Below, one piece after another: positions 1 to 64,000 of a stretch of 64,000 nucleotides of DNA; within the stretch, counting starts at the first letter, position 1, and the number at the start of each line of letters is the position of its first letter. The stretch comes from Saccharomonospora piscinae (GTDB taxonomy: Bacteria > Actinomycetota > Actinomycetes > Mycobacteriales > Pseudonocardiaceae): contig NZ_VCEK01000003.1 in assembly GCF_005862235.1 (NCBI RefSeq), positions 912,079-976,078 of the forward strand, given 5' to 3'. The notes under the pieces were generated by a model that made no database searches, was not told the DNA's origin, and saw only the letters and a list, made by a program, of their open reading frames with translations. The translations under genes and the position numbers were made by a program.

Positions 1-153
1 CAGGGGTAGGCCCTGCGCCGACAACCCGACCAGCCGGTAGGCGACGTCACGGGGGTCCATCCCGACTCGCGCCGCGAGTTCGTGCACGGCCACCTTGCCC
101 ACCTCCGCGAGCGCGGACAGCAGGCGTGCGTCGACAGGATCGGTCACGGCCAC
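1..153 (-). CDS. Lrp/AsnC-like winged-helix regulator, N-terminus only (cut by window edge)
   Basis: Fifty-one codons read leftward from a GTG at 153-151 and run off the window. The visible protein has the shape of an AsnC-type helix-turn-helix: DPVDARLLSALAEVG, then an HELAARVGMDPRDVAYRL recognition-helix segment. Lrp/AsnC proteins are ligand-responsive regulators with an N-terminal DNA-binding domain and a C-terminal effector domain; here only the former can be seen. A second in-frame GTG at 147-145 could be the true start. The gene is divergent from the DUF885 gene at 188, so the 34-bp gap must hold both promoters or they overlap the genes. The family call rests on a short stretch and could be another winged-helix type. 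Confidence 0.6.
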   Translation of the reverse strand, partial: MAVTDPVDARLLSALAEVGKVAVHELAARVGMDPRDVAYRLVGLSAQGLPL

Positions 154-187
154 ACCCGCGAGCCTAGTCTGCCGCTAGGCTCGCACC

Positions 188-1855
188 ATGCAGCCCGTGA
201 GCAGCGTGACCGCGCTGGCCGACGAATTCGTGGACCTCCTGTTCGAGACCGAGCCGCTCTCCGCCGTGTTGCTCGGGGTCGACACGACCCGGGCCGGACT
301 CGGAGACGTCAGAGAATCGACCGAACAGGAGCACCGGGCCGCGCTGGAGCGCCTGGTGCAGCGAGCCACCGCGATCGAACCGGACGGGCTCGGCGGGCAG
401 GACCGCATCACCCGGGACGTGCTGATCAGTCAGGCGAGCTCCCGGATCGCGCAGCTCGACACCCGGCTGGTGGAGTTCACGATCTCGGACCTCTTCGTGG
501 CACCCGCTCCGGGGTTGCTCACGTTGCTGCCCATGGTGAGCGTCCGGGATACCGAAGAGGGCAGGGCCCAACTCGACCGGCTCAGCGCGATCCCCGCCTT
601 CCTGGAGCGCCACGCCGAACGCCACCGAGCCGGGGTCGCGGCGGGCCGGACCCCGGTGGCACGGCTCGTGCAAGCCTCGATCGACCACATCGACCGCTAC
701 CTGGCGGAACCGGACAACGATCCGCTGAGCCGCCAGACCGCACCGGACGCCGACTTCGCCGCGTTGCGCGACGAGGTGCTCCGTGACGTCGTCCGCCCGG
801 CGTTCGCCGCTTACCGGGACGTGTTGCGCGACGAGATCCTCGCCCACGGACGGCCGGACGACCGGCCCGGACTGTGCCACCTGCCGAACGGTGACGCGGT
901 GTACGCCGCACTCGCGCGCGTCCACACGACCACCGACCGCGGCCCCGAGGACCTGCACCAGACCGGACTGGACTGCCTGGCCCGTCTCGCGGACGAGTAC
1001 GCCGAGATCGGCGGGCGTGCGCTCGGCACCACCGATCTCGGGGAGATCTTCACCCGGCTCCGGACGGACCCGGAGCTGCGGTGGAAAGACGCCGACGACC
1101 TCCTGGACACCGCGCGCGCGGCCATTGTCCGCGCGGAGCGGGAGGCGCCGAACTGGTTCGGCCACATCCCGCCACAGCCGTGGGTCGTGGAGCCCGTGCC
1201 TGCGGCGGACGCACCCGGCGCGCCCGGTGCGTTCTATGTGCAGTCGCCCGCCGACGGCTCCCGTCCCGGCACCTACTTCGCGAACACCCACCAGGTCACC
1301 GAGCGGTTCCGGCATACCGCTGAGGCGACGGCGTTCCACGAGGTGATTCCCGGCCATCACTTCCAGATCAGCACTGCGCTGAACCTGACCGACCTGCCGA
1401 TGCTGCGGCGGATCAGCGACTGCAACGCCTACATCGAGGGCTGGGGCCTCTACACCGAGCGCCTCGCCGTGGAGATGGGGCTCTACTCCGACGACGTCGC
1501 CCTGCTCGGCATGCTGAGCATGGACTCGGTGCGCGCCGGCAGGCTGGTGGTGGACACCGGTCTGCACGCGCTGGGCTGGACCAGGCAGCAGGCCATCGAC
1601 TTCATGGAGCGCAACACGCCCATGGCGATGGTCGAGATCGTGGCCGAGGTGGACCGCTACATCTCCTACCCGGGGCAGGCGCTGTCGTACATGGTCGGCA
1701 GGCTGGAGATCCAGCGGCTGCGTGCGGGGGCGGCGGCCGCGCTCGGCGAGCGGTTCGACGTCCGGGAGTTCCACGATCTCGTACTCGGCGGCGGAGCCCT
1801 GCCGATGACCGTGCTGGAGGGCGCGGTCCGCGACTGGGTGGCCGCCCGGCGGTAA
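188..1855 (+). CDS. DUF885 family metallopeptidase-like protein
   Basis: This 555-residue protein belongs to the DUF885 family, which is thought to comprise zinc-dependent peptidases. The key sign is HEVIPGHH at about residues 384-391, an HExxxGH zinc-binding and catalytic motif. Downstream it has the conserved GWGLYTERLAVEMG segment, whose glutamate probably supplies another metal ligand. Near the C-terminus, YISYPGQALSYMVGRLEIQRLR is also typical of the family. There is no signal peptide, so it is probably cytoplasmic. The ATG at 188 gives the usual family length. It stands alone, convergent with the sortase-like gene and separated from it by tandem 21-bp repeats. The substrate is unknown. 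Confidence 0.85.
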   Translation: MQPVSSVTALADEFVDLLFETEPLSAVLLGVDTTRAGLGDVRESTEQEHRAALERLVQRATAIEPDGLGGQDRITRDVLISQASSRIAQLDTRLVEFTISDLFVAPAPGLLTLLPMVSVRDTEEGRAQLDRLSAIPAFLERHAERHRAGVAAGRTPVARLVQASIDHIDRYLAEPDNDPLSRQTAPDADFAALRDEVLRDVVRPAFAAYRDVLRDEILAHGRPDDRPGLCHLPNGDAVYAALARVHTTTDRGPEDLHQTGLDCLARLADEYAEIGGRALGTTDLGEIFTRLRTDPELRWKDADDLLDTARAAIVRAEREAPNWFGHIPPQPWVVEPVPAADAPGAPGAFYVQSPADGSRPGTYFANTHQVTERFRHTAEATAFHEVIPGHHFQISTALNLTDLPMLRRISDCNAYIEGWGLYTERLAVEMGLYSDDVALLGMLSMDSVRAGRLVVDTGLHALGWTRQQAIDFMERNTPMAMVEIVAEVDRYISYPGQALSYMVGRLEIQRLRAGAAAALGERFDVREFHDLVLGGGALPMTVLEGAVRDWVAARR

Positions 1856-1872
1856 TCGTGTCCTCAGTTCAG

Positions 1873-1910
1873 GTAGCCGTGTCCGCAGCGCGCGATGCGG
1901 ACACGGCTAC
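1873..1910. terminator. Perfect 15-bp stem-loop between convergent genes
   Basis: The arms GTAGCCGTGTCCGCA (1873-1887) and TGCGGACACGGCTAC (1896-1910) are exact reverse complements around an 8-base loop. The structure lies 17 bases after the DUF885 stop and before the 3' end of the convergent sortase-like gene, the place for a bidirectional terminator. No T-run follows, which is usual in high-GC actinomycetes. The right arm is also the first unit of the tandem repeat that follows. Confidence 0.6.
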
Positions 1911-2036
1911 GGGGGCTGCGGACACGGCTACGGGGGCTGCGGACACGGCTACGGGGGATGCGGACACGGCTACGGGGGATGCGGACACGGCTACGGGGGC
2001 TGCGGACACGGCTACGGGGGCTGCGGACACGGCTTT
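1896..2036. repeat. Tandem 21-bp repeat, about seven copies
   Basis: The unit TGCGGACACGGCTACGGGGGC is repeated end to end from 1896, with GGGGGA variants in the third and fourth copies and a decayed last copy that runs into the stop codon of the sortase-like gene. Period 21 keeps the + frame open, giving a spurious Ala-Asp-Thr-Ala-Thr-Gly reading. The same unit recurs at 43593-43650 and, in the opposite orientation, at 49641-49676, always at gene ends. Confidence 0.9.
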
Positions 2037-2712
2037 AGGTCGTGGCGGTGAGTCGGGCGGAGACCATCACGGCGGGGTCGTCGCCCTGGTGGTCGAACTC
2101 GCCCGCCGTCGTCAGCAGCCGGAGGTCCGGTGCGTGCGTGACGCGCTGCGCGTGTCCCAGCGCGTCACTCTGGTCGACCTCCTCCACACGGAAGACGGTG
2201 AAGACGGCCTCGCTGCCGTCGGAGCGCGCCACGTGAACCGTGTCCCCGGGTCGCAGTGAGCCGAGTGCGTAGAAGACGCCCCGTTCGTAGGACACCTGCG
2301 TGTGTCCCATCAGGACGGAGGCACCCGCTCGGCCCGGTGCCGGTGTGGAGTCGAGCCAGCCGACCGTGGAGAGGTGACCGGGGATCTCGGCCGCGCCGGA
2401 AGGCGTGCGGCCCAGGCGGGCGATCGACTCGGTGTCCACCCCGAGCGCCGGGATACGCACCCGGACCGGCGACGAGCTGGGCAGCGCCTCGTGAGCCAGT
2501 GGTGCGGCCCCCGCGGCAAGGGTGTGCGGTGCGGTGGAGGGGGGACCGGGCTCGGCGGCGGGTCCGAGTGGGTCGGCCTCGCCGCTGAGGTGCGGCCGGA
2601 GTAACGTGGTGCCGACCACGGCGGCCGTCAGGGTGGCGACCGTGACCACGGCCGCCGCCGCGACCCCGATGCGGCGGGGTTCGCTATGGCGGCTGCCCAG
2701 GGTCAGGACCAC
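2035..2712 (-). CDS. Class F sortase-like membrane protein lacking the catalytic cysteine
   Basis: This 225-residue protein starts at GTG 2712, chosen because an AGGAGGT sequence lies 8 bases upstream; longer in-frame starts have no such site. After a short basic N-terminus comes one membrane segment (GVAAAAVVTVATLTAAVVG), a linker, and a sortase beta-barrel that begins VRIPALGVDTESI. The sortase histidine is present in LMGHTQ. The class F active site normally reads LxTCGG, followed by an Arg strand. Here it is LLTTAGEFD, with Thr at residue 202 in place of Cys (codon 2107-2109), and the Arg strand has become DDPAVMVSA. The protein should therefore not catalyse transpeptidation. It may be a pseudoenzyme, for example a binding or scaffold protein on the outer membrane face. 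Confidence 0.8.
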   Translation of the reverse strand: MVLTLGSRHSEPRRIGVAAAAVVTVATLTAAVVGTTLLRPHLSGEADPLGPAAEPGPPSTAPHTLAAGAAPLAHEALPSSSPVRVRIPALGVDTESIARLGRTPSGAAEIPGHLSTVGWLDSTPAPGRAGASVLMGHTQVSYERGVFYALGSLRPGDTVHVARSDGSEAVFTVFRVEEVDQSDALGHAQRVTHAPDLRLLTTAGEFDHQGDDPAVMVSARLTATT

Positions 2713-2922
2713 CTCGGGGCACCTCCTGCGCGTGTGGCGCGGTACGCGGTCATCAACCGCCCCTCCTGCGATTAATCCCTCGTTGGTCTGATCGTTTGAC
2801 CACGCTGGTGTCGTTACGGAAAACCGGACACTGGGTTGAACGTCACCCGTTCGGGTTATATCTCTGTTATTGGTCGCTCTGGGTGGGAATTCTGGAGGTT
2901 CGGCCGTGAACACGAAAGGTGG

Positions 2923-3897
2923 ATGACTGTGACGACGCGGGGCACGGTGGCCGTGCTCGATGTGGGGTGTTTCAGCGCGAGGCTGCTCGCGGTGGACCGT
3001 GAGGGGTCACTGCTGGAGCCGGCGTTGAGCCACAAGACCCGGCTACGTCTCGATCAAGCACTGGACGCCTCGGGACGGTTACGACCCGAGGGGATCGAGT
3101 CGGTCGTCGCCGCGGTGCGGGCGGCCGACGAGATCGCCCGTCGCCACGGTGTGCGCGACGTCTACAGCCTGGCCACCTCGTCGATCCGCGACGCGCCCAA
3201 CAGCGCCGAGGTCGTCGCCCGCGTCGAGGCGGAAACCGGTCGCACACTGCGCTTCCTCGACGGCGCCGACGAGGCCCGGCTCTCCTACCGGGCGGTGCGC
3301 TCGTGGTTCGGGGCCGGAATCGGTCCGCTCTCCGTGCTCGACATCGGCGGGGGCACGGTGGAGTTGGCAGCGGGCCAGGGCGTCCACGCCGACTTCGCGC
3401 GGTCGCTGCCGCTCGGAGCGCGCGAGACCATGCGCGCCTGGCGCCTCGACAGCGACCGCCCTTCGGAAAGTGACATCGCCGCGCTGCGTTCGCACGCCCT
3501 CGACCACATCCGCGGCGCGCTGGGTCGAGACGAGCAGCGGCTGCGCGGCTTCCAGAGCGCGGGATGCTCGAAAGTGCTGCGCCAGCTGGCGGCGCTGACC
3601 GGCCGCCGCCTCAAGGCGCCGGGCAGGACGCGCGAGCTGCGCGTGGAGGACGTGCGCCGCTGGATTCCCCGGCTGGCCGCGCTGCCCGCGTCTCGGCGCG
3701 CCGAGCTTCCGGGCATCACTCGCCCCCGCGCGCGGCAGGCGCTGGCCGGGGCGGTGGTCGCCGAGGCATTGCTGACCGTGTTCGGAGGTCGCGCGGTGAT
3801 CTGCCCGTGGTCCACGACCCACGGCCTGCTGCTGTCGATGCTGGAGGGTCCGGACGGGCGGTGGGATCGCGGCGCCGGGCGGGCCAGCGCGGCGTGA
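2923..3897 (+). CDS. Ppx/GppA family phosphatase (exopolyphosphatase-like)
   Basis: This is a 324-residue member of the ASKHA-fold Ppx/GppA family, whose members hydrolyse polyphosphate or the guanosine pentaphosphate alarmone. The N-terminal phosphate-1 motif reads VLDVGCFSARLL, and the second motif LDIGGGTVEL lies at about residue 140. A conserved Glu/Arg region (SLATSSIRDAPNS) lies between them. The start at ATG 2923 follows an AAAGGTGG site; the upstream in-frame start at 2836 would add residues that do not look like the family. It lacks the C-terminal HD domain of E. coli GppA, as do other short actinobacterial Ppx proteins. It is divergent from the sortase-like gene over a 210-bp gap. 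I cannot tell whether polyphosphate or (p)ppGpp is the substrate. Confidence 0.82.
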   Translation: MTVTTRGTVAVLDVGCFSARLLAVDREGSLLEPALSHKTRLRLDQALDASGRLRPEGIESVVAAVRAADEIARRHGVRDVYSLATSSIRDAPNSAEVVARVEAETGRTLRFLDGADEARLSYRAVRSWFGAGIGPLSVLDIGGGTVELAAGQGVHADFARSLPLGARETMRAWRLDSDRPSESDIAALRSHALDHIRGALGRDEQRLRGFQSAGCSKVLRQLAALTGRRLKAPGRTRELRVEDVRRWIPRLAALPASRRAELPGITRPRARQALAGAVVAEALLTVFGGRAVICPWSTTHGLLLSMLEGPDGRWDRGAGRASAA

Positions 3898-3927
3898 GCA
3901 CGAACGCCGGAACGTAAGGAGTCCCCG

Positions 3928-4107
3928 ATGCGACGTGACGACGAGGGCAATCCCCACACGCCGGAGCCGGACGACCGGCCCGAACACGAAAGTGGTGGAC
4001 TCGGGCATCTGCCGTCGAAGGACGTGCCCGAACCCCCGAACCGCGACGACGTCGTGCCCGACGACGACGTCACACCCGACGCGGGCACCATCGAACCGCC
4101 GGACTGA
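3928..4107 (+). CDS. Small acidic hydrophilic protein, 59 residues, unknown function
   Basis: A 60-codon frame starts at ATG 3928, eight bases after an AAGGAG ribosome-binding site. The product is rich in Asp, Glu and Pro (for example DDVVPDDDVTPDAG), has no hydrophobic segment or Cys, and looks intrinsically disordered. It lies 30 bases after the Ppx/GppA gene on the same strand and could be cotranscribed with it. It ends 5 bases from the 3' end of the convergent GH65 gene. Good ribosome-binding site and codon use support it as a real gene; I do not recognise a family. Confidence 0.6.
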   Translation: MRRDDEGNPHTPEPDDRPEHESGGLGHLPSKDVPEPPNRDDVVPDDDVTPDAGTIEPPD

Positions 4108-4112
4108 CCGCG

Positions 4113-6554
4113 TCACGGAGACGAGGCCACGCTCGCCGGATCGTGCGCGGGTGTGGCAGGCCGGGCGGTGCGAGTGTGCCAGGTGGTGTCGTGCTGCGGC
4201 TGGCGCCGGACGGGTGCGCGACCCGCGGGCTGCGAGGGGCGCTCGTGGTGCTCCGCGGGGGGAAGCGGCAGTGTGGTGGGCTCGTCGGCCACGGTGACGG
4301 GCTCGCCGTAGTGAGTGATCTCCAGTGGCTTCCCGGTGACGAGCACGTAGGTCGCCGAGTCCCGGTTGATCTCGACGGAGAACTGGGATCCCCGATAGCA
4401 CAGGCGAAACGCGATGCGCTGCGGGACCGGTGGGAGTCGGGGCTGGAAGCTCAGCGTGCCCGCGTGGTCGCGCAACCCGCCGAAACCCGCCACGATGGCG
4501 AGCCATGACCCGGCCAACGAGGCCATGTGCAGTCCGTTGCGGACGTTGAGGTGCAGATCGTGCAGGTCGGTGAGGACCGCCTCGGCGAAGTAGTCGTAGG
4601 CCAGTTCGAGGTGCCCGCACTCCGAGGCCAGCACTGACTGCGTGGCGGCGGACAGGGAGGAGTCCCGCACCGTCAGCGACTCGTAGTAGGCGAAGTTGCG
4701 CCGCTTCTGTTCCAGAGAGAACACGTCGCCGCGCAGGTGCATCGCGAGCACGAGGTCGGCCTGCTTGACGACCTGCTTGCGGTAGAGGTCGAAGTACGGG
4801 TAGTTGAGCAGCAGCGGGTAGCTCGTGGCCGGGGTGTGCGCGAAGTCCCACGTGGCGTGCTCGGTGAAGCGCTCGGACTGCGGATGCACCCTGAGCAGGT
4901 CGTCGTAGGGCACGCGCATCTTGCGCGCGGCTTCCCGCCAGCCCGCGACCTCGATGTGGTTCACACCGAGTGTCTCGGCGATGTCGGGTTGCCGCTCGCA
5001 CGAGTCGGCCGCGGCACGCAGGTTCCGTTGCGCCATGAGATTGGTGTAGACGTTGTTGTCCACCACGGCGGAGTACTCGTCGGGCCCGGTCACGCCGTCG
5101 ATGCGAAAGCCGCCGTGCGGATCGTGGTGGCCCAGTGAGAGCCACAGGCGGGCGGTCTCGGTGAGCAGTTCGGTTCCGCACTGGCGCTCGAACTCGATGT
5201 CGCCGGTGGCGTCGAGGTAGCGCACGACGGCGTCGGCGATGTCGGCGTTGACGTGGAACGCCGCCGTGCCTGCAGGCCAGTACGCGCTGCATTCGGCGCC
5301 GTTGATGGAGCGCCACGGAAACGCCGCACCCCGCAGCCCGAGCTGTCGGGCTCTGGCCCTCGCGGTGTCCACTGTGGTGTGTCTCCAGCGGAGTGCGTCC
5401 CTGGCCGCGTCGGGCAGGGTGTAGGTGAGCAGTTGCAGGACGAAGGTCTCGGTGTCCCAGAAGGCGTGCCCGTCGTACCCGGGCCCGGTGAGGCCCTTGC
5501 CAGGGATCGCGCGACTCTCGCCGCGAGCTCCGGCCTGCAGGACGTGGAACAGGGCGAACCGGACGGCCTGCTGGAGCTCGGGGTCGCCGTCGATCTCCAC
5601 GTCGGCGCTCGCCCAGAACTGGTCGAGGAACCGTCGCTGCTCGGCGAGCAGGCCGTCCCAGCCGGTCTGGAGCGCACCGGCCAGTGCGGCGTCGACCTGC
5701 GCGCGGACGGCGGGGATCGAACGCTGCTGCGACCAGCCGTAGGCGAGGTACTTGGTGATCCGCAGCGTCTGTCCCAGCGGCACGTCCACCGCGATGGTGA
5801 GCCTGGCGAGGTCGTCCTCGACCGCGATGTCGGTGCGCAGCCCGTCCGCGGTGTCGATCTGGTGGTCCATCGCCGCGGCCATGCGCAGCCCCGAGCGCCT
5901 GGTGCGGTGTACCAGCACGGCACGGTAGTCCTCGGCCTTCAGGTACTCGCCCACGAGCGGTGCCTCCAGCGCCGCCGCCACGCGGGGATCGCCCGACTCG
6001 GGTTCGATCGGCTCGTTGGCGAGCAGGTCGGACTGGGCGACGAGCTGGAGTTCACCGTCGAGCGGCTCGACCTCGTAGCGCACGGCGGCCACCGCCCGCT
6101 GGGTGAACGACACCAAGCGTTCGGTTCTCACCCGCACGCGGCGTCCGGTGGGGGAGATCCACTCGGTCTCGCGGCGCAGGGTGCCCGAGCGGAAGTCGAG
6201 GACCCGGAAATGGTCGGTGGCGTGGCCGTAACGCATGTCGAGCGGCTCGTCCTCGACCAGCAGACGAATGATCTTGCCGTCGGTCACGTTGACCACGGTC
6301 TGCCCCGCTTCGGGGTAGCCGTACCCCGCCTCGGCGTAGGGCAGCTCGTGTTCCTCGTAGAAGCCGTTGAGGTAGGTCCCGGGAAGGCCCCGCGGCTCGG
6401 CCTCCTCCAGGGTCCCGCGCATGCCGATGTGGCCGTTGGACAGCGCGAACGTCGATTCGGTGCGCTGGAGCTGGTCGACGTCCAGCCCCTGCCACCGCAG
6501 TTCCCAGGGAGCGCGGGTGTAGCCGCGTTCGGTCAGGGGCGCGCGCTCGGTCAC
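4113..6554 (-). CDS. Glycoside hydrolase family 65 disaccharide phosphorylase
   Basis: This 813-residue protein has the GH65 plan: an N-terminal beta-sandwich (WELRWQGLDV, SNGHIGMRGTLEEAE), then an (alpha/alpha)6 barrel with FWDTETFVLQLLTYTLP. The general-acid motif VTGPDEYSAVVDNNVYTN has Glu at residue 493. GH65 enzymes phosphorolyse alpha-glucosides such as maltose, trehalose or kojibiose to glucose plus beta-glucose-1-phosphate; the specificity cannot be read from sequence. Its ATG overlaps the stop of the HAD gene by four bases, so the two are translationally coupled, which fits beta-G1P being passed to a beta-phosphoglucomutase. The last 60-70 residues are a Pro/Arg/His-rich tail beyond the usual C-terminal sheet. 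Confidence 0.9.
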   Translation of the reverse strand: MTERAPLTERGYTRAPWELRWQGLDVDQLQRTESTFALSNGHIGMRGTLEEAEPRGLPGTYLNGFYEEHELPYAEAGYGYPEAGQTVVNVTDGKIIRLLVEDEPLDMRYGHATDHFRVLDFRSGTLRRETEWISPTGRRVRVRTERLVSFTQRAVAAVRYEVEPLDGELQLVAQSDLLANEPIEPESGDPRVAAALEAPLVGEYLKAEDYRAVLVHRTRRSGLRMAAAMDHQIDTADGLRTDIAVEDDLARLTIAVDVPLGQTLRITKYLAYGWSQQRSIPAVRAQVDAALAGALQTGWDGLLAEQRRFLDQFWASADVEIDGDPELQQAVRFALFHVLQAGARGESRAIPGKGLTGPGYDGHAFWDTETFVLQLLTYTLPDAARDALRWRHTTVDTARARARQLGLRGAAFPWRSINGAECSAYWPAGTAAFHVNADIADAVVRYLDATGDIEFERQCGTELLTETARLWLSLGHHDPHGGFRIDGVTGPDEYSAVVDNNVYTNLMAQRNLRAAADSCERQPDIAETLGVNHIEVAGWREAARKMRVPYDDLLRVHPQSERFTEHATWDFAHTPATSYPLLLNYPYFDLYRKQVVKQADLVLAMHLRGDVFSLEQKRRNFAYYESLTVRDSSLSAATQSVLASECGHLELAYDYFAEAVLTDLHDLHLNVRNGLHMASLAGSWLAIVAGFGGLRDHAGTLSFQPRLPPVPQRIAFRLCYRGSQFSVEINRDSATYVLVTGKPLEITHYGEPVTVADEPTTLPLPPAEHHERPSQPAGRAPVRRQPQHDTTWHTRTARPATPAHDPASVASSP

Positions 6555-7300
6555 GCTGATTCCTCCAGCAGTTCGGCGAGGTCGGTCACGACGGTGTCCG
6601 CGCCCTGTTCGCGCAGGGCCTTCTCCTGGTCCTCGCGCGCGGTGCCCTCGGCGCGGTTGACGCCGACGACGAACGCGAAACCACCGTCGCGCCCCGCGCG
6701 TACCCCGGCCTGCGCGTCCTCGAACACCGCCGTGGCGGACGGGCGGGCCGCGAGCTCGGCGGCGCAGGCGAGGAACGAGTCGGGCGCGGGTTTGCCTCGC
6801 AGGCCCTCCCGGGCGATGACCACCCCGTCGACCCTGGCTCCCACGTATCCGGTCAGTCCCGCCGCGTCGAGCACGCGGGCGCCGTTGGCCGACGAGGTGA
6901 CCACGCCGATGGCGAGACCGTGTGCCCGTGCCGCGTCGAGGTAGCGCACCGAGCCGGGATACGGCGTGACGCCCTCGTCGGCGATCACGCGCAGGAGCCG
7001 CTCGTTCTTGCGGTTGCCCACACCGTGCACGGTCTCGGCGTTGACGTCGTCGGTGTCATCGCCTTCCGGCAGGTCGATGCCACGGGAGGCGAGGAAGGCC
7101 CGCACACCGTCGAGCCGGGAGCGGCCGTCGACGTAGGTGACGTAGTCCTGCTCGGTGAAGGGCGGCGCGCCGGGGTCACGACGGCTCAGCAACTCGTCGA
7201 AGGTGCGCTTCCACGCGCGCCGATGCACCTCGGCGGTGCTCGTCAGCACGCCGTCGAGGTCGAACAGGCAGGTGGTCACGGCGTCGGGTAACCCGATCAT
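6551..7300 (-). CDS. Beta-phosphoglucomutase family HAD hydrolase
   Basis: This 249-residue HAD-superfamily enzyme has motif I FDLDGVLTSTAEVH near residue 12, motif II VVTSSANG, and motif IV FEDAQAGVRAGRDGGFAFVVGV. The alpha-helical cap and DLDGV start match the beta-phosphoglucomutase subfamily, which converts beta-glucose-1-phosphate to glucose-6-phosphate. It lies first in a two-gene operon with the GH65 phosphorylase (4-bp overlap), the classic pairing for channelling the phosphorylase product into glycolysis. ATG 7300 is chosen because homologous N-termini begin just before the DxD motif; ATG 7336 would add 12 residues and cannot be excluded. Neither start has a strong ribosome-binding site. 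Confidence 0.85.
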   Translation of the reverse strand: MIGLPDAVTTCLFDLDGVLTSTAEVHRRAWKRTFDELLSRRDPGAPPFTEQDYVTYVDGRSRLDGVRAFLASRGIDLPEGDDTDDVNAETVHGVGNRKNERLLRVIADEGVTPYPGSVRYLDAARAHGLAIGVVTSSANGARVLDAAGLTGYVGARVDGVVIAREGLRGKPAPDSFLACAAELAARPSATAVFEDAQAGVRAGRDGGFAFVVGVNRAEGTAREDQEKALREQGADTVVTDLAELLEESA

Positions 7301-7383
7301 GCCGTCAACGCTAGTAGCCGAGCGGTGACCCGGCATGACGAAGCGCTCCGCCGCCGCAGCGCCGGTACGGTCGCGCGATCCCG

Positions 7384-7716
7384 TCAGCTCGTCGGTCTGA
7401 GCGGGTCGTGGCCGATCGACATCAGCCGGTGGCGCCAGTGTGCCTCACCGGCGACCGGTTCCTCCTCGCCACCGCGCAGGCCGTTCACCTTGTCGACGAC
7501 CCGGCGCATGACCGCGAGGTCGTCGTCGCGCAGGTCGGTCTTGCGCTTGCCGAGGATCTCCAGCACCCGCTGACCCAGGTGCGGGCCCGACCGGTCCGGG
7601 TACTGTTCGTCCTCGGGGCCCGCGGACCGCGTGCGCAGCCACTCGCGCAGTTCCCGCGAGGTCATGTTCACGACCCGGTGGAACTCGTCCCACAGCTGCT
7701 CTGTTCCGGCATCCAT
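7384..7716 (-). CDS. DUF3140 family small protein
   Basis: This 110-residue soluble protein begins MDAGTEQLWDEFHRVVNMTS and contains REWLRTRSAGPEDEQ and GKRKTDLRDDDLAVMRRVV, the pattern of the DUF3140 family found in actinobacteria. The function is unknown. It is highly charged and has no membrane segment. It starts 11 bases after the stop of the SDR gene on the same strand, so the two are probably cotranscribed. DUF3140 genes often lie beside stress-type dehydrogenases, which suggests a stress-related role, but that is inference. Confidence 0.75.
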   Translation of the reverse strand: MDAGTEQLWDEFHRVVNMTSRELREWLRTRSAGPEDEQYPDRSGPHLGQRVLEILGKRKTDLRDDDLAVMRRVVDKVNGLRGGEEEPVAGEAHWRHRLMSIGHDPLRPTS

Positions 7717-7727
7717 GTCGCCCCCGC

Positions 7728-8573
7728 TCAGCCCGGTGTGGTCTCGCCGCCGAGTGCGGCCATGACCTCGCCGGTGTAGTACGAGGACAGCTGGTTGGCG
7801 GCGAGGAACACGTACGACGGAGCGAGCTCGTCGGGGTCGGCGGCCCGGCCCATCGGTGCCTGCTGGCCGAACTTCTCCACGTGCTCCTCGGGCATGGTGG
7901 CGGGGATGAGCGGCGTCCACACCGGACCCGGTGCGACACAGTTGACGCGGATGCCGCGCGGCACGAGTGACTGCGCCATGGCCATGGTCCACGCGTGGAC
8001 CGCGCCCTTGGTGGCCGAGTAGTCGATCAGCTTCTTGTTGCCGCGCAGCCCGTTCACCGAGCCGCTGTTGACGATCGCCCCGCCCTCGGGGATGTGCCGC
8101 AACGCCGCCGCGGTGACCCGGAAGTAGGAGTGGATGTTGACGTCGAACGTGTGCGTCCACTGCTCGTCGCTGATCTCGTCGAATGAGTCGTGTTCCAGCT
8201 GGGTCGCCACGTTGTTCACGAGTACGTGCAGACCGCCGAGGTCGCGGACGGTGTCGGTGACCACCCGTTCGCACTGGGCCGCGTCGGCGAGGTCGCCGGG
8301 CAGCAGCAGGCACCGGCGGCCCTGCTCGCGCACGAGCGAGGCGGTGTGCTCGGCGTCGCCGTGTTCCGTGAGGTAGGCGATCGCGACGTCCGCGCCCTCC
8401 TTGGCGAACGCGACGGCCACGGCGCGGCCGATCCCCGAGTCACCTCCCGTGATCAACGCCGTGCGGTCCCGGAGCAGGTCCCGCCCGACGTAGTCACGCA
8501 TCTCGTCCCGCGGTCGCGGTGTCATCTCCCCGGTGCCTCCGGGCGGTCGCTGGGTCTGCTGCGGCTGGTTCAC
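7728..8573 (-). CDS. SDR family oxidoreductase, general-stress-protein-39-like
   Basis: This 281-residue short-chain dehydrogenase has an N-terminal Gln/Pro extension typical of the YdaD/YhdF (GSP39) group. The cofactor motif TGGDSGIGR lies at residues 42-50, the NNVA motif follows, and the catalytic YSATK comes after NSGSVNG. The family is NAD(P)-dependent; substrates of this stress-induced branch are mostly unknown. It is followed by the DUF3140 gene after 11 bases. The molybdenum hydroxylase operon ends just 3 bases before its start codon, so readthrough from that operon into this gene is likely. Confidence 0.85.
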   Translation of the reverse strand: MNQPQQTQRPPGGTGEMTPRPRDEMRDYVGRDLLRDRTALITGGDSGIGRAVAVAFAKEGADVAIAYLTEHGDAEHTASLVREQGRRCLLLPGDLADAAQCERVVTDTVRDLGGLHVLVNNVATQLEHDSFDEISDEQWTHTFDVNIHSYFRVTAAALRHIPEGGAIVNSGSVNGLRGNKKLIDYSATKGAVHAWTMAMAQSLVPRGIRVNCVAPGPVWTPLIPATMPEEHVEKFGQQAPMGRAADPDELAPSYVFLAANQLSSYYTGEVMAALGGETTPG

Positions 8574-8576
8574 CGA

Positions 8577-10679
8577 TCACTCCTCTCGGGTCGTGGCCAG
8601 CACGGTGTCGTTCGTGATGGGCAGGTCGCGGACCCGCACTCCGGTGGCGTGGTGAACGGCGTTGGCGATCGCGGCGGCGGTGCCGACGATCCCGATCTCG
8701 CCGAGGCCCTTGCTGCCCATCGGGTTGAGGTACGGGTCGTGCTCGGTGATCCAGTGCGCCTCGATCGAGGGCACGTCCGCACAGGTGGCGATGTGGTACT
8801 CGGCCAGGTCGTGATTCACCACGAAGCCGAGCCGTTCGTCGAGCACGCTCTGCTCGTGCAGCGCCATCGACAGGCCCATCGTCATTCCCCCGACGAGCTG
8901 CGAGCGGGCGGTGCGCGGGTTGAGCACCCGCCCGACCGCGAACACGCCGAGCAGCCGGGGTACCCGGATCTCCCCGGTGACCACGTCGACCCTGGCCTCG
9001 GCGAACTGTGCGCCGAAGGCGTAACGGGCGAACTCATCACGCAGGCCGTCGTCGGGCGTCCCGGCGGTGAACTCGTCGCCGGCCCGCGGGTCGTCACCGT
9101 GCGCGGCCCGGAATCCGCGCGCGGCCGCGACCACCGCCGAGCCCCAGTTGGTGGTACCGGACGAGCCGCCCGCGACGCTGGCCTCCGGCAGGTCGGTGTC
9201 GCCCAGTCGCAACTCGATGTGGGCGTCGGGGACGTCGAGCGCGTCCGCCGCGATCTGTGTGAGCACCGTCCACGATCCGGTGCCCAGGTCCGCGGCGCCG
9301 ATCGACACCTCGTAGCGGCCGTGGCCACGGTGCCGCACCGTGGCCGACGACGCGCCGGGTGTGGCGAGCACCGGGTAGGTCGAACACGCGACGCCGGTGC
9401 CGACCCACCAGTCCCCGTCCCGGGTCGACCGGGCCACCGGAGGCCGGTCGCGCCACCCGAAGCGGCGGGCACCCTCCAGCAGGCATGCCACGACGTTGCG
9501 GCTGGAGTACGGCTTGCCCGTCTCCGGGTCGGTCTCCGGTTCGTTGCGCAGCCGCAGCTCGACGGGGTCGAGCCCGCAGGCCTCCGCGAGCTCGTCCATC
9601 GCCACCTCGGGCGCGAACATCCCGGGGCACTCGCCCGGCGCCCGCATCCACGACGGCACCGGCAGATCCAGCGCGGCCAGCCGGTGGGTGGTGCGCCGGT
9701 GGGGCGCCGCGTACATGGTGCGGGCGGGAAGGCCGGTCTGCTCGGCGAACTCCTTGTACCGCGCCGTCAGCTCGACCACGTCGTTGCTGAGCCCGGCGAG
9801 CCTGCCCCCGATGTCGGCCGCGAGGCGCATCCGCTGGATCGTGGGAGTGCGGTAGCCGACGAAGGCGAACATCTGCCGCCGGGTGAGCGCGAACGTGACC
9901 GCCCGTCCCGGCACGCGCCACGCCGCCAGCACCGCGAGCAACACGTGCGGGTGGGCGGTGCCCTTGGAGCCGAACCCGCCGCCGACGTACGGGGCCACCA
10001 CACGGACCCGGTCGTGCGCCAGTCCCGTCATCGCGCACACCGCGTCGCGCAGCGGGTGGACGCCCTGCGTGGAGTCGTAGAGCGTCAGCGTGGCCTCGTC
10101 CCAGAGGGCCACGGTCGTGTGCGGTTCCATCGGGTTGTTGTGGTTCATCGCGGTCGTGTAGCCGGCCTCGACGGCCCTGGCCGCGTCGGCGAACACCCCG
10201 TCGGGGTCGCCGGTGAGGGTGTCGGTGGCGTGTGCCGGGTTGACGACCTCGGGCCGGTAGAGGTCCTCGCGCCCAGCAGACAGCGTCACGTCGTGCTGGC
10301 GTGGGGCGTAGCCCACCCGCACCAGGTCGGCGGCCTGCCCGGCGACCTCGGGCGTCTCGGCCACGACGGCGGCCACCGGCTGTCCCCGGTACCACACCTC
10401 GTCGGACTGCAGCACCTCCAGCTCGGCGTCGTGGCCCGAGCGCAGCCGGGGCGCGTTGAACGGCGTCAGCACCGTCAGCACACCGTCCAGCGCCGTCGCG
10501 GCGCGCGCGTCGATTTCGGTGACCCGGCCCCGCGCGATCGTGGCCTGGACGCACCGGAGGTGGGCACGGGCGGGTACCCGATGCTCGGCGGCGTAGGGCG
10601 CGGTGCCGGTGACCTTCGCCCAGCCGTCGACCCGCTCGTGGTCCGTGCCGAGGGCGCGCGGACGCAGTGGCTCGGTCAC
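8577..10679 (-). CDS. Xanthine dehydrogenase family protein, molybdopterin-binding subunit
   Basis: This is the 700-residue large subunit of a molybdenum hydroxylase. It has the N-terminal a/b hammerhead (GWAKVTGTAPYAAEH), then Mo-cofactor segments such as GGGFGSKG and GAADLGTGSWTVLTQIAADAL. Near the C-terminus MGSKGLGEIGIVG carries the glutamate that acts as catalytic base. It starts at GTG 10679, overlapping the stop of the FAD-subunit gene (GTGA). The separate Mo, FAD and FeS subunits and the sequence style resemble the E. coli PaoABC (YagRST) aldehyde oxidoreductase more than true xanthine dehydrogenases. An aldehyde or N-heterocycle substrate is therefore possible, but I cannot choose one. 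Confidence 0.9.
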   Translation of the reverse strand: MTEPLRPRALGTDHERVDGWAKVTGTAPYAAEHRVPARAHLRCVQATIARGRVTEIDARAATALDGVLTVLTPFNAPRLRSGHDAELEVLQSDEVWYRGQPVAAVVAETPEVAGQAADLVRVGYAPRQHDVTLSAGREDLYRPEVVNPAHATDTLTGDPDGVFADAARAVEAGYTTAMNHNNPMEPHTTVALWDEATLTLYDSTQGVHPLRDAVCAMTGLAHDRVRVVAPYVGGGFGSKGTAHPHVLLAVLAAWRVPGRAVTFALTRRQMFAFVGYRTPTIQRMRLAADIGGRLAGLSNDVVELTARYKEFAEQTGLPARTMYAAPHRRTTHRLAALDLPVPSWMRAPGECPGMFAPEVAMDELAEACGLDPVELRLRNEPETDPETGKPYSSRNVVACLLEGARRFGWRDRPPVARSTRDGDWWVGTGVACSTYPVLATPGASSATVRHRGHGRYEVSIGAADLGTGSWTVLTQIAADALDVPDAHIELRLGDTDLPEASVAGGSSGTTNWGSAVVAAARGFRAAHGDDPRAGDEFTAGTPDDGLRDEFARYAFGAQFAEARVDVVTGEIRVPRLLGVFAVGRVLNPRTARSQLVGGMTMGLSMALHEQSVLDERLGFVVNHDLAEYHIATCADVPSIEAHWITEHDPYLNPMGSKGLGEIGIVGTAAAIANAVHHATGVRVRDLPITNDTVLATTREE

Positions 10680-11668
10680 GCGACGCCCTCCCCGGCCAGT
10701 TCCCGCAGCACCGACACCAGCATCGCCCGCGCCACGGGGATCTTGAAGCCGTTGTCCCGCAACGGGACGGCGTCGGCGAGCTCGGCCTCGGCCGCCGCGC
10801 GGAACTCGGCGGTCTCGGCCGGGGCGCCGGACAGAGCCTGCTCGGCGACCCTCGCCCGCCACGGCTTGTGCGCCAGCCCGCCGAACGCGATCCGCACCTG
10901 CCGTACTCGCCCGTCCGCGACGTCGAGCGCGACCGCGACCGACACCAGCGCGAACGCGAAGGCCGCGCGATCGCGGGCCTTGCGGTAGCGGGAGTGGGCG
11001 GCGAACCGCATCGGGGGCAGATCCACTGCGGTGATCAGCTCCCCGTGGTCGAGCACCGTGTCCCGCTCGGGATGCTCCCCGGGCAGCCGGTGCAACTCGG
11101 CGGCCGGCACCGTGCGTTCCCCCGCCGCCGTGCGGACCCGCACCACCGCGTCCAGCGCGGCGAGGGCCACCGCCATGTCGGAGGGATGGACGGCGACGCA
11201 GTGGCTCGACGCGCCCAGCACCGCGTGGTAGCGCGTGTAGCCGTCGAGGGCCGAACAGCCCGCCCTCGGGCTGCGCTTGTTGCACGGCGTCGTCACGTCC
11301 TGGAAGTAGACGCAGCGGGTGCGCTGCAGCAGGTTGCCGCCCACGGTGGCGAGATTGCGCAACTGTCCCGACGCGCCGCTGAGCAATGCCCGCGCCAGCA
11401 CCGGGTAGCGCGCGCGGACGAGTGGATGGGCGGCGACGTCGCTGTTGCGGGCGCCCGCGCCGAGCCGTATGCCCCCGCCGGGCAGTTCCTCGATCCCGTC
11501 GAGGGCGAGTCCGGTGATGTCCACCAGGACCTCGGGAGCGGTGAGGCCCAGCTTCATGTGATCGACCAGATTCGTCCCGCCCGCGAGGTACGCCGCTCGG
11601 CCGTTGCCCGTCACCGTGGCCACCGCGGTCTCGGTGTCCTGCGCCCGCCGGTACTCGAACGGGATCAT
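10676..11668 (-). CDS. Xanthine dehydrogenase family protein, FAD-binding subunit
   Basis: This 330-residue protein has the CO-dehydrogenase flavoprotein fold. It carries AAYLAGGTNLVDHMKLG near residue 26 and ATVGGNLLQRTRCVYFQD, the two FAD pyrophosphate loops. RSPRAGCSALDGYTRYHA and the C-terminal CO_deh_flav_C region follow. The Cys-containing insert (TRCVYFQDVTTPCNKRSPRAGC) resembles the 4Fe-4S-binding loop of PaoB-type subunits and supports that subfamily. The start ATG overlaps the stop of the 2Fe-2S subunit gene and the stop overlaps the Mo subunit start, so all three are translationally coupled. It passes electrons from the FeS clusters to its acceptor. Confidence 0.9.
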   Translation of the reverse strand: MIPFEYRRAQDTETAVATVTGNGRAAYLAGGTNLVDHMKLGLTAPEVLVDITGLALDGIEELPGGGIRLGAGARNSDVAAHPLVRARYPVLARALLSGASGQLRNLATVGGNLLQRTRCVYFQDVTTPCNKRSPRAGCSALDGYTRYHAVLGASSHCVAVHPSDMAVALAALDAVVRVRTAAGERTVPAAELHRLPGEHPERDTVLDHGELITAVDLPPMRFAAHSRYRKARDRAAFAFALVSVAVALDVADGRVRQVRIAFGGLAHKPWRARVAEQALSGAPAETAEFRAAAEAELADAVPLRDNGFKIPVARAMLVSVLRELAGEGVA

Positions 11669-12225
11669 GACGCGGCGCTCCGCCGTCGCGGCCCCTGCGC
11701 GGGCGTGCGCAGGCCCCGCGCCCGGGCGACGGACGCCACCGCCGCGACGATGCCCTGGTAGGCCCCGCACCGGCACAGGTTCCCGCTCATGCGCTCGCGG
11801 ATCTCCTCGGCGTCGAGTGACGGAGCCGCGGCGGGATGGGCGGTCACCGCACTCGGCCAGCCGGCCTCGACCTCCGCCAGCACACCGGCCGCGGAGCAGA
11901 CCTGCCCCGGCGTGCAGTACCCACACTGGAGACCGTCGTGCTCGACGAACGCGCGGTGCAGCGAGTGCGGCGCACCGTCGTCGTCACACAGTCCCGCGCT
12001 GGTGGTGATCGTGGAGCCGTCGGCCGCGACGGCGAACGTGAGGCACGAGGTCACCCTGCGGCCGTCGCGCAACACCGTGCACGAGCCGCACTGGCCGTGG
12101 TCGCACCCCTTCTTCGGGGAGGTGTTGCCGAGGTGCTCGCGCAGCGCGTCGAGCAGGGTGACCCGGGTGTCGACGGTCAGGTGACGTCGCTCGCCGTCCA
12201 CGACGAGCGTGATCTCGGCTTCCAT
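11665..12225 (-). CDS. Xanthine dehydrogenase family protein, 2Fe-2S subunit
   Basis: This 186-residue electron-transfer subunit has two [2Fe-2S] domains. The N-terminal plant-ferredoxin domain has CDHGQCGSC plus a later Cys (VTSCLTFA). The C-terminal four-helix domain has CGYCTPGQ and NLCRCGAYQG. It is the first gene of the three-gene operon and starts at ATG 12225 after a GGGGGTGG site. There is no Tat signal, unlike the periplasmic PaoA, so the complex is presumably cytoplasmic. The longer reading upstream (to 12312) is Arg/Pro-rich and does not look like family sequence. Confidence 0.92.
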   Translation of the reverse strand: MEAEITLVVDGERRHLTVDTRVTLLDALREHLGNTSPKKGCDHGQCGSCTVLRDGRRVTSCLTFAVAADGSTITTSAGLCDDDGAPHSLHRAFVEHDGLQCGYCTPGQVCSAAGVLAEVEAGWPSAVTAHPAAAPSLDAEEIRERMSGNLCRCGAYQGIVAAVASVARARGLRTPAQGPRRRSAAS

Positions 12226-12333
12226 GCCACCCCCGGGTCGTCGCGCGCGGCTCGGCGCCTGCCGTTCGCTGCGGCGTACCCCGCTGGTGGGGGCCCGAAA
12301 CGGTTCGCGCACCGCGCGACCGGCCGCACCGGT

Positions 12334-13161
12334 TCACTCGGTGAGCCGGCTGCGCAGGAATTCGAGCGTCCTGGCGAGCAGCCGGGACACGTGCATCTGG
12401 GAGATTCCCACGCGCTCGGCGATCTGGGTCTGCGTCATGTTGCCGAAGAAGCGCAGGATGAGCACCCGCCGTTCGCGTTCGGGCAGGCTCGCGAGCAGCG
12501 GTTGCAACGACTCGTGGTACTCGACGTTCTCCAGCTCCACATCGTCCTCGCCGACCGTCTCGGCCAGCGGCAGGGTGCCCTCGTCGTCGTAGGCGGCGTC
12601 CATGGACACCGACTGGTAGGCGTTGCCCGCGAGCAGACCGTCCCAGACGTCCTGCGGAGCGAGGCCGAGTTCGGCGGCGAGTTCGCTGGGCGTCGGAGCC
12701 CTGCCGAGCCGCTGGGCGAGCTTGCCGCTGGCCTGGCTCAGCGACAGGTGCAGTTCCTTGAGCCTGCGCGGTACCCGGACCGCCCAGCTGGAGTCGCGGA
12801 AGTGCCGCCGTACCTCACCCATGATCGTCGGCACCGCGAAGGCCACGAACTCGGTGCCCCGTGAGGCGTCGAAGCGGTCGATCGCGTTGAGCAGGCCCAG
12901 CCTCGCCACCTGTACGAGGTCGTCGCGCGGCTCACCGCGGCCGACGAAGCGGCGGGCGATGTGCTCGGCCAGCGGCAGGCAACGAGTGATGATCTCTTCC
13001 CGGACGGCGGCCCGCTTCGGGTCGTCCGGCTCGAACGAGGCGAGGGTGTTGAACAGTGGGGAGAGGTCCTCGTAGCTACTGGAGCCGCCTGAGCCGCGGG
13101 AGCCGGCGGAGCTTTGTGCTCGCGCACGGCGTTCGACGCGGGATTGCTCGTCAGGGGTCAC
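12334..13161 (-). CDS. SigB/SigF/SigG-type RNA polymerase sigma factor
   Basis: This 275-residue group 3 sigma-70 protein has sigma region 2 around LAEHIARRFVGRGEPRDDLVQ and GLLNAIDRFD. Region 3 follows with WAVRVPRRLKELHLSLS, and region 4 with a helix-turn-helix (MTQTQIAERVGISQMHVSRLL). The closest family style is actinobacterial stress/sporulation sigma factors (SigF/SigB), normally controlled by an RsbW-like anti-sigma factor and STAS antagonists. No anti-sigma gene lies next to it, but a STAS protein is divergent at 13557. The start at GTG 13161 is chosen by length; an ATG at 13197 is also possible. The N-terminal 35 residues are Ser/Gly-rich and variable. Confidence 0.88.
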   Translation of the reverse strand: MTPDEQSRVERRARAQSSAGSRGSGGSSSYEDLSPLFNTLASFEPDDPKRAAVREEIITRCLPLAEHIARRFVGRGEPRDDLVQVARLGLLNAIDRFDASRGTEFVAFAVPTIMGEVRRHFRDSSWAVRVPRRLKELHLSLSQASGKLAQRLGRAPTPSELAAELGLAPQDVWDGLLAGNAYQSVSMDAAYDDEGTLPLAETVGEDDVELENVEYHESLQPLLASLPERERRVLILRFFGNMTQTQIAERVGISQMHVSRLLARTLEFLRSRLTE

Positions 13162-13556
13162 GGGACCGTGGCTACCCCGCTCCGGTTGGCACCACACCCC
13201 CGTAATGGCTGGTCGGGCGAGGGGGGTTGACAGCCTCGGCCCGGTTCGGACAGTGCCGGTGGACCCTCGCGGTGAGTGACGTACGGCCCGGTCGCGGCGC
13301 CCCGAAGGTCACACGTTCGTGTGAAGCCGGGGCGGGCGGTCCCGGCGGTGCGGCGAGGCAGTGGCGTCCGCATGGTACGACCGGCCGCGTGAACCGGGAC
13401 CAACAATCCACAGTGGACTTAAAATCCGCGTGACGTCACGGACAGTGTGCGTCGGCGTTCTTCTTGCGACCGCGACCGGCGCGGGCGTACCGTCACCGGC
13501 GGTGGCTTCGCGCCAGCCGTGCCGGGGGATCCGTAGAGGCGGAAGGCGGCGACCGG
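13162..13556. promoter_or_regulatory. 395-bp divergent intergenic region with short palindromes
   Basis: No convincing gene lies here. The region separates the leftward sigma factor gene from the rightward STAS gene and must carry their promoters. Visible palindromes are TCACAC/GTGTGA around GTTC at 13309-13324, TCCAC/GTGGA around one A at 13407-13417, and a perfect CGTGACGTCACG at 13429-13440. None can be matched to a known regulator by eye. Confidence 0.4.
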
Positions 13557-13931
13557 ATGGCTCGCATGACGGACGATGTCGAGGTCGACATGCTCATGCC
13601 CTCGACCGGGTTGCTGGTCGTCAGCGTGGCAGGCGCCGTCGACATCCTCGGGGAACCCACGGTGCGACAGTCGATCGACAGTCTTCCCGCCGGGATCAGA
13701 TCCCTGGTGCTGGACCTCACCGAGACCACCTTCTTCGGAGCGGCCGGCCTGTCCGTGCTCGTCCACACCGCCGGTGTCGCCCAGCGGCGCCACGTGAGCT
13801 GGGCCGTCGTGTGCCCGCCGGTCGTGCTGCGCCCGCTGGAGGTGACCCGGCTCGACCGGGAACTGCCGGTGTGCTCGGACTTCGCCGAAGCCGTGCTGCT
13901 CGCCTCCCAGGTCCCGGTCGCGTCGTCCTGA
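13557..13931 (+). CDS. STAS-domain anti-sigma-factor-antagonist-like protein without the phospho-serine
   Basis: This 124-residue protein is a single STAS domain (LLVVSVAGAVDILGEPTVRQSID, then LVLDLTETTFFGAAGLSVLVH). In classical antagonists such as SpoIIAA/RsbV the loop reads D-S-S/T-G-L and the Ser is phosphorylated by the anti-sigma kinase. Here the same place reads G-A-A-G-L, so there is no hydroxyl to phosphorylate. It may be a constitutively active antagonist or a structural STAS partner. It is divergent from a SigB/SigF-type sigma factor gene, which suggests a shared circuit. The start is ATG 13557; a second ATG three codons later is possible. Confidence 0.8.
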   Translation: MARMTDDVEVDMLMPSTGLLVVSVAGAVDILGEPTVRQSIDSLPAGIRSLVLDLTETTFFGAAGLSVLVHTAGVAQRRHVSWAVVCPPVVLRPLEVTRLDRELPVCSDFAEAVLLASQVPVASS

Positions 13932-13941
13932 ATCCCTGCGC

Positions 13942-14469
13942 TCAGCGTGCGTGCCGTGAGCGGTAGGTGCGCATCTTGTGGCGCGCACCGCAGACGTCCA
14001 TGCTGCACCAGATACTGTTCTGTGCGGGGGATCGGTCGTAGAAGACCCAGCGGCAGTCCGGGTTCTGGCACACCTTGAGCCGGTCGAGTTCCCCCGTCAG
14101 GCCGGTCGTGAAGACCAGCGCCAGGCAGTCGGCGAGGTAGGTGTCGAGCGCCCCGGTCTTCTTGGGCGGGAGGACCGGCTCGCCCCGCGCCGACCACCGT
14201 GGTGGAGCCAGCAGTACCTTGGCCAGCCGGTTCAGCTCGGTGGTGCGTTCGTGGCCGTCGAGGTGGTCCCGCACGGTCTCTCGCAGGCGCAGCAGCAGAT
14301 CGTGTTCCTTGCGGTTGAGTTCGGCGACCTCGATCTCGTGGGCGCGCAGCCACGCCGACGCGCTGGCGCTGGTGATCAGCGCGTCCTCCGTGTACAGCAG
14401 CCGTGCCGAGTTGCACAGCCCCTCCAACTTCCCGAGCTCACCGGGAGCGTCTGTCCTTGAGAACGGCAT
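13942..14469 (-). CDS. CGNR zinc-finger (ABATE domain) transcriptional regulator
   Basis: This 175-residue protein has an N-terminal ABATE-type helical domain (LCNSARLLYTEDALI, ASAWLRAHEIEVAELN). The C-terminal CGNR zinc finger has Cys ligands in CQNPDCRWVFYD and WCSMDVCGARHKMRTYR; the usual C-G-N-R stretch here reads CGARHK. Such proteins are small stress- or ligand-responsive regulators in actinobacteria. It is divergent from an alpha/beta hydrolase gene, with a perfect 10-bp inverted repeat in the 53-bp gap, so it probably represses the hydrolase and itself. ATG 14469 is the only good start. Confidence 0.85.
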   Translation of the reverse strand: MPFSRTDAPGELGKLEGLCNSARLLYTEDALITSASASAWLRAHEIEVAELNRKEHDLLLRLRETVRDHLDGHERTTELNRLAKVLLAPPRWSARGEPVLPPKKTGALDTYLADCLALVFTTGLTGELDRLKVCQNPDCRWVFYDRSPAQNSIWCSMDVCGARHKMRTYRSRHAR

Positions 14470-14477
14470 GTCTCGAT

Positions 14478-14506
14478 GTTACCGTCTCACATGGTTAGAC
14501 GGTAAC
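14478..14506. promoter_or_regulatory. Perfect 10-bp inverted-repeat operator between CGNR regulator and hydrolase
   Basis: GTTACCGTCT (14478-14487) and AGACGGTAAC (14497-14506) are exact reverse complements around a 9-base spacer. The site begins 9 bases upstream of the CGNR start and ends 17 bases before the hydrolase GTG, filling most of the divergent gap. Its centre-to-centre spacing of about two helical turns fits a dimeric regulator, most simply the CGNR protein. Confidence 0.7.
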
Positions 14507-14522
14507 CAGGGGAGGGAGTGAC

Positions 14523-15338
14523 GTGGTGTTGGGGTTGCGGGAGGAGTTCGAGACGCCGGGTGGTACGGTCCGCTGGGATCGCCTCGGCCGCGGCAGTCCG
14601 GTGGTCCTGCTGCACGGCACCCCCTTCTCGTCGCGCGTGTGGCACGACGTGGCCGTGGCCCTGTCCGCACGGCACGAGGTGTACCTCTGGGACATGCTGG
14701 GCTACGGCGAGTCGGACCAGCGCGCGGGGCAGGACGTCTCGCTGCGGGCGCAGGCAGAGGTGTTCGCCGCGCTGCTGCGGCACTGGGGGCTCGACGAACC
14801 CGCCGTGGTCGCCCACGACTTCGGCGGCGCCGTCTCCCTGCGCGCCCACCTGCTCCACGGCGCCCGCTACGGCCGGCTCGCCCTGGTGGACGTCGTGGCC
14901 CTCGCGCCGTGGGGGTCACCCTTCTTCCGCCTGGTGCGCGAGCACGCCGACGTGTTCGAGCGACTGCCGCCCGCGCTGCACGGCGCGCTGGTGCGCGAGT
15001 ACGTCGCCGGCGCGGTGCACCGGCCGGTCCCCGGTGCGGTGCTCGATCACCTCGTCACACCGTGGTCGGGCGAGCACGGGCAACCCGCCTTCTACCGGCA
15101 GATCGCGCAGGCCGACCAGCGCGACACCGACGAGATCGAGCCGCTGCTGGCGACGATCGACATCCCGGTGCTGGTGTGCTGGGGTCAGGACGACACCTGG
15201 GTGCCAGCCGAACACGGTGAGCGGCTCGCGGCACTGATCCCGGGCGCGCGGCTGGAGCGCATCGCGGGAGCGGGTCACCTCGTGCAGCAGGACGCGCCCG
15301 CGGTGCTCGCCGCGACGCTGCGGGACTTCGTGGGCTGA
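14523..15338 (+). CDS. Alpha/beta hydrolase with Asp nucleophile (epoxide hydrolase/haloalkane dehalogenase-like)
   Basis: This 271-residue alpha/beta hydrolase has the oxyanion-hole motif LLHGTPFSS at residues 29-37 and DMLGYGESD near 57-65. The nucleophile elbow VVAHDFGGAV has Asp99 rather than Ser. An Asp nucleophile marks epoxide hydrolases and haloalkane dehalogenases as opposed to esterases. The acid Asp is probably in CWGQDDTWVP and the His in IAGAGHLVQQD. It begins at GTG 14523 after a GGGAGGGAG site and is divergent from the CGNR regulator, its likely repressor. The substrate is unknown. Confidence 0.82.
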   Translation: MVLGLREEFETPGGTVRWDRLGRGSPVVLLHGTPFSSRVWHDVAVALSARHEVYLWDMLGYGESDQRAGQDVSLRAQAEVFAALLRHWGLDEPAVVAHDFGGAVSLRAHLLHGARYGRLALVDVVALAPWGSPFFRLVREHADVFERLPPALHGALVREYVAGAVHRPVPGAVLDHLVTPWSGEHGQPAFYRQIAQADQRDTDEIEPLLATIDIPVLVCWGQDDTWVPAEHGERLAALIPGARLERIAGAGHLVQQDAPAVLAATLRDFVG

Positions 15339-15371
15339 GTCATCGCGCCGGGCCGGACGGCGTCGGGCTCG

Positions 15372-15629
15372 TCACCCGCGCGGGGCGACGAAAGTGCCCT
15401 TGGACTTCAGCGTCTGCACCAGGCCCCGCTCGCGCAGGATCTTCGTGGCCTTGCGGACGGTGTCGAGCGCGACGCCGTACTCCTCCGACAGCGCTCGCTC
15501 GCCCGGGATACGGCTGCCCGCAGGCCAGTCACCGTGTGCGATGAGCTCGGCGAGGTGGTCGGCGAGCAGCACGTACTCGTACCCGGTTCGGTTGTCCGGG
15601 TTGTACTTCCTGCGTTCGGGACCGTTCAT
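15372..15629 (-). CDS. Stand-alone GntR-type winged-helix protein
   Basis: This 85-residue protein is little more than a GntR DNA-binding domain: HLAELIAHGDWPAGSRIPGERALSEEYGVALDTVRKATKILRE, then GLVQTLKSKGTFV. It has no effector-binding domain. Such short GntR-like proteins occur in actinomycetes and may act with a partner. Its start (ATG 15629) lies about 70 bases upstream of the IclR gene's 3' end, on the same strand. A possible GTGCAG/CTGCAC-type repeat just upstream (15660-15680, TGCAGACCGCTGCA) may be its operator. It is convergent with the alpha/beta hydrolase. Confidence 0.75.
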   Translation of the reverse strand: MNGPERRKYNPDNRTGYEYVLLADHLAELIAHGDWPAGSRIPGERALSEEYGVALDTVRKATKILRERGLVQTLKSKGTFVAPRG

Positions 15630-15697
15630 GGCAGCACGATAGAACTGTGCCACGCTGCACTCATGTGCAGACCGCTGCACAGCGCGGCACGTCGCGG

Positions 15698-16498
15698 TTA
15701 CCGGATCGCCCCACGCTGCTCGGGAATCGGCGCGGTGGCGATCTCGCGCGTGACCGCGATCAGCCGGGCGGCGGCGCGGGCGGCGTCGGCCGCCGAGAAC
15801 CGGGCGGCCGGCGCGCTGATGCCGAGCGCGACCGGCAGGCGGGTTCCGGACAGTGCCGCCGCCACGCACCGGCCGTCGCCGTCGTCGCTGGTGGCGTAGC
15901 CCAGACTCCGCACCCGTTCGAGGTCGTTCGCGAACTGTGGCCCCGGTGTGGTCTCCCGCTCCTCCCTGGGCAGCAGCTCCCGGAGGCGCTCGCCCGGCAG
16001 GCGTGCGGCGATGGCCCGGCCGAGGGCGGTCGCGTACCACGGCTCGCGGAACCCCCGGGATGAGGCGAACCGCACCCGCTTGCCGCTCTCCACGACGTCG
16101 ACGTATACGACGTGGTCCCGGTCGAGTACCGCCAGATTGACCGTTTCGCCGAATTCGTCCCGGATCTTCTCCAGCCACGGGCGAGCCCGTTCACGCAGCA
16201 CCTCGAGGTGCCGGGACTGCATACCGACGAAGCCGAGGCCGAGTCGGTAAAGCCCGCTGTCGTCGTCGCGTTCGACGTAGCGGTGGGCCTCCAACGTCCA
16301 CAGGTACCGAAACGCGGAGGATTTCGGCAGGTCGGTTTCCTGGGCGACCTCGATGAGTGAGACACCTTCCACGGATTCCTGGAGCAGGTTGAGGATGGAG
16401 CAGACTCGTTCGACCGCGCGAACGGTGTAGTCGCGCTCCTCGCCTTTGGTCGCGGTATCCGCGCCGTCGTGGTGTCCCTGACCGCGTCGTCCCGACAC
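15698..16498 (-). CDS. IclR family transcriptional regulator
   Basis: This 266-residue protein has an N-terminal winged helix (AVERVCSILNLLQ, VSLIEVAQETDLPKSSAFRYLWTLE). The IclR effector domain follows (GETVNLAVLDRDHVVYVDVVES, then the WYATALGRAIAARL signature). The start is GTG 16498, preceded by AGGGAGCAC; the longer frame upstream reads low-complexity sequence. No catabolic gene adjoins it on the same strand, so the target is unknown. The 474-bp AT-richer gap upstream probably contains its promoter. Confidence 0.88.
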   Translation of the reverse strand: MSGRRGQGHHDGADTATKGEERDYTVRAVERVCSILNLLQESVEGVSLIEVAQETDLPKSSAFRYLWTLEAHRYVERDDDSGLYRLGLGFVGMQSRHLEVLRERARPWLEKIRDEFGETVNLAVLDRDHVVYVDVVESGKRVRFASSRGFREPWYATALGRAIAARLPGERLRELLPREERETTPGPQFANDLERVRSLGYATSDDGDGRCVAAALSGTRLPVALGISAPAARFSAADAARAAARLIAVTREIATAPIPEQRGAIR

Positions 16499-16972
16499 AC
16501 GTGCTCCCTGGAATACGGATGAGGTGTTCCGAAAAACCTTAGCGGTCGGAGAACTGCCGGAGCAGGGGGCCAGGGATCTCCTGGAGGAAGACGCGCCGGT
16601 GTGGTATCGATTTCTCCCACGCGTATATCTCAAATGAGCGGTGGCGGGCCGCTTTGAGCGGTACAGATCTCAGTCGGCCGCTGTAACGGCTCGCTGTCTG
16701 TAGCGATATTGATTCCGGAGTGGACTGGGATAATGCCTGGCTCGGGGCGGTGAGCGTGCGCTCGGTCCCGGTCTCGAAATCGCGGTGTCGAGAATAGCCC
16801 GTTTGGTGGTAGCCGCGTTCGTGATCGTCCAGCAGTCTGGTGTGGTGTCGATCGTGGCTCGGTCGCGCGGCTGGGGGTTTCCGGATCTCGTGGATCCGTC
16901 CTAATGGGTCCGCCCTGCCGTGGTCGTTCGTGCCACGACGAGGCGGAAAACCGTTCCCGAACCTCGCTGACG
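16499..16972. other. 474-bp intergenic region, no gene seen
   Basis: This is the divergent gap between the IclR gene and the short XRE gene. It is lower in GC than its surroundings, with no frame of coding quality on either strand. It presumably carries both promoters. I see no clear operator, hairpin or repeat. Confidence 0.5.
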
Positions 16973-17356
16973 ATGCCGATGCCAATTTATGAGACCACGT
17001 CGCGGACCGGCGCTGCCGGCGTATCCCGCGACGGACACCCGGCCCACCTCGACGTGTCGAGGTCCGGTGTGCTCCGCCATTCCACTCCCGAACAATCCGA
17101 GGAGCCGATCTGGGATCTCGTTCGCCGTGTCCGCAGGTTACGCGGACTGACGCAATACCAGCTGGCCGATCGGTTGGCCGAGCTGTCGAACAACTCCAGT
17201 GTCAGCCGCGACGAGGTCGCCAGATGGGAGCGGGGGAAGCGGGTGCCGGGGCCGTACTGGCGGCAATGGCTGTCGGTCGCACTCGGCGTCCCGGTGGATC
17301 AGCTCCTGGAAGCCGTCCGCTGTGGACGGCTGCGGCGGGCGGCGGGGCGGAACTGA
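16973..17356 (+). CDS. Small XRE-type helix-turn-helix protein
   Basis: This 127-residue protein has a variable N-terminal half and a C-terminal Cro/CI helix-turn-helix: WDLVRRVRRLRGLTQYQLADRLAELS, with the recognition helix at SVSRDEVARWERGKRVPGPYWRQWLSVALGV. The ATG at 16973 is taken as start, with a second in-frame ATG at 16979. The domain lies unusually close to the C-terminus and nothing follows it, so it may be an adapter-like repressor. A 28-bp palindrome lies 40 bases downstream, and another XRE regulator with a similar palindrome lies 1.3 kb away. Confidence 0.7.
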   Translation: MPMPIYETTSRTGAAGVSRDGHPAHLDVSRSGVLRHSTPEQSEEPIWDLVRRVRRLRGLTQYQLADRLAELSNNSSVSRDEVARWERGKRVPGPYWRQWLSVALGVPVDQLLEAVRCGRLRRAAGRN

Positions 17357-17395
17357 CGTCGCCGGGCACCGCGAGGCCCCGAGAGACACCGCACT

Positions 17396-17423
17396 GTAGC
17401 GCGCTAGTCGCCTAGCGTGCTAC
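17396..17423. promoter_or_regulatory. 28-bp palindrome with embedded -10-like TACACT
   Basis: The left arm GTAGCGCGCTAG and right arm CTAGCGTGCTAC are near-perfect reverse complements (one mismatch) around TCGC. On the + strand the right arm continues as GCTACACTCGCC and then GTG, so a TAnnnT -10 hexamer (17421-17426) sits 4-5 bases before a GTG. The other strand reads GCTACAGTGCG and then GTG. A related palindrome lies at 18694-18721. This looks like an operator-promoter for the nearby XRE regulators. Confidence 0.55.
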
Positions 17424-17549
17424 ACTCGCCGTGGTCGTCGACGCGGGACCGTTCATCGTGCGACGGCGGCCGTGGTGGTGTGGCCGGGACTGCCCCTTCC
17501 GGCCTGGCCGCACCACCGGCACCACCCGCACGACGCACTGGGGGAACGC

Positions 17550-17762
17550 ATGGCGAGCGAGTCCGTGGGCAGATCCGGGGGTCCCCGCCGACGCCCGCTG
17601 TCCGAGCTGGACCGCCTCCGCTCGTGGCAGACCCACCGCGGACGCGCGCGCAGCGCGGCGCGTCGTGCGGGTGGTTGCGGTCTGCCGTCAGGATGGTGTC
17701 CCGTCACGGGCAGGCGCTGTCCGCGCGGCGACGTGTCGCCCGTCAGGAAACGTCCCGCGTGA
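17550..17762 (+). CDS. Possible small Arg-rich protein (weak call)
   Basis: This 70-residue frame starts at ATG 17550, seven bases after GGGGG. It is very Arg-rich with several Cys (LSELDRLRSWQTHRGRARSA, then CGLPSGWCPVTGRRC). It ends 20 bases inside the 3' end of the convergent XRE gene. A competing + frame starts at GTG 17431, directly after the TACACT of the palindrome, and runs to 17841 with equally high GC at third positions for its first 55 codons. At most one is real. The 386-bp region between the two XRE genes otherwise holds only the palindrome. Confidence 0.25.
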   Translation: MASESVGRSGGPRRRPLSELDRLRSWQTHRGRARSAARRAGGCGLPSGWCPVTGRRCPRGDVSPVRKRPA

Positions 17763-18687
17763 GTTCGCGACCCAGCTCCGCCACCAGGTCGACCGACTCC
17801 GCCGGGGTGAGTGCCGCCTTCGCCAGGTCGCGCCAGAGTGACCGGAAGACGGCGAGCGTCTCGGGGCTCTCGTAGTGAATGCGGTCCACCGGGGTGCTCA
17901 CCCACGCGGTCTCGGAGAAGTCCTGGATCAGTTCGGACGGCAGCAGCAGCTCCGTGAAACCCGCGCAGGCCCCGGCTGGTCTGCCCGCGCTGTCCGGTAG
18001 CACTCGCAGGGTGAGGACGCCTTGTCGTGCCCTGGCCGCGAGCGTGGTGAGCTGTTCGCCCAGCACGTGCGGGCCGCCGACCGGGCTGCGCAGTGCGCTC
18101 TCGCCCAGAACGCAGGTCAACCGCGGGGCGTCGGGCCGGTCCAGCACGGCCTGCCGACCCCGCAGCATGCGGAGCTGGAGCGTGAGCTCGTCGGCGCGGT
18201 GCTCGGTCAACTCCGCGCGCAGGACCGCCTCGGCGTAGGAGGGGGTCTGCACGAGTTCCGGCACGCGCTGGGGTTCGTAGATCCGCATCTCGGCGGCGGA
18301 GTACTCGAAACCCGCGAACAGGGCGAGCGAGCGAGGGGGGAAGTGGTCGGGGAACTCGTCCTCCCACCAGTCCGGTGAGCGCATCTCCACGCGGTCGCGC
18401 AACCGCCGGTAGTAAGCCGCCCGGTCACCGTGGCCGTAGCTGTCGAGCATGATGTCGAGACTGTCGTGGCTCGGCAGGTAGCGGCCCATCTCGTAGTGCC
18501 CGATGGTGGCCCTGCTCTTACCGATCCGCTTCGCGATCTCGCTCTGGTTGGAGTTCGGGCTCGTCTCGCGCAGCCTCTTCAGTCCCTGGGTGAACGCCCA
18601 TTCCGCGACGACGTGGCTGACCTCGGCCAAGGGCCTCACCTTTCGGCAGTCGGGCGAGGCGGCATGCTTCACCCGAAAGGACCACAC
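17743..18687 (-). CDS. XRE-family regulator with DUF5753 (Scr1-type) domain
   Basis: This protein of up to 314 residues has a helix-turn-helix (SNQSEIAKRIGKSRATIGHYEMGRYLPSHDSLDIML) and a DUF5753 C-terminal body. Hallmarks of the body are FAGFEYSAAEMRIYEPQRVPELVQTPSYAEAVLRA and GRQAVLDRPDAPRLTCVLGESAL. In actinomycetes these proteins usually pair with a DUF397 protein as a toxin-antitoxin-like or developmental module; no DUF397 gene is visible here. The start is uncertain: GTG 18687 lies just after a palindrome and would be nearly leaderless, while GTG 18639 gives a 298-residue protein without a clear ribosome-binding site. The 28-bp palindrome upstream suggests autoregulation. Confidence 0.8.
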   Translation of the reverse strand: MWSFRVKHAASPDCRKVRPLAEVSHVVAEWAFTQGLKRLRETSPNSNQSEIAKRIGKSRATIGHYEMGRYLPSHDSLDIMLDSYGHGDRAAYYRRLRDRVEMRSPDWWEDEFPDHFPPRSLALFAGFEYSAAEMRIYEPQRVPELVQTPSYAEAVLRAELTEHRADELTLQLRMLRGRQAVLDRPDAPRLTCVLGESALRSPVGGPHVLGEQLTTLAARARQGVLTLRVLPDSAGRPAGACAGFTELLLPSELIQDFSETAWVSTPVDRIHYESPETLAVFRSLWRDLAKAALTPAESVDLVAELGRELTRDVS

Positions 18688-18693
18688 CGCGCT

Positions 18694-18721
18694 GTAGCGC
18701 GGCGCTCGGCTAGCGCGCTAC
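18694..18721. promoter_or_regulatory. 28-bp palindrome related to the one at 17396, upstream of the DUF5753 regulator
   Basis: It starts GTAGCGCG and ends CTAGCGCGCTAC, with eight perfectly paired outer bases and the same length as the 17396 site. Rightward it continues as CATTACGG and then GTG, giving a TACATT hexamer (18719-18724). Leftward it reads GCTACAGCGCG and then the GTG at 18687. It lies in the divergent gap between the DUF5753 regulator and the gene at 18855, so it may control both. Confidence 0.55.
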
Positions 18722-18854
18722 ATTACGGGTGGCTACGGACAGTTCGACGCTTGTCACGTTAGCCCCCGGCGGCGTGGGCCGTGGGTGAGCCCCTCCCAGG
18801 TCACGTCGCCGGACTCGGACGACCGGCGAGTGACGACGGCTGGGGGGCCTGCGC

Positions 18855-19742
18855 GTGGGCGGTGCTGGCAGTACTGGTTGTGGCGGAGGGCAGGATGCGC
18901 CGCTCACGGCGGCGGTGGCGCACGCCCGCGCGCGAGCTGTCGCGTGGCCGGGGACGTCCACCGCCGACGCGCGGCAGTTTCGGCTCGACGTCGAGGACGT
19001 CGAGCACTGGGAACACCGGCGGCGGGGGCGGCACGCCCGGCTCTGGGTGGTGAGTCTTGTGGTCCACGCCGCCGCGCGGGACGCGGACGACGCGGCCCTC
19101 CGGTTGACCCGCTACGTACGGCAGCCTCAGCACCGCATCGGCGATGTGCCGATCCTGCGGGCCTCGGGCCTGCCGGAACCCGGAGCCGCCGGGTCGCCGA
19201 CCACCTATCCGGGCGGCGCGGTCGCGCACCACGATCCGGCGCCGTACGGCGCGCTGGAGCGGGCCCACGTCGCCGCCTACGTCCAGGCACTCGCCGCCGC
19301 ACGGCTGCGGTGGATGTCGGACTGTGCCACGGCTCCGCTGTCTCCGCTGTCTCGGCTGTCTCGGTTGTCTCCGGTCACCGAGGACGACGCTCCCGTGTAC
19401 GTCCGCGATTCCTCGCTCACCCTGTGGCGGGTGCGGCACCGGGTGCTGTGCCTGGCCGGTCCGGGTGAGGCTCAGGCGCGGGCGGCTGAGCTGGCCGCGA
19501 CCGTGGTCGACGACGCGGGCGTACAGGCCGCCGAAGTGACCCGGTTGCGTGCCGACGACGGGTATGTGGACGTGGAGGGATGGCGGGTGCATCCGGCGCT
19601 GACTCTCGCGCCGCGCGCGACCACGGCGCTGTGGGACGACTACGACCGCACGGAGTCCGACGCGGGACAACCGGCCGCGGTGGCCGAGGTGCTCGGCAGG
19701 GCGGCGGTGTCCGTCTGGAAGGCGTTCACGAGCCGGGCCTGA
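18855..19742 (+). CDS. Hypothetical protein, 295 residues, unknown function
   Basis: I do not recognise this protein. Strong third-position GC and the absence of a competing frame support coding. The N-terminal part is Ala/Arg-rich (RLWVVSLVVHAAARDADDAALRLTRYVR). The middle contains a short Leu-Ser-Pro repeat (PLSPLSRLSRLSP) encoded by imperfect repeats of CTGTCTC. The C-terminal part is a mixed alpha/beta segment (YVDVEGWRVHPALTLAPRATTALWDDY). It has no signal peptide or clear membrane helix. GTG 18855 follows a GGGGGG run; GTG 18915 is an alternative. It is divergent from the DUF5753 regulator and ends in a perfect terminator hairpin. Confidence 0.6.
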   Translation: MGGAGSTGCGGGQDAPLTAAVAHARARAVAWPGTSTADARQFRLDVEDVEHWEHRRRGRHARLWVVSLVVHAAARDADDAALRLTRYVRQPQHRIGDVPILRASGLPEPGAAGSPTTYPGGAVAHHDPAPYGALERAHVAAYVQALAAARLRWMSDCATAPLSPLSRLSRLSPVTEDDAPVYVRDSSLTLWRVRHRVLCLAGPGEAQARAAELAATVVDDAGVQAAEVTRLRADDGYVDVEGWRVHPALTLAPRATTALWDDYDRTESDAGQPAAVAEVLGRAAVSVWKAFTSRA

Positions 19743-19771
19743 CCGGCATTCCGGTGAGCGGAATGCCGGTC
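19741..19771 (+). terminator. Perfect 13-bp terminator hairpin
   Basis: GACCGGCATTCCG (19741-19753) pairs exactly with CGGAATGCCGGTC (19759-19771) around GTGAG. The stem overlaps the stop codon of the hypothetical protein. It should end transcription before the long gap in front of the betaine operon. Confidence 0.8.
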
Positions 19772-20763
19772 GGCGGCAACCTGTGCAAGCCCTGGGTGCT
19801 CCCGTAGGCTTCGACGCGCAGCCGACGGACTGTGTCACATTCTGTCGGCTCGCCGTGCGCCCGTATCCCTCCCCAACGGCGCACCGGCGGTGATGGTGTC
19901 CCGGTGCTGAACCCCCAGCAGCGCCGGGACACCTGCCGGGAGGTCTCTCTTTTCGGATTCTCTTTCGCTCCCGATTCTTCGGTTTTTCCGATTATTCTTC
20001 GGGCGCGCTATCCGGATCGGTCGCGGTGCCCGTTCTCGATCTCACGTGAAAGATAACGGGATCGTTGTCTACCGTCGGTGGTGCTCACTATCACCTTGGG
20101 TGTATCGCCCGGTGGGCACGTTGTTCATGGCGCAACCTGTTGCCGTATACGATACGAAACTAAAGTGGGGACGGATATCACACCGACGGCCTAAATGATC
20201 ACCCCGGGTGTCAATTCTCGATACCGGCAGTAGGCGACGCTGCTCCGGCCGGGTGAGGTTCGGAGTCGGTTGTCCGCAGGGGTACGCCTGCCTGACGAGT
20301 CGCGGCCCCGGACTCCCCGCGGCCCGACTACCACCGGTTTTGTCGCAGGTGACGGCGTCGAAGCCGTGGTGTGGAGTGGTCGCCGACCGGCGGCGCGGCG
20401 CGGCGGACGGTATACGTCGGGTGAGCCGGTGGATCACGCAATCGACCCATTGCCTTTTTCGTCAAGTGTTCAATAGATTGGGTTCGGCCGTATTGCGGGG
20501 ATCAACGAGGATGTGCTGCAATCAGGCTCGGCCGGCTGAGGACCGAATGGACGGTTCGTGGCGACGACCGGCTCCGTGCGCGTGTGGACCGTCTCCTCCG
20601 CGAGGGCGCGATGTCGACGATGGTCCGGGTGTTCGCGTGTGCGTTTTTTCGGCGTGATAAATGCGCGCGTACCGGCGCGCCCCGGCGGCGAGGAGGAATG
20701 GCGCGATAAGTGTGACGCGGTTCGCGGAGTGTGCACTGTGGCCGAACGTGGAAGGGATGCGTG
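19772..20763. promoter_or_regulatory. Long (about 1 kb) leader/promoter region of the betaine-SAM operon
   Basis: No convincing gene lies here; the frames present are short and of poor codon quality. Stretches at 19950-20010 and 20130-20180 are unusually AT-rich for this genome, as expected of promoters. One candidate has TTGCCT at 20450-20455, an 18-base spacer and TAGATT at 20474-20479, which would give a leader of about 280 nt. At 20691-20709 a perfect AGGAGG precedes a four-codon frame (Met-Ala-Arg-stop), 54 bases before the methyltransferase ATG. I saw no SAM, SAH or cobalamin riboswitch by eye. Osmotic control is likely from the operon's content but is not shown by a known site. Confidence 0.45.
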
Positions 20764-22476
20764 ATGAAGGATTCGAGGTCTGGTCCAGCAGAGGTGAAAG
20801 AGGCCGGCACCGTGGGAAGTGACGAGGTCCAGATCGAGGCACACCCGGCACAGGAGTTCGGTTCGGACCCCCTGACCGTTCGCGACACCGACCACTACAC
20901 CAACGAGTACGTCAAGGGATTCGTCGAGAAGTGGGACGACCTCATCGACTGGAAGAAGCGCTACGAGAGCGAGGGCAGCTTCTTCGTCGACCTGCTCAAG
21001 TCGCGTGGTGTCCGGTCCGTGCTGGACGTCGCCGCCGGGACGGGGTTCCATTCGGTACGCCTCATCGAGGAGGGCTTCGACACCGTCAGCGTCGACGGCA
21101 GTGCCGAGATGCTGGCGAAGGCGTTCGAGAACGGGCTGACCTACGGCGGGCACATCCTGCGGGTCGTCCACGCCGACTGGCGTCAGCTCAACAAGGACAT
21201 CCACGGCCAGTTCGACGCTGTGGTGTGTCTCGGCAACTCGTTCACGCACCTGTTCTCGGAGCGCGACCGGCGCAAGGCGCTCGCCGAGTTCTACGCGGTG
21301 CTCAAGCATGACGGCGTTCTGATCCTCGACCAGCGCAACTACGACGCGATCCTCGACAACGGCTTCTCCAGCAAGCACACGTACTACTACTGCGGCGACG
21401 AGGTCACGGCCGAACCCGAGTACATGGACGACGGGCTCGCGCGGTTCCGCTACCGGTTCCCCGACGACTCGCAGTACCACCTCAACATGTTCCCGCTGCG
21501 CAAGGACTACACGCGCAGGTTGTTGCGCGAGGTGGGCTTCCAGCGGGTCGAGACCTACGGTGACTTCCAGGAGACGCACCAGGTCAAGGACGATCCCGAC
21601 TTCCTCATCCACGTGGCCGAGAAGAACTACGCGGTGGACGGCGACGAGACCGCCCGGTACTCGGCCGCCGTGAACGTGGCCCGCGACTACTACAACTCCG
21701 ACGACGCGGACAACTTCTACTACTCCATCTGGGGCGGGGAGGACATCCACGTCGGCCTGTATGAGCACGATGACGAAGACATCGCCGCCGCGAGCAGGCG
21801 TACCGTCGAGCGAATGGCGGCCACCGCGGGTATCACGTCGGCCACCCGGGTGCTCGACATCGGATCCGGGTACGGCGGCGCGGCGCGCTACCTCGCCAAG
21901 ACCTTCGGCGCTCACGTCACCTGCCTGAACCTCAGCGAGGTCGAGAACGAGCGCAACCGCCGGTTCAGCGAGGAGCAGGGATGCTCGGACCTGGTGGAGG
22001 TCGTGGACGGGTCGTTCGAGGACCTGCCGTTCGAGGACAACGAGTTCGACGTCGTGTGGTCGCAGGACGCGATGCTGCACAGCGGCGACCGCGTCCGGGT
22101 GCTGCAGGAGGTCGCCCGGGTACTGAAGCCCAAGGGCGAGTTCGTCTTCACCGACCCGATGGCGGCCGACGGTTGTGACCGGGCCTCGCTGCGGCCGATC
22201 CTCGACCGGCTGCACCTGGACAGCATGGGCTCGCCGGAGTTCTACCGCAGGGAACTCGGCAGGCTCGGTCTGGCTCGCGTCGACTTCGAGGACCACAGTG
22301 CGCAGCTGGCCGCCCACTACGGCAGGGTGCTGGCCGAGACGGAACGCCGCCACGCCGACCTCTCCGCCCTGGTGAGCGAGACCTACCTCACGCGCATGAA
22401 GGCCGGTCTCAGGAACTGGGTCGAGGGTGGACGGGCCGGTAACCTCGCGTGGGGCATATTCCACGTGCGGGCCTGA
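20764..22476 (+). CDS. Fused glycine/sarcosine N-methyltransferase - sarcosine/dimethylglycine N-methyltransferase
   Basis: This 570-residue enzyme joins the two SAM-dependent methyltransferases that make glycine betaine from glycine. The GSMT half (about 40-295) has motif I VLDVAAGTGFHS at 86-97. It also has the substrate-site style of glycine methyltransferases (NSFTHLF, LDQRNYDAIL, GFSSKHTYYYCGD). The SDMT half (about 305-570) has motif I VLDIGSGYGGAARYL near 362, and LNLSEVENERNR, WSQDAMLHSGDR and VFTDPMAADG typical of SDMT. Three methylations use three SAM and release three S-adenosylhomocysteine. The same fusion order is known from Actinopolyspora halophila; most other organisms have two genes. 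ATG 20764 follows GGAAGGG. It is the first gene of a run that regenerates SAM. Confidence 0.93.
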   Translation: MKDSRSGPAEVKEAGTVGSDEVQIEAHPAQEFGSDPLTVRDTDHYTNEYVKGFVEKWDDLIDWKKRYESEGSFFVDLLKSRGVRSVLDVAAGTGFHSVRLIEEGFDTVSVDGSAEMLAKAFENGLTYGGHILRVVHADWRQLNKDIHGQFDAVVCLGNSFTHLFSERDRRKALAEFYAVLKHDGVLILDQRNYDAILDNGFSSKHTYYYCGDEVTAEPEYMDDGLARFRYRFPDDSQYHLNMFPLRKDYTRRLLREVGFQRVETYGDFQETHQVKDDPDFLIHVAEKNYAVDGDETARYSAAVNVARDYYNSDDADNFYYSIWGGEDIHVGLYEHDDEDIAAASRRTVERMAATAGITSATRVLDIGSGYGGAARYLAKTFGAHVTCLNLSEVENERNRRFSEEQGCSDLVEVVDGSFEDLPFEDNEFDVVWSQDAMLHSGDRVRVLQEVARVLKPKGEFVFTDPMAADGCDRASLRPILDRLHLDSMGSPEFYRRELGRLGLARVDFEDHSAQLAAHYGRVLAETERRHADLSALVSETYLTRMKAGLRNWVEGGRAGNLAWGIFHVRA

Positions 22477-22530
22477 CGTGCGTAGCGGAGAAGAACGGCG
22501 ACTGTCACCGAGGAAGGACGAGGAAGCATA

Positions 22531-23730
22531 GTGACTGCGAACCGAAGGCTGTTCACCAGTGAGTCCGTCACGGAGGGCCACCCGGACAAGATGTGTGACG
22601 CGATCAGCGACACCATCCTGGACGCGATGCTCGCGGCCGACCCGAGGAGCCGGGTCGCGGTGGAATCGCTGATCACCACCGGGCAGGTCCAGGTGGCGGG
22701 CGAGGTGACCACCGACGCCTACGTGGACGTGCCCACGCTGGTTCGGGACCGGATTCTGGAGATCGGTTACGACTCGTCGGCGAAGGGCTTCGACGGCGCG
22801 TCGTGCGGTGTGAACGTGGCGATCGGCTCCCAGTCGCCCGACATCGCCCAGGGCGTCGACACCGCGTACGAGTCGCGGCTGGAGAACGCGCTCGACGAGC
22901 TGGACAAGCAGGGCGCGGGTGACCAGGGGCTGATGTTCGGCTACGCGTGCTCGGACACGCCCGAGCTGATGCCGCTGCCGATCGCGCTGGCCCACCGGCT
23001 GTCCCGCCGACTCACCGAGGTGCGCAAGAACGGCACGGTGCCCTACCTGCGCCCGGACGGCAAGACGCAGGTCACCATCGAGTACGACGGCGACAAGCCG
23101 GTCCGGCTGGACACCGTGGTGATCTCCAGCCAGCACGCCGAGGGCATCGACCTCGACGGCATGCTGGCCAAGGACGTGCTCCAGCACGTGATCACCCCGG
23201 AGATCGAGGCGCTGGGGTGGGACGCCGGCGAGCCGAGGACGCTGATCAACCCGACGGGCCGGTTCGTGGTCGGTGGCCCGATGGGTGACGCGGGCCTGAC
23301 CGGTCGCAAGATCATCGTCGACACCTACGGCGGGATGGCGCGGCACGGTGGTGGCGCGTTCTCGGGCAAGGACCCGTCGAAGGTCGACCGCTCGGCCGCC
23401 TACGCCACTCGCTGGGTCGCGAAGAACATCGTGGCCGCCGGACTGGCCGACCGCGCCGAGATCCAGGTCGCGTACGCGATCGGCAAGGCCGCGCCGGTGG
23501 GGCTGTTCGTCGAGACGTTCGGCACCGAGAAGGTGGACCCCGCCAAGATCCAGGCCGCGATCAGCGAGGTGTTCGACCTGCGCCCCGCCGCGCTCATCCG
23601 CGATCTCGACCTGCTGCGCCCGATCTACGCGCCCACGGCGGCCTACGGCCACTTCGGCCGCACGGACGTCGACCTGCCCTGGGAGCGCACCGACAAGGCG
23701 CCGGCGCTCAAGGACGCGGCGAAGGCCTGA
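22531..23730 (+). CDS. metK: S-adenosylmethionine synthetase
   Basis: This 399-residue enzyme makes SAM from methionine and ATP. Signature sequences are [20 protein letters not shown] at the N-terminus, [12 protein letters not shown] (hexapeptide-type ATP site), and the P-loop-like [19 protein letters not shown]. The length is normal for actinobacteria. It begins at GTG 22531 after GAGGAAG and lies 54 bases after the betaine methyltransferase, as if to supply it. Actinomycetes usually carry metK near DNA-biosynthesis genes, so this may be a second, osmoadaptation-dedicated copy; that needs the rest of the genome. Confidence 0.96.
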
Positions 23731-23838
23731 GCGGCAGGCCCGCACCCGTTTTCCCTCCTGTCCCGGCTCGGGCGGGGCGGACGGCATGTCACCGCCGTCC
23801 GCCCTGCCCACCGTGACCCGCCGCCCGCACGCGTTCGC

Positions 23839-23860
23839 CGGCCCCGGCCCACCGGGGCCG
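23839..23860 (+). other. GC hairpin in the metK-kinase spacer
   Basis: CGGCCCCGG (23839-23847) pairs with CCGGGGCCG (23852-23860) around CCCA in the 168-bp gap between metK and the PfkB kinase gene, 38 bases before the kinase ATG. It could be an attenuator or mRNA-stability element that lowers expression of the downstream genes. There is no T-run, and the operon clearly continues. Confidence 0.45.
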
Positions 23861-23898
23861 GGTCGCGGCCTACCCGCCCCCACGAGGAGTGTGCCCGC

Positions 23899-24876
23899 AT
23901 GCGCATAGCCGTCACCGGCTCCATCGCCACCGACCACCTGATGGTCTTCCCCGGCAAGTTCGCCGACCAGTTCGTCGCCGACCGGATGGACAAGGTGTCG
24001 CTGTCCTTCCTGGTCGACCAGCTCGACATCCGCAGGGGAGGTGTGGCCGCCAACATCTCGTTCGGGCTCGGCAGCCTGGGGATGACCCCCATCCTGGTCG
24101 GTGCCGTCGGCAAGGACTTCGCCGACTACCGTTCGTGGCTGGAGCGGCACGGTGTCGACACCGCGTCGGTACACGTGTCCCAGGAGCGGCACACCTCGCG
24201 CTTCCTGTGCACCACCGACGAGTCGCAGGCCCAGATCGCCTCCTTCTACGCGGGGGCCATGGAGGAGGCGCGGGACATCGAGCTCAAGGTCGTGGCCGAC
24301 CGGATCGGTGGCCTCGACCTGGTGATCGTCGCGCCGAACGACCCCGCCGCGATGGTGCGCCACACCGAGGAGTGCCGCCAGCGCGGCATCCCGTTCGCCG
24401 CAGACCCGTCACAGCAGCTGGCGCGGATGGCGGGCCCCGAGATCCGCATGCTGGTCGACGGCGCGGCGTACCTGTTCACCAACGAGTACGAGACGTCGCT
24501 GCTGCTGAAGGAGACCGGCTGGTCCGAGGCCGACGTGCTGGACCGGGTCGGTTACTGGGTGAAGACCTACGGTCCCGACGGTGTGCGGATCGAGTCGAAG
24601 GACGCCGAAGCGCTGGCCGTGCCCGCGCTGACGGTGGCCGACGAGATCGACCCGACCGGGGTCGGCGACGCGTTCCGCGCCGGCTTCCTGTGGGGCCTGC
24701 ACGCCAAGCTCGGACTGGAACGGTCGGCGCAGGTCGGGTGTACCCTGGCGGCCATCGTCCTGGAAACCGTCGGCACGCAGGAATACACCCTGGACCGGGC
24801 GGAATTCTCCAAGCGGGTGGCCACGACCTACGGCAACGACGCCGCGGCCGAGATCGAATCCAAGCTGCGGGTGTGA
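23899..24876 (+). CDS. PfkB-family kinase, probable adenosine kinase
   Basis: This 325-residue ribokinase-fold protein begins IAVTGSIATDHLM and has the substrate-site GG region RRGGVAANISFGLG. The C-terminal PfkB signature DPTGVGDAFRAGFLWG carries the anion hole and catalytic Asp. The sequence style matches actinobacterial adenosine kinase (Rv2202c type), which phosphorylates adenosine to AMP. Position supports this: SahH, encoded two genes downstream, releases adenosine, and removing it pulls SAH hydrolysis forward. The stop is separated from the metH ATG by only 2 bases. A general sugar-kinase role cannot be excluded from sequence alone. Confidence 0.82.
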   Translation: MRIAVTGSIATDHLMVFPGKFADQFVADRMDKVSLSFLVDQLDIRRGGVAANISFGLGSLGMTPILVGAVGKDFADYRSWLERHGVDTASVHVSQERHTSRFLCTTDESQAQIASFYAGAMEEARDIELKVVADRIGGLDLVIVAPNDPAAMVRHTEECRQRGIPFAADPSQQLARMAGPEIRMLVDGAAYLFTNEYETSLLLKETGWSEADVLDRVGYWVKTYGPDGVRIESKDAEALAVPALTVADEIDPTGVGDAFRAGFLWGLHAKLGLERSAQVGCTLAAIVLETVGTQEYTLDRAEFSKRVATTYGNDAAAEIESKLRV

Positions 24877-24878
24877 AC

Positions 24879-28427
<3,549 letters not shown>

Positions 28428-28462
28428 ACAGTGGGCACACTCCCACGTCGAGAAAGGAAACT

Positions 28463-29920
<1,458 letters not shown>

Positions 29921-30005
29921 CGGAAAGTCGGCGGGGAGGGCCACCGGTGGGCCTCGGCTGCGGCCGTGTCGACGGTGGCCCTCCCGGCACCGAAGGGAGT
30001 TGATC

Positions 30006-30917
30006 GTGCGGAGGGTTGCCGACCGGCTGAACGGCTCGGATCGCCCGACGTTCTCGGTGGAGTTCTTCCCGCCCCGTGACGAGGCGGACGAAGCCATCCT
30101 GTGGCGGTCGATCCGCGAGCTGGAGCCGCTTGACCCCGCGTACATGTCCATCACCTACGGAGCTGGTGGGACCAGCCGCGAGGGCACCATCCGCAACATC
30201 GCCAGGGTCGCGACCGACACCACGCTGGTGCCGATGGCACATCTGACGGCGGTGAACCACTCGGTGGCGGAGCTGCGCAACGTGATCGGCCACTTCGCCG
30301 CCGTGGGCGTGCACAACGTGCTCGCGCTGCGGGGCGACCCACCGGGAGACCCGATGGGGGAGTGGGTGGCGCACCCGGAGGGTCTGCACTACGCCGAGGA
30401 ACTGGTGCGGCTGACCCGCGAGCTGGGCGACTTCTGCGTCGGGGTGTCGGCGTTCCCGTACGGTCACCCGCGTTCGCCCGACCTGGAGACGGACACGCAC
30501 TACCTGGTGCGCAAGCTGCGCGCGGGCGCGGACTTCGCCATCGCGCAGCTGTTCTTCGAGGCCGACGACTTCCTGCGGTTGCGCGACCGCGTGGCGGCGG
30601 CGGGCTGCGACGCACTGATGCTGCCGGGCATCATGCCGCTGACCACACCGAAGACGTTGCGCAAGACGATCGAGCTCTCCGGTGCCACGCCGCCCGCGTG
30701 GCTGACGGAGCGGCTCGACCCACTCAGCGACGACCCCAAGGCGTTCCGGGCCGAGGGCCTCAACGTGATCACGGAGCTGTGTGAGCGGCTGCTCCGGGAG
30801 GGGGTACCGGAGCTGCACTTCTACACGTTCAACCGGTCCAAGGCCACCCGGGAGCTGGTGGATCGGCTGGGACTGCGTTCGCCGCGGGCGGAGCCCGCGC
30901 TCACGACACGGCCCTGA
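30006..30917 (+). CDS. metF: 5,10-methylenetetrahydrofolate reductase
   Basis: This 303-residue TIM-barrel flavoenzyme makes methyl-tetrahydrofolate, the methyl donor for MetH. Family marks are PTFSVEFFPPRDE at the N-terminus, YMSITYGAGGTSREGTIR, NVLALRGDPPGDP and FAIAQLFFEADDF. GTG 30006 is selected for its GAAGGGAG site and the usual distance to the SVEFFPP motif. It is the last gene of the run and is followed by a large terminator. MetF plus MetH plus MetK rebuild SAM from homocysteine, so one-carbon units from serine or glycine ultimately feed the betaine methyl groups. Confidence 0.95.
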   Translation: MRRVADRLNGSDRPTFSVEFFPPRDEADEAILWRSIRELEPLDPAYMSITYGAGGTSREGTIRNIARVATDTTLVPMAHLTAVNHSVAELRNVIGHFAAVGVHNVLALRGDPPGDPMGEWVAHPEGLHYAEELVRLTRELGDFCVGVSAFPYGHPRSPDLETDTHYLVRKLRAGADFAIAQLFFEADDFLRLRDRVAAAGCDALMLPGIMPLTTPKTLRKTIELSGATPPAWLTERLDPLSDDPKAFRAEGLNVITELCERLLREGVPELHFYTFNRSKATRELVDRLGLRSPRAEPALTTRP

Positions 30918-30929
30918 GCCGTCCCACCT

Positions 30930-30975
30930 GGGCACCGTGGTGAGGCTTCAACGGCGAAGCCCCACCACGGTGCCC
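30930..30975 (+). terminator. Strong terminator of the betaine-SAM operon
   Basis: GGGCACCGTGGTG (30930-30942) pairs with CACCACGGTGCCC (30963-30975); an inner GGCTTC/GAAGCC stem continues it after a single mismatch, closing on a six-base loop. It starts 13 bases after the metF stop, and TTTCGTC follows. It is among the longest stems in the window. Confidence 0.88.
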
Positions 30976-31104
30976 GTTTCGTCGGTACCGGCCGGATCGT
31001 CCACTGTGCTCGCTGCGGCGCGGGAGGCAACGAAGCCCTTACTACGCTTGGCGTATCAATAGGGCTAAGGTTGGCCATTCGCACTGACGCCGGGCGAGGT
31101 GGGT

Positions 31105-32043
31105 ATGACGAGCGGGCAGAGCTGGAACGGGTGGACACCACAGCACGACGACTTTCGCGTCACGTGGCGCGGTTTCGACCGCGCGGAGGTCAGACGGCGG
31201 TTCACGGAGTTGTCCGGCGCCCTGCGTGAGGTCACCGCCGACCGCGACGCCGCGGCGGAGTACGTGCGGGGCCAGGCCGCCGAGCTGGCGGCGCTGCGCG
31301 ACGAGAACGCGAAGCTGCGCCAGAGCCTCGATCGCGTGTGCCGTGCTCCGGTCTCCAGCGACGGCCTCTCGGAGCGCCTCTGGCGCATGGTGGATCTCGC
31401 GCAGAAGGAAGCTCACGAGGTGCTCGCGACCGCGCATGCCGAAGCGCAACAGCGGCGCGCCGAACTCGACGTTCGGGAGGCCGAACTGCGGGCACGCGAG
31501 GCGGAGCTGGAGGCCGAGCACCGTGAGCTGGTGCGCTGCCTCAAGGCCGACGCCGCCGCCGAGGCGGAGTCGGCCGAGCGCGCCCGCCGGGAGGAAGACG
31601 AGCGGTCCGTCCGCCGCAGGCAGGAGCTCGAACGCGACTTCGCGAGGAACCTGGCGGTGCGGCGCGACGAGGTGAACCGCGCCATCGCGCGCCACGAGGA
31701 GGCCGCGAAGGCCGCGGCCGATCGCATCGTCGCGGACGCCGCGTCCCGCGCTGACCGGATCGTGGCGGAGGCCACCTCGCGGGTGCACACCCTGGAGCAG
31801 GCGCGTCGCCGGGCGGCCGCCGATCTGCGCACGGCGAGGGAGGCACTGGCCGGAGCGTTGCCGCTGGTCGAACCGCTGCCCGACGAGGTGGCCGTCGATC
31901 GCACGGGACGGGAGGGAGTCGCCGCGGTACCCGGTCACGAGGCGACGACCTCACCACCGGCTGCCGGTGACCCGGGTTCGCCGGCGGATGCCGATCTCCC
32001 GACACAGCGGCGAAAGGTACCGACCGTGTCGCCCGCCGGGTGA
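31105..32043 (+). CDS. DivIVA-like coiled-coil protein
   Basis: This 312-residue protein opens with FRVTWRGFDRAEVRRRF, the membrane-curvature/DivIVA-domain pattern. Long heptad-rich coiled coils follow (REAELRAREAELEAEHREL, then ARHEEAAKAAADRIVADAASRADRIVAEA). The last 60 residues are disordered and Pro-rich. In actinomycetes DivIVA-type proteins mark poles or septa and scaffold the growth machinery; paralogues such as this shorter one have less clear roles. It starts at ATG 31105 after GAGGTGG. It precedes ThiI by 49 bases, but no functional link is evident. Confidence 0.78.
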   Translation: MTSGQSWNGWTPQHDDFRVTWRGFDRAEVRRRFTELSGALREVTADRDAAAEYVRGQAAELAALRDENAKLRQSLDRVCRAPVSSDGLSERLWRMVDLAQKEAHEVLATAHAEAQQRRAELDVREAELRAREAELEAEHRELVRCLKADAAAEAESAERARREEDERSVRRRQELERDFARNLAVRRDEVNRAIARHEEAAKAAADRIVADAASRADRIVAEATSRVHTLEQARRRAAADLRTAREALAGALPLVEPLPDEVAVDRTGREGVAAVPGHEATTSPPAAGDPGSPADADLPTQRRKVPTVSPAG

Positions 32044-32092
32044 GCCTCGGTATCGTTCCGGTGAAATTCCGGGTGATCAGGGAGGTAGTCGG

Positions 32093-33274
32093 ATGGCTCG
32101 GCCGTGCGTACTGCTGAAATACGGCGAGCTCATGCTCAAGGGGCGCAACCGCGGCAAGTTCGAGGAGTACCTGCGCGACGCCCTGCGGCACGCGGTGGAC
32201 GGCGCGTCCGCACCCGTGCGGATCTCGCAACGACCCGGCGTCGTGGTGCTCTCGGGCGCGCCGATGTCCGAACTGATGGACCGCGCCCGGAGCGTGATCG
32301 GCGTCAGCGTCGTGCAGCCCGCGTGGCGGACCGGGCGTTCCGTGGACGACGCCCTGGCCACGGTGTCGCAGGCGCTCACCGAGCGGTTCGGCGGACCGGA
32401 CCGGGTGGGACCGCGCCGCTTCGCGGTCCGCGCGCACCGCAGGGACAAGACGTTCCCGCTGAACTCGGAGCGGCTCGCCGCGCGGATCGGCAGCCACGTC
32501 GTCGAGCAGTGGGGCTGGCCCGTCGACCTCAGCGACCCGGAAGTGGAGATCACTGTCGAGGCAGACCAGCGGGAGGTGTTCGTCTCGCTGCACAAGGAGC
32601 GCGGGCAGGGCGGCCTGCCCGTGGGCGCCAGCGGCCGTGCGCTGGTGCTGCTCTCGGGTGGCTACGACTCGCCCGTGGCGGCCTACCGCGCCATGCGGCG
32701 GGGACTGCGTTGCGACTTCGTCCACTTCACCGGCGCTCCGCTCACCGGGCCGTCATCGACGTACAAGGCGTACGCACTGGTCCGGCAGCTCGACCGGTTC
32801 CAGGGCGGCTCGCGTCTGCACGTGATCCCCATCGGCAACGCCCAGCGCGCGCTGGCCACGGCCGGTGCGGGCAAGCTCCAGGTCGTGGCCCAGCGCAGGC
32901 TCATGGTGCGCACCGCCGACGCGCTGGCTCGTGAAGTCGGTGCGCACGGGCTGGTCGCGGGCGACAGTCTCGGCCAGGTGGCCAGCCAGACCCTGGCCAA
33001 CATGGCGACCGTCGAGGAGGTCACCTCGCTGCCCCTGTTGCGCCCGCTGGTGGCGTGGGACAAGGAGGAGATCATCGCGGAGGCGCGCCGGATCGGCACC
33101 GCCGAGATCTCGACGCTGCCCGACGAGGACTGCTGTAGCCTCCTGACGCCGCCGAGGGTCGCGACCCGCACCACACCGTCGCAGTTCGCGACCGTCGAGA
33201 GGCGAATGGAGCTGGACGAACTCGTGCCCAAGCTGCTCGCCGACATCCAGGTACACGTTCCCGGGGCTGCCTGA
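32093..33274 (+). CDS. thiI: tRNA 4-thiouridine synthase ThiI, short form without rhodanese domain
   Basis: This 393-residue protein has an N-terminal ferredoxin-like region (LLKYGELMLKGRNRGKFEEYL), a THUMP domain (VGPRRFAVRAHRRDKTFPLNS to EVFVSLHKERGQGGLPVG) and a PP-loop ATP pyrophosphatase (LLSGGYDSPVAAYRAMRRG). LVAGDSLGQVASQTLANM follows the PP-loop. It adenylates U8 of tRNA and inserts sulfur to give 4-thiouridine; related activity supplies sulfur to thiamine synthesis. The C-terminal rhodanese domain of the E. coli enzyme is missing, as in Bacillus, so sulfur must come from a separate cysteine desulfurase. The PP-loop has Tyr where many homologues have Ile. ATG 32093 follows AGGGAGG. 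Confidence 0.88.
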   Translation: MARPCVLLKYGELMLKGRNRGKFEEYLRDALRHAVDGASAPVRISQRPGVVVLSGAPMSELMDRARSVIGVSVVQPAWRTGRSVDDALATVSQALTERFGGPDRVGPRRFAVRAHRRDKTFPLNSERLAARIGSHVVEQWGWPVDLSDPEVEITVEADQREVFVSLHKERGQGGLPVGASGRALVLLSGGYDSPVAAYRAMRRGLRCDFVHFTGAPLTGPSSTYKAYALVRQLDRFQGGSRLHVIPIGNAQRALATAGAGKLQVVAQRRLMVRTADALAREVGAHGLVAGDSLGQVASQTLANMATVEEVTSLPLLRPLVAWDKEEIIAEARRIGTAEISTLPDEDCCSLLTPPRVATRTTPSQFATVERRMELDELVPKLLADIQVHVPGAA

Positions 33275-33374
33275 GGGCGGGTGCGCGACTCCGGCCTCGT
33301 CGTCGGGGGAAGTCCGCCTCGATTTGCGCGATGTCCCCTCGGGCCCTCCTGCCCGGTTGATACTGTTGGCGCCC

Positions 33375-34646
33375 GTGGGGAATCTCCGGTCTCGAATCAC
33401 GTCGTGGGCCACGCGCCGCTATGTCAAGCGCGTGCAGAAGAAGGGGCTCGACCTCTCGCAACTCACCCTGCTGCCGGACGGGGTGCTGATGCCGTTGCGC
33501 CGCGACGTGCTGGACCCGGTGCCGGAGCTGGGGCGGATGCGGGCCGAGGAACCGGTCGCCAAGTTGCCGGTGCCCTTCGGGCTGAACGTGTGGCTGGTGA
33601 CCGGGCACGCCGAGGCGAAGGCCGTGCTCGGTGACGCCAAGACGTTCAGCAACGACTTCGCGAATCTCGCGGGAATGACCGGCACGACCGAGGAGAATCC
33701 CGGTGGGCTCGGCTTCGCCGACCCGCCCGTGCATACCCGCCTGCGCAGGCTCCTCACGCCGGAGTTCACGATGCGCCGCCTCTCCCGGCTCAAGCCCGGG
33801 ATCGAGGAGATCGTGTCGCAGCGCCTCGACGCGATCGCCGCGACCGACGGACCCGCGGACCTGGTCGAGGAGTTCGCGCTGCCGATCCCGTCCCTGGTGA
33901 TCTGCGAACTGCTCGGAGTGCCGTACGAGGACCGGGACGAGTTCCAGCACCTGGCGGTGCAGCGGTTCGACCTCTTCGGCGGCGCGGGGGCGTCACTGGG
34001 CGCGATCTCGGAGTCGCTGGAGTACCTCCTGAAGGTGGTGCGGCAGCAGCGGGAGAATCCCGGTGACGGCCTCATCGGCATGATCATCAAGGAGCATGGG
34101 GACGAGATCGACGATCGTGAGCTCGCCGGGCTGGCCGACGGTGTGCTCACCGGTGGCTTCGAGACCACCGCGAGCATGTTGTCGCTGGGCGCTCTCGTGT
34201 TGTTGCGGGACCGGGAGGCCTTCAAACGGGTCCACGACGACGACGGCGCGGTGCACGGTTTCGTCGAGGAACTCCTGCGCTACCTGACCGTGGTGCAGGT
34301 GGCGTTCCCCCGGTTCCCCCGGGAGGACGTCGAGATCGGCGGTGTGACGATCGGCCAGGGCGACATGGTCCTGGTGTCCTTGAGCGGCGTGAACCGGGAC
34401 GACGAACTGGGCCGGAGCCTGGAGATCTTCGACGGCACCCGTCCGCCCTCGCAGCACCTCGCCTTCGGCTACGGGGTACACCGGTGTGTGGGCGCGGAGC
34501 TGGCCAGGATGGAACTCCGCGCCGCCTACCCGGCGCTGGTTCGGCGGTTCCCGTCGATGCGGCTCGCCGTGCCCGTGGAGGACCTCGAGTTCCGTAAGAC
34601 CTCGATCGTCTACGGAGTGGAGAAACTGCCGGTCCTCGTCGACTGA
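33375..34646 (+). CDS. Cytochrome P450
   Basis: This 423-residue soluble bacterial P450 has the I-helix oxygen-activation motif GGFETTAS. The K-helix ExxR is EELLR, followed by PRFPREDVEIGG and the heme loop FGYGVHRCVGAELAR with Cys371 as thiolate ligand. It shows no membrane anchor. It starts at GTG 33375; homologous N-termini usually begin just before RSRITSWATRRYV. No ferredoxin or reductase gene adjoins it, so electrons must come from elsewhere, and no biosynthetic cluster surrounds it to suggest a substrate. Confidence 0.92.
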   Translation: MGNLRSRITSWATRRYVKRVQKKGLDLSQLTLLPDGVLMPLRRDVLDPVPELGRMRAEEPVAKLPVPFGLNVWLVTGHAEAKAVLGDAKTFSNDFANLAGMTGTTEENPGGLGFADPPVHTRLRRLLTPEFTMRRLSRLKPGIEEIVSQRLDAIAATDGPADLVEEFALPIPSLVICELLGVPYEDRDEFQHLAVQRFDLFGGAGASLGAISESLEYLLKVVRQQRENPGDGLIGMIIKEHGDEIDDRELAGLADGVLTGGFETTASMLSLGALVLLRDREAFKRVHDDDGAVHGFVEELLRYLTVVQVAFPRFPREDVEIGGVTIGQGDMVLVSLSGVNRDDELGRSLEIFDGTRPPSQHLAFGYGVHRCVGAELARMELRAAYPALVRRFPSMRLAVPVEDLEFRKTSIVYGVEKLPVLVD

Positions 34647-34670
34647 CGGCCGCCCCGGGCGCCGGCCCGC

Positions 34671-34967
34671 TCACCCGCCCGCCATCGCACCGATGACCAG
34701 CAGCGGTTCGCTGCCGTCGGCCACGGCGGCGGGCAGCGGTGTCTCGGGCGGATCGTGGGAGAGGTCCCGTTCGCACGCGAAGAACCGCACGAACGCCCTG
34801 CGGCGGAGAGTGGTGTGGTCGCGGATCGTGCCGCGCAGTACCGGGTAGCGCTGCTCCAGCGCGTCCAGTGCCGAACCCAGCGTCGCCTCGCCCGGGAGGT
34901 CGAGCTTCACCTCACCGTCGATCCTGGCCAGGTTGCGCAGGTGCGGCGGTAGCGTCACGCGGATCAT
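34671..34967 (-). CDS. MoaD/ThiS-like ubiquitin-fold sulfur-carrier-type protein
   Basis: This 98-residue beta-grasp protein ([24 protein letters not shown], then [19 protein letters not shown]) ends exactly in Gly-Gly (AMAGG). This is the tail that is activated and thiocarboxylated in MoaD, ThiS and relatives. Its ATG overlaps the stop of the beta-propeller gene by four bases. No E1-like (MoeB/ThiF) or MoaE gene is nearby. The tight coupling to a propeller protein recurs in actinobacteria as far as I know, which suggests a shared but unknown role. Confidence 0.8.
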
Positions 34968-36079
34968 GGGAGCGTCTGCACCTCCACCGAGAGCACCGGC
35001 GGCAGGTCCCGCACGACGGCGTTCCACGTGTTCCCCGAGTCGGGTGAGGCGTACACCTGCCCTCCGGTGGTGCCGAAGTAGACACCGCAGTCGTCGAGGG
35101 TGTCGACGGCCATCGCGTCGCGCAGCACGTTGACGTAGCAGTGCTGCTGCGGGAGCCCCTTGGTGAGCGGCTCCCACTCGTGGCCACCACCGCGGCTGCG
35201 GTACACGCGCAGCCGGCCGTCCGGCGGGACGTGCAGGTAATCGCTGGTGATCGGCACCACGTACACGGTGTCGGGCTCGTGGGCGTGGACCTCGATCGGG
35301 AAGCCGAAGTCGGTGGGAAGGTCGCCGCTGATCTCGTACCAGCTCGCGCCGTCGTCGTCCGAGCGCATGACGTCCCAGTGCTTCTGCATGAACAGGGTGT
35401 CCGGCCTCGCGGGGTGGCGGGCCAGGTTGTGGACGCAGTGGCCCACCTCGGCATCCGGATCGGGAATACCGTCCGTGACCAGCCCTTTGTTGGCGGGTGA
35501 CCAGCTGGCGCCGCCGTCGTCACTGCCGAACACTCCCGCCGCGGAGATGGCGACCCGCATGCGCTGCTCGTCGCGCGGGTCGAGCAGGATCGTGTGCAGG
35601 CACATCCCGCCCGCGCCGGGCTGCCACGAGGGCCCGGACTCGTGGGTGCGCAGACCGGGCAGTTCGTGCCAGGTTTCGCCGCCGTCGTCGGTGCGGAAGA
35701 GTGCGGCGTCCTCGACCCCCGCGTACACGCGGTCGGGGTCGGTGGGGGAGGGTTCGAAGTGCCAGACGCGGGTGAACTCCCACGGTCGCTGGCTGCCGTC
35801 GTACCACTGGTGCGTGCCCGGCTCGCCCACGTAGGTGAACTCGTTGCCGACCGGGTTCCAGGTGAGTCCTCCGTCGTCCGACCGCTGGACGACCTGCCCG
35901 AACCAGCCGCCCGACTGCGAGGCGTACAGCCGGTCGGGATCGGCCGGTGACGCGGCCATGTGGTAGATCTCCCACCCTGCGAAAAACGGCCCGCTCACGT
36001 CCCAGTCGTCGCGTCGTCCGTCCGAGGTGAGGACGAACGCACCCTTGCGGGTGCCGACGAGAACCCGTACCCGGCTCAT
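34964..36079 (-). CDS. BNR/sialidase-type beta-propeller protein
   Basis: This 371-residue protein is built from BNR/Asp-box repeats of the S-x-D-x-G-x-x-W type: [54 protein letters not shown]. These spell a six- or seven-bladed propeller like sialidases or VPS10 proteins. There is no signal peptide, so it should be cytoplasmic, unusual for sialidases; catalytic sialidase residues are not evident. The start is ATG 36079 after AAGGAGACC. It is translationally coupled to the MoaD-like gene downstream. It may be a binding scaffold rather than a glycosidase. Confidence 0.78.
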
Positions 36080-36329
36080 CACGGTCTCCTTCGAGGTCAC
36101 GGCGGTGACACCCCGCCACGGCAGTCCACGACAGTTCCACCGAACCAGTGATCGGCGCGGAGCAGAAATCGATCACACGTTCGGTGTCGTCCGTCACGGA
36201 TGAACTATCAGACGGCTCCGACAGAAAACCGGGCGCGGCGAGCCCCGATATCGGATGCGCGGCCCTGCATGTCTCGGATTCACCCGGGTAGTCGATACCG
36301 AACGGCATGCCGTGACCAGGGAGGACGAG

Positions 36330-37457
36330 ATGAAAGCAGTGGTGTACCGGGGACCCAACGAAATTCAGGTGGAGCAGGTCGAGGACCCGAGGATCGAAGC
36401 CCCGACCGACGTGATCGTCCGGGTCACCACGACGGCGATCTGCGGCTCTGACCTGCACATGTACGAGGGCCGCACGGTGGCCGAGCCCGGCATCGTGTTC
36501 GGCCACGAGAACATGGGTGTCGTCCAGGAAGTCGGTTCGGGTGTCGTGTCGGTGAAGCAGGGCGATCGCGTCGTGCTGCCGTTCAACATCGCGTGCGGTT
36601 TCTGCCGCAACTGTCTCGCGGGCAGGACCGGGTTCTGCCTCACGGCCAATCCGGGCTTCGCGGGCAGCGCGTACGGCTATGTCGGCATGGGCCCGTACAA
36701 GGGCGGCCAGGCCGAGTACCTGCGGGTACCGTTCGCCGACTTCAACTGCCTGCAACTGCCCCAGGGTGACGAGCACGAGGACGACTTCGCGATGCTCGCG
36801 GACATCTTCCCCACGGGCTATCACTCGACGGAGCTCGCCGGGGTGTCGCCGGGCGACACCGTCGCCGTCTACGGCGCGGGCCCGGTCGGGCTGATGGCGG
36901 CGTACTCGTCGGTGCTGCGGGGCGCCTCGCAGGTCTTCGTGGTGGACCGGGTGCCCAACCGGCTGCGGGTCGCCGAGGAGATCGGCGCGGTCGCGATCGA
37001 CTTCACGAAGGGCAGCGCGCCGGAACAGATCGTGGACCGCACGGACGGCGGCGTGGACCGGGGGATCGACGCGGTGGGCTACCAGGCGACGGTCCCCGAG
37101 GGCGAGGAGCAGCCCGCCGTGGTGCTCAACGACCTGATCGAGACCGTGCGGCCGACGGGGTCGCTGGGCGTGGTCGGGCTCTACCTTCCGAAGGACCCGG
37201 GCGGTCCCACCGAGGACGCCAAGCACGGCAGGTTGCTGATCGGTATGGGGCGCTTCTTCGAGAAGGGCCTGCGCATGGGCACCGGCCAGGCGAACGTGAA
37301 GTCGTACAACCGTCAGTTGCGTGACCTCATCATCGAGGGCCGGGCCGAGCCGAGCTTCGTGGTGTCGCAGCGCCGTCCACTGGACGACGCCCCCGACGCC
37401 TACGCCCGGTTCGACCGTCGCGAGGAGGGTTACACGAAGGTGGTCCTCAAGCCGTGA
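36330..37457 (+). CDS. Zinc-dependent dehydrogenase, glutathione-independent formaldehyde dehydrogenase-like
   Basis: This 375-residue medium-chain dehydrogenase has the catalytic-zinc motifs ICGSDLHMYEG and GHENMGVVQEVG. The structural-zinc Cys cluster is ACGFCRNCLAGRTGFC, and the NAD site is VYGAGPVGLMAA near residue 185. The insertions (NPGFAGSAYGYVGMGPYKGGQAEYL) and length match the FdhA-type group, whose Pseudomonas member oxidises formaldehyde or dismutates aldehydes with tightly bound NAD. It starts at ATG 36330 after AGGGAGGA and is divergent from the propeller gene. The substrate could be another small aldehyde or alcohol. Confidence 0.88.
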   Translation: MKAVVYRGPNEIQVEQVEDPRIEAPTDVIVRVTTTAICGSDLHMYEGRTVAEPGIVFGHENMGVVQEVGSGVVSVKQGDRVVLPFNIACGFCRNCLAGRTGFCLTANPGFAGSAYGYVGMGPYKGGQAEYLRVPFADFNCLQLPQGDEHEDDFAMLADIFPTGYHSTELAGVSPGDTVAVYGAGPVGLMAAYSSVLRGASQVFVVDRVPNRLRVAEEIGAVAIDFTKGSAPEQIVDRTDGGVDRGIDAVGYQATVPEGEEQPAVVLNDLIETVRPTGSLGVVGLYLPKDPGGPTEDAKHGRLLIGMGRFFEKGLRMGTGQANVKSYNRQLRDLIIEGRAEPSFVVSQRRPLDDAPDAYARFDRREEGYTKVVLKP

Positions 37458-37571
37458 CGGGCTCGCCCGCGCCGTGCCCGGGCGGGTGATTCCCGTCCGG
37501 GACGCGGCCGGTCACGAGGTGTGAAAGCCCGGTGAGCGGGAACTCGACTCATCCGTAGGGAGGGAACAACG

Positions 37572-38048
37572 ATGACCTACTCGTCCGCGCACCCGTTCCG
37601 CGCGGCGGCCGGAACCCGTTCGCGCCCGGCGGTGCAGTCGGCAGCCGGTGTCGTGGGTGCGGTGTTCCTCCTGGTCGGTGTCCTGGGCTTCATCCCAGGG
37701 GTGACTACCGACTACGGCAGTATGCAGTTCGCGGGCCACGAATCCGGCGCGATGCTGTTCGGTGTCTTCCAGGTGTCGATCCTGCACAACCTCGTGCATC
37801 TGGCGTTCGGGATCGCCGGGCTGGCGCTGATGAGGACCGCCGCGGCGGCGCGCGGGTACCTCGTCGGTGGCGGTGCGATCTACCTGGCGCTCTGGATCTA
37901 CGGCCTGATCGTGGGTGCCGAGTCCACCGCGAACTTCGTTCCGCTCAACGCCGCGGACGACTGGCTCCACCTCGGGCTGGGCGTCGGGATGATCGCGCTG
38001 GGCACCCTGCTGGGCACGGGAGGACGCAGGACCGAGTCACCCCGCTGA
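37572..38048 (+). CDS. DUF4383 family membrane protein
   Basis: This 158-residue protein has four predicted membrane helices (GVVGAVFLLVGVLGFIPG, HNLVHLAFGIAGLALM, GAIYLALWIYGLIVG, HLGLGVGMIALGTLLG). HNLVHL and DDWLHLGLG are conserved DUF4383 features. The function is unknown; homologues are common in actinobacteria and often stress-associated. It starts at ATG 37572 after GTAGGGAGGG and ends just before a large terminator. Confidence 0.85.
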   Translation: MTYSSAHPFRAAAGTRSRPAVQSAAGVVGAVFLLVGVLGFIPGVTTDYGSMQFAGHESGAMLFGVFQVSILHNLVHLAFGIAGLALMRTAAAARGYLVGGGAIYLALWIYGLIVGAESTANFVPLNAADDWLHLGLGVGMIALGTLLGTGGRRTESPR

Positions 38049-38055
38049 TCGCCGA

Positions 38056-38103
38056 GCACGAACGCCACCCGGACCGTACGCGGACCGGGTGGCGACGTCG
38101 TGC
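38056..38103 (+). terminator. Large composite terminator hairpin
   Basis: The core stem CGCCACCCGG (38063-38072) pairs with CCGGGTGGCG (38085-38094). An inner CCG/CGG pair closes the tip after an A-A mismatch, and outer GCACGA/TCGTGC arms (38056-38061, 38098-38103) extend the base. It lies 7 bases after the DUF4383 stop. Confidence 0.82.
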
Positions 38104-38366
38104 GCGCCGCCCTTGCTATAGCGTCTACTGTAGACAATGCAATCGGGTGTTTCGCCCGGAAAGGGCGTTGACCCGCGCTCTCCGGCGTCCGTAGATTCTG
38201 GTGTGTCCGCGCGTTGCGGGCTCTCATCACGTCCACCTCGGACGGTCACAGACAGTGGTTGGCTCGGCAAGCCCTGCCGCCCACGTGTGCCCGGACGTGG
38301 TCGCACAGCGTGCCGGGGCCGTCGCTCACGGCACCTCGAATCTCGTCGGAGGAGGGAAACAGAGCC
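38104..38366. promoter_or_regulatory. Promoter region of the polysaccharide operon with a GntR-like palindrome
   Basis: The gap before the GH18-like gene contains GTCTAC-T-GTAGAC (38123-38135), a perfect short palindrome of the spacing used by GntR-family repressors. It is preceded by TTGCTATAG. With the terminator, the whole gene-free stretch is 318 bp. No coding frame of quality was seen. The binding protein is unknown; a stand-alone GntR-type protein is encoded at 15372-15629, but no link is demonstrated. Confidence 0.5.
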
Positions 38367-39383
38367 GTGTCTTCCGGTGTCCGTCGCCGGTCGTCCGTCG
38401 TCGGCAGCGCTTCAGCGCGGTGTGCCGTGCTGGCACTGTTCCTCCTCGGGGCGTGTGGTTCGCCGCCGCCCGCGCCCGCCATCGGCTCGGTCGCGCCGTA
38501 CGTCTACGTGGGCGGTGCGCTGCCCGCGCTGGCCGAGGTGTCGGCGGCCACCGGTGTGCGGCGGTTCGTGCTGTCGTTCCTCCTCGCCGCTGAAGGGCAC
38601 TGCGCGCCGCGGTGGAGCCAGGGCCGGGCGGTGGCCGACCAGGCGCTGCTCGCGCAGGCCCAGCAGGTCCGGGACGCGGGTGGCGCCCTGACCGTCGCCT
38701 CCGGCGGCGCCCGAGGTCGCTACCTCGAACACGCGTGTTCGACGCCGCATCAGCTCGCGGACGCCTACGGCCGTGCGCTGTCGCTCACCGGGGCGGACAC
38801 CTTGGACGTCGACGTCGAGCGGCCGGTGCCCGTCGAGCGAGTGGCCTCCGCGCTCGCACTCGCGCGGCAACGTCACGGGGTCTCGCTGGTGGTCACCGTG
38901 CCGGTACGGGACGCCGAGACCGGACTCGGCTCGCAGGCGCTGGCCCTCCTGCGAGCGCTGGACCGCCGGGACGTTCCCGTGACGGCCAATGCCATGATCA
39001 TGAACCTGCCGCAGCGTGACGACTGGCGCCGGACGCTGTTCGCCGCCGCCGAACGCGTGACCAGCCAGCTCCAACGGTTGTGGCGGCTGCCCGACCGGTC
39101 CGACGCCTATGCCCGGCTCGGCCTGACGTTCATGGCGGGCCGCAACGACACCGGACCCGTCACCACACGGGCGGACGCGCGAGCACTGCGCGAGTTCGCC
39201 ACCGACCGCGCGGTGGGCTTCCTCGGGTTCTGGTCGCTGGGCCGCGACAACGGCGACTGCCCCGGTCTGCCCACCGCTGTCGGCCACTGCAGCGGGATCC
39301 GGCAACCCGTGCATGCCTTCACCCGGTCGCTGGCGGAGGGCCCGCGACCGGCCCAGCCCACAGTAGGAAGGACCGCACCGTGA
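38367..39383 (+). CDS. GH18-like (chitinase-fold) lipoprotein
   Basis: This 338-residue protein has an N-terminal lipoprotein signal ending in LALFLLGAC, so Cys is lipidated and the enzyme sits outside the membrane. The barrel has the GH18 signature DxxDxDxE as DTLDVDVE at residues 144-151, with Glu151 as the expected acid. RFVLSFLLAAEGHCAPRW and GLTFMAGRNDTG fit the chitinase-D-like branch. GH18 enzymes cleave or bind GlcNAc polymers. GTG 38367 follows GGAGGG. Its stop overlaps the GTG of the acidic-repeat gene, and a deacetylase/glycosyltransferase gene follows, so it likely trims or guides a secreted amino-sugar polymer. Confidence 0.82.
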   Translation: MSSGVRRRSSVVGSASARCAVLALFLLGACGSPPPAPAIGSVAPYVYVGGALPALAEVSAATGVRRFVLSFLLAAEGHCAPRWSQGRAVADQALLAQAQQVRDAGGALTVASGGARGRYLEHACSTPHQLADAYGRALSLTGADTLDVDVERPVPVERVASALALARQRHGVSLVVTVPVRDAETGLGSQALALLRALDRRDVPVTANAMIMNLPQRDDWRRTLFAAAERVTSQLQRLWRLPDRSDAYARLGLTFMAGRNDTGPVTTRADARALREFATDRAVGFLGFWSLGRDNGDCPGLPTAVGHCSGIRQPVHAFTRSLAEGPRPAQPTVGRTAP

Positions 39384-40282
39384 TCGAGTCCGGAGCCGCC
39401 GGGGACACCCCGGCGCACATCGACCAGCCGATCTTTCATGATCCGCGCGGCAAGCGTCGCCTGTGGTTGCGCCTGACCGCGGGACTGACCGCGGGCAGCG
39501 GAGCCCTGGCCCTGGCCACGGGCGGACTGCTTTTTGCCGACCGGCCGTCGCCTGCGCCCGCGTCGCTGGCGTTGCCGGTGCGCCAGGCGGTCGCCCCCGG
39601 CATGCTCGACGGCGCCACCACGGGTGGCGGCGCCGCGGACAGCCCGGAGCACCGCGAGCACCGCGAGCGGCCCCAGGCTTCCGCCGAGGAGGCGTCTCCT
39701 GCCGACAGTGGGGACACCCGAGTTGTCCCGGTCGTGGACCACGACGAACAGGTGCTCGACGTGGTCACAGAGCCGACGGAGGTACGACCGCTCGCGGCCA
39801 CGACCCCGCTGACCGAGGACGCCGAGGACGCCGAGGACGCCGAGGGCGCGGACGACACGAACGACACGGACGACGCCGAGGACGCTGACGACGCCGAGGA
39901 CCCTGACGACGCCGAGGACGCCGAGGACCCTGACGACGCCGAGGACGCTGACGACGCTGACGACGCCGGGGACACCCAGGACGCCGAGGATGTTGACGAC
40001 GCGGAGCACACCGAGGGCCTCGAGGAGCCCGACAGCGCCGAGGACGCCGAGGCCGAGTCACCGAAGGAGACCGAGGACACCGAGTCCGACGAGCACTCCG
40101 ACGGCACGGCTGAGGACACGGGCACCACGCCCGGCGAGGACGAACTCGACGCGGAGTCCGGAGCGGAGGACCGGCCCGTTTCCGAGACGCACGACGCCGA
40201 CAGGGTGACGTTCTCGGCCGAGGAATGGTTCGCGCTGCTGGACGAGTCGATGGCCGACCTGCGCACCGCGTTCGACCTGTAG
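39380..40282 (+). CDS. Membrane-anchored protein with long acidic Asp/Glu repeat
   Basis: This 300-residue protein has a short cytoplasmic N-terminus, one membrane segment near residues 31-52 (AGLTAGSGALALATGGLLFA), and a long extracytoplasmic part. From about residue 146 to 230 it is built of degenerate DDAED/EDAED units encoded by GACGCCGAGGAC-type repeats. A C-terminal hydrophobic motif (FSAEEWFALLDESMADLRTAFDL) may bind a partner. The extreme negative charge suits a halotolerant surface or a partner for a positively charged, deacetylated glucosamine polymer. The GTG start overlaps the GH18 gene stop, and 8 bases separate it from the synthase gene. No known family was recognised. Confidence 0.75.
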   Translation: MIESGAAGDTPAHIDQPIFHDPRGKRRLWLRLTAGLTAGSGALALATGGLLFADRPSPAPASLALPVRQAVAPGMLDGATTGGGAADSPEHREHRERPQASAEEASPADSGDTRVVPVVDHDEQVLDVVTEPTEVRPLAATTPLTEDAEDAEDAEGADDTNDTDDAEDADDAEDPDDAEDAEDPDDAEDADDADDAGDTQDAEDVDDAEHTEGLEEPDSAEDAEAESPKETEDTESDEHSDGTAEDTGTTPGEDELDAESGAEDRPVSETHDADRVTFSAEEWFALLDESMADLRTAFDL

Positions 40283-40290
40283 GGAGTGCC

Positions 40291-43200
40291 ATGATGCGGG
40301 TGCGGGGCTCATGGATCGTCGCGGGGGTGCTCGGACTGCTGTTCGTCCTGGTGCTGCTGGTGGCGGGGTGGGCCATGTCCGAAGTGGGCAACGACGCCGA
40401 GCCGGCGCGGGACTTCGAGAGTCAGTCGGAGGTCCCGCCCGGTTTGCTGAACGGGGGCTCGCTCGTGCACGCCGATGATGACTCGGCGGCGTCCACGGCC
40501 ATGCCGCCCCGCACCCTGGCACTGACCTTCGACGACGGCCCCGATCCGGTGTGGACTCCGAAGGTGCTGGACGTCCTGGCGAAGCACGACGTGCCGGCCA
40601 CGTTCTTCGTGGTCGGCTCGATGGCCGCGCGGCACCCGGACCTGGTGAGCAGGATTCACGAGTCCGGTTCCGAGCTCGGAGTCCACACGTTCACACATCC
40701 CGACCTGGCGCAGGTCACGCCCTGGCGGGTCGAACGGGAGCTGGACCAGACGCAACTCGTTCTGGCCGGGGCCGCCGGCGTCACCACGCGACTGTTCCGG
40801 CCGCCGTATTCGTCCACAGTGGAAGCTCTCGACAATCCCGCCTACGACGTGGTGCGCAGGGCGGGGGAACTCGGCTACGTCAGCGTGTTCAGCGACATCG
40901 ACAGCGCCGACTGGAAGCGCCCCGGCGTCGAGGCCATCGTGCGGAACTCCACGCCTTCGGGCGAGGACGGTGGCGTGGTGCTGCTGCACGACGCGGGTGG
41001 CGACCGCGCGCAGACCGTCGCCGCGCTGGACGTCCTCATCCCCCGGTTGAAGGAACAGGGGTACCGGTTCAGCACCGTCACCGACGTCCTGGGCACCGAG
41101 CGGGCCACGCCCGCCGCTCCGGGCGATCGGGCGTCGGGTTCCGCCCTGGTGGTGCTCGTCACGGGAGCGATCGCCGTCGTCGCGGTGCTGAAGTGGGTGC
41201 TGGTCGCGGTCGGTGTGCTGACCCTGCTGCGGCTGCTGCTGCTCGTCGTGGTGGCGCGCAGGCACGCGGCCCGGCGAGCCGATCCCCGGCCTCGCTGGGG
41301 CCCGCCGGTCACCGAGCCCGTTTCGGTGATCGTGCCCGCGTACAACGAGGCCGCGGGTATCGAGGCCACCGTGCGCTCGGCCGTCGCGAGCACCCACCGC
41401 GTCGAGGTGATCGTCGTCGACGACGGTTCCACGGACGGCACCGCCGACATCGTGGAGGGCCTGGAGCTGCCGCAGGTCAGGGTGCTGCGCCGGGCGAACG
41501 GAGGCAAGGCCGCCGCGCTCAACGCGGGGATCGCCGCGGCCAGCCACGACCTCGTCGTCATGGTCGACGGCGACACCGTCCTGGAACCCACCACGGTCCA
41601 CGAGCTGGTGCAGCCGTTCGGCGACCCCGAGGTGGGAGCCGTCTCCGGCAACGTGAAGATCGCCAACCGGGAGTCGCTGCTCGCCCGCCTGCAGCACATC
41701 GAGTACGTGGTGGGGTTCAACGTCGATCGCCGTGTTCACGACGTGCTGCGCTCGATGCCGACGGTGCCCGGTGCGGGTGGGGCGTTCCGGCGTGCGGCCC
41801 TGCTGGAGGCGGGCGGGCTCAGTGCGCAGACGCTGGCCGAGGACACGGACCTCACGATCGCTCTCGGCAGGGCGGGCTGGCGCACGGTGTTCCAGGAGAA
41901 GGCGGTGACCTGGACCGAAGCTCCCACCTCGGTGCGTCAACTGTGGCAACAACGGTTCCGCTGGACGTTCGGCACCATGCAGGCGGTGTGGAAACACCGC
42001 AGGGCCATCGTGTCGCGTGGCGCGGCGGGCCGGGTGGGCCGGTTCGGGCTCCTGCACGTGGTGTCGTTCCAGATCCTGCTGCCCCTCATCGCGCCCGTGA
42101 TCGACGTCTTCCTGCTGTACGGCCTGGTGTTCCTCGATCCCTGGACCACGGTGGCGCTGTGGCTGGGCATGCTGGGGGCACAGGCGCTCGTGGCAGCGTA
42201 TGCGTTCCGCCTGGACGGCGAGCGCAGAACGGTGCTGTGGCTGTTGCCCGCGCAGCAGCTGGTCTACCGGCAGTTGATGTACGTCGTGCTGGTGCAGTCG
42301 CTCGCCGCCGCGGCCTCGGGGGTGCGGGTGCGCTGGCAGTACATGCGCCGGGCCGGTGCGGCGGGAGTGCCCGCGTCCCGGGAACCGGCCGCGGCGGTGC
42401 CCGCCCCCAGAACGCCGCCCGGCGACGAGGACGTGCGCGGGCCGCGGCGGCCTGTGCACGCGGTGCGGGAGCGATGGCTCGACGTCCTCCGGGCGGCCGC
42501 GCTCGGACGCGTGCTGCTCTACCACACCGTGGGCTGGCCGTGGTTGAGCATGGCGTTTCCCGCGATGGGCGTCATGTTCGCCGTCGGCGGCTCGCTCACC
42601 GCCCGGTCACTCGGCACGCGGCCCGCGGTGGACGTCGTCGGCAGCCGGATCGTGCGGCTGCTGCCGCCGTTGTGGGTGCTCGCCGTGATCATGGTGCCGC
42701 TCATGCTGGTCACCGGGTGGAGCACGGCGACCGAGGAGAGCTGGGCCAGCGACACGCTGCGGTGGCCGGAGCTGGCCCTGTGGATCTTCCCGGTGCTCGA
42801 CCCGCCGCACAGCGACTGGGCGCTCGGAAGGGACGCGGCGATCGTCCTGTGGTACGTGCGCGCCTACCTGTGGTTCGTGTTGCTCACGCCGTTGCTGTTG
42901 CGGTTGTTCCGCCGCCGTCCGCTGCTGACGGTGCTGGCACCGCTCGCGCTCGTCGGAGCCGACGCGGTGCTCGGCTCGCCACTGGCCGAGGCCGGTGACG
43001 TCGGCCAGGGTGTGCTCGACTTCGCGACGTTCGGGGCCTGCTGGGTACTCGGCTTCGCGCACCGGGACGGCTGGCTGGCCCGCACGCGCGTCGCCGTGCT
43101 CGGTGGCCTCGCCGCGACCTCGGTGGCCCTCGGGCTCTGGTGGGCCGCGACACACCCGTCGTGGGGCTCCTACGACCTCAACGAGATCCCGCTGGGACAG

Positions 43201-43548
43201 GCCCTCGTCAGCGCCGGCTTCGTCCTCGTCCTGCTGCGGCTGTCACCCTCGCTGCACTGGCTCGGGCGCGTGCCCGCACTGGACCGCCTCGTCACCGTGC
43301 TCAACGCCAGGGCCGTCACCGTGTACCTGTGGCACAACGTGGCGATCTTCCTCGCGGCCCCGATCGTGCTCTGGTGGGGTGACTACTCGGTACCGGAGCA
43401 CCTCGCTGTGGCGGTGTTGCTGACCGCCACAGCGGTGTTCCTGTTCGGCTGGGCCGAGGACCTGGCGGCCCGTCGCCGCGTCACGCTGCTGCCGGGGGCG
43501 AGACCCGCGCCCCGGCACGCGCGACGGCGCCGCCTGGCTCCACGGTGA
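40291..43548 (+). CDS. Trifunctional NodB deacetylase - GT2 synthase - acyltransferase-3 fusion
   Basis: This 1085-residue membrane protein joins three enzymes. After an N-terminal helix (7-28) comes a NodB polysaccharide deacetylase (about 72-275) with TFDDGP at 79-84, metal ligands HTFTH at 132-136, RPPYSS at 170-175 and LLHDAGG. A hydrophobic stretch (about 281-321) leads to a processive GT2 domain (about 340-570) with VDDGSTDGT, DGD near 424, TLAEDTDL and QQRFRW. Membrane helices follow, then an acyltransferase-3 domain (about 728-1065) with many helices. These are the IcaB/PgaB, IcaA/PgaC and IcaC activities of poly-N-acetylglucosamine synthesis. Bifunctional NodB-GT2 proteins are known in actinomycetes (Streptomyces MatB); the added acyltransferase is less usual. 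The polymer is inferred, not shown. Confidence 0.88.
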   Translation: MMRVRGSWIVAGVLGLLFVLVLLVAGWAMSEVGNDAEPARDFESQSEVPPGLLNGGSLVHADDDSAASTAMPPRTLALTFDDGPDPVWTPKVLDVLAKHDVPATFFVVGSMAARHPDLVSRIHESGSELGVHTFTHPDLAQVTPWRVERELDQTQLVLAGAAGVTTRLFRPPYSSTVEALDNPAYDVVRRAGELGYVSVFSDIDSADWKRPGVEAIVRNSTPSGEDGGVVLLHDAGGDRAQTVAALDVLIPRLKEQGYRFSTVTDVLGTERATPAAPGDRASGSALVVLVTGAIAVVAVLKWVLVAVGVLTLLRLLLLVVVARRHAARRADPRPRWGPPVTEPVSVIVPAYNEAAGIEATVRSAVASTHRVEVIVVDDGSTDGTADIVEGLELPQVRVLRRANGGKAAALNAGIAAASHDLVVMVDGDTVLEPTTVHELVQPFGDPEVGAVSGNVKIANRESLLARLQHIEYVVGFNVDRRVHDVLRSMPTVPGAGGAFRRAALLEAGGLSAQTLAEDTDLTIALGRAGWRTVFQEKAVTWTEAPTSVRQLWQQRFRWTFGTMQAVWKHRRAIVSRGAAGRVGRFGLLHVVSFQILLPLIAPVIDVFLLYGLVFLDPWTTVALWLGMLGAQALVAAYAFRLDGERRTVLWLLPAQQLVYRQLMYVVLVQSLAAAASGVRVRWQYMRRAGAAGVPASREPAAAVPAPRTPPGDEDVRGPRRPVHAVRERWLDVLRAAALGRVLLYHTVGWPWLSMAFPAMGVMFAVGGSLTARSLGTRPAVDVVGSRIVRLLPPLWVLAVIMVPLMLVTGWSTATEESWASDTLRWPELALWIFPVLDPPHSDWALGRDAAIVLWYVRAYLWFVLLTPLLLRLFRRRPLLTVLAPLALVGADAVLGSPLAEAGDVGQGVLDFATFGACWVLGFAHRDGWLARTRVAVLGGLAATSVALGLWWAATHPSWGSYDLNEIPLGQALVSAGFVLVLLRLSPSLHWLGRVPALDRLVTVLNARAVTVYLWHNVAIFLAAPIVLWWGDYSVPEHLAVAVLLTATAVFLFGWAEDLAARRRVTLLPGARPAPRHARRRRLAPR

Positions 43549-43569
43549 CGCGCCGTGTCCGCAGCCTGC

Positions 43570-43650
43570 GTAGCCGAGTCCGCACCGCACGATGCGGACA
43601 CGGCTACGGGAGCTGCGGACACGGCTACGGGAGCTGCGGACACGGTTGCC
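43570..43650. repeat. 21-bp repeat family with stem-loop, second locus
   Basis: GTAGCCGAGTCCGCA (43570-43584) faces TGCGGACACGGCTAC (43593-43607) with one mismatch, and two further 21-bp units follow, the last decayed. The layout, stem-loop first and then tandem units, matches the 1873-2036 locus. It again lies between convergent genes (the polysaccharide synthase and endonuclease I), so a terminator role is likely. Confidence 0.8.
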
Positions 43651-43659
43651 GGGCTGCGG

Positions 43660-44430
43660 TCAGCCGAAGATTTCCGCCGCCCACTCCGGGTGGTCGATGA
43701 ACGGGTTGCGGTTGTGCTGGAACTGTTCGTAGACGACGTCGTTGCGGCGCCGCTCGGCGTCGTCGACGGGATCGGCGTCGTGCCAGTCGAGTAGCACGGA
43801 CACCCGGCCGTGGTACGGCGCGGAGTTGTTGTTGACCTGGTCGTTGAGTTCGAGATCGGCGTAGCCGTCGTCCCCCTCGTAACGTACGGCCATGTAGAGG
43901 ATCATCCGTGCGACGTCGCCCTTGACCTCGTCGCGAGGCTCGAACGAGTCGTCGTCGGTGTAGTTGCCCGGTGCGCCGTCGACGGCACTGCCACCGGTGT
44001 CGAAGTCCTTGTTGCCGCGGATGCTGTTCACCTGCACGTCCGTGGGACGCAGGTGGTGCAGGTCGGTGCCGGGCCCCGAGGTGCCGAAGTCACCGTGTGA
44101 CTTGGCCCAGACGTGCTCCCGGTTCCAGTCGCCGACCATGCCGCCGTTGGAGTTCTTCGACCGCGACTGCCCGCTGTAGAGCAGCACGACGCTGCCCGGG
44201 TCGCCAGGGTCCTCGTCGGTGGCCCGAAGCCCGTCCCACACCTGGTCGTAGGACAGTCTCTCGGCGTCGTCGATGATGTCGTGAAGCGCGTCCTTGAGCG
44301 CCTCGCCTGTCAGTCCCTCGGTTCCGGAGTAGTAGTCGGCGGGAGGCGCCGCAGCCGCCGCGGGTGCCCCCACCGCCGCGACGACGATCGCGAGCGAGCC
44401 CGCGAGCCACCGTCCAGTTCGAGTACGCAT
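43660..44430 (-). CDS. Secreted endonuclease I family nuclease
   Basis: This 256-residue protein has a clear signal peptide (RTRTGRWLAGSLAIVVAAVGAPAAAAA). The mature domain is of the endonuclease I family with a beta-beta-alpha-metal site: WNREHVWAKSHG, then DLHHLRPTDVQVNSIRGNKDF. Such enzymes (Vvn, EndA, Bsn) degrade extracellular DNA and RNA non-specifically using Mg or Ca. The length matches the family. It starts at ATG 44430 and is convergent with the polysaccharide synthase. It may feed on DNA or remodel a biofilm matrix, which would suit its neighbour, though no operon link exists. Confidence 0.9.
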   Translation of the reverse strand: MRTRTGRWLAGSLAIVVAAVGAPAAAAAPPADYYSGTEGLTGEALKDALHDIIDDAERLSYDQVWDGLRATDEDPGDPGSVVLLYSGQSRSKNSNGGMVGDWNREHVWAKSHGDFGTSGPGTDLHHLRPTDVQVNSIRGNKDFDTGGSAVDGAPGNYTDDDSFEPRDEVKGDVARMILYMAVRYEGDDGYADLELNDQVNNNSAPYHGRVSVLLDWHDADPVDDAERRRNDVVYEQFQHNRNPFIDHPEWAAEIFG

Positions 44431-44632
44431 TCCCCGACCTCTCTGTGCGCCGCGTCGAACAGGGTCGATCCGACGGTGGCACGGTGCGTGAGAACGCCGA
44501 CACCGACGAAGGTGGCGACTACCGTTCGTAGCCGCAGCGTTGATCGACAAGCCCACCCACCTCGGCGGTGATCGCGCCGGGGCGTCGCGGCCGACCGCTA
44601 CGGTGATCGACGAAAGGCAGGAGGTGCGGTGG

Positions 44633-45388
44633 GTGTCGGGTATCGACGATCTCGCGATCAATCTGCTGGCGAGCGTGATCGCCGGAACGGCGGTGTGGGT
44701 TTTCCAGCTGGTTCGGCGCAGGCGGCGCCAGGCGCGACGCCGACGGTTCTTCGGGCTCGAAGGGGGAGCCGAATGCGTGATCGTGGTGCCCCGGCACGCC
44801 GCGTCGCCGTCCCCGCACAGCGTGAACCAGCTCGACGTCGCCGCCGTCGTCGAGCTGGCGGCGATCGCGCGGGAGTGCGGCGCCGCCGTCGTGCTGAAGG
44901 TGCAGGGCCAGAACGCGCTGTTCGACGGCGACGCCACCACCGCGACGGAGTTCTGCGTCGGAGGGCCTGACGCGAACACGCGGATGGCGGCGCATCTGGC
45001 CACGTTCCTGCCCGGGGTGTCGATGGATCGCTACGCCGACGTGGGTGTCGCGCTGACTCTGCGGGTGGGGGAGCGGGTTTTCACCAGGACGCCGAGGGAG
45101 GCGGAGTACGTCCTGCTCGCGAAGGTTCCCGGAGGGGGCAGGGGCGGCAGGCCGCTGTTCGTGGTGTGCGGGCAGACCGCGGTCACCAACCGCGCGGCCG
45201 CCCGGTACCTGTCGGACAACTATCCCGCGCTGGTGTCGCGTTACGGGGTCGACAGCCGGTTCTGCCTGATGCTGGAGATCGTGCGGCCCCCCGTGTACGG
45301 GGGACGGCTGGTGCGGGAATGCGGCGATCTGACGGCGGCGGCCTTCACCGCGGCACCGCAGGCACCGCAGACACCGCAGCACCGCTGA
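44633..45388 (+). CDS. Membrane-anchored hypothetical protein with conserved cytosolic domain
   Basis: This 251-residue protein starts at GTG 44633, 8 bases after AGGAGG. It has one N-terminal membrane segment (INLLASVIAGTAVWVFQLV) followed by a strongly basic stop-transfer cluster (RRRRRQARRRRFF), which puts the body in the cytoplasm. The body has alternating strands and helices: AECVIVVPRHAA, SVNQLDVAAVVELAAIARECGA, FCVGGPDANTRMAAHLATFLPG. It is reminiscent of Rossmann-like nucleotide-binding or sensing domains. I cannot assign a family. The C-terminal tail is Ala/Gln/Pro repeats (APQAPQTPQ). Confidence 0.65.
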   Translation: MSGIDDLAINLLASVIAGTAVWVFQLVRRRRRQARRRRFFGLEGGAECVIVVPRHAASPSPHSVNQLDVAAVVELAAIARECGAAVVLKVQGQNALFDGDATTATEFCVGGPDANTRMAAHLATFLPGVSMDRYADVGVALTLRVGERVFTRTPREAEYVLLAKVPGGGRGGRPLFVVCGQTAVTNRAAARYLSDNYPALVSRYGVDSRFCLMLEIVRPPVYGGRLVRECGDLTAAAFTAAPQAPQTPQHR

Positions 45389-45426
45389 GCCGGGTTCCTG
45401 TCCGGCCCCCTGTTACGTTCACCCGT

Positions 45427-46743
45427 GTGGCGCAGGTGAACGACGACGAGCCGGACTGGTCCCGGTGGCGGCGGCCCCGTCCCACCGCGAGGCAGCGGCG
45501 CAACGACGCCTGGGTGGCACTCGGGGTGATGGCGGGTGCTCTGTTCACCATCGTGGTGGTCAACAGCATGGGCGCGCTGGCGTTCGGTACCGCCCCGTCG
45601 CTCGGTGAGCAACTGCTGTGGGGCGCGGCCGTCACGGCACCGCTGGTGGTCCGCCGCCGGTTCCCGCTGGTAGTGCTGTTCGCGGTCGGCGCGCTGTTCA
45701 TCCTGGCGCAGGCCCACCAGATCGGCGACAACTTCGTGCCGTCCCTCGCGCTGTTTCTCGCCATCTACAGCGTGGGAGCGTGGGAACGCAGCCGTGTCGT
45801 GGCGCGGTGGGCACGGGTCGGCGTCATCGTGGCCATGTTCTGCTGGCTCGGCGTCGCGCTCGCGGCCCTGCTGCTCGATCCAGGGCAGTTCCCGGCGGTG
45901 GGAGGTCCGCTGGACCCGGTGCTGTCGGCGGTGCTCTACAACCTCGGGTTCAATCTGATGTTCTTCCTGTCCGCGTACTTCTTCGGTGAGATGGCGTGGC
46001 TCGCGGCGCGGCGGGAGGCCGAGCTGGAGTACCGCGCGGACCAGCTGCGGCGGTCTCAGGAGGAGAACACGCGCGGCGCGCTCGTGTCGGAGCGTGTGCG
46101 CATCGCCCGCGACCTGCACGACGTCGTGGCTCACCACGTGTCGGTGATGGGCATCCAGGCGGGTGCGGCACGCCGGGTGCTGGACACGGACATCGACCTG
46201 GCACGCACGGCGCTCGACACGGTGGAGACCACGGCGCGGACCGCCATCGGCGAGCTGCGGGGCCTGCTGGGGGTGCTGCGGGCCGAGCCCGTCGACCGCG
46301 ACCGAGCGGCGGGCAGCGACGGTGCCGAACACGTGGCGTCACCGGGGCTGGACCAACTGCCCGAACTCGTGGAGCGGGCGGCCTCGCCCGAGCTGGCCGC
46401 CACCTTCGCTGTCTTCGGCGAGCCGTATCGGGTGTCGGAGGGGGTCGCGCTCTCGGTCTACCGGGTGGTGCAGGAGGCACTGACGAACGCGGTGAAACAC
46501 GCCGCGGCGCGCACGGTCGAGGTCCGCTTGCGCTACCTCGGCACGGGCATCGAGGTGGACGTCACCGACGACGGCCGGGGACCGTCCGGGCCCGGCCGCG
46601 AACCCGGATCCGGCCTGGGCCTGCTCGGGATGCGCGAACGGGTCGCCGTCCACGGTGGGGAACTGGAGACCGGGCCGCGTCGCGACGCGGGGTACCGTGT
46701 GCGCGCGCGCTTTCCGCACCCGGCGGGTAGCGCCGAGCGGTGA
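45427..46743 (+). CDS. NarL/LuxR-type sensor histidine kinase
   Basis: This 438-residue kinase has about six predicted membrane helices in its N-terminal 200 residues and no extracellular domain. A HisKA_3 dimerisation helix follows with IARDLHDVVAHHVSVMGIQAG (His231 the phospho-site), then a HATPase_c domain with YRVVQEALTNAVKHA, VTDDGRGPSG and GLGLLGMRERV. It starts at GTG 45427. It is followed 13 bases later by its response regulator and then by an ABC exporter. Kinases of this short, sensorless type commonly sense membrane or cell-wall stress, but the signal here is unknown. Confidence 0.92.
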   Translation: MAQVNDDEPDWSRWRRPRPTARQRRNDAWVALGVMAGALFTIVVVNSMGALAFGTAPSLGEQLLWGAAVTAPLVVRRRFPLVVLFAVGALFILAQAHQIGDNFVPSLALFLAIYSVGAWERSRVVARWARVGVIVAMFCWLGVALAALLLDPGQFPAVGGPLDPVLSAVLYNLGFNLMFFLSAYFFGEMAWLAARREAELEYRADQLRRSQEENTRGALVSERVRIARDLHDVVAHHVSVMGIQAGAARRVLDTDIDLARTALDTVETTARTAIGELRGLLGVLRAEPVDRDRAAGSDGAEHVASPGLDQLPELVERAASPELAATFAVFGEPYRVSEGVALSVYRVVQEALTNAVKHAAARTVEVRLRYLGTGIEVDVTDDGRGPSGPGREPGSGLGLLGMRERVAVHGGELETGPRRDAGYRVRARFPHPAGSAER

Positions 46744-46756
46744 CGGGAGTGGCGAG

Positions 46757-47437
46757 GTGACGGGTGCCGAGGCCACGTTGCGGGTGGTGCTCGCCGACGA
46801 CCAGGCCCTCGTGCGCGCGGGATTCCGCGTCATCCTCTCGTCCGGCGAGGGGATCGAGGTGGTCGGCGAGGCCGACGACGGCTGGGAGGCCGTGGACCTG
46901 GCGACCCGCCTGCGCGCCGACGTGGTGCTGATGGACGTGCAGATGCCTCGCCTCGACGGGCTGGAGGCCACCCGGCGACTGCTGGGTGCTTCGGGGCCGG
47001 ACCATCCGACGAAGGTCATCATCCTCACGACGTTCGACCGCGAGGACTACCTCTTCGAGGCGCTGCAGGCAGGGGCGAGCGGGTTCCTGTTGAAGAACGC
47101 CTCCCCCGAGCACCTCCTGGAGTCCGTACGCATCGTCGCGCGCGGTGACGCTCTGCTGTCGCCGGAGGTCACCCGCCGGGTGATCGCACGCTTCTCGACC
47201 CCGTCGCGGGCCACGCCGGTGCGCAGGCCTGCCGATCTCACGGATCGCGAGTTCGAGGTGCTGTCCCTGCTCGCGACGGGCGCGAGCAACGCCGAGATCG
47301 CGCAGGAACTCTTCCTGGGCGAGACCACCGTGAAGACCCACGTCTCCCGGGTGCTCACGAAACTGAATCTCCGGGATCGCACGCACGCCGTCGTGTTCGC
47401 CTACGAGAACGGGATCGTGACTCCTGGCGGAGCGTGA
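46757..47437 (+). CDS. NarL/LuxR-type response regulator
   Basis: This 226-residue regulator has a receiver domain with the acidic pair DD at the start (VVLADDQALVRAGF) and the phospho-acceptor Asp60 in VLMDVQMPRLDG. Thr/Lys switch residues lie in ILTTFDRE and GFLLKNASPEHLL. The C-terminal LuxR helix-turn-helix has LTDREFEVLSLLATGASNAEIAQELFLGETTVKTHVSRVL. It starts at GTG 46757, 13 bases after the kinase stop. It probably activates the ABC exporter genes 85 bases downstream, as in many actinobacterial pairs. Confidence 0.93.
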   Translation: MTGAEATLRVVLADDQALVRAGFRVILSSGEGIEVVGEADDGWEAVDLATRLRADVVLMDVQMPRLDGLEATRRLLGASGPDHPTKVIILTTFDREDYLFEALQAGASGFLLKNASPEHLLESVRIVARGDALLSPEVTRRVIARFSTPSRATPVRRPADLTDREFEVLSLLATGASNAEIAQELFLGETTVKTHVSRVLTKLNLRDRTHAVVFAYENGIVTPGGA

Positions 47438-47522
47438 CGGCGCCGTGTCCCCCGTGAGGATGACCCGTTGATCGTTCCGGGGCCGGACGACGCCGCGTCC
47501 CCGCACTGCTTGACTGTCGCGC

Positions 47523-48407
47523 ATGTTGACAGTGACAGGGATCAGCCGCCGGTTCGGCGATCTCCGGGTGCTCGACGACGTGTCGTTCGACGTCCGGCCC
47601 GGCCGCATGACCGGCTTTCTCGGCGCCAACGGCGCGGGCAAGACCACCGCGATGCGGATCATCCTCGGCGTACTCGCCGCACACGGGGGTTCGGTGTCGT
47701 GGAACGGCCAGCAGGTGACCCAGTCGCTGCGCCAGCGTTTCGGCTACATGCCGGAAGAGCGGGGCCTCTACCCGAAGATGAAGATCGCCGAGCAGGTGGC
47801 CTGGCTCGGTCAGCTGCACGGGCTCGACCGTGCGACGGCGCGCCGCAACACCGAGCGGCTGCTCGACCAGCTCGGCCTGGGGGAGCGGGCGAACGACCGG
47901 CTGGAGCAGTTGTCGCTCGGTAACCAGCAGCGTGTGCAGGTGGCGGCCGCCCTGGTACACGACCCGGTGCTGCTGATCCTCGACGAACCGTTCTCGGGGC
48001 TCGACCCGATCGCGGTCGAGACGGTGCTGGGGGTGCTGCGGGAGCGGGCCGCCTCGGGTGTGCCCGTGTTGTTCTCCAGCCACCAGCTCGCCATCGTGGA
48101 GCGACTCTGCGACGACCTGGTGATCATTTCGGGCGGCGCGATCGCGGCGAACGGCGACCGCGAGGAACTTCGGGTACGGCACGGCGGCACGCGCTACGAG
48201 CTGCTGGTCGACGGTGACGCGGGCTGGCTGCGCGACATGTCCGGTGTGCGCCTGCTGGACCTGGACGGAGCGCGAGCGGTGTTCGAGCTCGACCCGGCGG
48301 GCCCCGGCGACCAGGACGTGCTGCGGGCCGCGCTCGACCGCGGGCCCGTGCGCAGCTTCGCGCCCGTCCTGCCCACGCTGGACGAGATCTTCAAGGAGGT
48401 CATCTGA
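47523..48407 (+). CDS. ABC transporter ATP-binding protein (NatA-like exporter)
   Basis: This 294-residue ATPase has Walker A FLGANGAGKTTAMR, the signature QLSLGNQQRVQVAAAL, Walker B LLILDEPFSGLDP and an H-loop SSHQLAIVERL. A C-terminal extension of about 85 residues is typical of ABC-2 exporters such as NatA. The stop shares a base with the permease start (TGATG). It lies directly after a two-component system, a layout usual for exporters of ions, peptides or drugs. The ATG at 47523 places the first strand correctly. Confidence 0.92.
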   Translation: MLTVTGISRRFGDLRVLDDVSFDVRPGRMTGFLGANGAGKTTAMRIILGVLAAHGGSVSWNGQQVTQSLRQRFGYMPEERGLYPKMKIAEQVAWLGQLHGLDRATARRNTERLLDQLGLGERANDRLEQLSLGNQQRVQVAAALVHDPVLLILDEPFSGLDPIAVETVLGVLRERAASGVPVLFSSHQLAIVERLCDDLVIISGGAIAANGDREELRVRHGGTRYELLVDGDAGWLRDMSGVRLLDLDGARAVFELDPAGPGDQDVLRAALDRGPVRSFAPVLPTLDEIFKEVI

Positions 48408-49546
48408 TGAGCGTCACCACCGAGGAACGGCAGAATCGCACCGAGGGTGACGGTGGCGGCACCGGCGGTGCGGCCTCGTTCGCGGCGGCCACGCGGCTCG
48501 TGGCCGAGCGGGAGATCATGAGCTTCGTCCGGACGAAGGGGTTCTGGGTCGGGCTCGGCCTGATCGTCGTCGGGTTGTTCGCGGCCTCCATCCTGCCGAA
48601 GGTGTTCAGCGGCAGCACCGACGTCGCCGTGGTCGGGGCGCAGTCGAGCGCGGTACTGGAACAGTTCGACGCCGAGCTGGTGCCCGCGGAGGACACCGCC
48701 GCGGCCACGGAGCTGGTCCGCAGCGAGCAGGTGGACGCGGCGGTCGTGCCCGACACCACCGGAGAGTCGGCCACGGGCGTGCGCGTGGTGGCGCTGACCG
48801 AACCACCCGCCGAGCTGGTCGCCGCGCTCGGCACGGTGCCGCCGGTCGACATCCTGCAGACCTCCGACGTCGGCCAGGGGCAGCGCATGCTGGTCGTGAT
48901 GGTGTTCGCGCTGCTGTTCGTGATGTTCGGGATGGGTGGCGTCGCCATCGCGCAGAGCACCGTCACGGAGAAGCAGACGCGCATCGTCGAGATCCTCGTC
49001 GCCACGGTGCCGGTACGGGCGCTGCTCGCCGGGAAGATCGTCGGTCACGCGTTGCTGACCGTCGGTCAGGTCCTGGTGGTGGCGATCGCCGCGCCGATCG
49101 CGCTGCAACTCGGCGACCACGGGGATCTGTTGTCGGTGGTCGCGCCCGCGCTGGGCTGGTTCGTGCCGTTCATGTGCCTGGGCTTCCTGCTGCTCGCCTC
49201 GTTGTGGGCGGTCGCGGGTTCGCTCGTCAGCAGGCAGGAGGACCTGAGCGCGAGCATGAGCGTGGTGATGCTCGTGATCATGGCTCCGTACTTCCTCGTA
49301 CTCACGCAGTCGGACAACGCGGCGATGATGACGGTGCTGTCGTACGTCCCGTTCTCGGCCGCGGTGGCCATGCCGGTACGGATGTTCACCGGCGACGCCC
49401 AGGTGTGGGAGGGACTGGCCTCGCTCGGTGTGCTCGCCGCCGCGGTGGTGGTCATGGTGCTGCTGGCCTCCCGGCTCTACGCGGGGGCGCTGCTGCTGAC
49501 GGGCGGCAGGGTCGCCCTGCGGAAGGCGTGGGCGCGCGGCGACTGA
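48407..49546 (+). CDS. ABC-2 type permease (NatB-like)
   Basis: This 379-residue membrane protein has one N-terminal helix (GFWVGLGLIVVGLFAASIL) and a large extracytoplasmic domain of about 120 residues. Five or more helices follow (MLVVMVFALLFVMFGMGGVAIAQS, ALLTVGQVLVVAIAAPIAL, APALGWFVPFMCLGFLLLASLWAV). EKQTRIVEILVATVPVRALLAGKIVGH is the coupling helix region of NatB-type permeases. It forms an exporter with the ATPase encoded just upstream. The substrate is unknown. A terminator hairpin follows its stop codon by 9 bases. Confidence 0.9.
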   Translation: MSVTTEERQNRTEGDGGGTGGAASFAAATRLVAEREIMSFVRTKGFWVGLGLIVVGLFAASILPKVFSGSTDVAVVGAQSSAVLEQFDAELVPAEDTAAATELVRSEQVDAAVVPDTTGESATGVRVVALTEPPAELVAALGTVPPVDILQTSDVGQGQRMLVVMVFALLFVMFGMGGVAIAQSTVTEKQTRIVEILVATVPVRALLAGKIVGHALLTVGQVLVVAIAAPIALQLGDHGDLLSVVAPALGWFVPFMCLGFLLLASLWAVAGSLVSRQEDLSASMSVVMLVIMAPYFLVLTQSDNAAMMTVLSYVPFSAAVAMPVRMFTGDAQVWEGLASLGVLAAAVVVMVLLASRLYAGALLLTGGRVALRKAWARGD

Positions 49547-49554
49547 TGCCGGCC

Positions 49555-49580
49555 GCCTTCACCGGGGGTGCGGTGAAGGC
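49555..49580 (+). terminator. Terminator hairpin after the ABC exporter
   Basis: GCCTTCACC (49555-49563) and GGTGAAGGC (49572-49580) pair perfectly around an 8-base loop, 9 bases after the permease stop. A second GGTCTTCACC copy nearby (about 49611) can form an alternative pair with GGTGAAGG. Confidence 0.7.
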
Positions 49581-49640
49581 CACCTTCGCTGCGGACGCGG
49601 CGGACGGTGGTCTTCACCGCTTCGGTGCCCGAGCTGCCGT

Positions 49641-49676
49641 GTAGCCGTGTCCGCAGCTCGCGTAGCCGTGTCCGCA
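49641..49676. repeat. 21-bp repeat family, third locus (two direct copies)
   Basis: GTAGCCGTGTCCGCA occurs at 49641-49655 and again at 49662-49676, period 21, in the orientation opposite to the tandem units at 1.9 and 43.6 kb. The gap between the exporter (ending 49546) and the ech gene (49861) is 314 bp. Apart from the hairpin, this repeat and the promoter/operator near 49800-49850, nothing else was seen in it. Confidence 0.8.
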
Positions 49677-49797
49677 GGACACGGAGGCGGTCAGCGCGCG
49701 AGTGCCCACAGCGACGGCGTGGTGCGCTCAATCTCGTGTGGACGGTCGTGGTCGTGCTGGTGACCGTGCGCCCCGACGACCGATTCACGGCTGAGTG

Positions 49798-49849
49798 TTG
49801 ACGCGGTCCACTGTTCCCTGCCTACTATTAATCAGCAATCCTGATGAAT
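49798..49849 (+). promoter_or_regulatory. Promoter and MarR-type operator of the ech-fcs operon
   Basis: A -35-like TTGACG (49798-49803) and -10-like TACTAT (49823-49828, 19-base spacing) precede an imperfect palindrome ATTAATCAG-CAATC-CTGATGAAT (49827-49849, one mismatch) that overlaps the -10. The ribosome-binding site GGAGGGG and GTG 49861 follow. MarR-family repressors of hydroxycinnamate genes bind such AT-rich palindromes and release on acyl-CoA thioesters. The marR gene at the far end of the module is the likely partner. Confidence 0.6.
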
Positions 49850-49860
49850 AGGAGGGGATC

Positions 49861-50703
49861 GTGGGAGTCGACGAGCAGCCGTGGGGCGACACCGTGCGGG
49901 TGGAGTTCGACGAGGGCATCGCGTGGGTGTCACTCAACCGTCCCGGTAAGCGCAACGCGATGAATCCCGCGCTCAACGACGAGATGGTGCGTGTGCTCGA
50001 CCATCTGGAGGGCGACGACCGCTGCCGGGTGCTCGTGCTGACGGGCGCGGGCGACGCGTTCTCCGCGGGTATGGACCTCAAGGAGTACTTCCGGGAGGTC
50101 GACAAGACCGGCGACTACACGGTGCAGCTCCGCGTGCGCCGGGCCAGCGCGGAGTGGCAGTGGAAGCGGCTGTCACGCTGGAGCAAACCGACCATCGCGA
50201 TGGTCAACGGCTGGTGCTTCGGTGGGGCGTTCACACCGCTGGTGGCCTGCGACCTCGCCTTCGCGGACGAGGACGCGCAGTTCGGGCTGTCCGAAGTGAA
50301 CTGGGGTATCCCGCCAGGCGGGGTGGTGACGCGCGCGCTCGCGGCCACGATCAGCCAGCGCGACGCGCTGTACTACATCATGACGGGCGAGCGCTTCGAC
50401 GGCCGCAGGGCGGCGGAACTGCGGCTGGTGAACGAGGCGCTGCCGGCCGAGCGGTTGCGCGAGCGCACGCGCGAGGTGGCGCTCAAGCTCGCGGCGACCA
50501 ACCGCGTCGTGCTGCACGCCGCCAAACTGGGCTACAAGCTGGCGCGGGACATGCCGTGGGACCAGGCCGAGGACTACCTCTACGCCAAGCTGGAGCAGTC
50601 GCAGTTCGCCGACGCCGCGGGCGCTCGCGCCCAGGGACTCACCCAGTTCCTGGACGACAAGTCCTATCGCCCCGGCCTCGGTGCCTTCGACCCGGCCCCG
50701 TGA
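49861..50703 (+). CDS. ech: p-Hydroxycinnamoyl-CoA (feruloyl-CoA) hydratase/lyase
   Basis: This 280-residue crotonase-fold enzyme hydrates feruloyl- or coumaroyl-CoA and splits off acetyl-CoA to give vanillin or 4-hydroxybenzaldehyde. The sequence follows the HCHL family closely: VSLNRPGKRNAMNP, AFSAGMDLKEYFRE (oxyanion hole), NGWCFGGAFTPLVACDLAFA, and GLSEVNWGIPPGG with the catalytic Glu at 145. The C-terminal QAEDYLYAKLEQSQ is also typical. It starts at GTG 49861. It is followed after 31 bases by the acyl-CoA ligase that makes its substrate. The aldehyde dehydrogenase for the next step is not in this window. Confidence 0.93.
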   Translation: MGVDEQPWGDTVRVEFDEGIAWVSLNRPGKRNAMNPALNDEMVRVLDHLEGDDRCRVLVLTGAGDAFSAGMDLKEYFREVDKTGDYTVQLRVRRASAEWQWKRLSRWSKPTIAMVNGWCFGGAFTPLVACDLAFADEDAQFGLSEVNWGIPPGGVVTRALAATISQRDALYYIMTGERFDGRRAAELRLVNEALPAERLRERTREVALKLAATNRVVLHAAKLGYKLARDMPWDQAEDYLYAKLEQSQFADAAGARAQGLTQFLDDKSYRPGLGAFDPAP

Positions 50704-50734
50704 GCGCGCGAGAACACCGGAGGGCGTGACGATC

Positions 50735-52222
50735 ATGCGCAATCAGGGTGTGGGAACGTGGCCCGCGCGCCGCGCGCGGATGACTCCGCGGGCCACGGCC
50801 GTGCGGTTCGCGGACACCGTGCTCACGTACGCGGAGCTGGACACGCAGGTGGCCCGGCTGGCGCGGCACTGGCGGGAACGCGGCGTGCGGGCCGGCGACC
50901 GGGTGGCTCACCTCGGGCCGAACCGGCCCGCCTTCCTCGAGTGCCTGTTCGCCGCCGGACTGCTCGGTGCGGTGTTCGTCCCGCTCAACGTCCGCCTCAG
51001 CGAACCGGAGCTGGCCCGCATCCTTGCTCATTGCGGTGCCCGGTTTCTCGACCACGCCCCCGAGCACGCGGACCGGGGCACGCGGCTCGCGTCCGCCGCG
51101 AACCTGACCGTGCTCGACGGTGCTCCCGCACGCGAACGCGGCCCGGTCCAGGAGCGCCCTGACGAACCGGTCGTGCTCGACGACCCGGCCGTCCTCCTCT
51201 ACACCTCCGGCAGTACCGGAGCGCCGAAGGGCGTGACGCTCACCCACGGCAACCTGACCTGGAACTGCGTCAACGTGCTCGTGGAGAGCGACGTCGCCAC
51301 CGACGAGGTGACGCTCGTGGTCGCGCCACTGTTCCACGCCGCCGCACTGGGAATGAGCTGCCTGCCGACCCTGCTCAAGGGTGGCGCCGTCGTGTTGCAC
51401 GACCAGTTCGACCCGGCGGAGGTGCTGGCCGCCGTCGAACGCCACCGGGTCACGTGGATGTTCGGCGTCCCCCGGATGTTCGACGCCCTGGCGGCGCACC
51501 CGCACTGGGACTCGGCCGATCTGTCGAGCCTGCGTACGCTCAGTTGCGGGGGAGCGCCCGTGCCCACCGCGACCATCCGCCGCTACCTCGACCGGGGCCT
51601 GAGTTTCGTGCAGGGCTACGGGATGACGGAGGCCGCACCCGGGGTGACGATCCTCGACCGCGCACACGCGCAGGCGAAAGCCGGTTCGGCCGGCGTGCCG
51701 TCGTTCTTCACCGACGTCCGCGTGGTCTCGCCCGACGGGCGTGACGTGGCGCCGGGTGAGCGCGGTGAGGTCGTCGTCAGTGGCCCGAACCTCATGGCGG
51801 GCTACTGGGAGGCGCCGGAGGAGACCGCGCGGGCGGTCCGCGACGGGTGGTTCCACTCCGGTGACGTCGCCACGGTGGACGAGGGCGGTTACCTCTACGT
51901 CGTCGACCGCCTCAAGGACATGTTCATCTCCGGCGGCGAGAACGTGTACCCCGCCGAGGTGGAGAACGTACTGCACGAGCACCCCGACGTCGCGGCCTGC
52001 GCGGTGATCGGGGTGCCCGACGCCGTGTGGGGCGAGGTCGGCAGGGCGGTCGTGGTGCCTGCCGACGGCGCCGAGCCCGACCCCGCGCAGCTGCGGGAGT
52101 GGCTCCGCTCGCGGCTGGCCGCCTACAAGGTGCCCCGCGACGTCGTTCTCGCCGAGGAGCTGCCCACCACGGGATCGGGCAAGCTGCGCAAGTCAGCGAT
52201 CCGCGACCGGTACGGGCACTGA
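50735..52222 (+). CDS. fcs: Feruloyl-CoA synthetase-like acyl-CoA ligase
   Basis: This 495-residue ANL-superfamily ligase has the AMP-binding P-loop LLYTSGSTGAPKGVTLTH, then SCGGAPVPTATIRRY, QGYGMTEAAPGV and WFHSGDVATVDEGGYLYVVDRLKDM. The C-terminal catalytic Lys lies in TTGSGKLRKSAIR. It activates ferulate, coumarate or caffeate to CoA thioesters; the assignment among aryl and fatty acids rests on its operon with ech. ATG 50735 is chosen with GGAGGG 10 bases upstream. The MarR gene is convergent, 32 bases downstream. Confidence 0.88.
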   Translation: MRNQGVGTWPARRARMTPRATAVRFADTVLTYAELDTQVARLARHWRERGVRAGDRVAHLGPNRPAFLECLFAAGLLGAVFVPLNVRLSEPELARILAHCGARFLDHAPEHADRGTRLASAANLTVLDGAPARERGPVQERPDEPVVLDDPAVLLYTSGSTGAPKGVTLTHGNLTWNCVNVLVESDVATDEVTLVVAPLFHAAALGMSCLPTLLKGGAVVLHDQFDPAEVLAAVERHRVTWMFGVPRMFDALAAHPHWDSADLSSLRTLSCGGAPVPTATIRRYLDRGLSFVQGYGMTEAAPGVTILDRAHAQAKAGSAGVPSFFTDVRVVSPDGRDVAPGERGEVVVSGPNLMAGYWEAPEETARAVRDGWFHSGDVATVDEGGYLYVVDRLKDMFISGGENVYPAEVENVLHEHPDVAACAVIGVPDAVWGEVGRAVVVPADGAEPDPAQLREWLRSRLAAYKVPRDVVLAEELPTTGSGKLRKSAIRDRYGH

Positions 52223-52254
52223 CGCACTGAACCGCTGGACGCTGGGGCCTGGCC

Positions 52255-52749
52255 CTATCCGCCGTTGTGCTCCAGCTCGCGGTGGAGTTCGCTCAGCGCG
52301 TCGATGCCGGTGCCCAGCGTCGCGCGGAACTCGTCGCGCTGCCGCGCGTCCAGCGGAGCCAGCAGGTGCTCCTCGAGCGCCAGGACGAGTGGCTCGCACG
52401 TGTCGAGCAGCGTGTCACCCCGGTCGGTGAGCCGGGCCAGCAGGATGCGCCGGTTGCCGGGGTCGCGCTCCCGGCTGATGAGCCCCCGCTGCTCCAGAGT
52501 GACCACCATCTCGTGCATCGTCTGCGGGCGCAGGAACGACCTCCGCGCCAGCTGGGCGGACGACAGGCCCCCGCGCCTGCGCAACACACTCAGCGCGGTG
52601 TACTGCAGGGTGGTCAGGCCGTGCGGGCGCAGTGCGTCGTCCAGCAGGGCACGCACCACAAGCTCCAGCCGCTTCACCAGATACAGAGTCAGCGGTGGCT
52701 CGGGCTCCTGCGGTGCAGCGGCCTCGGGCGCGGGTTGCTCGGCGGTCAC
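52255..52749 (-). CDS. MarR family regulator, probable hydroxycinnamate-responsive repressor
   Basis: This 164-residue protein has the MarR winged helix: LTTLQYTALSVLRRRGGLSSAQLARRSFLRPQTMHEMVVTLEQRGLISRERDPGNRRILLARLTDRG. It begins at GTG 52749 with an Ala/Pro/Glu-rich N-terminal arm. It lies between the ech-fcs operon and pobA. MarR repressors control similar genes elsewhere (HcaR, FerR/FerC types), so its likely site is the palindrome at 49827-49849. Autoregulation is not evident from its own upstream region, which is only 44 bases from the pobA 3' end. Confidence 0.88.
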   Translation of the reverse strand: MTAEQPAPEAAAPQEPEPPLTLYLVKRLELVVRALLDDALRPHGLTTLQYTALSVLRRRGGLSSAQLARRSFLRPQTMHEMVVTLEQRGLISRERDPGNRRILLARLTDRGDTLLDTCEPLVLALEEHLLAPLDARQRDEFRATLGTGIDALSELHRELEHNGG

Positions 52750-52793
52750 GCCGCCATCGTCGCACGCCGCGCCGCGACTACCGGGGAGTCGGG

Positions 52794-53969
52794 TCAGAAC
52801 TCGACCGGCCACCCCGTGTACGCCTCGGCGAGATAGGTGGAGCCCGCGGTGCTGCCGGTGACCGATTCGAGCTCGCCGAGCTGGCGCCGCACGTCGAAGG
52901 CGCTGCCCGCCGGATCGGTGTGCAGCATCGACGTCATCCACCACGAGAAGTGCTGGGCGCGCCAGACCCGGCGGGAGGCCACGTCGCTGTAGGAGTCGAG
53001 CAGCGCGGTCGAACCGGTGGCGTAGTACGAGTCCAGCGCGCGGGCCAGGACGAGCACGTCGGCGACGGCGAGGTTCAGTCCCTTGGCGCCCGTCGGTGGC
53101 ACGGTGTGGGCGGCGTCGCCCGCGAGGAACAGCCGCCCGTACCGCATCGGCTCGCACACGTAGCTGCGCATGGGGATCACGCCGCGCTGGAAGATCGGGC
53201 CTTCCGCGAGGCTGAACCCGTCGCCGGCCACCCGCGCCTGGAGCTCGGCCCAGATCCGGTCGTCGCTCCAGGCCGCGGCGTCCTCGTCGGGGTCGCACTG
53301 GAAGTACAGGCGCTGCACCGTGGGGGTGCGGGTACTGACCAGAGCGAAGCCGCGTTCGGAATGGGCGTAGATCAGCTCGGGTGCCGAGGGCGGGGCCTCC
53401 ACGAGCACCCCGAACCACCCGAACGGGTAGGTGCGGAAGTAGTCGGTGCGCGCGGCGTCCGGGATCGTGTGCCTGCTGATCCCGGCCGAGCCGTCGCATC
53501 CGGCGACGACGTCGCACTCCAGCTCCACCGCGGTGCCGTCCGCCTCGGTGAACGCGATGACGGGCCGATCGCTCGTGACGTCGCGCAGCGCGACGTCGCC
53601 GCACTCGAACCGGATGTCGGCCCCGGCCGCCAGCCGGGCGGCGATCAGGTCCTTCAGCACGTCGTGCTGCGGATACAGCCACACCGACCGGCCGACGAGG
53701 TTCGCGAAGTCGATGCGGTGGCCCTGGCCGCCGAACCGCAGTTCGATGCCGTCGTGCCGCGCGCCCTCGGCCAGCGCGCGGTCGCCCACGCCGTACTGCC
53801 GCAAGGTCTCCACGGTGCCGTGCTCCAGCACTCCGGCCCGGATGGTCTCCTCGATGGCGGCGCGGGAGCGCGTCTCGACGATCACCGAGTCGATGCCGTG
53901 CTCGGCCAGCAACAGCGACAGCAGCAACCCCGCCGGACCCGCGCCCACGATCCCGACTCGCGTTCTCAT
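52794..53969 (-). CDS. pobA: 4-Hydroxybenzoate 3-monooxygenase
   Basis: This 391-residue class A flavoprotein hydroxylates 4-hydroxybenzoate to protocatechuate using NAD(P)H. It shows the FAD motif VGIVGAGPAGLLLS at the N-terminus and RAGVLEHGTVETLRQYGVG typical of PobA. The DG-type motif is DVVAGCDGSAGISRHTIP, and the second FAD motif is GRLFLAGDAAHTVPPTGAKGLNLAVAD. The length equals the Pseudomonas enzyme. The start ATG 53969 puts the Rossmann motif at residue 5; ATG 53981 is an alternative. It is divergent from an IclR regulator with an operator between them. It takes the coumarate pathway on to protocatechuate after an aldehyde oxidation encoded elsewhere. Confidence 0.95.
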   Translation of the reverse strand: MRTRVGIVGAGPAGLLLSLLLAEHGIDSVIVETRSRAAIEETIRAGVLEHGTVETLRQYGVGDRALAEGARHDGIELRFGGQGHRIDFANLVGRSVWLYPQHDVLKDLIAARLAAGADIRFECGDVALRDVTSDRPVIAFTEADGTAVELECDVVAGCDGSAGISRHTIPDAARTDYFRTYPFGWFGVLVEAPPSAPELIYAHSERGFALVSTRTPTVQRLYFQCDPDEDAAAWSDDRIWAELQARVAGDGFSLAEGPIFQRGVIPMRSYVCEPMRYGRLFLAGDAAHTVPPTGAKGLNLAVADVLVLARALDSYYATGSTALLDSYSDVASRRVWRAQHFSWWMTSMLHTDPAGSAFDVRRQLGELESVTGSTAGSTYLAEAYTGWPVEF

Positions 53970-54012
53970 GCGCCCACCCAAGGCGCTCGGCGCGCTCGAC
54001 GCCAGACTTGCT

Positions 54013-54027
54013 TTCCACTCAGTGGAA
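54013..54027. promoter_or_regulatory. IclR-type operator between pobA and its regulator
   Basis: TTCCACT-C-AGTGGAA is a perfect 15-bp palindrome centred 51 bases upstream of the pobA ATG and 27 bases upstream of the IclR start. IclR proteins bind short palindromes of this type in divergent promoters, so it probably serves both genes. Confidence 0.65.
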
Positions 54028-54046
54028 GTGACCGGGCTAGGCTCGG

Positions 54047-54868
54047 ATGATGGCGGGCAACACGAACCGGCAGGGCGACTCGGTGACCCGGCGCCTGTTC
54101 GCGGTGCTGGGCGCGTTCGACGTGGCGCACCCGAGGCTGTCGCTCACCGAGCTGGCGCGGCGGGCCGACCTGCCTCCCGCCACGGTGCACCGGCTCGCGG
54201 CGCAGCTCACGGAGGTCGGGGCGCTGCATCGCGACGAGTCCGGTGACTACCGGATCGGCCTGCGGCTGTGGGAGATCGGATCGCTGGCCCCCGTGTCGGG
54301 CAGGCTGCGCGAGGTCGCGCTGCCGTTCCTGCAGGACCTCTACGAGACCACGCGCGAGAACATCCACCTCGCCGTGCGCGACGGCCACCACGCGCTCTAC
54401 GTCGAGAAGCTGTCCGGTCACCGGTCGGTGCCGATCGTCTCGCGGATCGGCACCCGGCTGCCGTTGCACGCCACCGGCGTCGGCAAGGCGCTACTGGCCT
54501 ACGCCGATCCGTCGGTGGTGCGCGAGGTGCTGGCCCGGCCACTGGTCGCCTGCACGCGCCACACGATCGTCGAACGCGGGCGGTTGCTGCGGGACCTGCG
54601 GGCGACGGCGCGGCGCGGCTACGCCACGACCCACGAGGAGATGACGCTGGGCTCCTGCTCCGTGGCCGTGCCGATCCCGGCGGAGGGCACCGAGCCGCCG
54701 GGGGCGATCGGCGTGGTCGTCCACTCCGTCAATTCCGTTCGCGCGGAGCTGGCGCGGCTGGTCCCGGAGCTGCGGGCGGCGGCCGACGGCGTGGCACGGC
54801 GACTGCGCGAAACCGCCACCGACCCGGCGCCGGGATTCCTGCACGACCTGCCGCCGTGGCGGGGCTGA
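54047..54868 (+). CDS. IclR family regulator (PobR/PcaR-like)
   Basis: This 273-residue regulator has a winged helix (RRLFAVLGAFDVAHPRLSLTELARRADLPPATVHRLAAQLTEVG). The effector domain has NIHLAVRDGHHALYVEKLSG, LPLHATGVGKALLAYADP and the C-terminal GSCSVAVPIPAEG. Its divergent position to pobA, with a palindrome between, suggests it senses 4-hydroxybenzoate or protocatechuate and activates pobA, as IclR-type PobR and PcaR proteins do elsewhere. Two ATGs in tandem (54047, 54050) can serve as start. Confidence 0.88.
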   Translation: MMAGNTNRQGDSVTRRLFAVLGAFDVAHPRLSLTELARRADLPPATVHRLAAQLTEVGALHRDESGDYRIGLRLWEIGSLAPVSGRLREVALPFLQDLYETTRENIHLAVRDGHHALYVEKLSGHRSVPIVSRIGTRLPLHATGVGKALLAYADPSVVREVLARPLVACTRHTIVERGRLLRDLRATARRGYATTHEEMTLGSCSVAVPIPAEGTEPPGAIGVVVHSVNSVRAELARLVPELRAAADGVARRLRETATDPAPGFLHDLPPWRG

Positions 54869-54869
54869 G

Positions 54870-54884
54870 GAGCCCGACGGGCTC
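54870..54884. terminator. Short hairpin between convergent genes
   Basis: GAGCCC (54870-54875) pairs with GGGCTC (54879-54884) around GAC, one base after the IclR stop and before the 3' end of the convergent acyltransferase gene. It is short for a terminator but in the right place. Confidence 0.4.
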
Positions 54885-55002
54885 ACCCGAGCGTCGTGGA
54901 CGATGTCGCGCGGCTGCGACTCTGGGCTGTTGTGATCGGCGATAGCTACGCAGGCTGAAGTCCAACGGCCTCGAGATCCCGCCGCCGTCGAAGACCGCCC
55001 AT

Positions 55003-56787
55003 TCAGCCGTCGGTGAGCAGCAGGTCCTCCAGCTCGTACAGCGCCGTGGTGAGGTGCTCGGCGAAGGAGTGCAGCTGGTCGGCCACGGGGCGCGGCGTGC
55101 TCAGGTACAGGTTCACGTGGCCGGGCAGCAGCACGTAGGCGACCCCGATGCAGTGGCTGCTGGTGGAGCCGAAGCCGAAGTACTGGATGTGCTCCGACGG
55201 CGCGGAGCTGGTGCTCAGGTAGTCGTCGCGCATCACCGACCAGCCCGGGATGTCGTTGAGCGCCAGCGGTTCGGTCAGCCCGAGTTCGGCGCCCCGCCTG
55301 CGCTGGACGAGTTCCAGCTCCCACAGGTGCTGTTCGGGTGCCTGCCCGGCCTGGCACTGCTTGGCGCGTGCCACGTGCCGGTCGGCCGCGGCCCGCAGCG
55401 CCGCGAGGCGCTCGGTGCTGTCGGCGTCCGGGTCGTCCATGACCTCGGTGAAACGCACCATTTCCGGCGTCACGACCCGCATCGCCTCCGTGCGGCCGTT
55501 GCGGTACTGCCGGGTGGCGATGGACTCGTAGGTCGCGCCGACGAAGCCCTTGGCCCTGCGGTGCGCGAGTTGGTAGGCGAGCTGCATGAACGCGTCGGGG
55601 GAGAGGCCGAGTTCCTTGATGCGGCGGGAGCCGAGGTCGTCGAACGACAGGGTGGTGGTGGCGTTCGCGGCGGCGTAGTCGGTGAACGCCTCCTCGGCGG
55701 CACGGGCGTCGGCGCGCAGGGCGTCGTCCAGCGTGAACTCGACGGGGCTGACCGGTGCGGGTCCCCGCTCCGGCACGGCGGGCAGCTCGGTGGCCGCCAG
55801 CGTGTCGACGAAGGACAGCACCGTGGTGCCGTCCAGGCCGCAGTGCTCGATGTTGAGGCCCGCCGTGCCGTCGGCGAACACCACGAACGACACCGACTTG
55901 TCGAACCACCGGTTGCGGCTGTCGCCGTGCAGGAGCAGGTCGCACGCCTCGTGCGTGTCGGCGGGAGTGACGTCGTCGAGGCACAGGCACAACAGGGCCG
56001 TCTCCACGACGTCGAGGGCGTCGGCGTTGCCGGGCAGCGCGGCGAGCGCCTCGCGGCTGGCCGCCCACTGGGCCCGCGCCTTGGTGGTCAGCGGGCCCAC
56101 CGCGGCCGACGGCTCGTCGGCGGCGGATTTGGTGATCTCCGCCAGCGCCGCCTCGATGTCCGCACGGGCGACGGGGGCGCCGTCGCCGGTCAGCACCTGA
56201 ACCCGGAAGGCGGAGCCCCGGTGGAACACGACGATGTGCCGTGCGGGAGACGGGCCGGGGTGCTCGGCGCTGTAGGGGGCGCGGACGGTGTCCTGGTGTT
56301 CACCCGGGATGCGGGTGGTGGAGAACAGGAACGCGTTCTGCTTCATCGACAGCGGGTTTCCCCGCTGGACGACGGGCGGGATTTCTTCCGCGTCGAGCCG
56401 CCGCTTGTAGTCCACGGCCGCCGCGACCAGCTCCGCCGCGCGCGTGAGCTGCGGCAGCGGCGACGGCTCCAGCAGGAAGAAGAAGTTCGCGTTCAGTGCG
56501 ATGCGGTCGCGTCGGCCGAGGTAGCGCGACGGCCAGAACTGGTCGAGCCAGCTCTCCACCCCGTCGGAGGCGTCGTAGCGTTCGAGTTCGCGGTGCAGGG
56601 CCCGCGCGGTGCTGTCCGGGCGCAGCAGCTCGGCGACCGCGGACTCGGTGGCGGCCCGCTGGTCGGCGTCGAGCAGCGGGCCGCACCACTCCAGAAAACG
56701 CGCGCAGGTGTCGTCGAGGCTCGGCAGCGGCACGCGCGGCAGCCGGTCCTCGTGGGCGAACGTGCGGGAGGTCTGGGTGTCGGTCAC
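55003..56787 (-). CDS. Choline/carnitine O-acyltransferase family protein
   Basis: This 594-residue protein has the two-domain carnitine acyltransferase plan. RVPLPSLDDTCARFLEW opens it. Family segments include RDRIALNANFFFLLE, the catalytic His315 in LNIEHCGLDGTT (eukaryotic enzymes: EHxxxDG), and the substrate-binding region HIQYFGFGSTSSHCIGVAYVLLPGHVNLYLS. QYRNGRTEAMR matches the conserved Arg/Thr loop that contacts carnitine carboxylate. Such enzymes are common in eukaryotes and uncommon in bacteria. GTG 56787 follows GAGGAG. It lies 31 bases downstream of a 2-oxoglutarate oxygenase gene and probably shares its mRNA. The acyl acceptor may not be carnitine. Confidence 0.85.
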   Translation of the reverse strand: MTDTQTSRTFAHEDRLPRVPLPSLDDTCARFLEWCGPLLDADQRAATESAVAELLRPDSTARALHRELERYDASDGVESWLDQFWPSRYLGRRDRIALNANFFFLLEPSPLPQLTRAAELVAAAVDYKRRLDAEEIPPVVQRGNPLSMKQNAFLFSTTRIPGEHQDTVRAPYSAEHPGPSPARHIVVFHRGSAFRVQVLTGDGAPVARADIEAALAEITKSAADEPSAAVGPLTTKARAQWAASREALAALPGNADALDVVETALLCLCLDDVTPADTHEACDLLLHGDSRNRWFDKSVSFVVFADGTAGLNIEHCGLDGTTVLSFVDTLAATELPAVPERGPAPVSPVEFTLDDALRADARAAEEAFTDYAAANATTTLSFDDLGSRRIKELGLSPDAFMQLAYQLAHRRAKGFVGATYESIATRQYRNGRTEAMRVVTPEMVRFTEVMDDPDADSTERLAALRAAADRHVARAKQCQAGQAPEQHLWELELVQRRRGAELGLTEPLALNDIPGWSVMRDDYLSTSSAPSEHIQYFGFGSTSSHCIGVAYVLLPGHVNLYLSTPRPVADQLHSFAEHLTTALYELEDLLLTDG

Positions 56788-56818
56788 GATGCTCCTCGAA
56801 GACGTGCGGAGTGGATGA

Positions 56819-57688
56819 TCAGTCGAGCAGGGTGTCGCCGCGCACGGCCTGGCCCTCGGCGAGCCGGTGCGCGTCGGTGACGCGGCCGAACAGTTGCGCG
56901 GTGCGCGACACACTGCCGACCACGCCGGGGCGGGCACTGTAGGCGAAGATCGCCGTGTGGCGGGCGGTGTCACCCGCCACCGGGGTCACGCGGTGCAACG
57001 AGAACCGGCCCCGGAACAATTGCAGGTCGCCCACGCGCAACGGCAGTCGCCGGATCAGGTGCTCGCCACCACCGGTGAGCACGGCACGGACGTCGTCGAC
57101 GTTCTCGGACTCGGCCGACCGGATACCGGGGCAGTACTCGAACACCCCGCCCGACTCGGCCTGCTGCGTCAGCAGCGACACGGCGAACTCGTTGGTGTCG
57201 AAGTGCCACGGGTGGTCCATGCCGGGCCGGACCACGTTGAGCACCAGTCCAGCGAGCGGATCGGCCAGCTCGTGGATCTCGGGCAGGCCGCAACACGCCG
57301 CGAGGAACCGCTGGAAGTCCGGGTCGGTGTAGAGGCGGTGGACGAGGGCGTCGGCGGGAATGCGGTCCCGCGCCACGAAGGCGTTGCGGCGCTCCAGCGC
57401 GATCCGGCCGGGGTGGTCGTCCGGAAGGGGAGTGCCGGGATCGATGTTGTACGCGTTGACGACCTCGACGTCGTAGTGGGCCTCCGGTGCCACGGCGACA
57501 CCCTCCCGGCGCAGGTCGTCGTGCCGGGAGGGTCGCACGAAGTCGCGCAGCACACTGCACCCGTCGTGCTCCAACTCGGCCCGGACCCGCTCGACTGCGG
57601 CCGACCACGCGGCGCTTCCCGGTTCGGTGATCGGGTACCGGCCGGTGTCGACCACCTGCTCGACCAGCCCGGCCACGGATGAGCTCAT
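56819..57688 (-). CDS. 2-Oxoglutarate/Fe(II)-dependent oxygenase-like protein
   Basis: This 289-residue double-stranded beta-helix protein has an apparent iron triad: His162 and Asp164 in WHFDTNEFAVSLL, and His232 in FSLHRVTPV. The Arg in ARHTAIFAYS probably binds 2-oxoglutarate. The general sequence style recalls the BesD/HalD-like and ArpA-like group of amino-acid oxygenases; the intact Asp argues for hydroxylation rather than halogenation, where Asp is replaced by Gly. ATG 57688 follows GGAGAAGG. It sits between a GNAT gene and the carnitine-acyltransferase-like gene on the same strand, suggesting a small-molecule pathway in which a hydroxylated product is then acylated. Substrate unknown. 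Confidence 0.78.
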   Translation of the reverse strand: MSSSVAGLVEQVVDTGRYPITEPGSAAWSAAVERVRAELEHDGCSVLRDFVRPSRHDDLRREGVAVAPEAHYDVEVVNAYNIDPGTPLPDDHPGRIALERRNAFVARDRIPADALVHRLYTDPDFQRFLAACCGLPEIHELADPLAGLVLNVVRPGMDHPWHFDTNEFAVSLLTQQAESGGVFEYCPGIRSAESENVDDVRAVLTGGGEHLIRRLPLRVGDLQLFRGRFSLHRVTPVAGDTARHTAIFAYSARPGVVGSVSRTAQLFGRVTDAHRLAEGQAVRGDTLLD

Positions 57689-57778
57689 CAGCGTCCTTCT
57701 CCCGCCTCGATGCCGTCGTCACAGCTCAACGAAGTCGCCACCGGTTGGTTACTGCCCGTGTCCGGGAGGCGGTGCGCG

Positions 57779-58231
57779 TCACAGTTCGAGCCGCCCCAGC
57801 ACCTGCCCCTCGACGATACGGCCGGTCGGGCGGAAGCCGAGCCGGAGGTAGAACCGTTCCGGACCGTGCTCGCCCGGCACCCAGAACACGGTCGCCGCGT
57901 CGGAGCCGCGCCGCCGCGCCTCATCGAGCACCGCCTCGACGGCGAATCGCCCGTAGCCCTTCCCCTGCTGGCCGTCCGCGATGTTGAGCCGCCAGATTCC
58001 GCACCGGAAGTACTCGATCGGGCAGTGCGGGTCGAAGCAGCCCATCACGAACCCGACCAGCTCGTCGTCGGCGTAGATGAGCCGCGGCCAGGCGACGTCG
58101 GGCTGGGCGTAGGCCTCGGCGAGCGACTGGGCCACCGGCGCCACGTGCTCCTGCTGGTGTGGTGCCACGGTCAGCCTGCAGGCGTCGCGCACGTTGTCGG
58201 CCGTCACCTTGGTCAAGCGGAGTGCGGTCAT
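57779..58231 (-). CDS. GNAT family N-acetyltransferase
   Basis: This 150-residue GNAT protein begins LRLTKVTADNVRDACRL and has the acetyl-CoA loop ADGQQGKGYGRFAVEAVLDEARRRG (Q/RxxGxG/A). FYLRLGFRPTGRI lies at the C-terminus. The style resembles spermidine/diamine acetyltransferase-like proteins (HQQEHVAPVAQSLAEAYAQ). It is 90 bases upstream of the oxygenase gene on the same strand, so it may be the first gene of a three-gene unit or independent. Substrate unknown. Confidence 0.85.
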   Translation of the reverse strand: MTALRLTKVTADNVRDACRLTVAPHQQEHVAPVAQSLAEAYAQPDVAWPRLIYADDELVGFVMGCFDPHCPIEYFRCGIWRLNIADGQQGKGYGRFAVEAVLDEARRRGSDAATVFWVPGEHGPERFYLRLGFRPTGRIVEGQVLGRLEL

Positions 58232-58267
58232 GCCGGGAACCTAGTGATCCACTCCGACAGTCTCGTG

Positions 58268-58345
58268 CGCCGCGTCCGGCGCGGAGCTCAGCAGGTGCTC
58301 AGCATGTTCGCCAGCGCGGTCACCGCGTCGCCGGTGACCGTCAGG
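58268..58345. repeat. 78-bp direct repeat, left copy (duplicate nuclease 3' end)
   Basis: This segment matches 59080-59157 at all but five of 78 positions. On the minus strand it still encodes the C-terminal residues LTVTGDAVTALANMLSTC and a stop, as the nuclease gene at 59100 does with small changes. Upstream coding sequence for this copy is missing: homology breaks off at 58346, just before the hicAB promoter. With the right copy it brackets the toxin-antitoxin module. Confidence 0.85.
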
Positions 58346-58361
58346 CCCATCCACGCTGCGT

Positions 58362-58400
58362 CTATCCCCTCTTGATATTGACATCTAGAGGGGATAGATT
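58362..58400 (+). promoter_or_regulatory. hicAB promoter buried in an 11-bp inverted-repeat operator
   Basis: CTATCCCCTCT (58362-58372) and AGAGGGGATAG (58387-58397) are perfect reverse complements around 14 bases. A -35-like TTGATA (58372-58377), 17-base spacer and -10 TAGATT (58395-58400) are nested in it, so the operator covers the promoter, as expected for toxin-antitoxin autorepression. The first ATG lies only five bases after the -10, suggesting a leaderless mRNA. Confidence 0.72.
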
Positions 58401-58404
58401 AACC

Positions 58405-58617
58405 ATGGTGGTTAGATCGATGAGATATCGGGACGTGATGCGGGCGCTGCTCGACCACGACTGCATGCACAAGTCAACAAAGGGTAGCCACGAGAAGTGG
58501 CTGTGCCCCTGCGGAAGCCACATTGCCATCGTCCCGAACCACAAGGTCGTATCCCCTGGTGTCGTTGGAGATGTGATCAAGAAGTTCGCCTGCCTGCCGA
58601 GAGGATGGTTGCAGTGA
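58405..58617 (+). CDS. hicA: HicA-type mRNA interferase toxin
   Basis: This 70-residue protein (65 from the second ATG at 58420) has the HicA fold: RYRDVMRALLDHDCMHKSTKGSHEKW. Its catalytic His in KGSHEKW is at position 24 counted from the second Met, the classical HicA position. HIAIVPNHKVVSPGVVGDVIKKF corresponds to the usual VPxHKGKELxxGTLxxIxKQ tail. HicA toxins cleave mRNA. The ATG at 58405 sits right behind the -10 box; the second ATG is a possible internal start. Two extra Cys (CPCGSH) resemble a small metal site. The stop overlaps the antitoxin start. Confidence 0.9.
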   Translation: MVVRSMRYRDVMRALLDHDCMHKSTKGSHEKWLCPCGSHIAIVPNHKVVSPGVVGDVIKKFACLPRGWLQ

Positions 58618-59021
58618 CCACCTACGTCGTTTCTGCCAAGCGCTGGGCACGTGGCTGGGAGCTCCACATCGAGGGCGTCGGCGTTACCCAGGTTCGCTCC
58701 CTATCCAGCGCGGAGGCAACCGCCCGTGAGTACATCGCCTTCGCGCTGGATCTCGACGATGAGCATGCCTTCGAGATCGATGTCGTCCCGGAACTCGCCC
58801 CCGAGTTGACCAGGGAGATACGTGACGCACGTGAGCGAACCAAGCGTGCGGCGTTGATGCAGCGAGAAGCTGCTGCGCAACAACGTGAACTCGCGAAGAA
58901 GTTGCACCGCGATGGGTTGGCCGGCCGCGAGATCGCGGCTCTACTCGAGGTGACACCTCAGCGCGTCAGCCAGATCCTCGGAAAACCCGTCCGGAAGCTT
59001 GGAAATCCTCGCGTGTCGTGA
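58614..59021 (+). CDS. hicB: HicB-like antitoxin with C-terminal helix-turn-helix
   Basis: This 135-residue protein has a HicB-like partly degraded RNase-H fold at the N-terminus (TTYVVSAKRWARGWELHIEGVGVTQVRSLSSAEATAREYIAFAL). A charged coiled coil follows (EIRDARERTKRAALMQREAAAQQRELAKKLH), then a C-terminal helix-turn-helix (LAGREIAALLEVTPQRVSQILG). It neutralises HicA and, through the helix-turn-helix, should bind the operator at 58362-58397. Its GTG overlaps the hicA stop; an ATG at 58605 is an alternative. Codon use is less GC-biased than its neighbours, which suggests acquisition by transfer. Confidence 0.85.
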   Translation: MTTYVVSAKRWARGWELHIEGVGVTQVRSLSSAEATAREYIAFALDLDDEHAFEIDVVPELAPELTREIRDARERTKRAALMQREAAAQQRELAKKLHRDGLAGREIAALLEVTPQRVSQILGKPVRKLGNPRVS

Positions 59022-59079
59022 GCGTTGACTGCCCGTGAGCGCCAGGTGGCTGCACATGAAGCGTGACTACCGAACAATG

Positions 59080-59157
59080 CGCCGCGTCCGCCGCGGAGTT
59101 CAGCAGGTGCTCAGCATGTTCTCCAGCGTGGTCACCTCGTCGCCGGTGACCGTCAGG
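59080..59157. repeat. 78-bp direct repeat, right copy
   Basis: This is the partner of 58268-58345 (five differences in 78). It forms the authentic 3' end of the nuclease (pseudo)gene, including its stop at 59100-59102 and 20 bases beyond it. The repeat therefore includes a gene end plus flank, as seen when an element inserts at or duplicates a gene's 3' end. Confidence 0.85.
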
Positions 59158-59726
59158 TTCCACTCGTACTTCACGTTGACCCACGATCGCGCGTACATGC
59201 AGTGGTAGCCGGTGTTGTCCGGTTGCCACTGCTCGGGGCCGTCGTCGCCCTTGGACATGTTGCTGGAGCCGGACACGGCGATGAGCTGCTGGGTGCCGAG
59301 GTCGTTGGCGAACGCCTCACGCCTGCTCTCGGTCCAGTCGCGTGCTCCGGTGCGCCACGCCTCGGCAAGGGGGACGACGTGGTCGATGTGGACGTCGGAG
59401 GAGTCGGAGACCCACTGGGCGTCGTAGACGCTGTATCAGCTTCCGCTGGTCGGCTGGCAGGAACCGTCCACGGCGACGCCGGAGCCGTCGCGCTTGAGCA
59501 CGCTCTCCCGCGTGTCGCAGGTGCCCTCGTGTGGCGACCAGTGCGGGAACAGGTCACGGTCGTAGCCGTCCATGGACCCCTCGGCGGCCACGGTGAGCTG
59601 GGCGAGGTGATCGCGGGTGACGGACTCACCCGGCGGGCTGGGCGGGTAGGCGGCGGCGGGCTGGGCCAGTGCTGCGGTGAGGACAGCGGCCACACCGACG
59701 GTGAACGACACCGCGAGACGACGCAC
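59100..59726 (-). pseudogene. Secreted HNH endonuclease (DUF1524/GmrSD C-terminal type) interrupted by an in-frame TGA
   Basis: The frame from GTG 59726 (AAAGGAG upstream) encodes a signal peptide (VRRLAVSFTVGVAAVLTAALA), then YDRDLFPHWS and CDTRESVLKRDG. After codon 96 a TGA occurs at 59438-59436. The same frame then continues without a break through VYDAQWVSDSSDVHIDHVVPLAEAW (the DHVVP active-site motif), NMSKGDDGPEQWQPDN and ENMLSTC to a stop at 59100. Homologues of this secreted family usually have Trp at the interrupted position (SGSWYS), one base from TGA. Total length is 209 codons. It is either a recent nonsense mutation or a sequencing error; if real, the product lacks its catalytic half. 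Confidence 0.85.
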
Positions 59727-59833
59727 GGGTTGCTCCTTTTCGGCCGGGGCACCGGGCGTCTCGATCATGCGGGCGGCCGGGGCAGGAGCGACACCGACGG
59801 GAGTAGGGAATCGGCGCCCGCCCCGGCCCTCGG

Positions 59834-60202
59834 TTACGCCGGAGCCCAGGCGAAGTGGGCGAGCGCGGCCACCGCGAGGGCGAGGAACAGCCCGGGGAAC
59901 GCGATGTTGTGCAGGACCCGGGCCCGGATGTGGACGGCGACGGCGCCGACGAAGAACGCCACCAGTCCGGCCGCGGCGGCCAGTCCCAACGGCCTGACTC
60001 CCAGCAGGCCGATCACCAGTCCCACCACCCCGGCGCCTTCGAGGAGCGCGAGGTGGGGAATCCATCGCGGCGCGAGCCCGACCTCGGCCGAGTTCTCCAG
60101 CACGAACCGGGCCTTGAACAGCTTGGCGGTGACCTCGAACGCGTTGGCCACGACACAGAGGACGGTGGCGACGAGCAGCCCGGTCTCGACCACGGGGTTC
60201 AT
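59834..60202 (-). CDS. DoxX-like membrane protein
   Basis: This 122-residue protein has four predicted membrane helices: VVETGLLVATVLCVVANAFEVTAKL, LALLEGAGVVGLVIGLLGV, PLGLAAAAGLVAFFVGAVAVHI and FPGLFLALAVAALAHFAW. PHLALLEGAGVVGL and FFVGAVAVHIRA are typical of DoxX-like/DUF4267-type small membrane proteins. The function is unknown; some relatives act in redox stress. ATG 60202 is the likely start. It is encoded downstream of a TetR regulator on the same strand. Confidence 0.75.
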   Translation of the reverse strand: MNPVVETGLLVATVLCVVANAFEVTAKLFKARFVLENSAEVGLAPRWIPHLALLEGAGVVGLVIGLLGVRPLGLAAAAGLVAFFVGAVAVHIRARVLHNIAFPGLFLALAVAALAHFAWAPA

Positions 60203-60326
60203 CCGGCGTACTCGCCTTCGCCGCTGCGGCGTACGGTCCACCTGGTCATCGATACCTCCTGCGCGCGGGAACCATGGGTGTTCTCCCTGGTGACGACTCG
60301 CGCGCGGAAAAGGTGACCGGTGCGTA

Positions 60327-60893
60327 CTACGCCGGGCGGTCGGCCAGCGGGCCCAGTGCCGAGCACGCGGCGTCGAGCGCGGCGGGGCGCAGCCGCTCGA
60401 CCGGGGTGTCGGCGAGAAGCACCAGGCAGTCACCGAGCCCGCCGAGCGCGACGATCGCGCGGGCCCGGTCGGCTACCCCGGCATCGGGGCCGACGAGCAG
60501 GTCGGTGAGGCGGCGGCGCCACTCGACGATCCGCTCGACGAAACCGAGTTCGGCGAGTGCGCCCAGATCCCGTGCCAGCAGTGCCGTCAGCGCCCGGTGC
60601 CGGTGCGAGAGGTCGAAATAGCGGCCGAGCAGGTCGCGAGGAGATGCCGGGCCGGTGGCCTCGTCCTCGGCGATGAGCGCTTCCACATCCTCGGCCAGCG
60701 GGCGCAGCAGGCTCGCCACCAAGTCGTCGCGGGAGGTGAAGTGGTAGTAGAGCGCGGGTTTGGTGAGACCCAGCTGCTCCGCGATCTCGCGCAGGCTCGT
60801 CTGGCGCACGCCCTGCCGCAGGAACAGTTCCAGTGCCGCGGCCTGGATGCGTTCGCGGGTCTCGGTCGTTCTCGGTCGGGCCACGGTGCTCAC
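60327..60893 (-). CDS. TetR family repressor
   Basis: This 188-residue regulator has the TetR helix-turn-helix: RERIQAAALELFLRQGVRQTSLREIAEQLGLTKPALYYHFTSRDDLVASLL. The ligand-binding C-terminal half is variable, as usual. It is divergent from an FAD-dependent monooxygenase gene; CTTACC/GGTAAG sits in the gap. This arrangement (TetR plus Tet(X)-like or aromatic monooxygenase) is typical of substrate-induced detoxification or catabolism. The ATG at 60893 gives the standard spacing to the helix-turn-helix. Confidence 0.9.
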   Translation of the reverse strand: MSTVARPRTTETRERIQAAALELFLRQGVRQTSLREIAEQLGLTKPALYYHFTSRDDLVASLLRPLAEDVEALIAEDEATGPASPRDLLGRYFDLSHRHRALTALLARDLGALAELGFVERIVEWRRRLTDLLVGPDAGVADRARAIVALGGLGDCLVLLADTPVERLRPAALDAACSALGPLADRPA

Positions 60894-60926
60894 CCTAGCG
60901 CGGTGACCGACCGGGCAGTAAGCTGG

Positions 60927-60942
60927 CTTACCTTCCGGTAAG
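60927..60942. promoter_or_regulatory. TetR-type operator
   Basis: CTTACC-TTCC-GGTAAG lies in the 68-bp divergent gap between the TetR gene and the monooxygenase. The flanking TTAC repeats (TTACCTTCC, GGTAAGTAAAC) match the TTAC/GTAA style of many TetR operators. It is placed to block both promoters. Confidence 0.6.
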
Positions 60943-60961
60943 TAAACAAACGAGGTGGATC

Positions 60962-62158
60962 ATGGATGTGTTGATCTCGGGTGCGAGCGTGGCGGGGCCG
61001 GTGCTGGCCTACTGGTTGCACCGCCGAGGCTTCCGCCCCGTCGTGGTGGAACGCACGCCCGAACTCCGGGTCGGCCTCGGTGGGCACGCGGTCGATCTGT
61101 TCGCTCCCGCCATGACGGTCGCCGACCGGATGGGCCTCGTGCCCGCGTTGCGGGAGTCCGGCACGCGGACCGGCACGCTCGTGCTCGAACGTGACGGACG
61201 CCGGGCCACCGAGATCCGGCTCGACACGCTGGTGCCCGCCCTCGGTGCGGACCGGCACGTCGAGGTCATGCGGGGTGACCTGACCACGCTGCTGCACCGC
61301 GCCACGCGCGACGACGTCGAGTACGTCTTCGGTGACTCCGTCGCCACCCTCGCCGAGGACACCTCCGGCGTGGACGTGACGTTCGAGAGCGGAACCCGGC
61401 GGCGGTTCGCTCTCGTCGTGGGCGCCGACGGCCTGCACTCCCGGATACGCGAACTCGCCTTCGGTCCGGAGCGACGGTTCACCCGTTACCTCGGTGGCTA
61501 TCTCGCCGTGTTCTCGCTGCCGGACTACCGCGGCCTCGAAGGCAGGACCCTGCTCTACAACGGGGTGAACCGGATGGCCGTTCTGTACCCGGTCCACCGG
61601 ACCGGTCAGGCGAGGGCGGTGCTGCTGTTCCGCAGGGCGCGGGAGACCGCTGCCCACCATCGCGACCGGGAGGCGCAGCTCCGGCTCGTGCGGGAGGAAT
61701 ACGCCGTGGAGGGCTGGGAGGTGCCCCGGCTGCTGCGCGAGATGTCCGGCGCCGACGACTTCTACCTGGACTCGATCAGCCAGGTGCATTTGCCGTCGTG
61801 GTCGAAGGGCCGCGTGACGCTGGTGGGCGACGCGGGTTACTCGCCGGGTCCGGCCGTCGGCGGCGGGACCACGCTGGCCATGGTGGCGGCCTACGTGCTC
61901 GCGCACAGCCTGGCGAGTGCGCCTGGTGATCATGCCGCCGCCTTCGCCGACTACGAGGCCCGGATCGGGGACTACGTGCGCCGCTGCCGCGAGGCGGCGC
62001 CCCGTGCCCTGCGCAACGGCGTGCCCCGCTCGGCCACGCAGCGCGCGGTGAGCGAGGCGTCGCTGCGGCTGCTGCCCCGGCTGCCGGGGTGGCTGAGCGG
62101 CCGACTGCTGTCCCGAGGTGTCAGCGCGGCGTTGTCCGCGTTCACCCTGCCCGACTGA
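60962..62158 (+). CDS. FAD-dependent monooxygenase (Tet(X)/PHBH superfamily)
   Basis: This 398-residue class A flavoprotein monooxygenase has the N-terminal dinucleotide motif VLISGASVAGPVLAYWLHRRGFRPVVVER. The middle GD-type motif is ALVVGADGLHSRIRELAFG, and the ribityl-binding motif is GRVTLVGDAGYSPGPAVGGGTTLAMVAAYVLA. It hydroxylates an aromatic or antibiotic-like substrate using NAD(P)H and oxygen. ATG 60962 follows GAGGTGG. Divergent control by a TetR repressor suggests induction by its substrate. A role in antibiotic inactivation is possible but not indicated further. Confidence 0.9.
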   Translation: MDVLISGASVAGPVLAYWLHRRGFRPVVVERTPELRVGLGGHAVDLFAPAMTVADRMGLVPALRESGTRTGTLVLERDGRRATEIRLDTLVPALGADRHVEVMRGDLTTLLHRATRDDVEYVFGDSVATLAEDTSGVDVTFESGTRRRFALVVGADGLHSRIRELAFGPERRFTRYLGGYLAVFSLPDYRGLEGRTLLYNGVNRMAVLYPVHRTGQARAVLLFRRARETAAHHRDREAQLRLVREEYAVEGWEVPRLLREMSGADDFYLDSISQVHLPSWSKGRVTLVGDAGYSPGPAVGGGTTLAMVAAYVLAHSLASAPGDHAAAFADYEARIGDYVRRCREAAPRALRNGVPRSATQRAVSEASLRLLPRLPGWLSGRLLSRGVSAALSAFTLPD

Positions 62159-62226
62159 AGAACCAGCCCGGGCGATCGGCGGTGACGCCGTCGCGGCTGA
62201 GGAGGCGACGGTTCTGAGAGCTCTGC

Positions 62227-62922
62227 TCAAGCACGGGCCGACTCGTCGTGGCGGGGTAGGCGCAGGCGCCCGTCATGCAGTTCGGCCACCTGATCGACCG
62301 CCGTCAGGTGGGTGCGGTCGTGGGTCACGAGCACGGTCGCGGTCGCCTGTTGGTGGGTCAGCCGGACGATCAGGTCCAGGACGGCTGCGCCGCGTTCGTG
62401 GTCGAGTGCGCTGGTCGGTTCGTCCACCACGAGCACGGTCGGGTGGTTCATCAGCGCTCGGGCGACGTTGACGCGCTGGCGTTGCCCGCCGGAGAGCTGG
62501 TGGGGCCGCCTGCCCGCGTAGTCGGCGAGGCCGACTGCGTCGAGCAGGTCGAGGGCCTGTCTGCGGGCGGTGCGCGGCCTGCGGCCGTCGAGATGCGCCA
62601 TCACCTGGAGCTGTTCGGCGGCGGTGAGTGACGGCAGCAGATTGGGCTGCTGGAAGACGATACCCACCGTGGCGCGGCGCAGGTCGGTGAGCTGGCCGCG
62701 GCTCAGGCCGGTGAGGTCGGTGCCGTCGACGGTGACGCTGCCCTCGTCGGGTGTGATGAGCGTGGCGGCGACCGCGAGCAGGCTGGACTTGCCCGATCCG
62801 GAGGGGCCGACGACGGCGGTGATGCTGCCCGAGGGCACATCGAGACTGACCCGGTCGAGCGCGGTCAGGCGCGCGTCGCCGTCGGGGTAGGTGAGGGTGA
62901 CGTCGTGCAGGGACAGGCTCAT
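62227..62922 (-). CDS. ABC transporter ATP-binding protein (MacB/LolD-like)
   Basis: This 231-residue ATPase has Walker A VVGPSGSGKSSLLAVAATL, Q-loop VGIVFQQPNLLPSLT, signature HQLSGGQRQRVNVARALMNHP, Walker B VLVVDEPTSALD and H-loop VLVTHDRTHL. The short length and the coupling to an FtsX-like permease place it in the MacB/LolD/FtsE group, which powers extraction or export rather than uptake. The start ATG overlaps the permease stop by four bases. It is the second gene of the operon. Confidence 0.93.
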   Translation of the reverse strand: MSLSLHDVTLTYPDGDARLTALDRVSLDVPSGSITAVVGPSGSGKSSLLAVAATLITPDEGSVTVDGTDLTGLSRGQLTDLRRATVGIVFQQPNLLPSLTAAEQLQVMAHLDGRRPRTARRQALDLLDAVGLADYAGRRPHQLSGGQRQRVNVARALMNHPTVLVVDEPTSALDHERGAAVLDLIVRLTHQQATATVLVTHDRTHLTAVDQVAELHDGRLRLPRHDESARA

Positions 62923-64000
62923 CGTGCGCTCCCCAGTGCGGTCAGCGGGTCGACGGCGGTGATGCGGCGGAGGGACAGGGCCGCCCCGAGTGCCCCGAGC
63001 GCGATCATCACGAGTGCGGGGACGAGGACGGTGGCGGGGTCGAGGACGAACGGGACGGTGCCGGCGATGAGCGCTCCGAGCCCGGCCGCGATGGCCGTGC
63101 CGAGCAGCGTGCCGCAGGTCAGCAGCACCACCGCCTGTCCCAGCGCGTCCTTGAGCAGGGAACGGGTGGAGGCGCCGAGCGCCTTGAGCACGGCGATGTC
63201 GCCGCTGCGCTGGATCGTCCACACGGTGAAGAAGGCGCCGATGACGAGTGCGGAGATCGCGAACAGGAATCCGCGCATCAGCTGCAGCGAGCCGTTTTCG
63301 GCGGTGTAGGAACCGATGGCCGACCGTGACTCGTCCAGCGTCACGGTCGTGGTGCCCAGGCTCCGGTCGGCGGCCTCGGTGTCGGCGGCGGAGGTGCCGG
63401 AGGTCGTCAGCGCGACGACGGTGGCCCTCGGTCCCTCGCTCGTGCCGGTGGGGGGCGCGGTCGCCTGCCAGAATCCGAGGCTGGTCCAGATGACCGGGGT
63501 GTGGCTGAAGGAGACGTCGCCACGCACGGCGGCGACGGTGGCCGGCTTTCCCGCGAGGGTCACCTTCCCTCCCGCCGCGACGCCGAGTTCGTCGGCGGCC
63601 GTGATCGACAGCACCACGGTGTCGTGGCCGAGCCGGTGGCTTTCGGGCGCGAGCGGCGAGCCGGGCCGCACCCCGAAGGCGGACACCGCGGCCTTCGTGT
63701 CCCCGGCGTCGGCTCGGGTGGTGGTGATGCCCAGCGGTTCGGCCCCGGTCACGCCGGGCACCGTGCTCCACTGCCGCCACTGCGGCTCGGTGACGGTGGA
63801 GTTCGAGTACGACAGCTCGCCTGTGGCGCCGAAGGCGATCCGGTCGGCGGGCAGGGAAGTGATCGCGGAGACGTTCTGCCTGCCCAGCCCGGCGGTCAGG
63901 CCGGACAACAGCCCGACCAGCAGGGTGATCAGCACGATGACCGTGCCCATCAGGGCGAAGCGCCCCTTGGCGAATCTCAGGTCTCTCCAGGCGACGAACA
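62919..64000 (-). CDS. FtsX-like ABC permease (essentially complete; start codon cut by window edge)
   Basis: The frame runs from the window edge and reads FVAWRDLRFAKGRFALMG before the first internal Met at 63950. The bases at 63999-64000 are TG of an NTG codon, so the start codon probably straddles the edge. It has an N-terminal helix (IVLITLLVGLLSGLTAGL), a large extracytoplasmic domain of about 200 residues with DevC-like features, and three C-terminal helices of the FtsX type (LFAISALVIGAFFTVWTI, AVVLLTCGTLLGTAIAAGLGALI, LVPALVMIALGALGAALSL). The motif RSGDIAVLKALGAS is the coupling region. It forms an exporter or extractor with the ATPase downstream. Confidence 0.88.
   Translation of the reverse strand, partial: FVAWRDLRFAKGRFALMGTVIVLITLLVGLLSGLTAGLGRQNVSAITSLPADRIAFGATGELSYSNSTVTEPQWRQWSTVPGVTGAEPLGITTTRADAGDTKAAVSAFGVRPGSPLAPESHRLGHDTVVLSITAADELGVAAGGKVTLAGKPATVAAVRGDVSFSHTPVIWTSLGFWQATAPPTGTSEGPRATVVALTTSGTSAADTEAADRSLGTTTVTLDESRSAIGSYTAENGSLQLMRGFLFAISALVIGAFFTVWTIQRSGDIAVLKALGASTRSLLKDALGQAVVLLTCGTLLGTAIAAGLGALIAGTVPFVLDPATVLVPALVMIALGALGAALSLRRITAVDPLTALGSAR

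What the first reader, a model, noticed from the sequence alone, without database searches (positions are those of the whole stretch)
20764..30917. Six-gene run joins betaine synthesis to its own SAM regeneration cycle
The sequence shows, on one strand with small gaps and one strong terminator, a GSMT-SDMT fusion, metK, an adenosine-kinase-like gene, metH, sahH and metF. Established biochemistry: GSMT/SDMT consume three SAM per betaine and are product-inhibited by SAH. SahH splits SAH, adenosine kinase removes adenosine, MetH and MetF remethylate homocysteine, and MetK remakes SAM. The inference is that the cell controls betaine output by expressing the methyl cycle as one unit, probably under osmotic stress. 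The fusion enzyme is known (Actinopolyspora); packaging it with nearly the whole cycle is the notable part.
Basis: partly seen in the sequence, partly recalled or inferred. Interest (0 to 1): 0.8.

Follow-up and report, generated by a model that had tools for sequence, protein, structure and literature searches.

The report
Betaine operon with own methyl cycle
A salt-protection gene cluster in an actinomycete carries, next to the enzyme that makes betaine, nearly all the enzymes that recycle the methyl donor it uses up; this arrangement was already in print for a relative, but here the cluster also holds the cell's only known copies of several of these basic enzymes.

Summary
The six genes are real: GSMT-SDMT fusion, metK, adoK, metH, sahH, metF, + strand, 20764-30917. 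The arrangement is not new: PMC7824335 Table 4 lists 'fusedMT-MAT-o-MS-SAHase-MTHFR' for Actinopolyspora halophila, with 'o' where adoK lies here (passages). In the window's family 42 of 90 genomes carry the betaine methyltransferase and 25 of the 42 show GS-metK-adoK-metH-sahH in that order.

Added here: (1) in the window's genome the run holds the only metH, sahH and metF found; metK and adoK have second copies. (2) Its sahH and metH belong to operon clades apart from the housekeeping copies that other carriers keep, so housekeeping copies were probably lost. (3) The two metK copies look homogenised by gene conversion. (4) Hairpins follow metK and sahH as well as metF, so 'one unit' is not supported by sequence. 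(5) A conserved element sits about 300 bp upstream of the fusion and nowhere else in this genome at up to 3 mismatches. Salt control is untested.

The parts
20419..20481 (+). Conserved upstream element: GGGTGA (20419-20424), core TCACGCAATCGACCCATTG (20434-20452), TCAATAGATTGG (20470-20481); promoter-like TTGCCT - 18 bp - TAGATT (20450-20479)
   Evidence: Alignment of 13 loci; scan of upstream regions; the only match in this genome at up to 3 mismatches. Promoter role is inference; the strict sigma-70 scan found none
20764..22476 (+). GSMT-SDMT fusion (glycine/sarcosine plus sarcosine/dimethylglycine N-methyltransferase)
   Evidence: NF051855 over cut-off, NF041675 below cut-off; PDB 5h02 1.4e-122 and 2o57 8e-77
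22531..23730 (+). metK, SAM synthetase, operon copy; a second copy lies at G000:C3:67985-69181
   Evidence: TIGR01034
23770..23809 (+). Strong hairpin in the metK-adoK gap (17 bp, loop 6), no U run
   Evidence: z -4.41; z -3.0
23899..24876 (+). adoK, adenosine kinase; a second copy at G000:C6:175710, 64% identical
   Evidence: PF00294; PDB Adenosine kinase 1.5e-113
24879..28427 (+). metH, cobalamin-dependent methionine synthase, only copy found
   Evidence: TIGR02082, all five Pfam domains
28463..29920 (+). sahH, S-adenosylhomocysteine hydrolase, only copy found
   Evidence: TIGR00936
29931..29988 (+). Hairpin in the sahH-metF gap
   Evidence: z -3.39; z -2.6
30006..30917 (+). metF, methylenetetrahydrofolate reductase (start at GTG 30006 inferred), only copy found
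   Evidence: PF02219; TIGR00676 just below cut-off
30929..30976 (+). Hairpin after metF, probable end of the run
   Evidence: z -3.84

Best explanation
A betaine-synthesis cluster with a built-in SAM cycle. The fusion methylates glycine three times to betaine, making three SAH. SahH splits SAH, AdoK removes the adenosine, MetF and MetH remethylate homocysteine, and MetK remakes SAM. Shown by sequence: gene identities, order, conservation, copy numbers and gene trees. Inferred from established enzymology: the reactions. Inferred here: in the window's lineage the operon-type sahH and metH have displaced the separate housekeeping genes, so the betaine cluster now also serves the whole cell's methylation. 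The cluster probably works as at least two blocks, GS-metK (switchable, under the conserved upstream element) and adoK-metH-sahH (needed always), parted by a hairpin; the second metK elsewhere covers the cell when the first block is low.
For: Gene identities. Same order in 25 of 42 carriers among 90 family genomes. Only metH, sahH and metF found in the genome. Operon-type sahH clade of 20 rows including the window, support 99/97; operon-type metH clade of 21 rows, 100. Of the 25 full clusters, 13 have no other sahH or metH at E 1e-60, while 23 keep a second metK. Of 11 genomes behind named loci, 10 have one sahH, in the cluster position. The metH slot of Haloechinothrix (G003/L049) holds a metH only 31-34% identical, and the sahH slot of G018, G056 and G039 holds a housekeeping-type sahH, so the order outlived changes of gene. 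Hairpins: metK-adoK gap z <= -3 in 17 of 28 loci and after sahH in 21 of 27, against 2 of 27, 1 of 15 and 1 of 24 for the other gaps; in 6 Actinopolyspora-type loci 3 of 16 stem pairs change on both sides and stay paired.
Against: No expression data. The hairpins lack a U run, and the window's own metK-adoK gap misses the z <= -3 line (-3.0), as do both same-genus relatives (G024 -0.4, G062 -0.5). The untwinned gaps are shorter, which weakens the comparison. No promoter could be made out in the metK-adoK gap (alignment). The link between single-copy state and a long metK-adoK gap (p 0.038) has only 2 independent pairs on supported branches and is not evidence. 9 of 42 carriers have the methyltransferase without these neighbours, so the cassette is not required. 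Copy loss rests on searches of draft genomes, though the window's genome is rated 100% complete.
Confidence: 0.75

Rival explanations
1. One osmotically induced operon of six genes with read-through of all hairpins.
For: All on one strand, adoK-metH gap 2 bp, conserved order; a single conserved upstream element.
Against: Hairpins after metK and sahH. An essential sole-copy sahH and metH would then follow salt alone. No salt data.
Confidence: 0.3
2. Plain housekeeping methyl-cycle genes that happen to lie beside the methyltransferase.
For: metH, sahH and metF are sole copies. G027, without the methyltransferase, has metK-adoK-metH-sahH too.
Against: sahH lies within 10 kb of metH in only 2 of 48 non-carriers, one of them (G081) probably a carrier with a gap (some partial rows dropped). 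Operon-type sahH (82% or more) occurs in one non-carrier only, G081. Six two-copy carriers keep distinct housekeeping sahH and metH elsewhere (G020, G028, G041, G053, G058, G084).
Confidence: 0.05
3. A general methyl-cycle cassette that couples to whichever methyltransferase needs it, betaine synthesis being one customer.
For: G027 has the same four-gene order beside an O-methyltransferase, an aldolase, a dehydroquinate synthase II and an AMP-binding enzyme, without the fusion; G064 has metK-adoK-sahH. G027's sahH and metH fall with housekeeping types in the trees, so it looks separately assembled.
Against: Only one full example outside betaine clusters was seen among 48 non-carriers; for metK and adoK the non-carriers were checked by eye, not exhaustively.
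Confidence: 0.3

Closest known systems
Actinopolyspora halophila DSM 43834 betaine cluster (PMC7824335, Table 4; passages seen)
   Same: fusedMT-MAT-o-MS-SAHase-MTHFR: same order and same enzyme set
   Different: The 'o' gene is not named there; here it is adenosine kinase. Copy number, gene replacement and hairpins are not in the passages seen
Halorhodospira GMT-DMT-MAT-SAHase-MTHFR cluster (same paper)
   Same: Methyltransferase, SAM synthetase, SAH hydrolase and MTHFR together
   Different: No methionine synthase or adenosine kinase in the cluster; metK 59-61% and sahH 61-62% identical only
Roseivivax roseus and Roseovarius nitratireducens fusedMT-MTHFR-MS-MAT-SAHase (same paper)
   Same: Fusion with the four cycle enzymes
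   Different: Other order, no kinase listed
Methanohalophilus sams-sahh-gsmt-sdmt (PMC3176816, passages seen)
   Same: SAM synthetase and SAH hydrolase beside the methyltransferases; same rationale of removing SAH
   Different: Archaeal, genes split, cycle genes upstream, no metH, kinase or metF in the passages

Membership tests
GSMT-SDMT betaine methyltransferase fusion | GSMT half | tested here: met
   NF051855 478.7 bits, cut-off 350; PDB 5h02
GSMT-SDMT betaine methyltransferase fusion | SDMT half | tested here: inconclusive
   NF041675 408.2 bits over profile 7-276 of 278, cut-off 550 not reached; PDB 2o57 8e-77
GSMT-SDMT betaine methyltransferase fusion | Makes betaine from glycine | not testable with these tools
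   needs enzyme assay
Betaine cluster with methyl-cycle genes (MAT, MS, SAHase, MTHFR) as in PMC7824335 | All four cycle genes beside the methyltransferase, same strand | tested here: met
Betaine cluster with methyl-cycle genes (MAT, MS, SAHase, MTHFR) as in PMC7824335 | Order as printed for Actinopolyspora halophila | tested here: met
Betaine cluster with methyl-cycle genes (MAT, MS, SAHase, MTHFR) as in PMC7824335 | Expressed together and induced by salt | not testable with these tools
   no expression data; hairpins after metK and sahH
Adenosine kinase (actinobacterial, PfkB type) | PfkB fold and closest to a proven adenosine kinase | tested here: met
   PF00294; best of 22 PDB sequences is Adenosine kinase, 382 bits, next group 172. 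Activity not tested
MetF | MTHFR family model | tested here: met
   PF02219 299.3 bits, cut-off 24; TIGR00676 286 against 293.7, just short
Known riboswitch in the leader or gaps | Rfam match at gathering score | tested here: not met
   0 matches in the 64 kb window; no covariation in the leader

The most novel reading that the evidence does not exclude
In this lineage an accessory osmolyte cluster has taken over central methyl metabolism: the operon's own SAH hydrolase and methionine synthase replaced the housekeeping ones, the cluster is split by a conserved hairpin into a salt-switched block (fusion, metK) and an always-on block (adoK, metH, sahH), and the duplicated metK is kept alike by gene conversion with its housekeeping twin.
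Probability: 0.4. Interest if true: 0.6.

Novelty: new member of a known kind. Interest (0 to 1): 0.4.

Why it matters
The cluster is a natural design for running a SAM-hungry pathway without poisoning by SAH, useful for betaine engineering. If housekeeping sahH and metH were really displaced, it is a clean case of an accessory stress operon capturing essential metabolism, and the two-block layout makes the cost and control of that capture directly testable by comparing single-copy genera (Saccharomonospora, Actinopolyspora) with two-copy Prauserella.

Tried and rejected
Riboswitch or other known RNA: none in the window. Structured leader: fold of 13 leaders gave a covariation term of only -0.34, so the upstream conservation is read as DNA. 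Leader peptide: looked at by eye in the alignment, frame not kept; no call tested it. Regulon: the core element matched once in the own genome and 14 times in 8 genomes at up to 3 mismatches, 8 upstream of the fusion and 6 elsewhere, all six at exactly 3 mismatches; reversed-pattern control 0. No regulon followed. Linked regulator: of the flanking genes compared, none was shared by all loci tried; synteny upstream held mainly with two Saccharomonospora loci. Single-copy state against gap length: p 0.038 but not independent of descent. sahH alternative-tree test: rejected strongly (p-AU 2.7e-104), but the groups were named after the tree was seen and the constraint also moves other rows. Gene conversion by permutation ignores kinship and shared codon bias; 5 of 19 genomes (G013, G025, G039, G056, G063) do not show their own pair as best. 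The metH tree is drawn from a very long outgroup branch, so only the unrooted split is used. Plasmid search: 1 of 177 records covered 80% or more of the fusion (Roseinatronobacter, 55%), not followed. Not-in-print statements: searches listed nothing on displacement of housekeeping genes or metK conversion in these clusters; open-licence papers only, listings and abstract starts seen, four papers searched for passages (PMC7824335, PMC9062515, PMC7042295, PMC3176816).

Rows dropped before counts (typed by hand): partial rows of non-carriers for sahH (G048 one, G051 two, G083 three, G011, G087 and G010 one each); for metH one row each of G040 and G011; second pieces or SDMT rows of G071, G050 and G082; one metK piece of G058; most metK and adoK rows and all metF rows of non-carriers. 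Carriers' co-location was called within 25 kb on one strand.
Full report
What is there. The run at 20764-30917 holds six intact + strand genes: GSMT-SDMT fusion, metK, adoK, metH, sahH and metF, with gaps of 54, 168, 2, 35 and 85 bp. metK, metH and sahH pass curated equivalog cut-offs, as does the GSMT half; the SDMT half and metF fall below one curated cut-off each but match their families otherwise. The kinase's best solved relatives are adenosine kinases (that these are from Mycobacterium tuberculosis is recalled, not seen).

Known or new. PMC7824335 prints 'fusedMT-MAT-o-MS-SAHase-MTHFR' for Actinopolyspora halophila, similar clusters for Halorhodospira and two Rhodobacteraceae, and the same rationale of supplying methyl groups and removing SAH (passages). 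PMC3176816 reports sams and sahh upstream of gsmt-sdmt in Methanohalophilus (passages). So the headline of the finding is already in print; the 'o' position matches adoK here.

Survey. In 90 genomes of the family (46 genera, the own genome included) 42 carry the methyltransferase at E 1e-60. Of the 42, metK is close by in 30, adoK in 28, metH in 27, sahH in 26 and metF in 12; 25 have metK, adoK, metH and sahH together, always in the same order on one strand. Of the remaining 17, seven look cut by contig ends (G025, G033, G035, G038, G046, G049, G067; for G033 this is inferred), one lacks metH (G017), and nine show no such neighbours (G002, G037, G040, G042, G050, G071, G074, G075, G082; contig lengths were not seen for all). 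Among the best 79 of 263 loci in named genomes, 13 of 40 outside Actinomycetes have at least one of these genes nearby: 8 of 9 Gammaproteobacteria, 3 of 3 Spirochaetota and 2 of 3 Opitutia; 0 of 12 Alphaproteobacteria and 0 of 7 Nitrospirota (flanks are short in some).

Sole copies. In the own genome sahH has one match and metH one full match (a second, 27% over residues 14-303 only) at E 0.001; metF has one at E 1e-30; metK two and adoK two. Of the 25 full clusters, 13 have no other sahH and no other metH at E 1e-60; 12 have another sahH and 8 another metH; 23 keep another metK. Of 11 genomes behind named loci, 10 have a single sahH and its coordinates match the cluster; Prauserella flavalba has two.

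Displacement. In the sahH tree the window's gene lies in an operon clade of 20 rows (99; careful tree 99/97), apart from the housekeeping copies of two-copy carriers and of non-carriers. In the metH tree 21 operon rows form a clade with support 100. The simplest reading is that the operon paralogs stayed and the housekeeping copies were lost. Not all cluster genes are of one origin: G018, G056 and G039 carry a housekeeping-type sahH in the slot, Phytoactinopolyspora sahH sits beside the housekeeping group, and Haloechinothrix carries a metH only 31-34% identical to the window's. Order kept while genes are swapped argues for selection on the set.

metK twins. In 19 genomes with both copies fetched, third-position identity between operon and housekeeping metK is 77.4% within a genome against 64.9% over all pairs; 0 of 10000 random pairings reach it; in 14 of 19 the best partner is the genome's own, the window's included (80%). 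Identical runs reach 1083 nt in G069, 445 in G005, 434 in G072 and 149 in the window. Two assemblies (G038, G067) break where metK ends on different contigs are 99.8-100% identical, and six of the named-genome loci end inside metK (L003, L022, L026-L029). Patchy identity argues for gene conversion; kinship and codon bias were not modelled.

Layout of expression. Hairpins with z <= -3 lie in the metK-adoK gap of 17 of 28 loci and after sahH in 21 of 27, against 2 of 27 (GS-metK), 1 of 15 (adoK-metH) and 1 of 24 (metH-sahH). The window's own values in that run are -3.0 and -2.6 and are not among the counted; with 200 shuffles they are -4.41 (148 of 168 nt) and -3.39. The two same-genus relatives are unremarkable for the metK-adoK gap (-0.4, -0.5). 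In 6 Actinopolyspora-type loci the stem keeps pairing through changes on both sides in 3 of 16 pairs. None has a U run, so they may end, pause or shape the message; which is unknown.

Upstream element. Thirteen loci share GGGTGA, TCACGCAATyGACcCATTG and TCAATAGATTG about 230-370 bp before the fusion; related but weaker forms occur in Saccharopolyspora and Actinopolyspora loci with 3-6 mismatches. In 8 genomes the best match is always this site. A promoter TTGCCT-18-TAGATT fits by eye. No expression data exist here, so osmotic control stays an inference.

Verdict. Observation confirmed; interpretation partly supported; arrangement known; the added value is the sole-copy state, the probable displacement of housekeeping genes, the metK conversion and the doubt about a single unit.

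Noticed in passing
L145 (G027:C1:5856000-5875500): A genome without the betaine fusion has metK-adoK-metH-sahH in the same order, beside an O-methyltransferase, a DeoC/LacD aldolase, a 3-dehydroquinate synthase II and an AMP-binding enzyme: a natural-product-like cluster with its own SAM cycle.
   Followed up: partly
L051, L052, L055, L071, L078: Five Saccharopolyspora or Halosaccharopolyspora loci carry a stand-alone GSMT-like gene; 11 of 90 family genomes have one in addition to the fusion. Function unknown.
   Followed up: no
L020, 2-14673: Saccharopolyspora dendranthemae contig with two divergent copies of fusion plus metK.
   Followed up: no
window 12337-13197, - strand: A sigma-70 family sigma factor with regions 2, 3 and 4, about 7.5 kb upstream, 88% identical in Saccharomonospora saliphila at the same place.
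   Followed up: no
window 17746-18687, - strand: Helix-turn-helix protein with DUF5753; similar genes near the cluster in several relatives at 34-61% identity.
   Followed up: no
G002:C48, G048:C125, G080:C30: metK (64-65% identical)-adoK-sahH cluster away from, or without, the betaine fusion.
   Followed up: no
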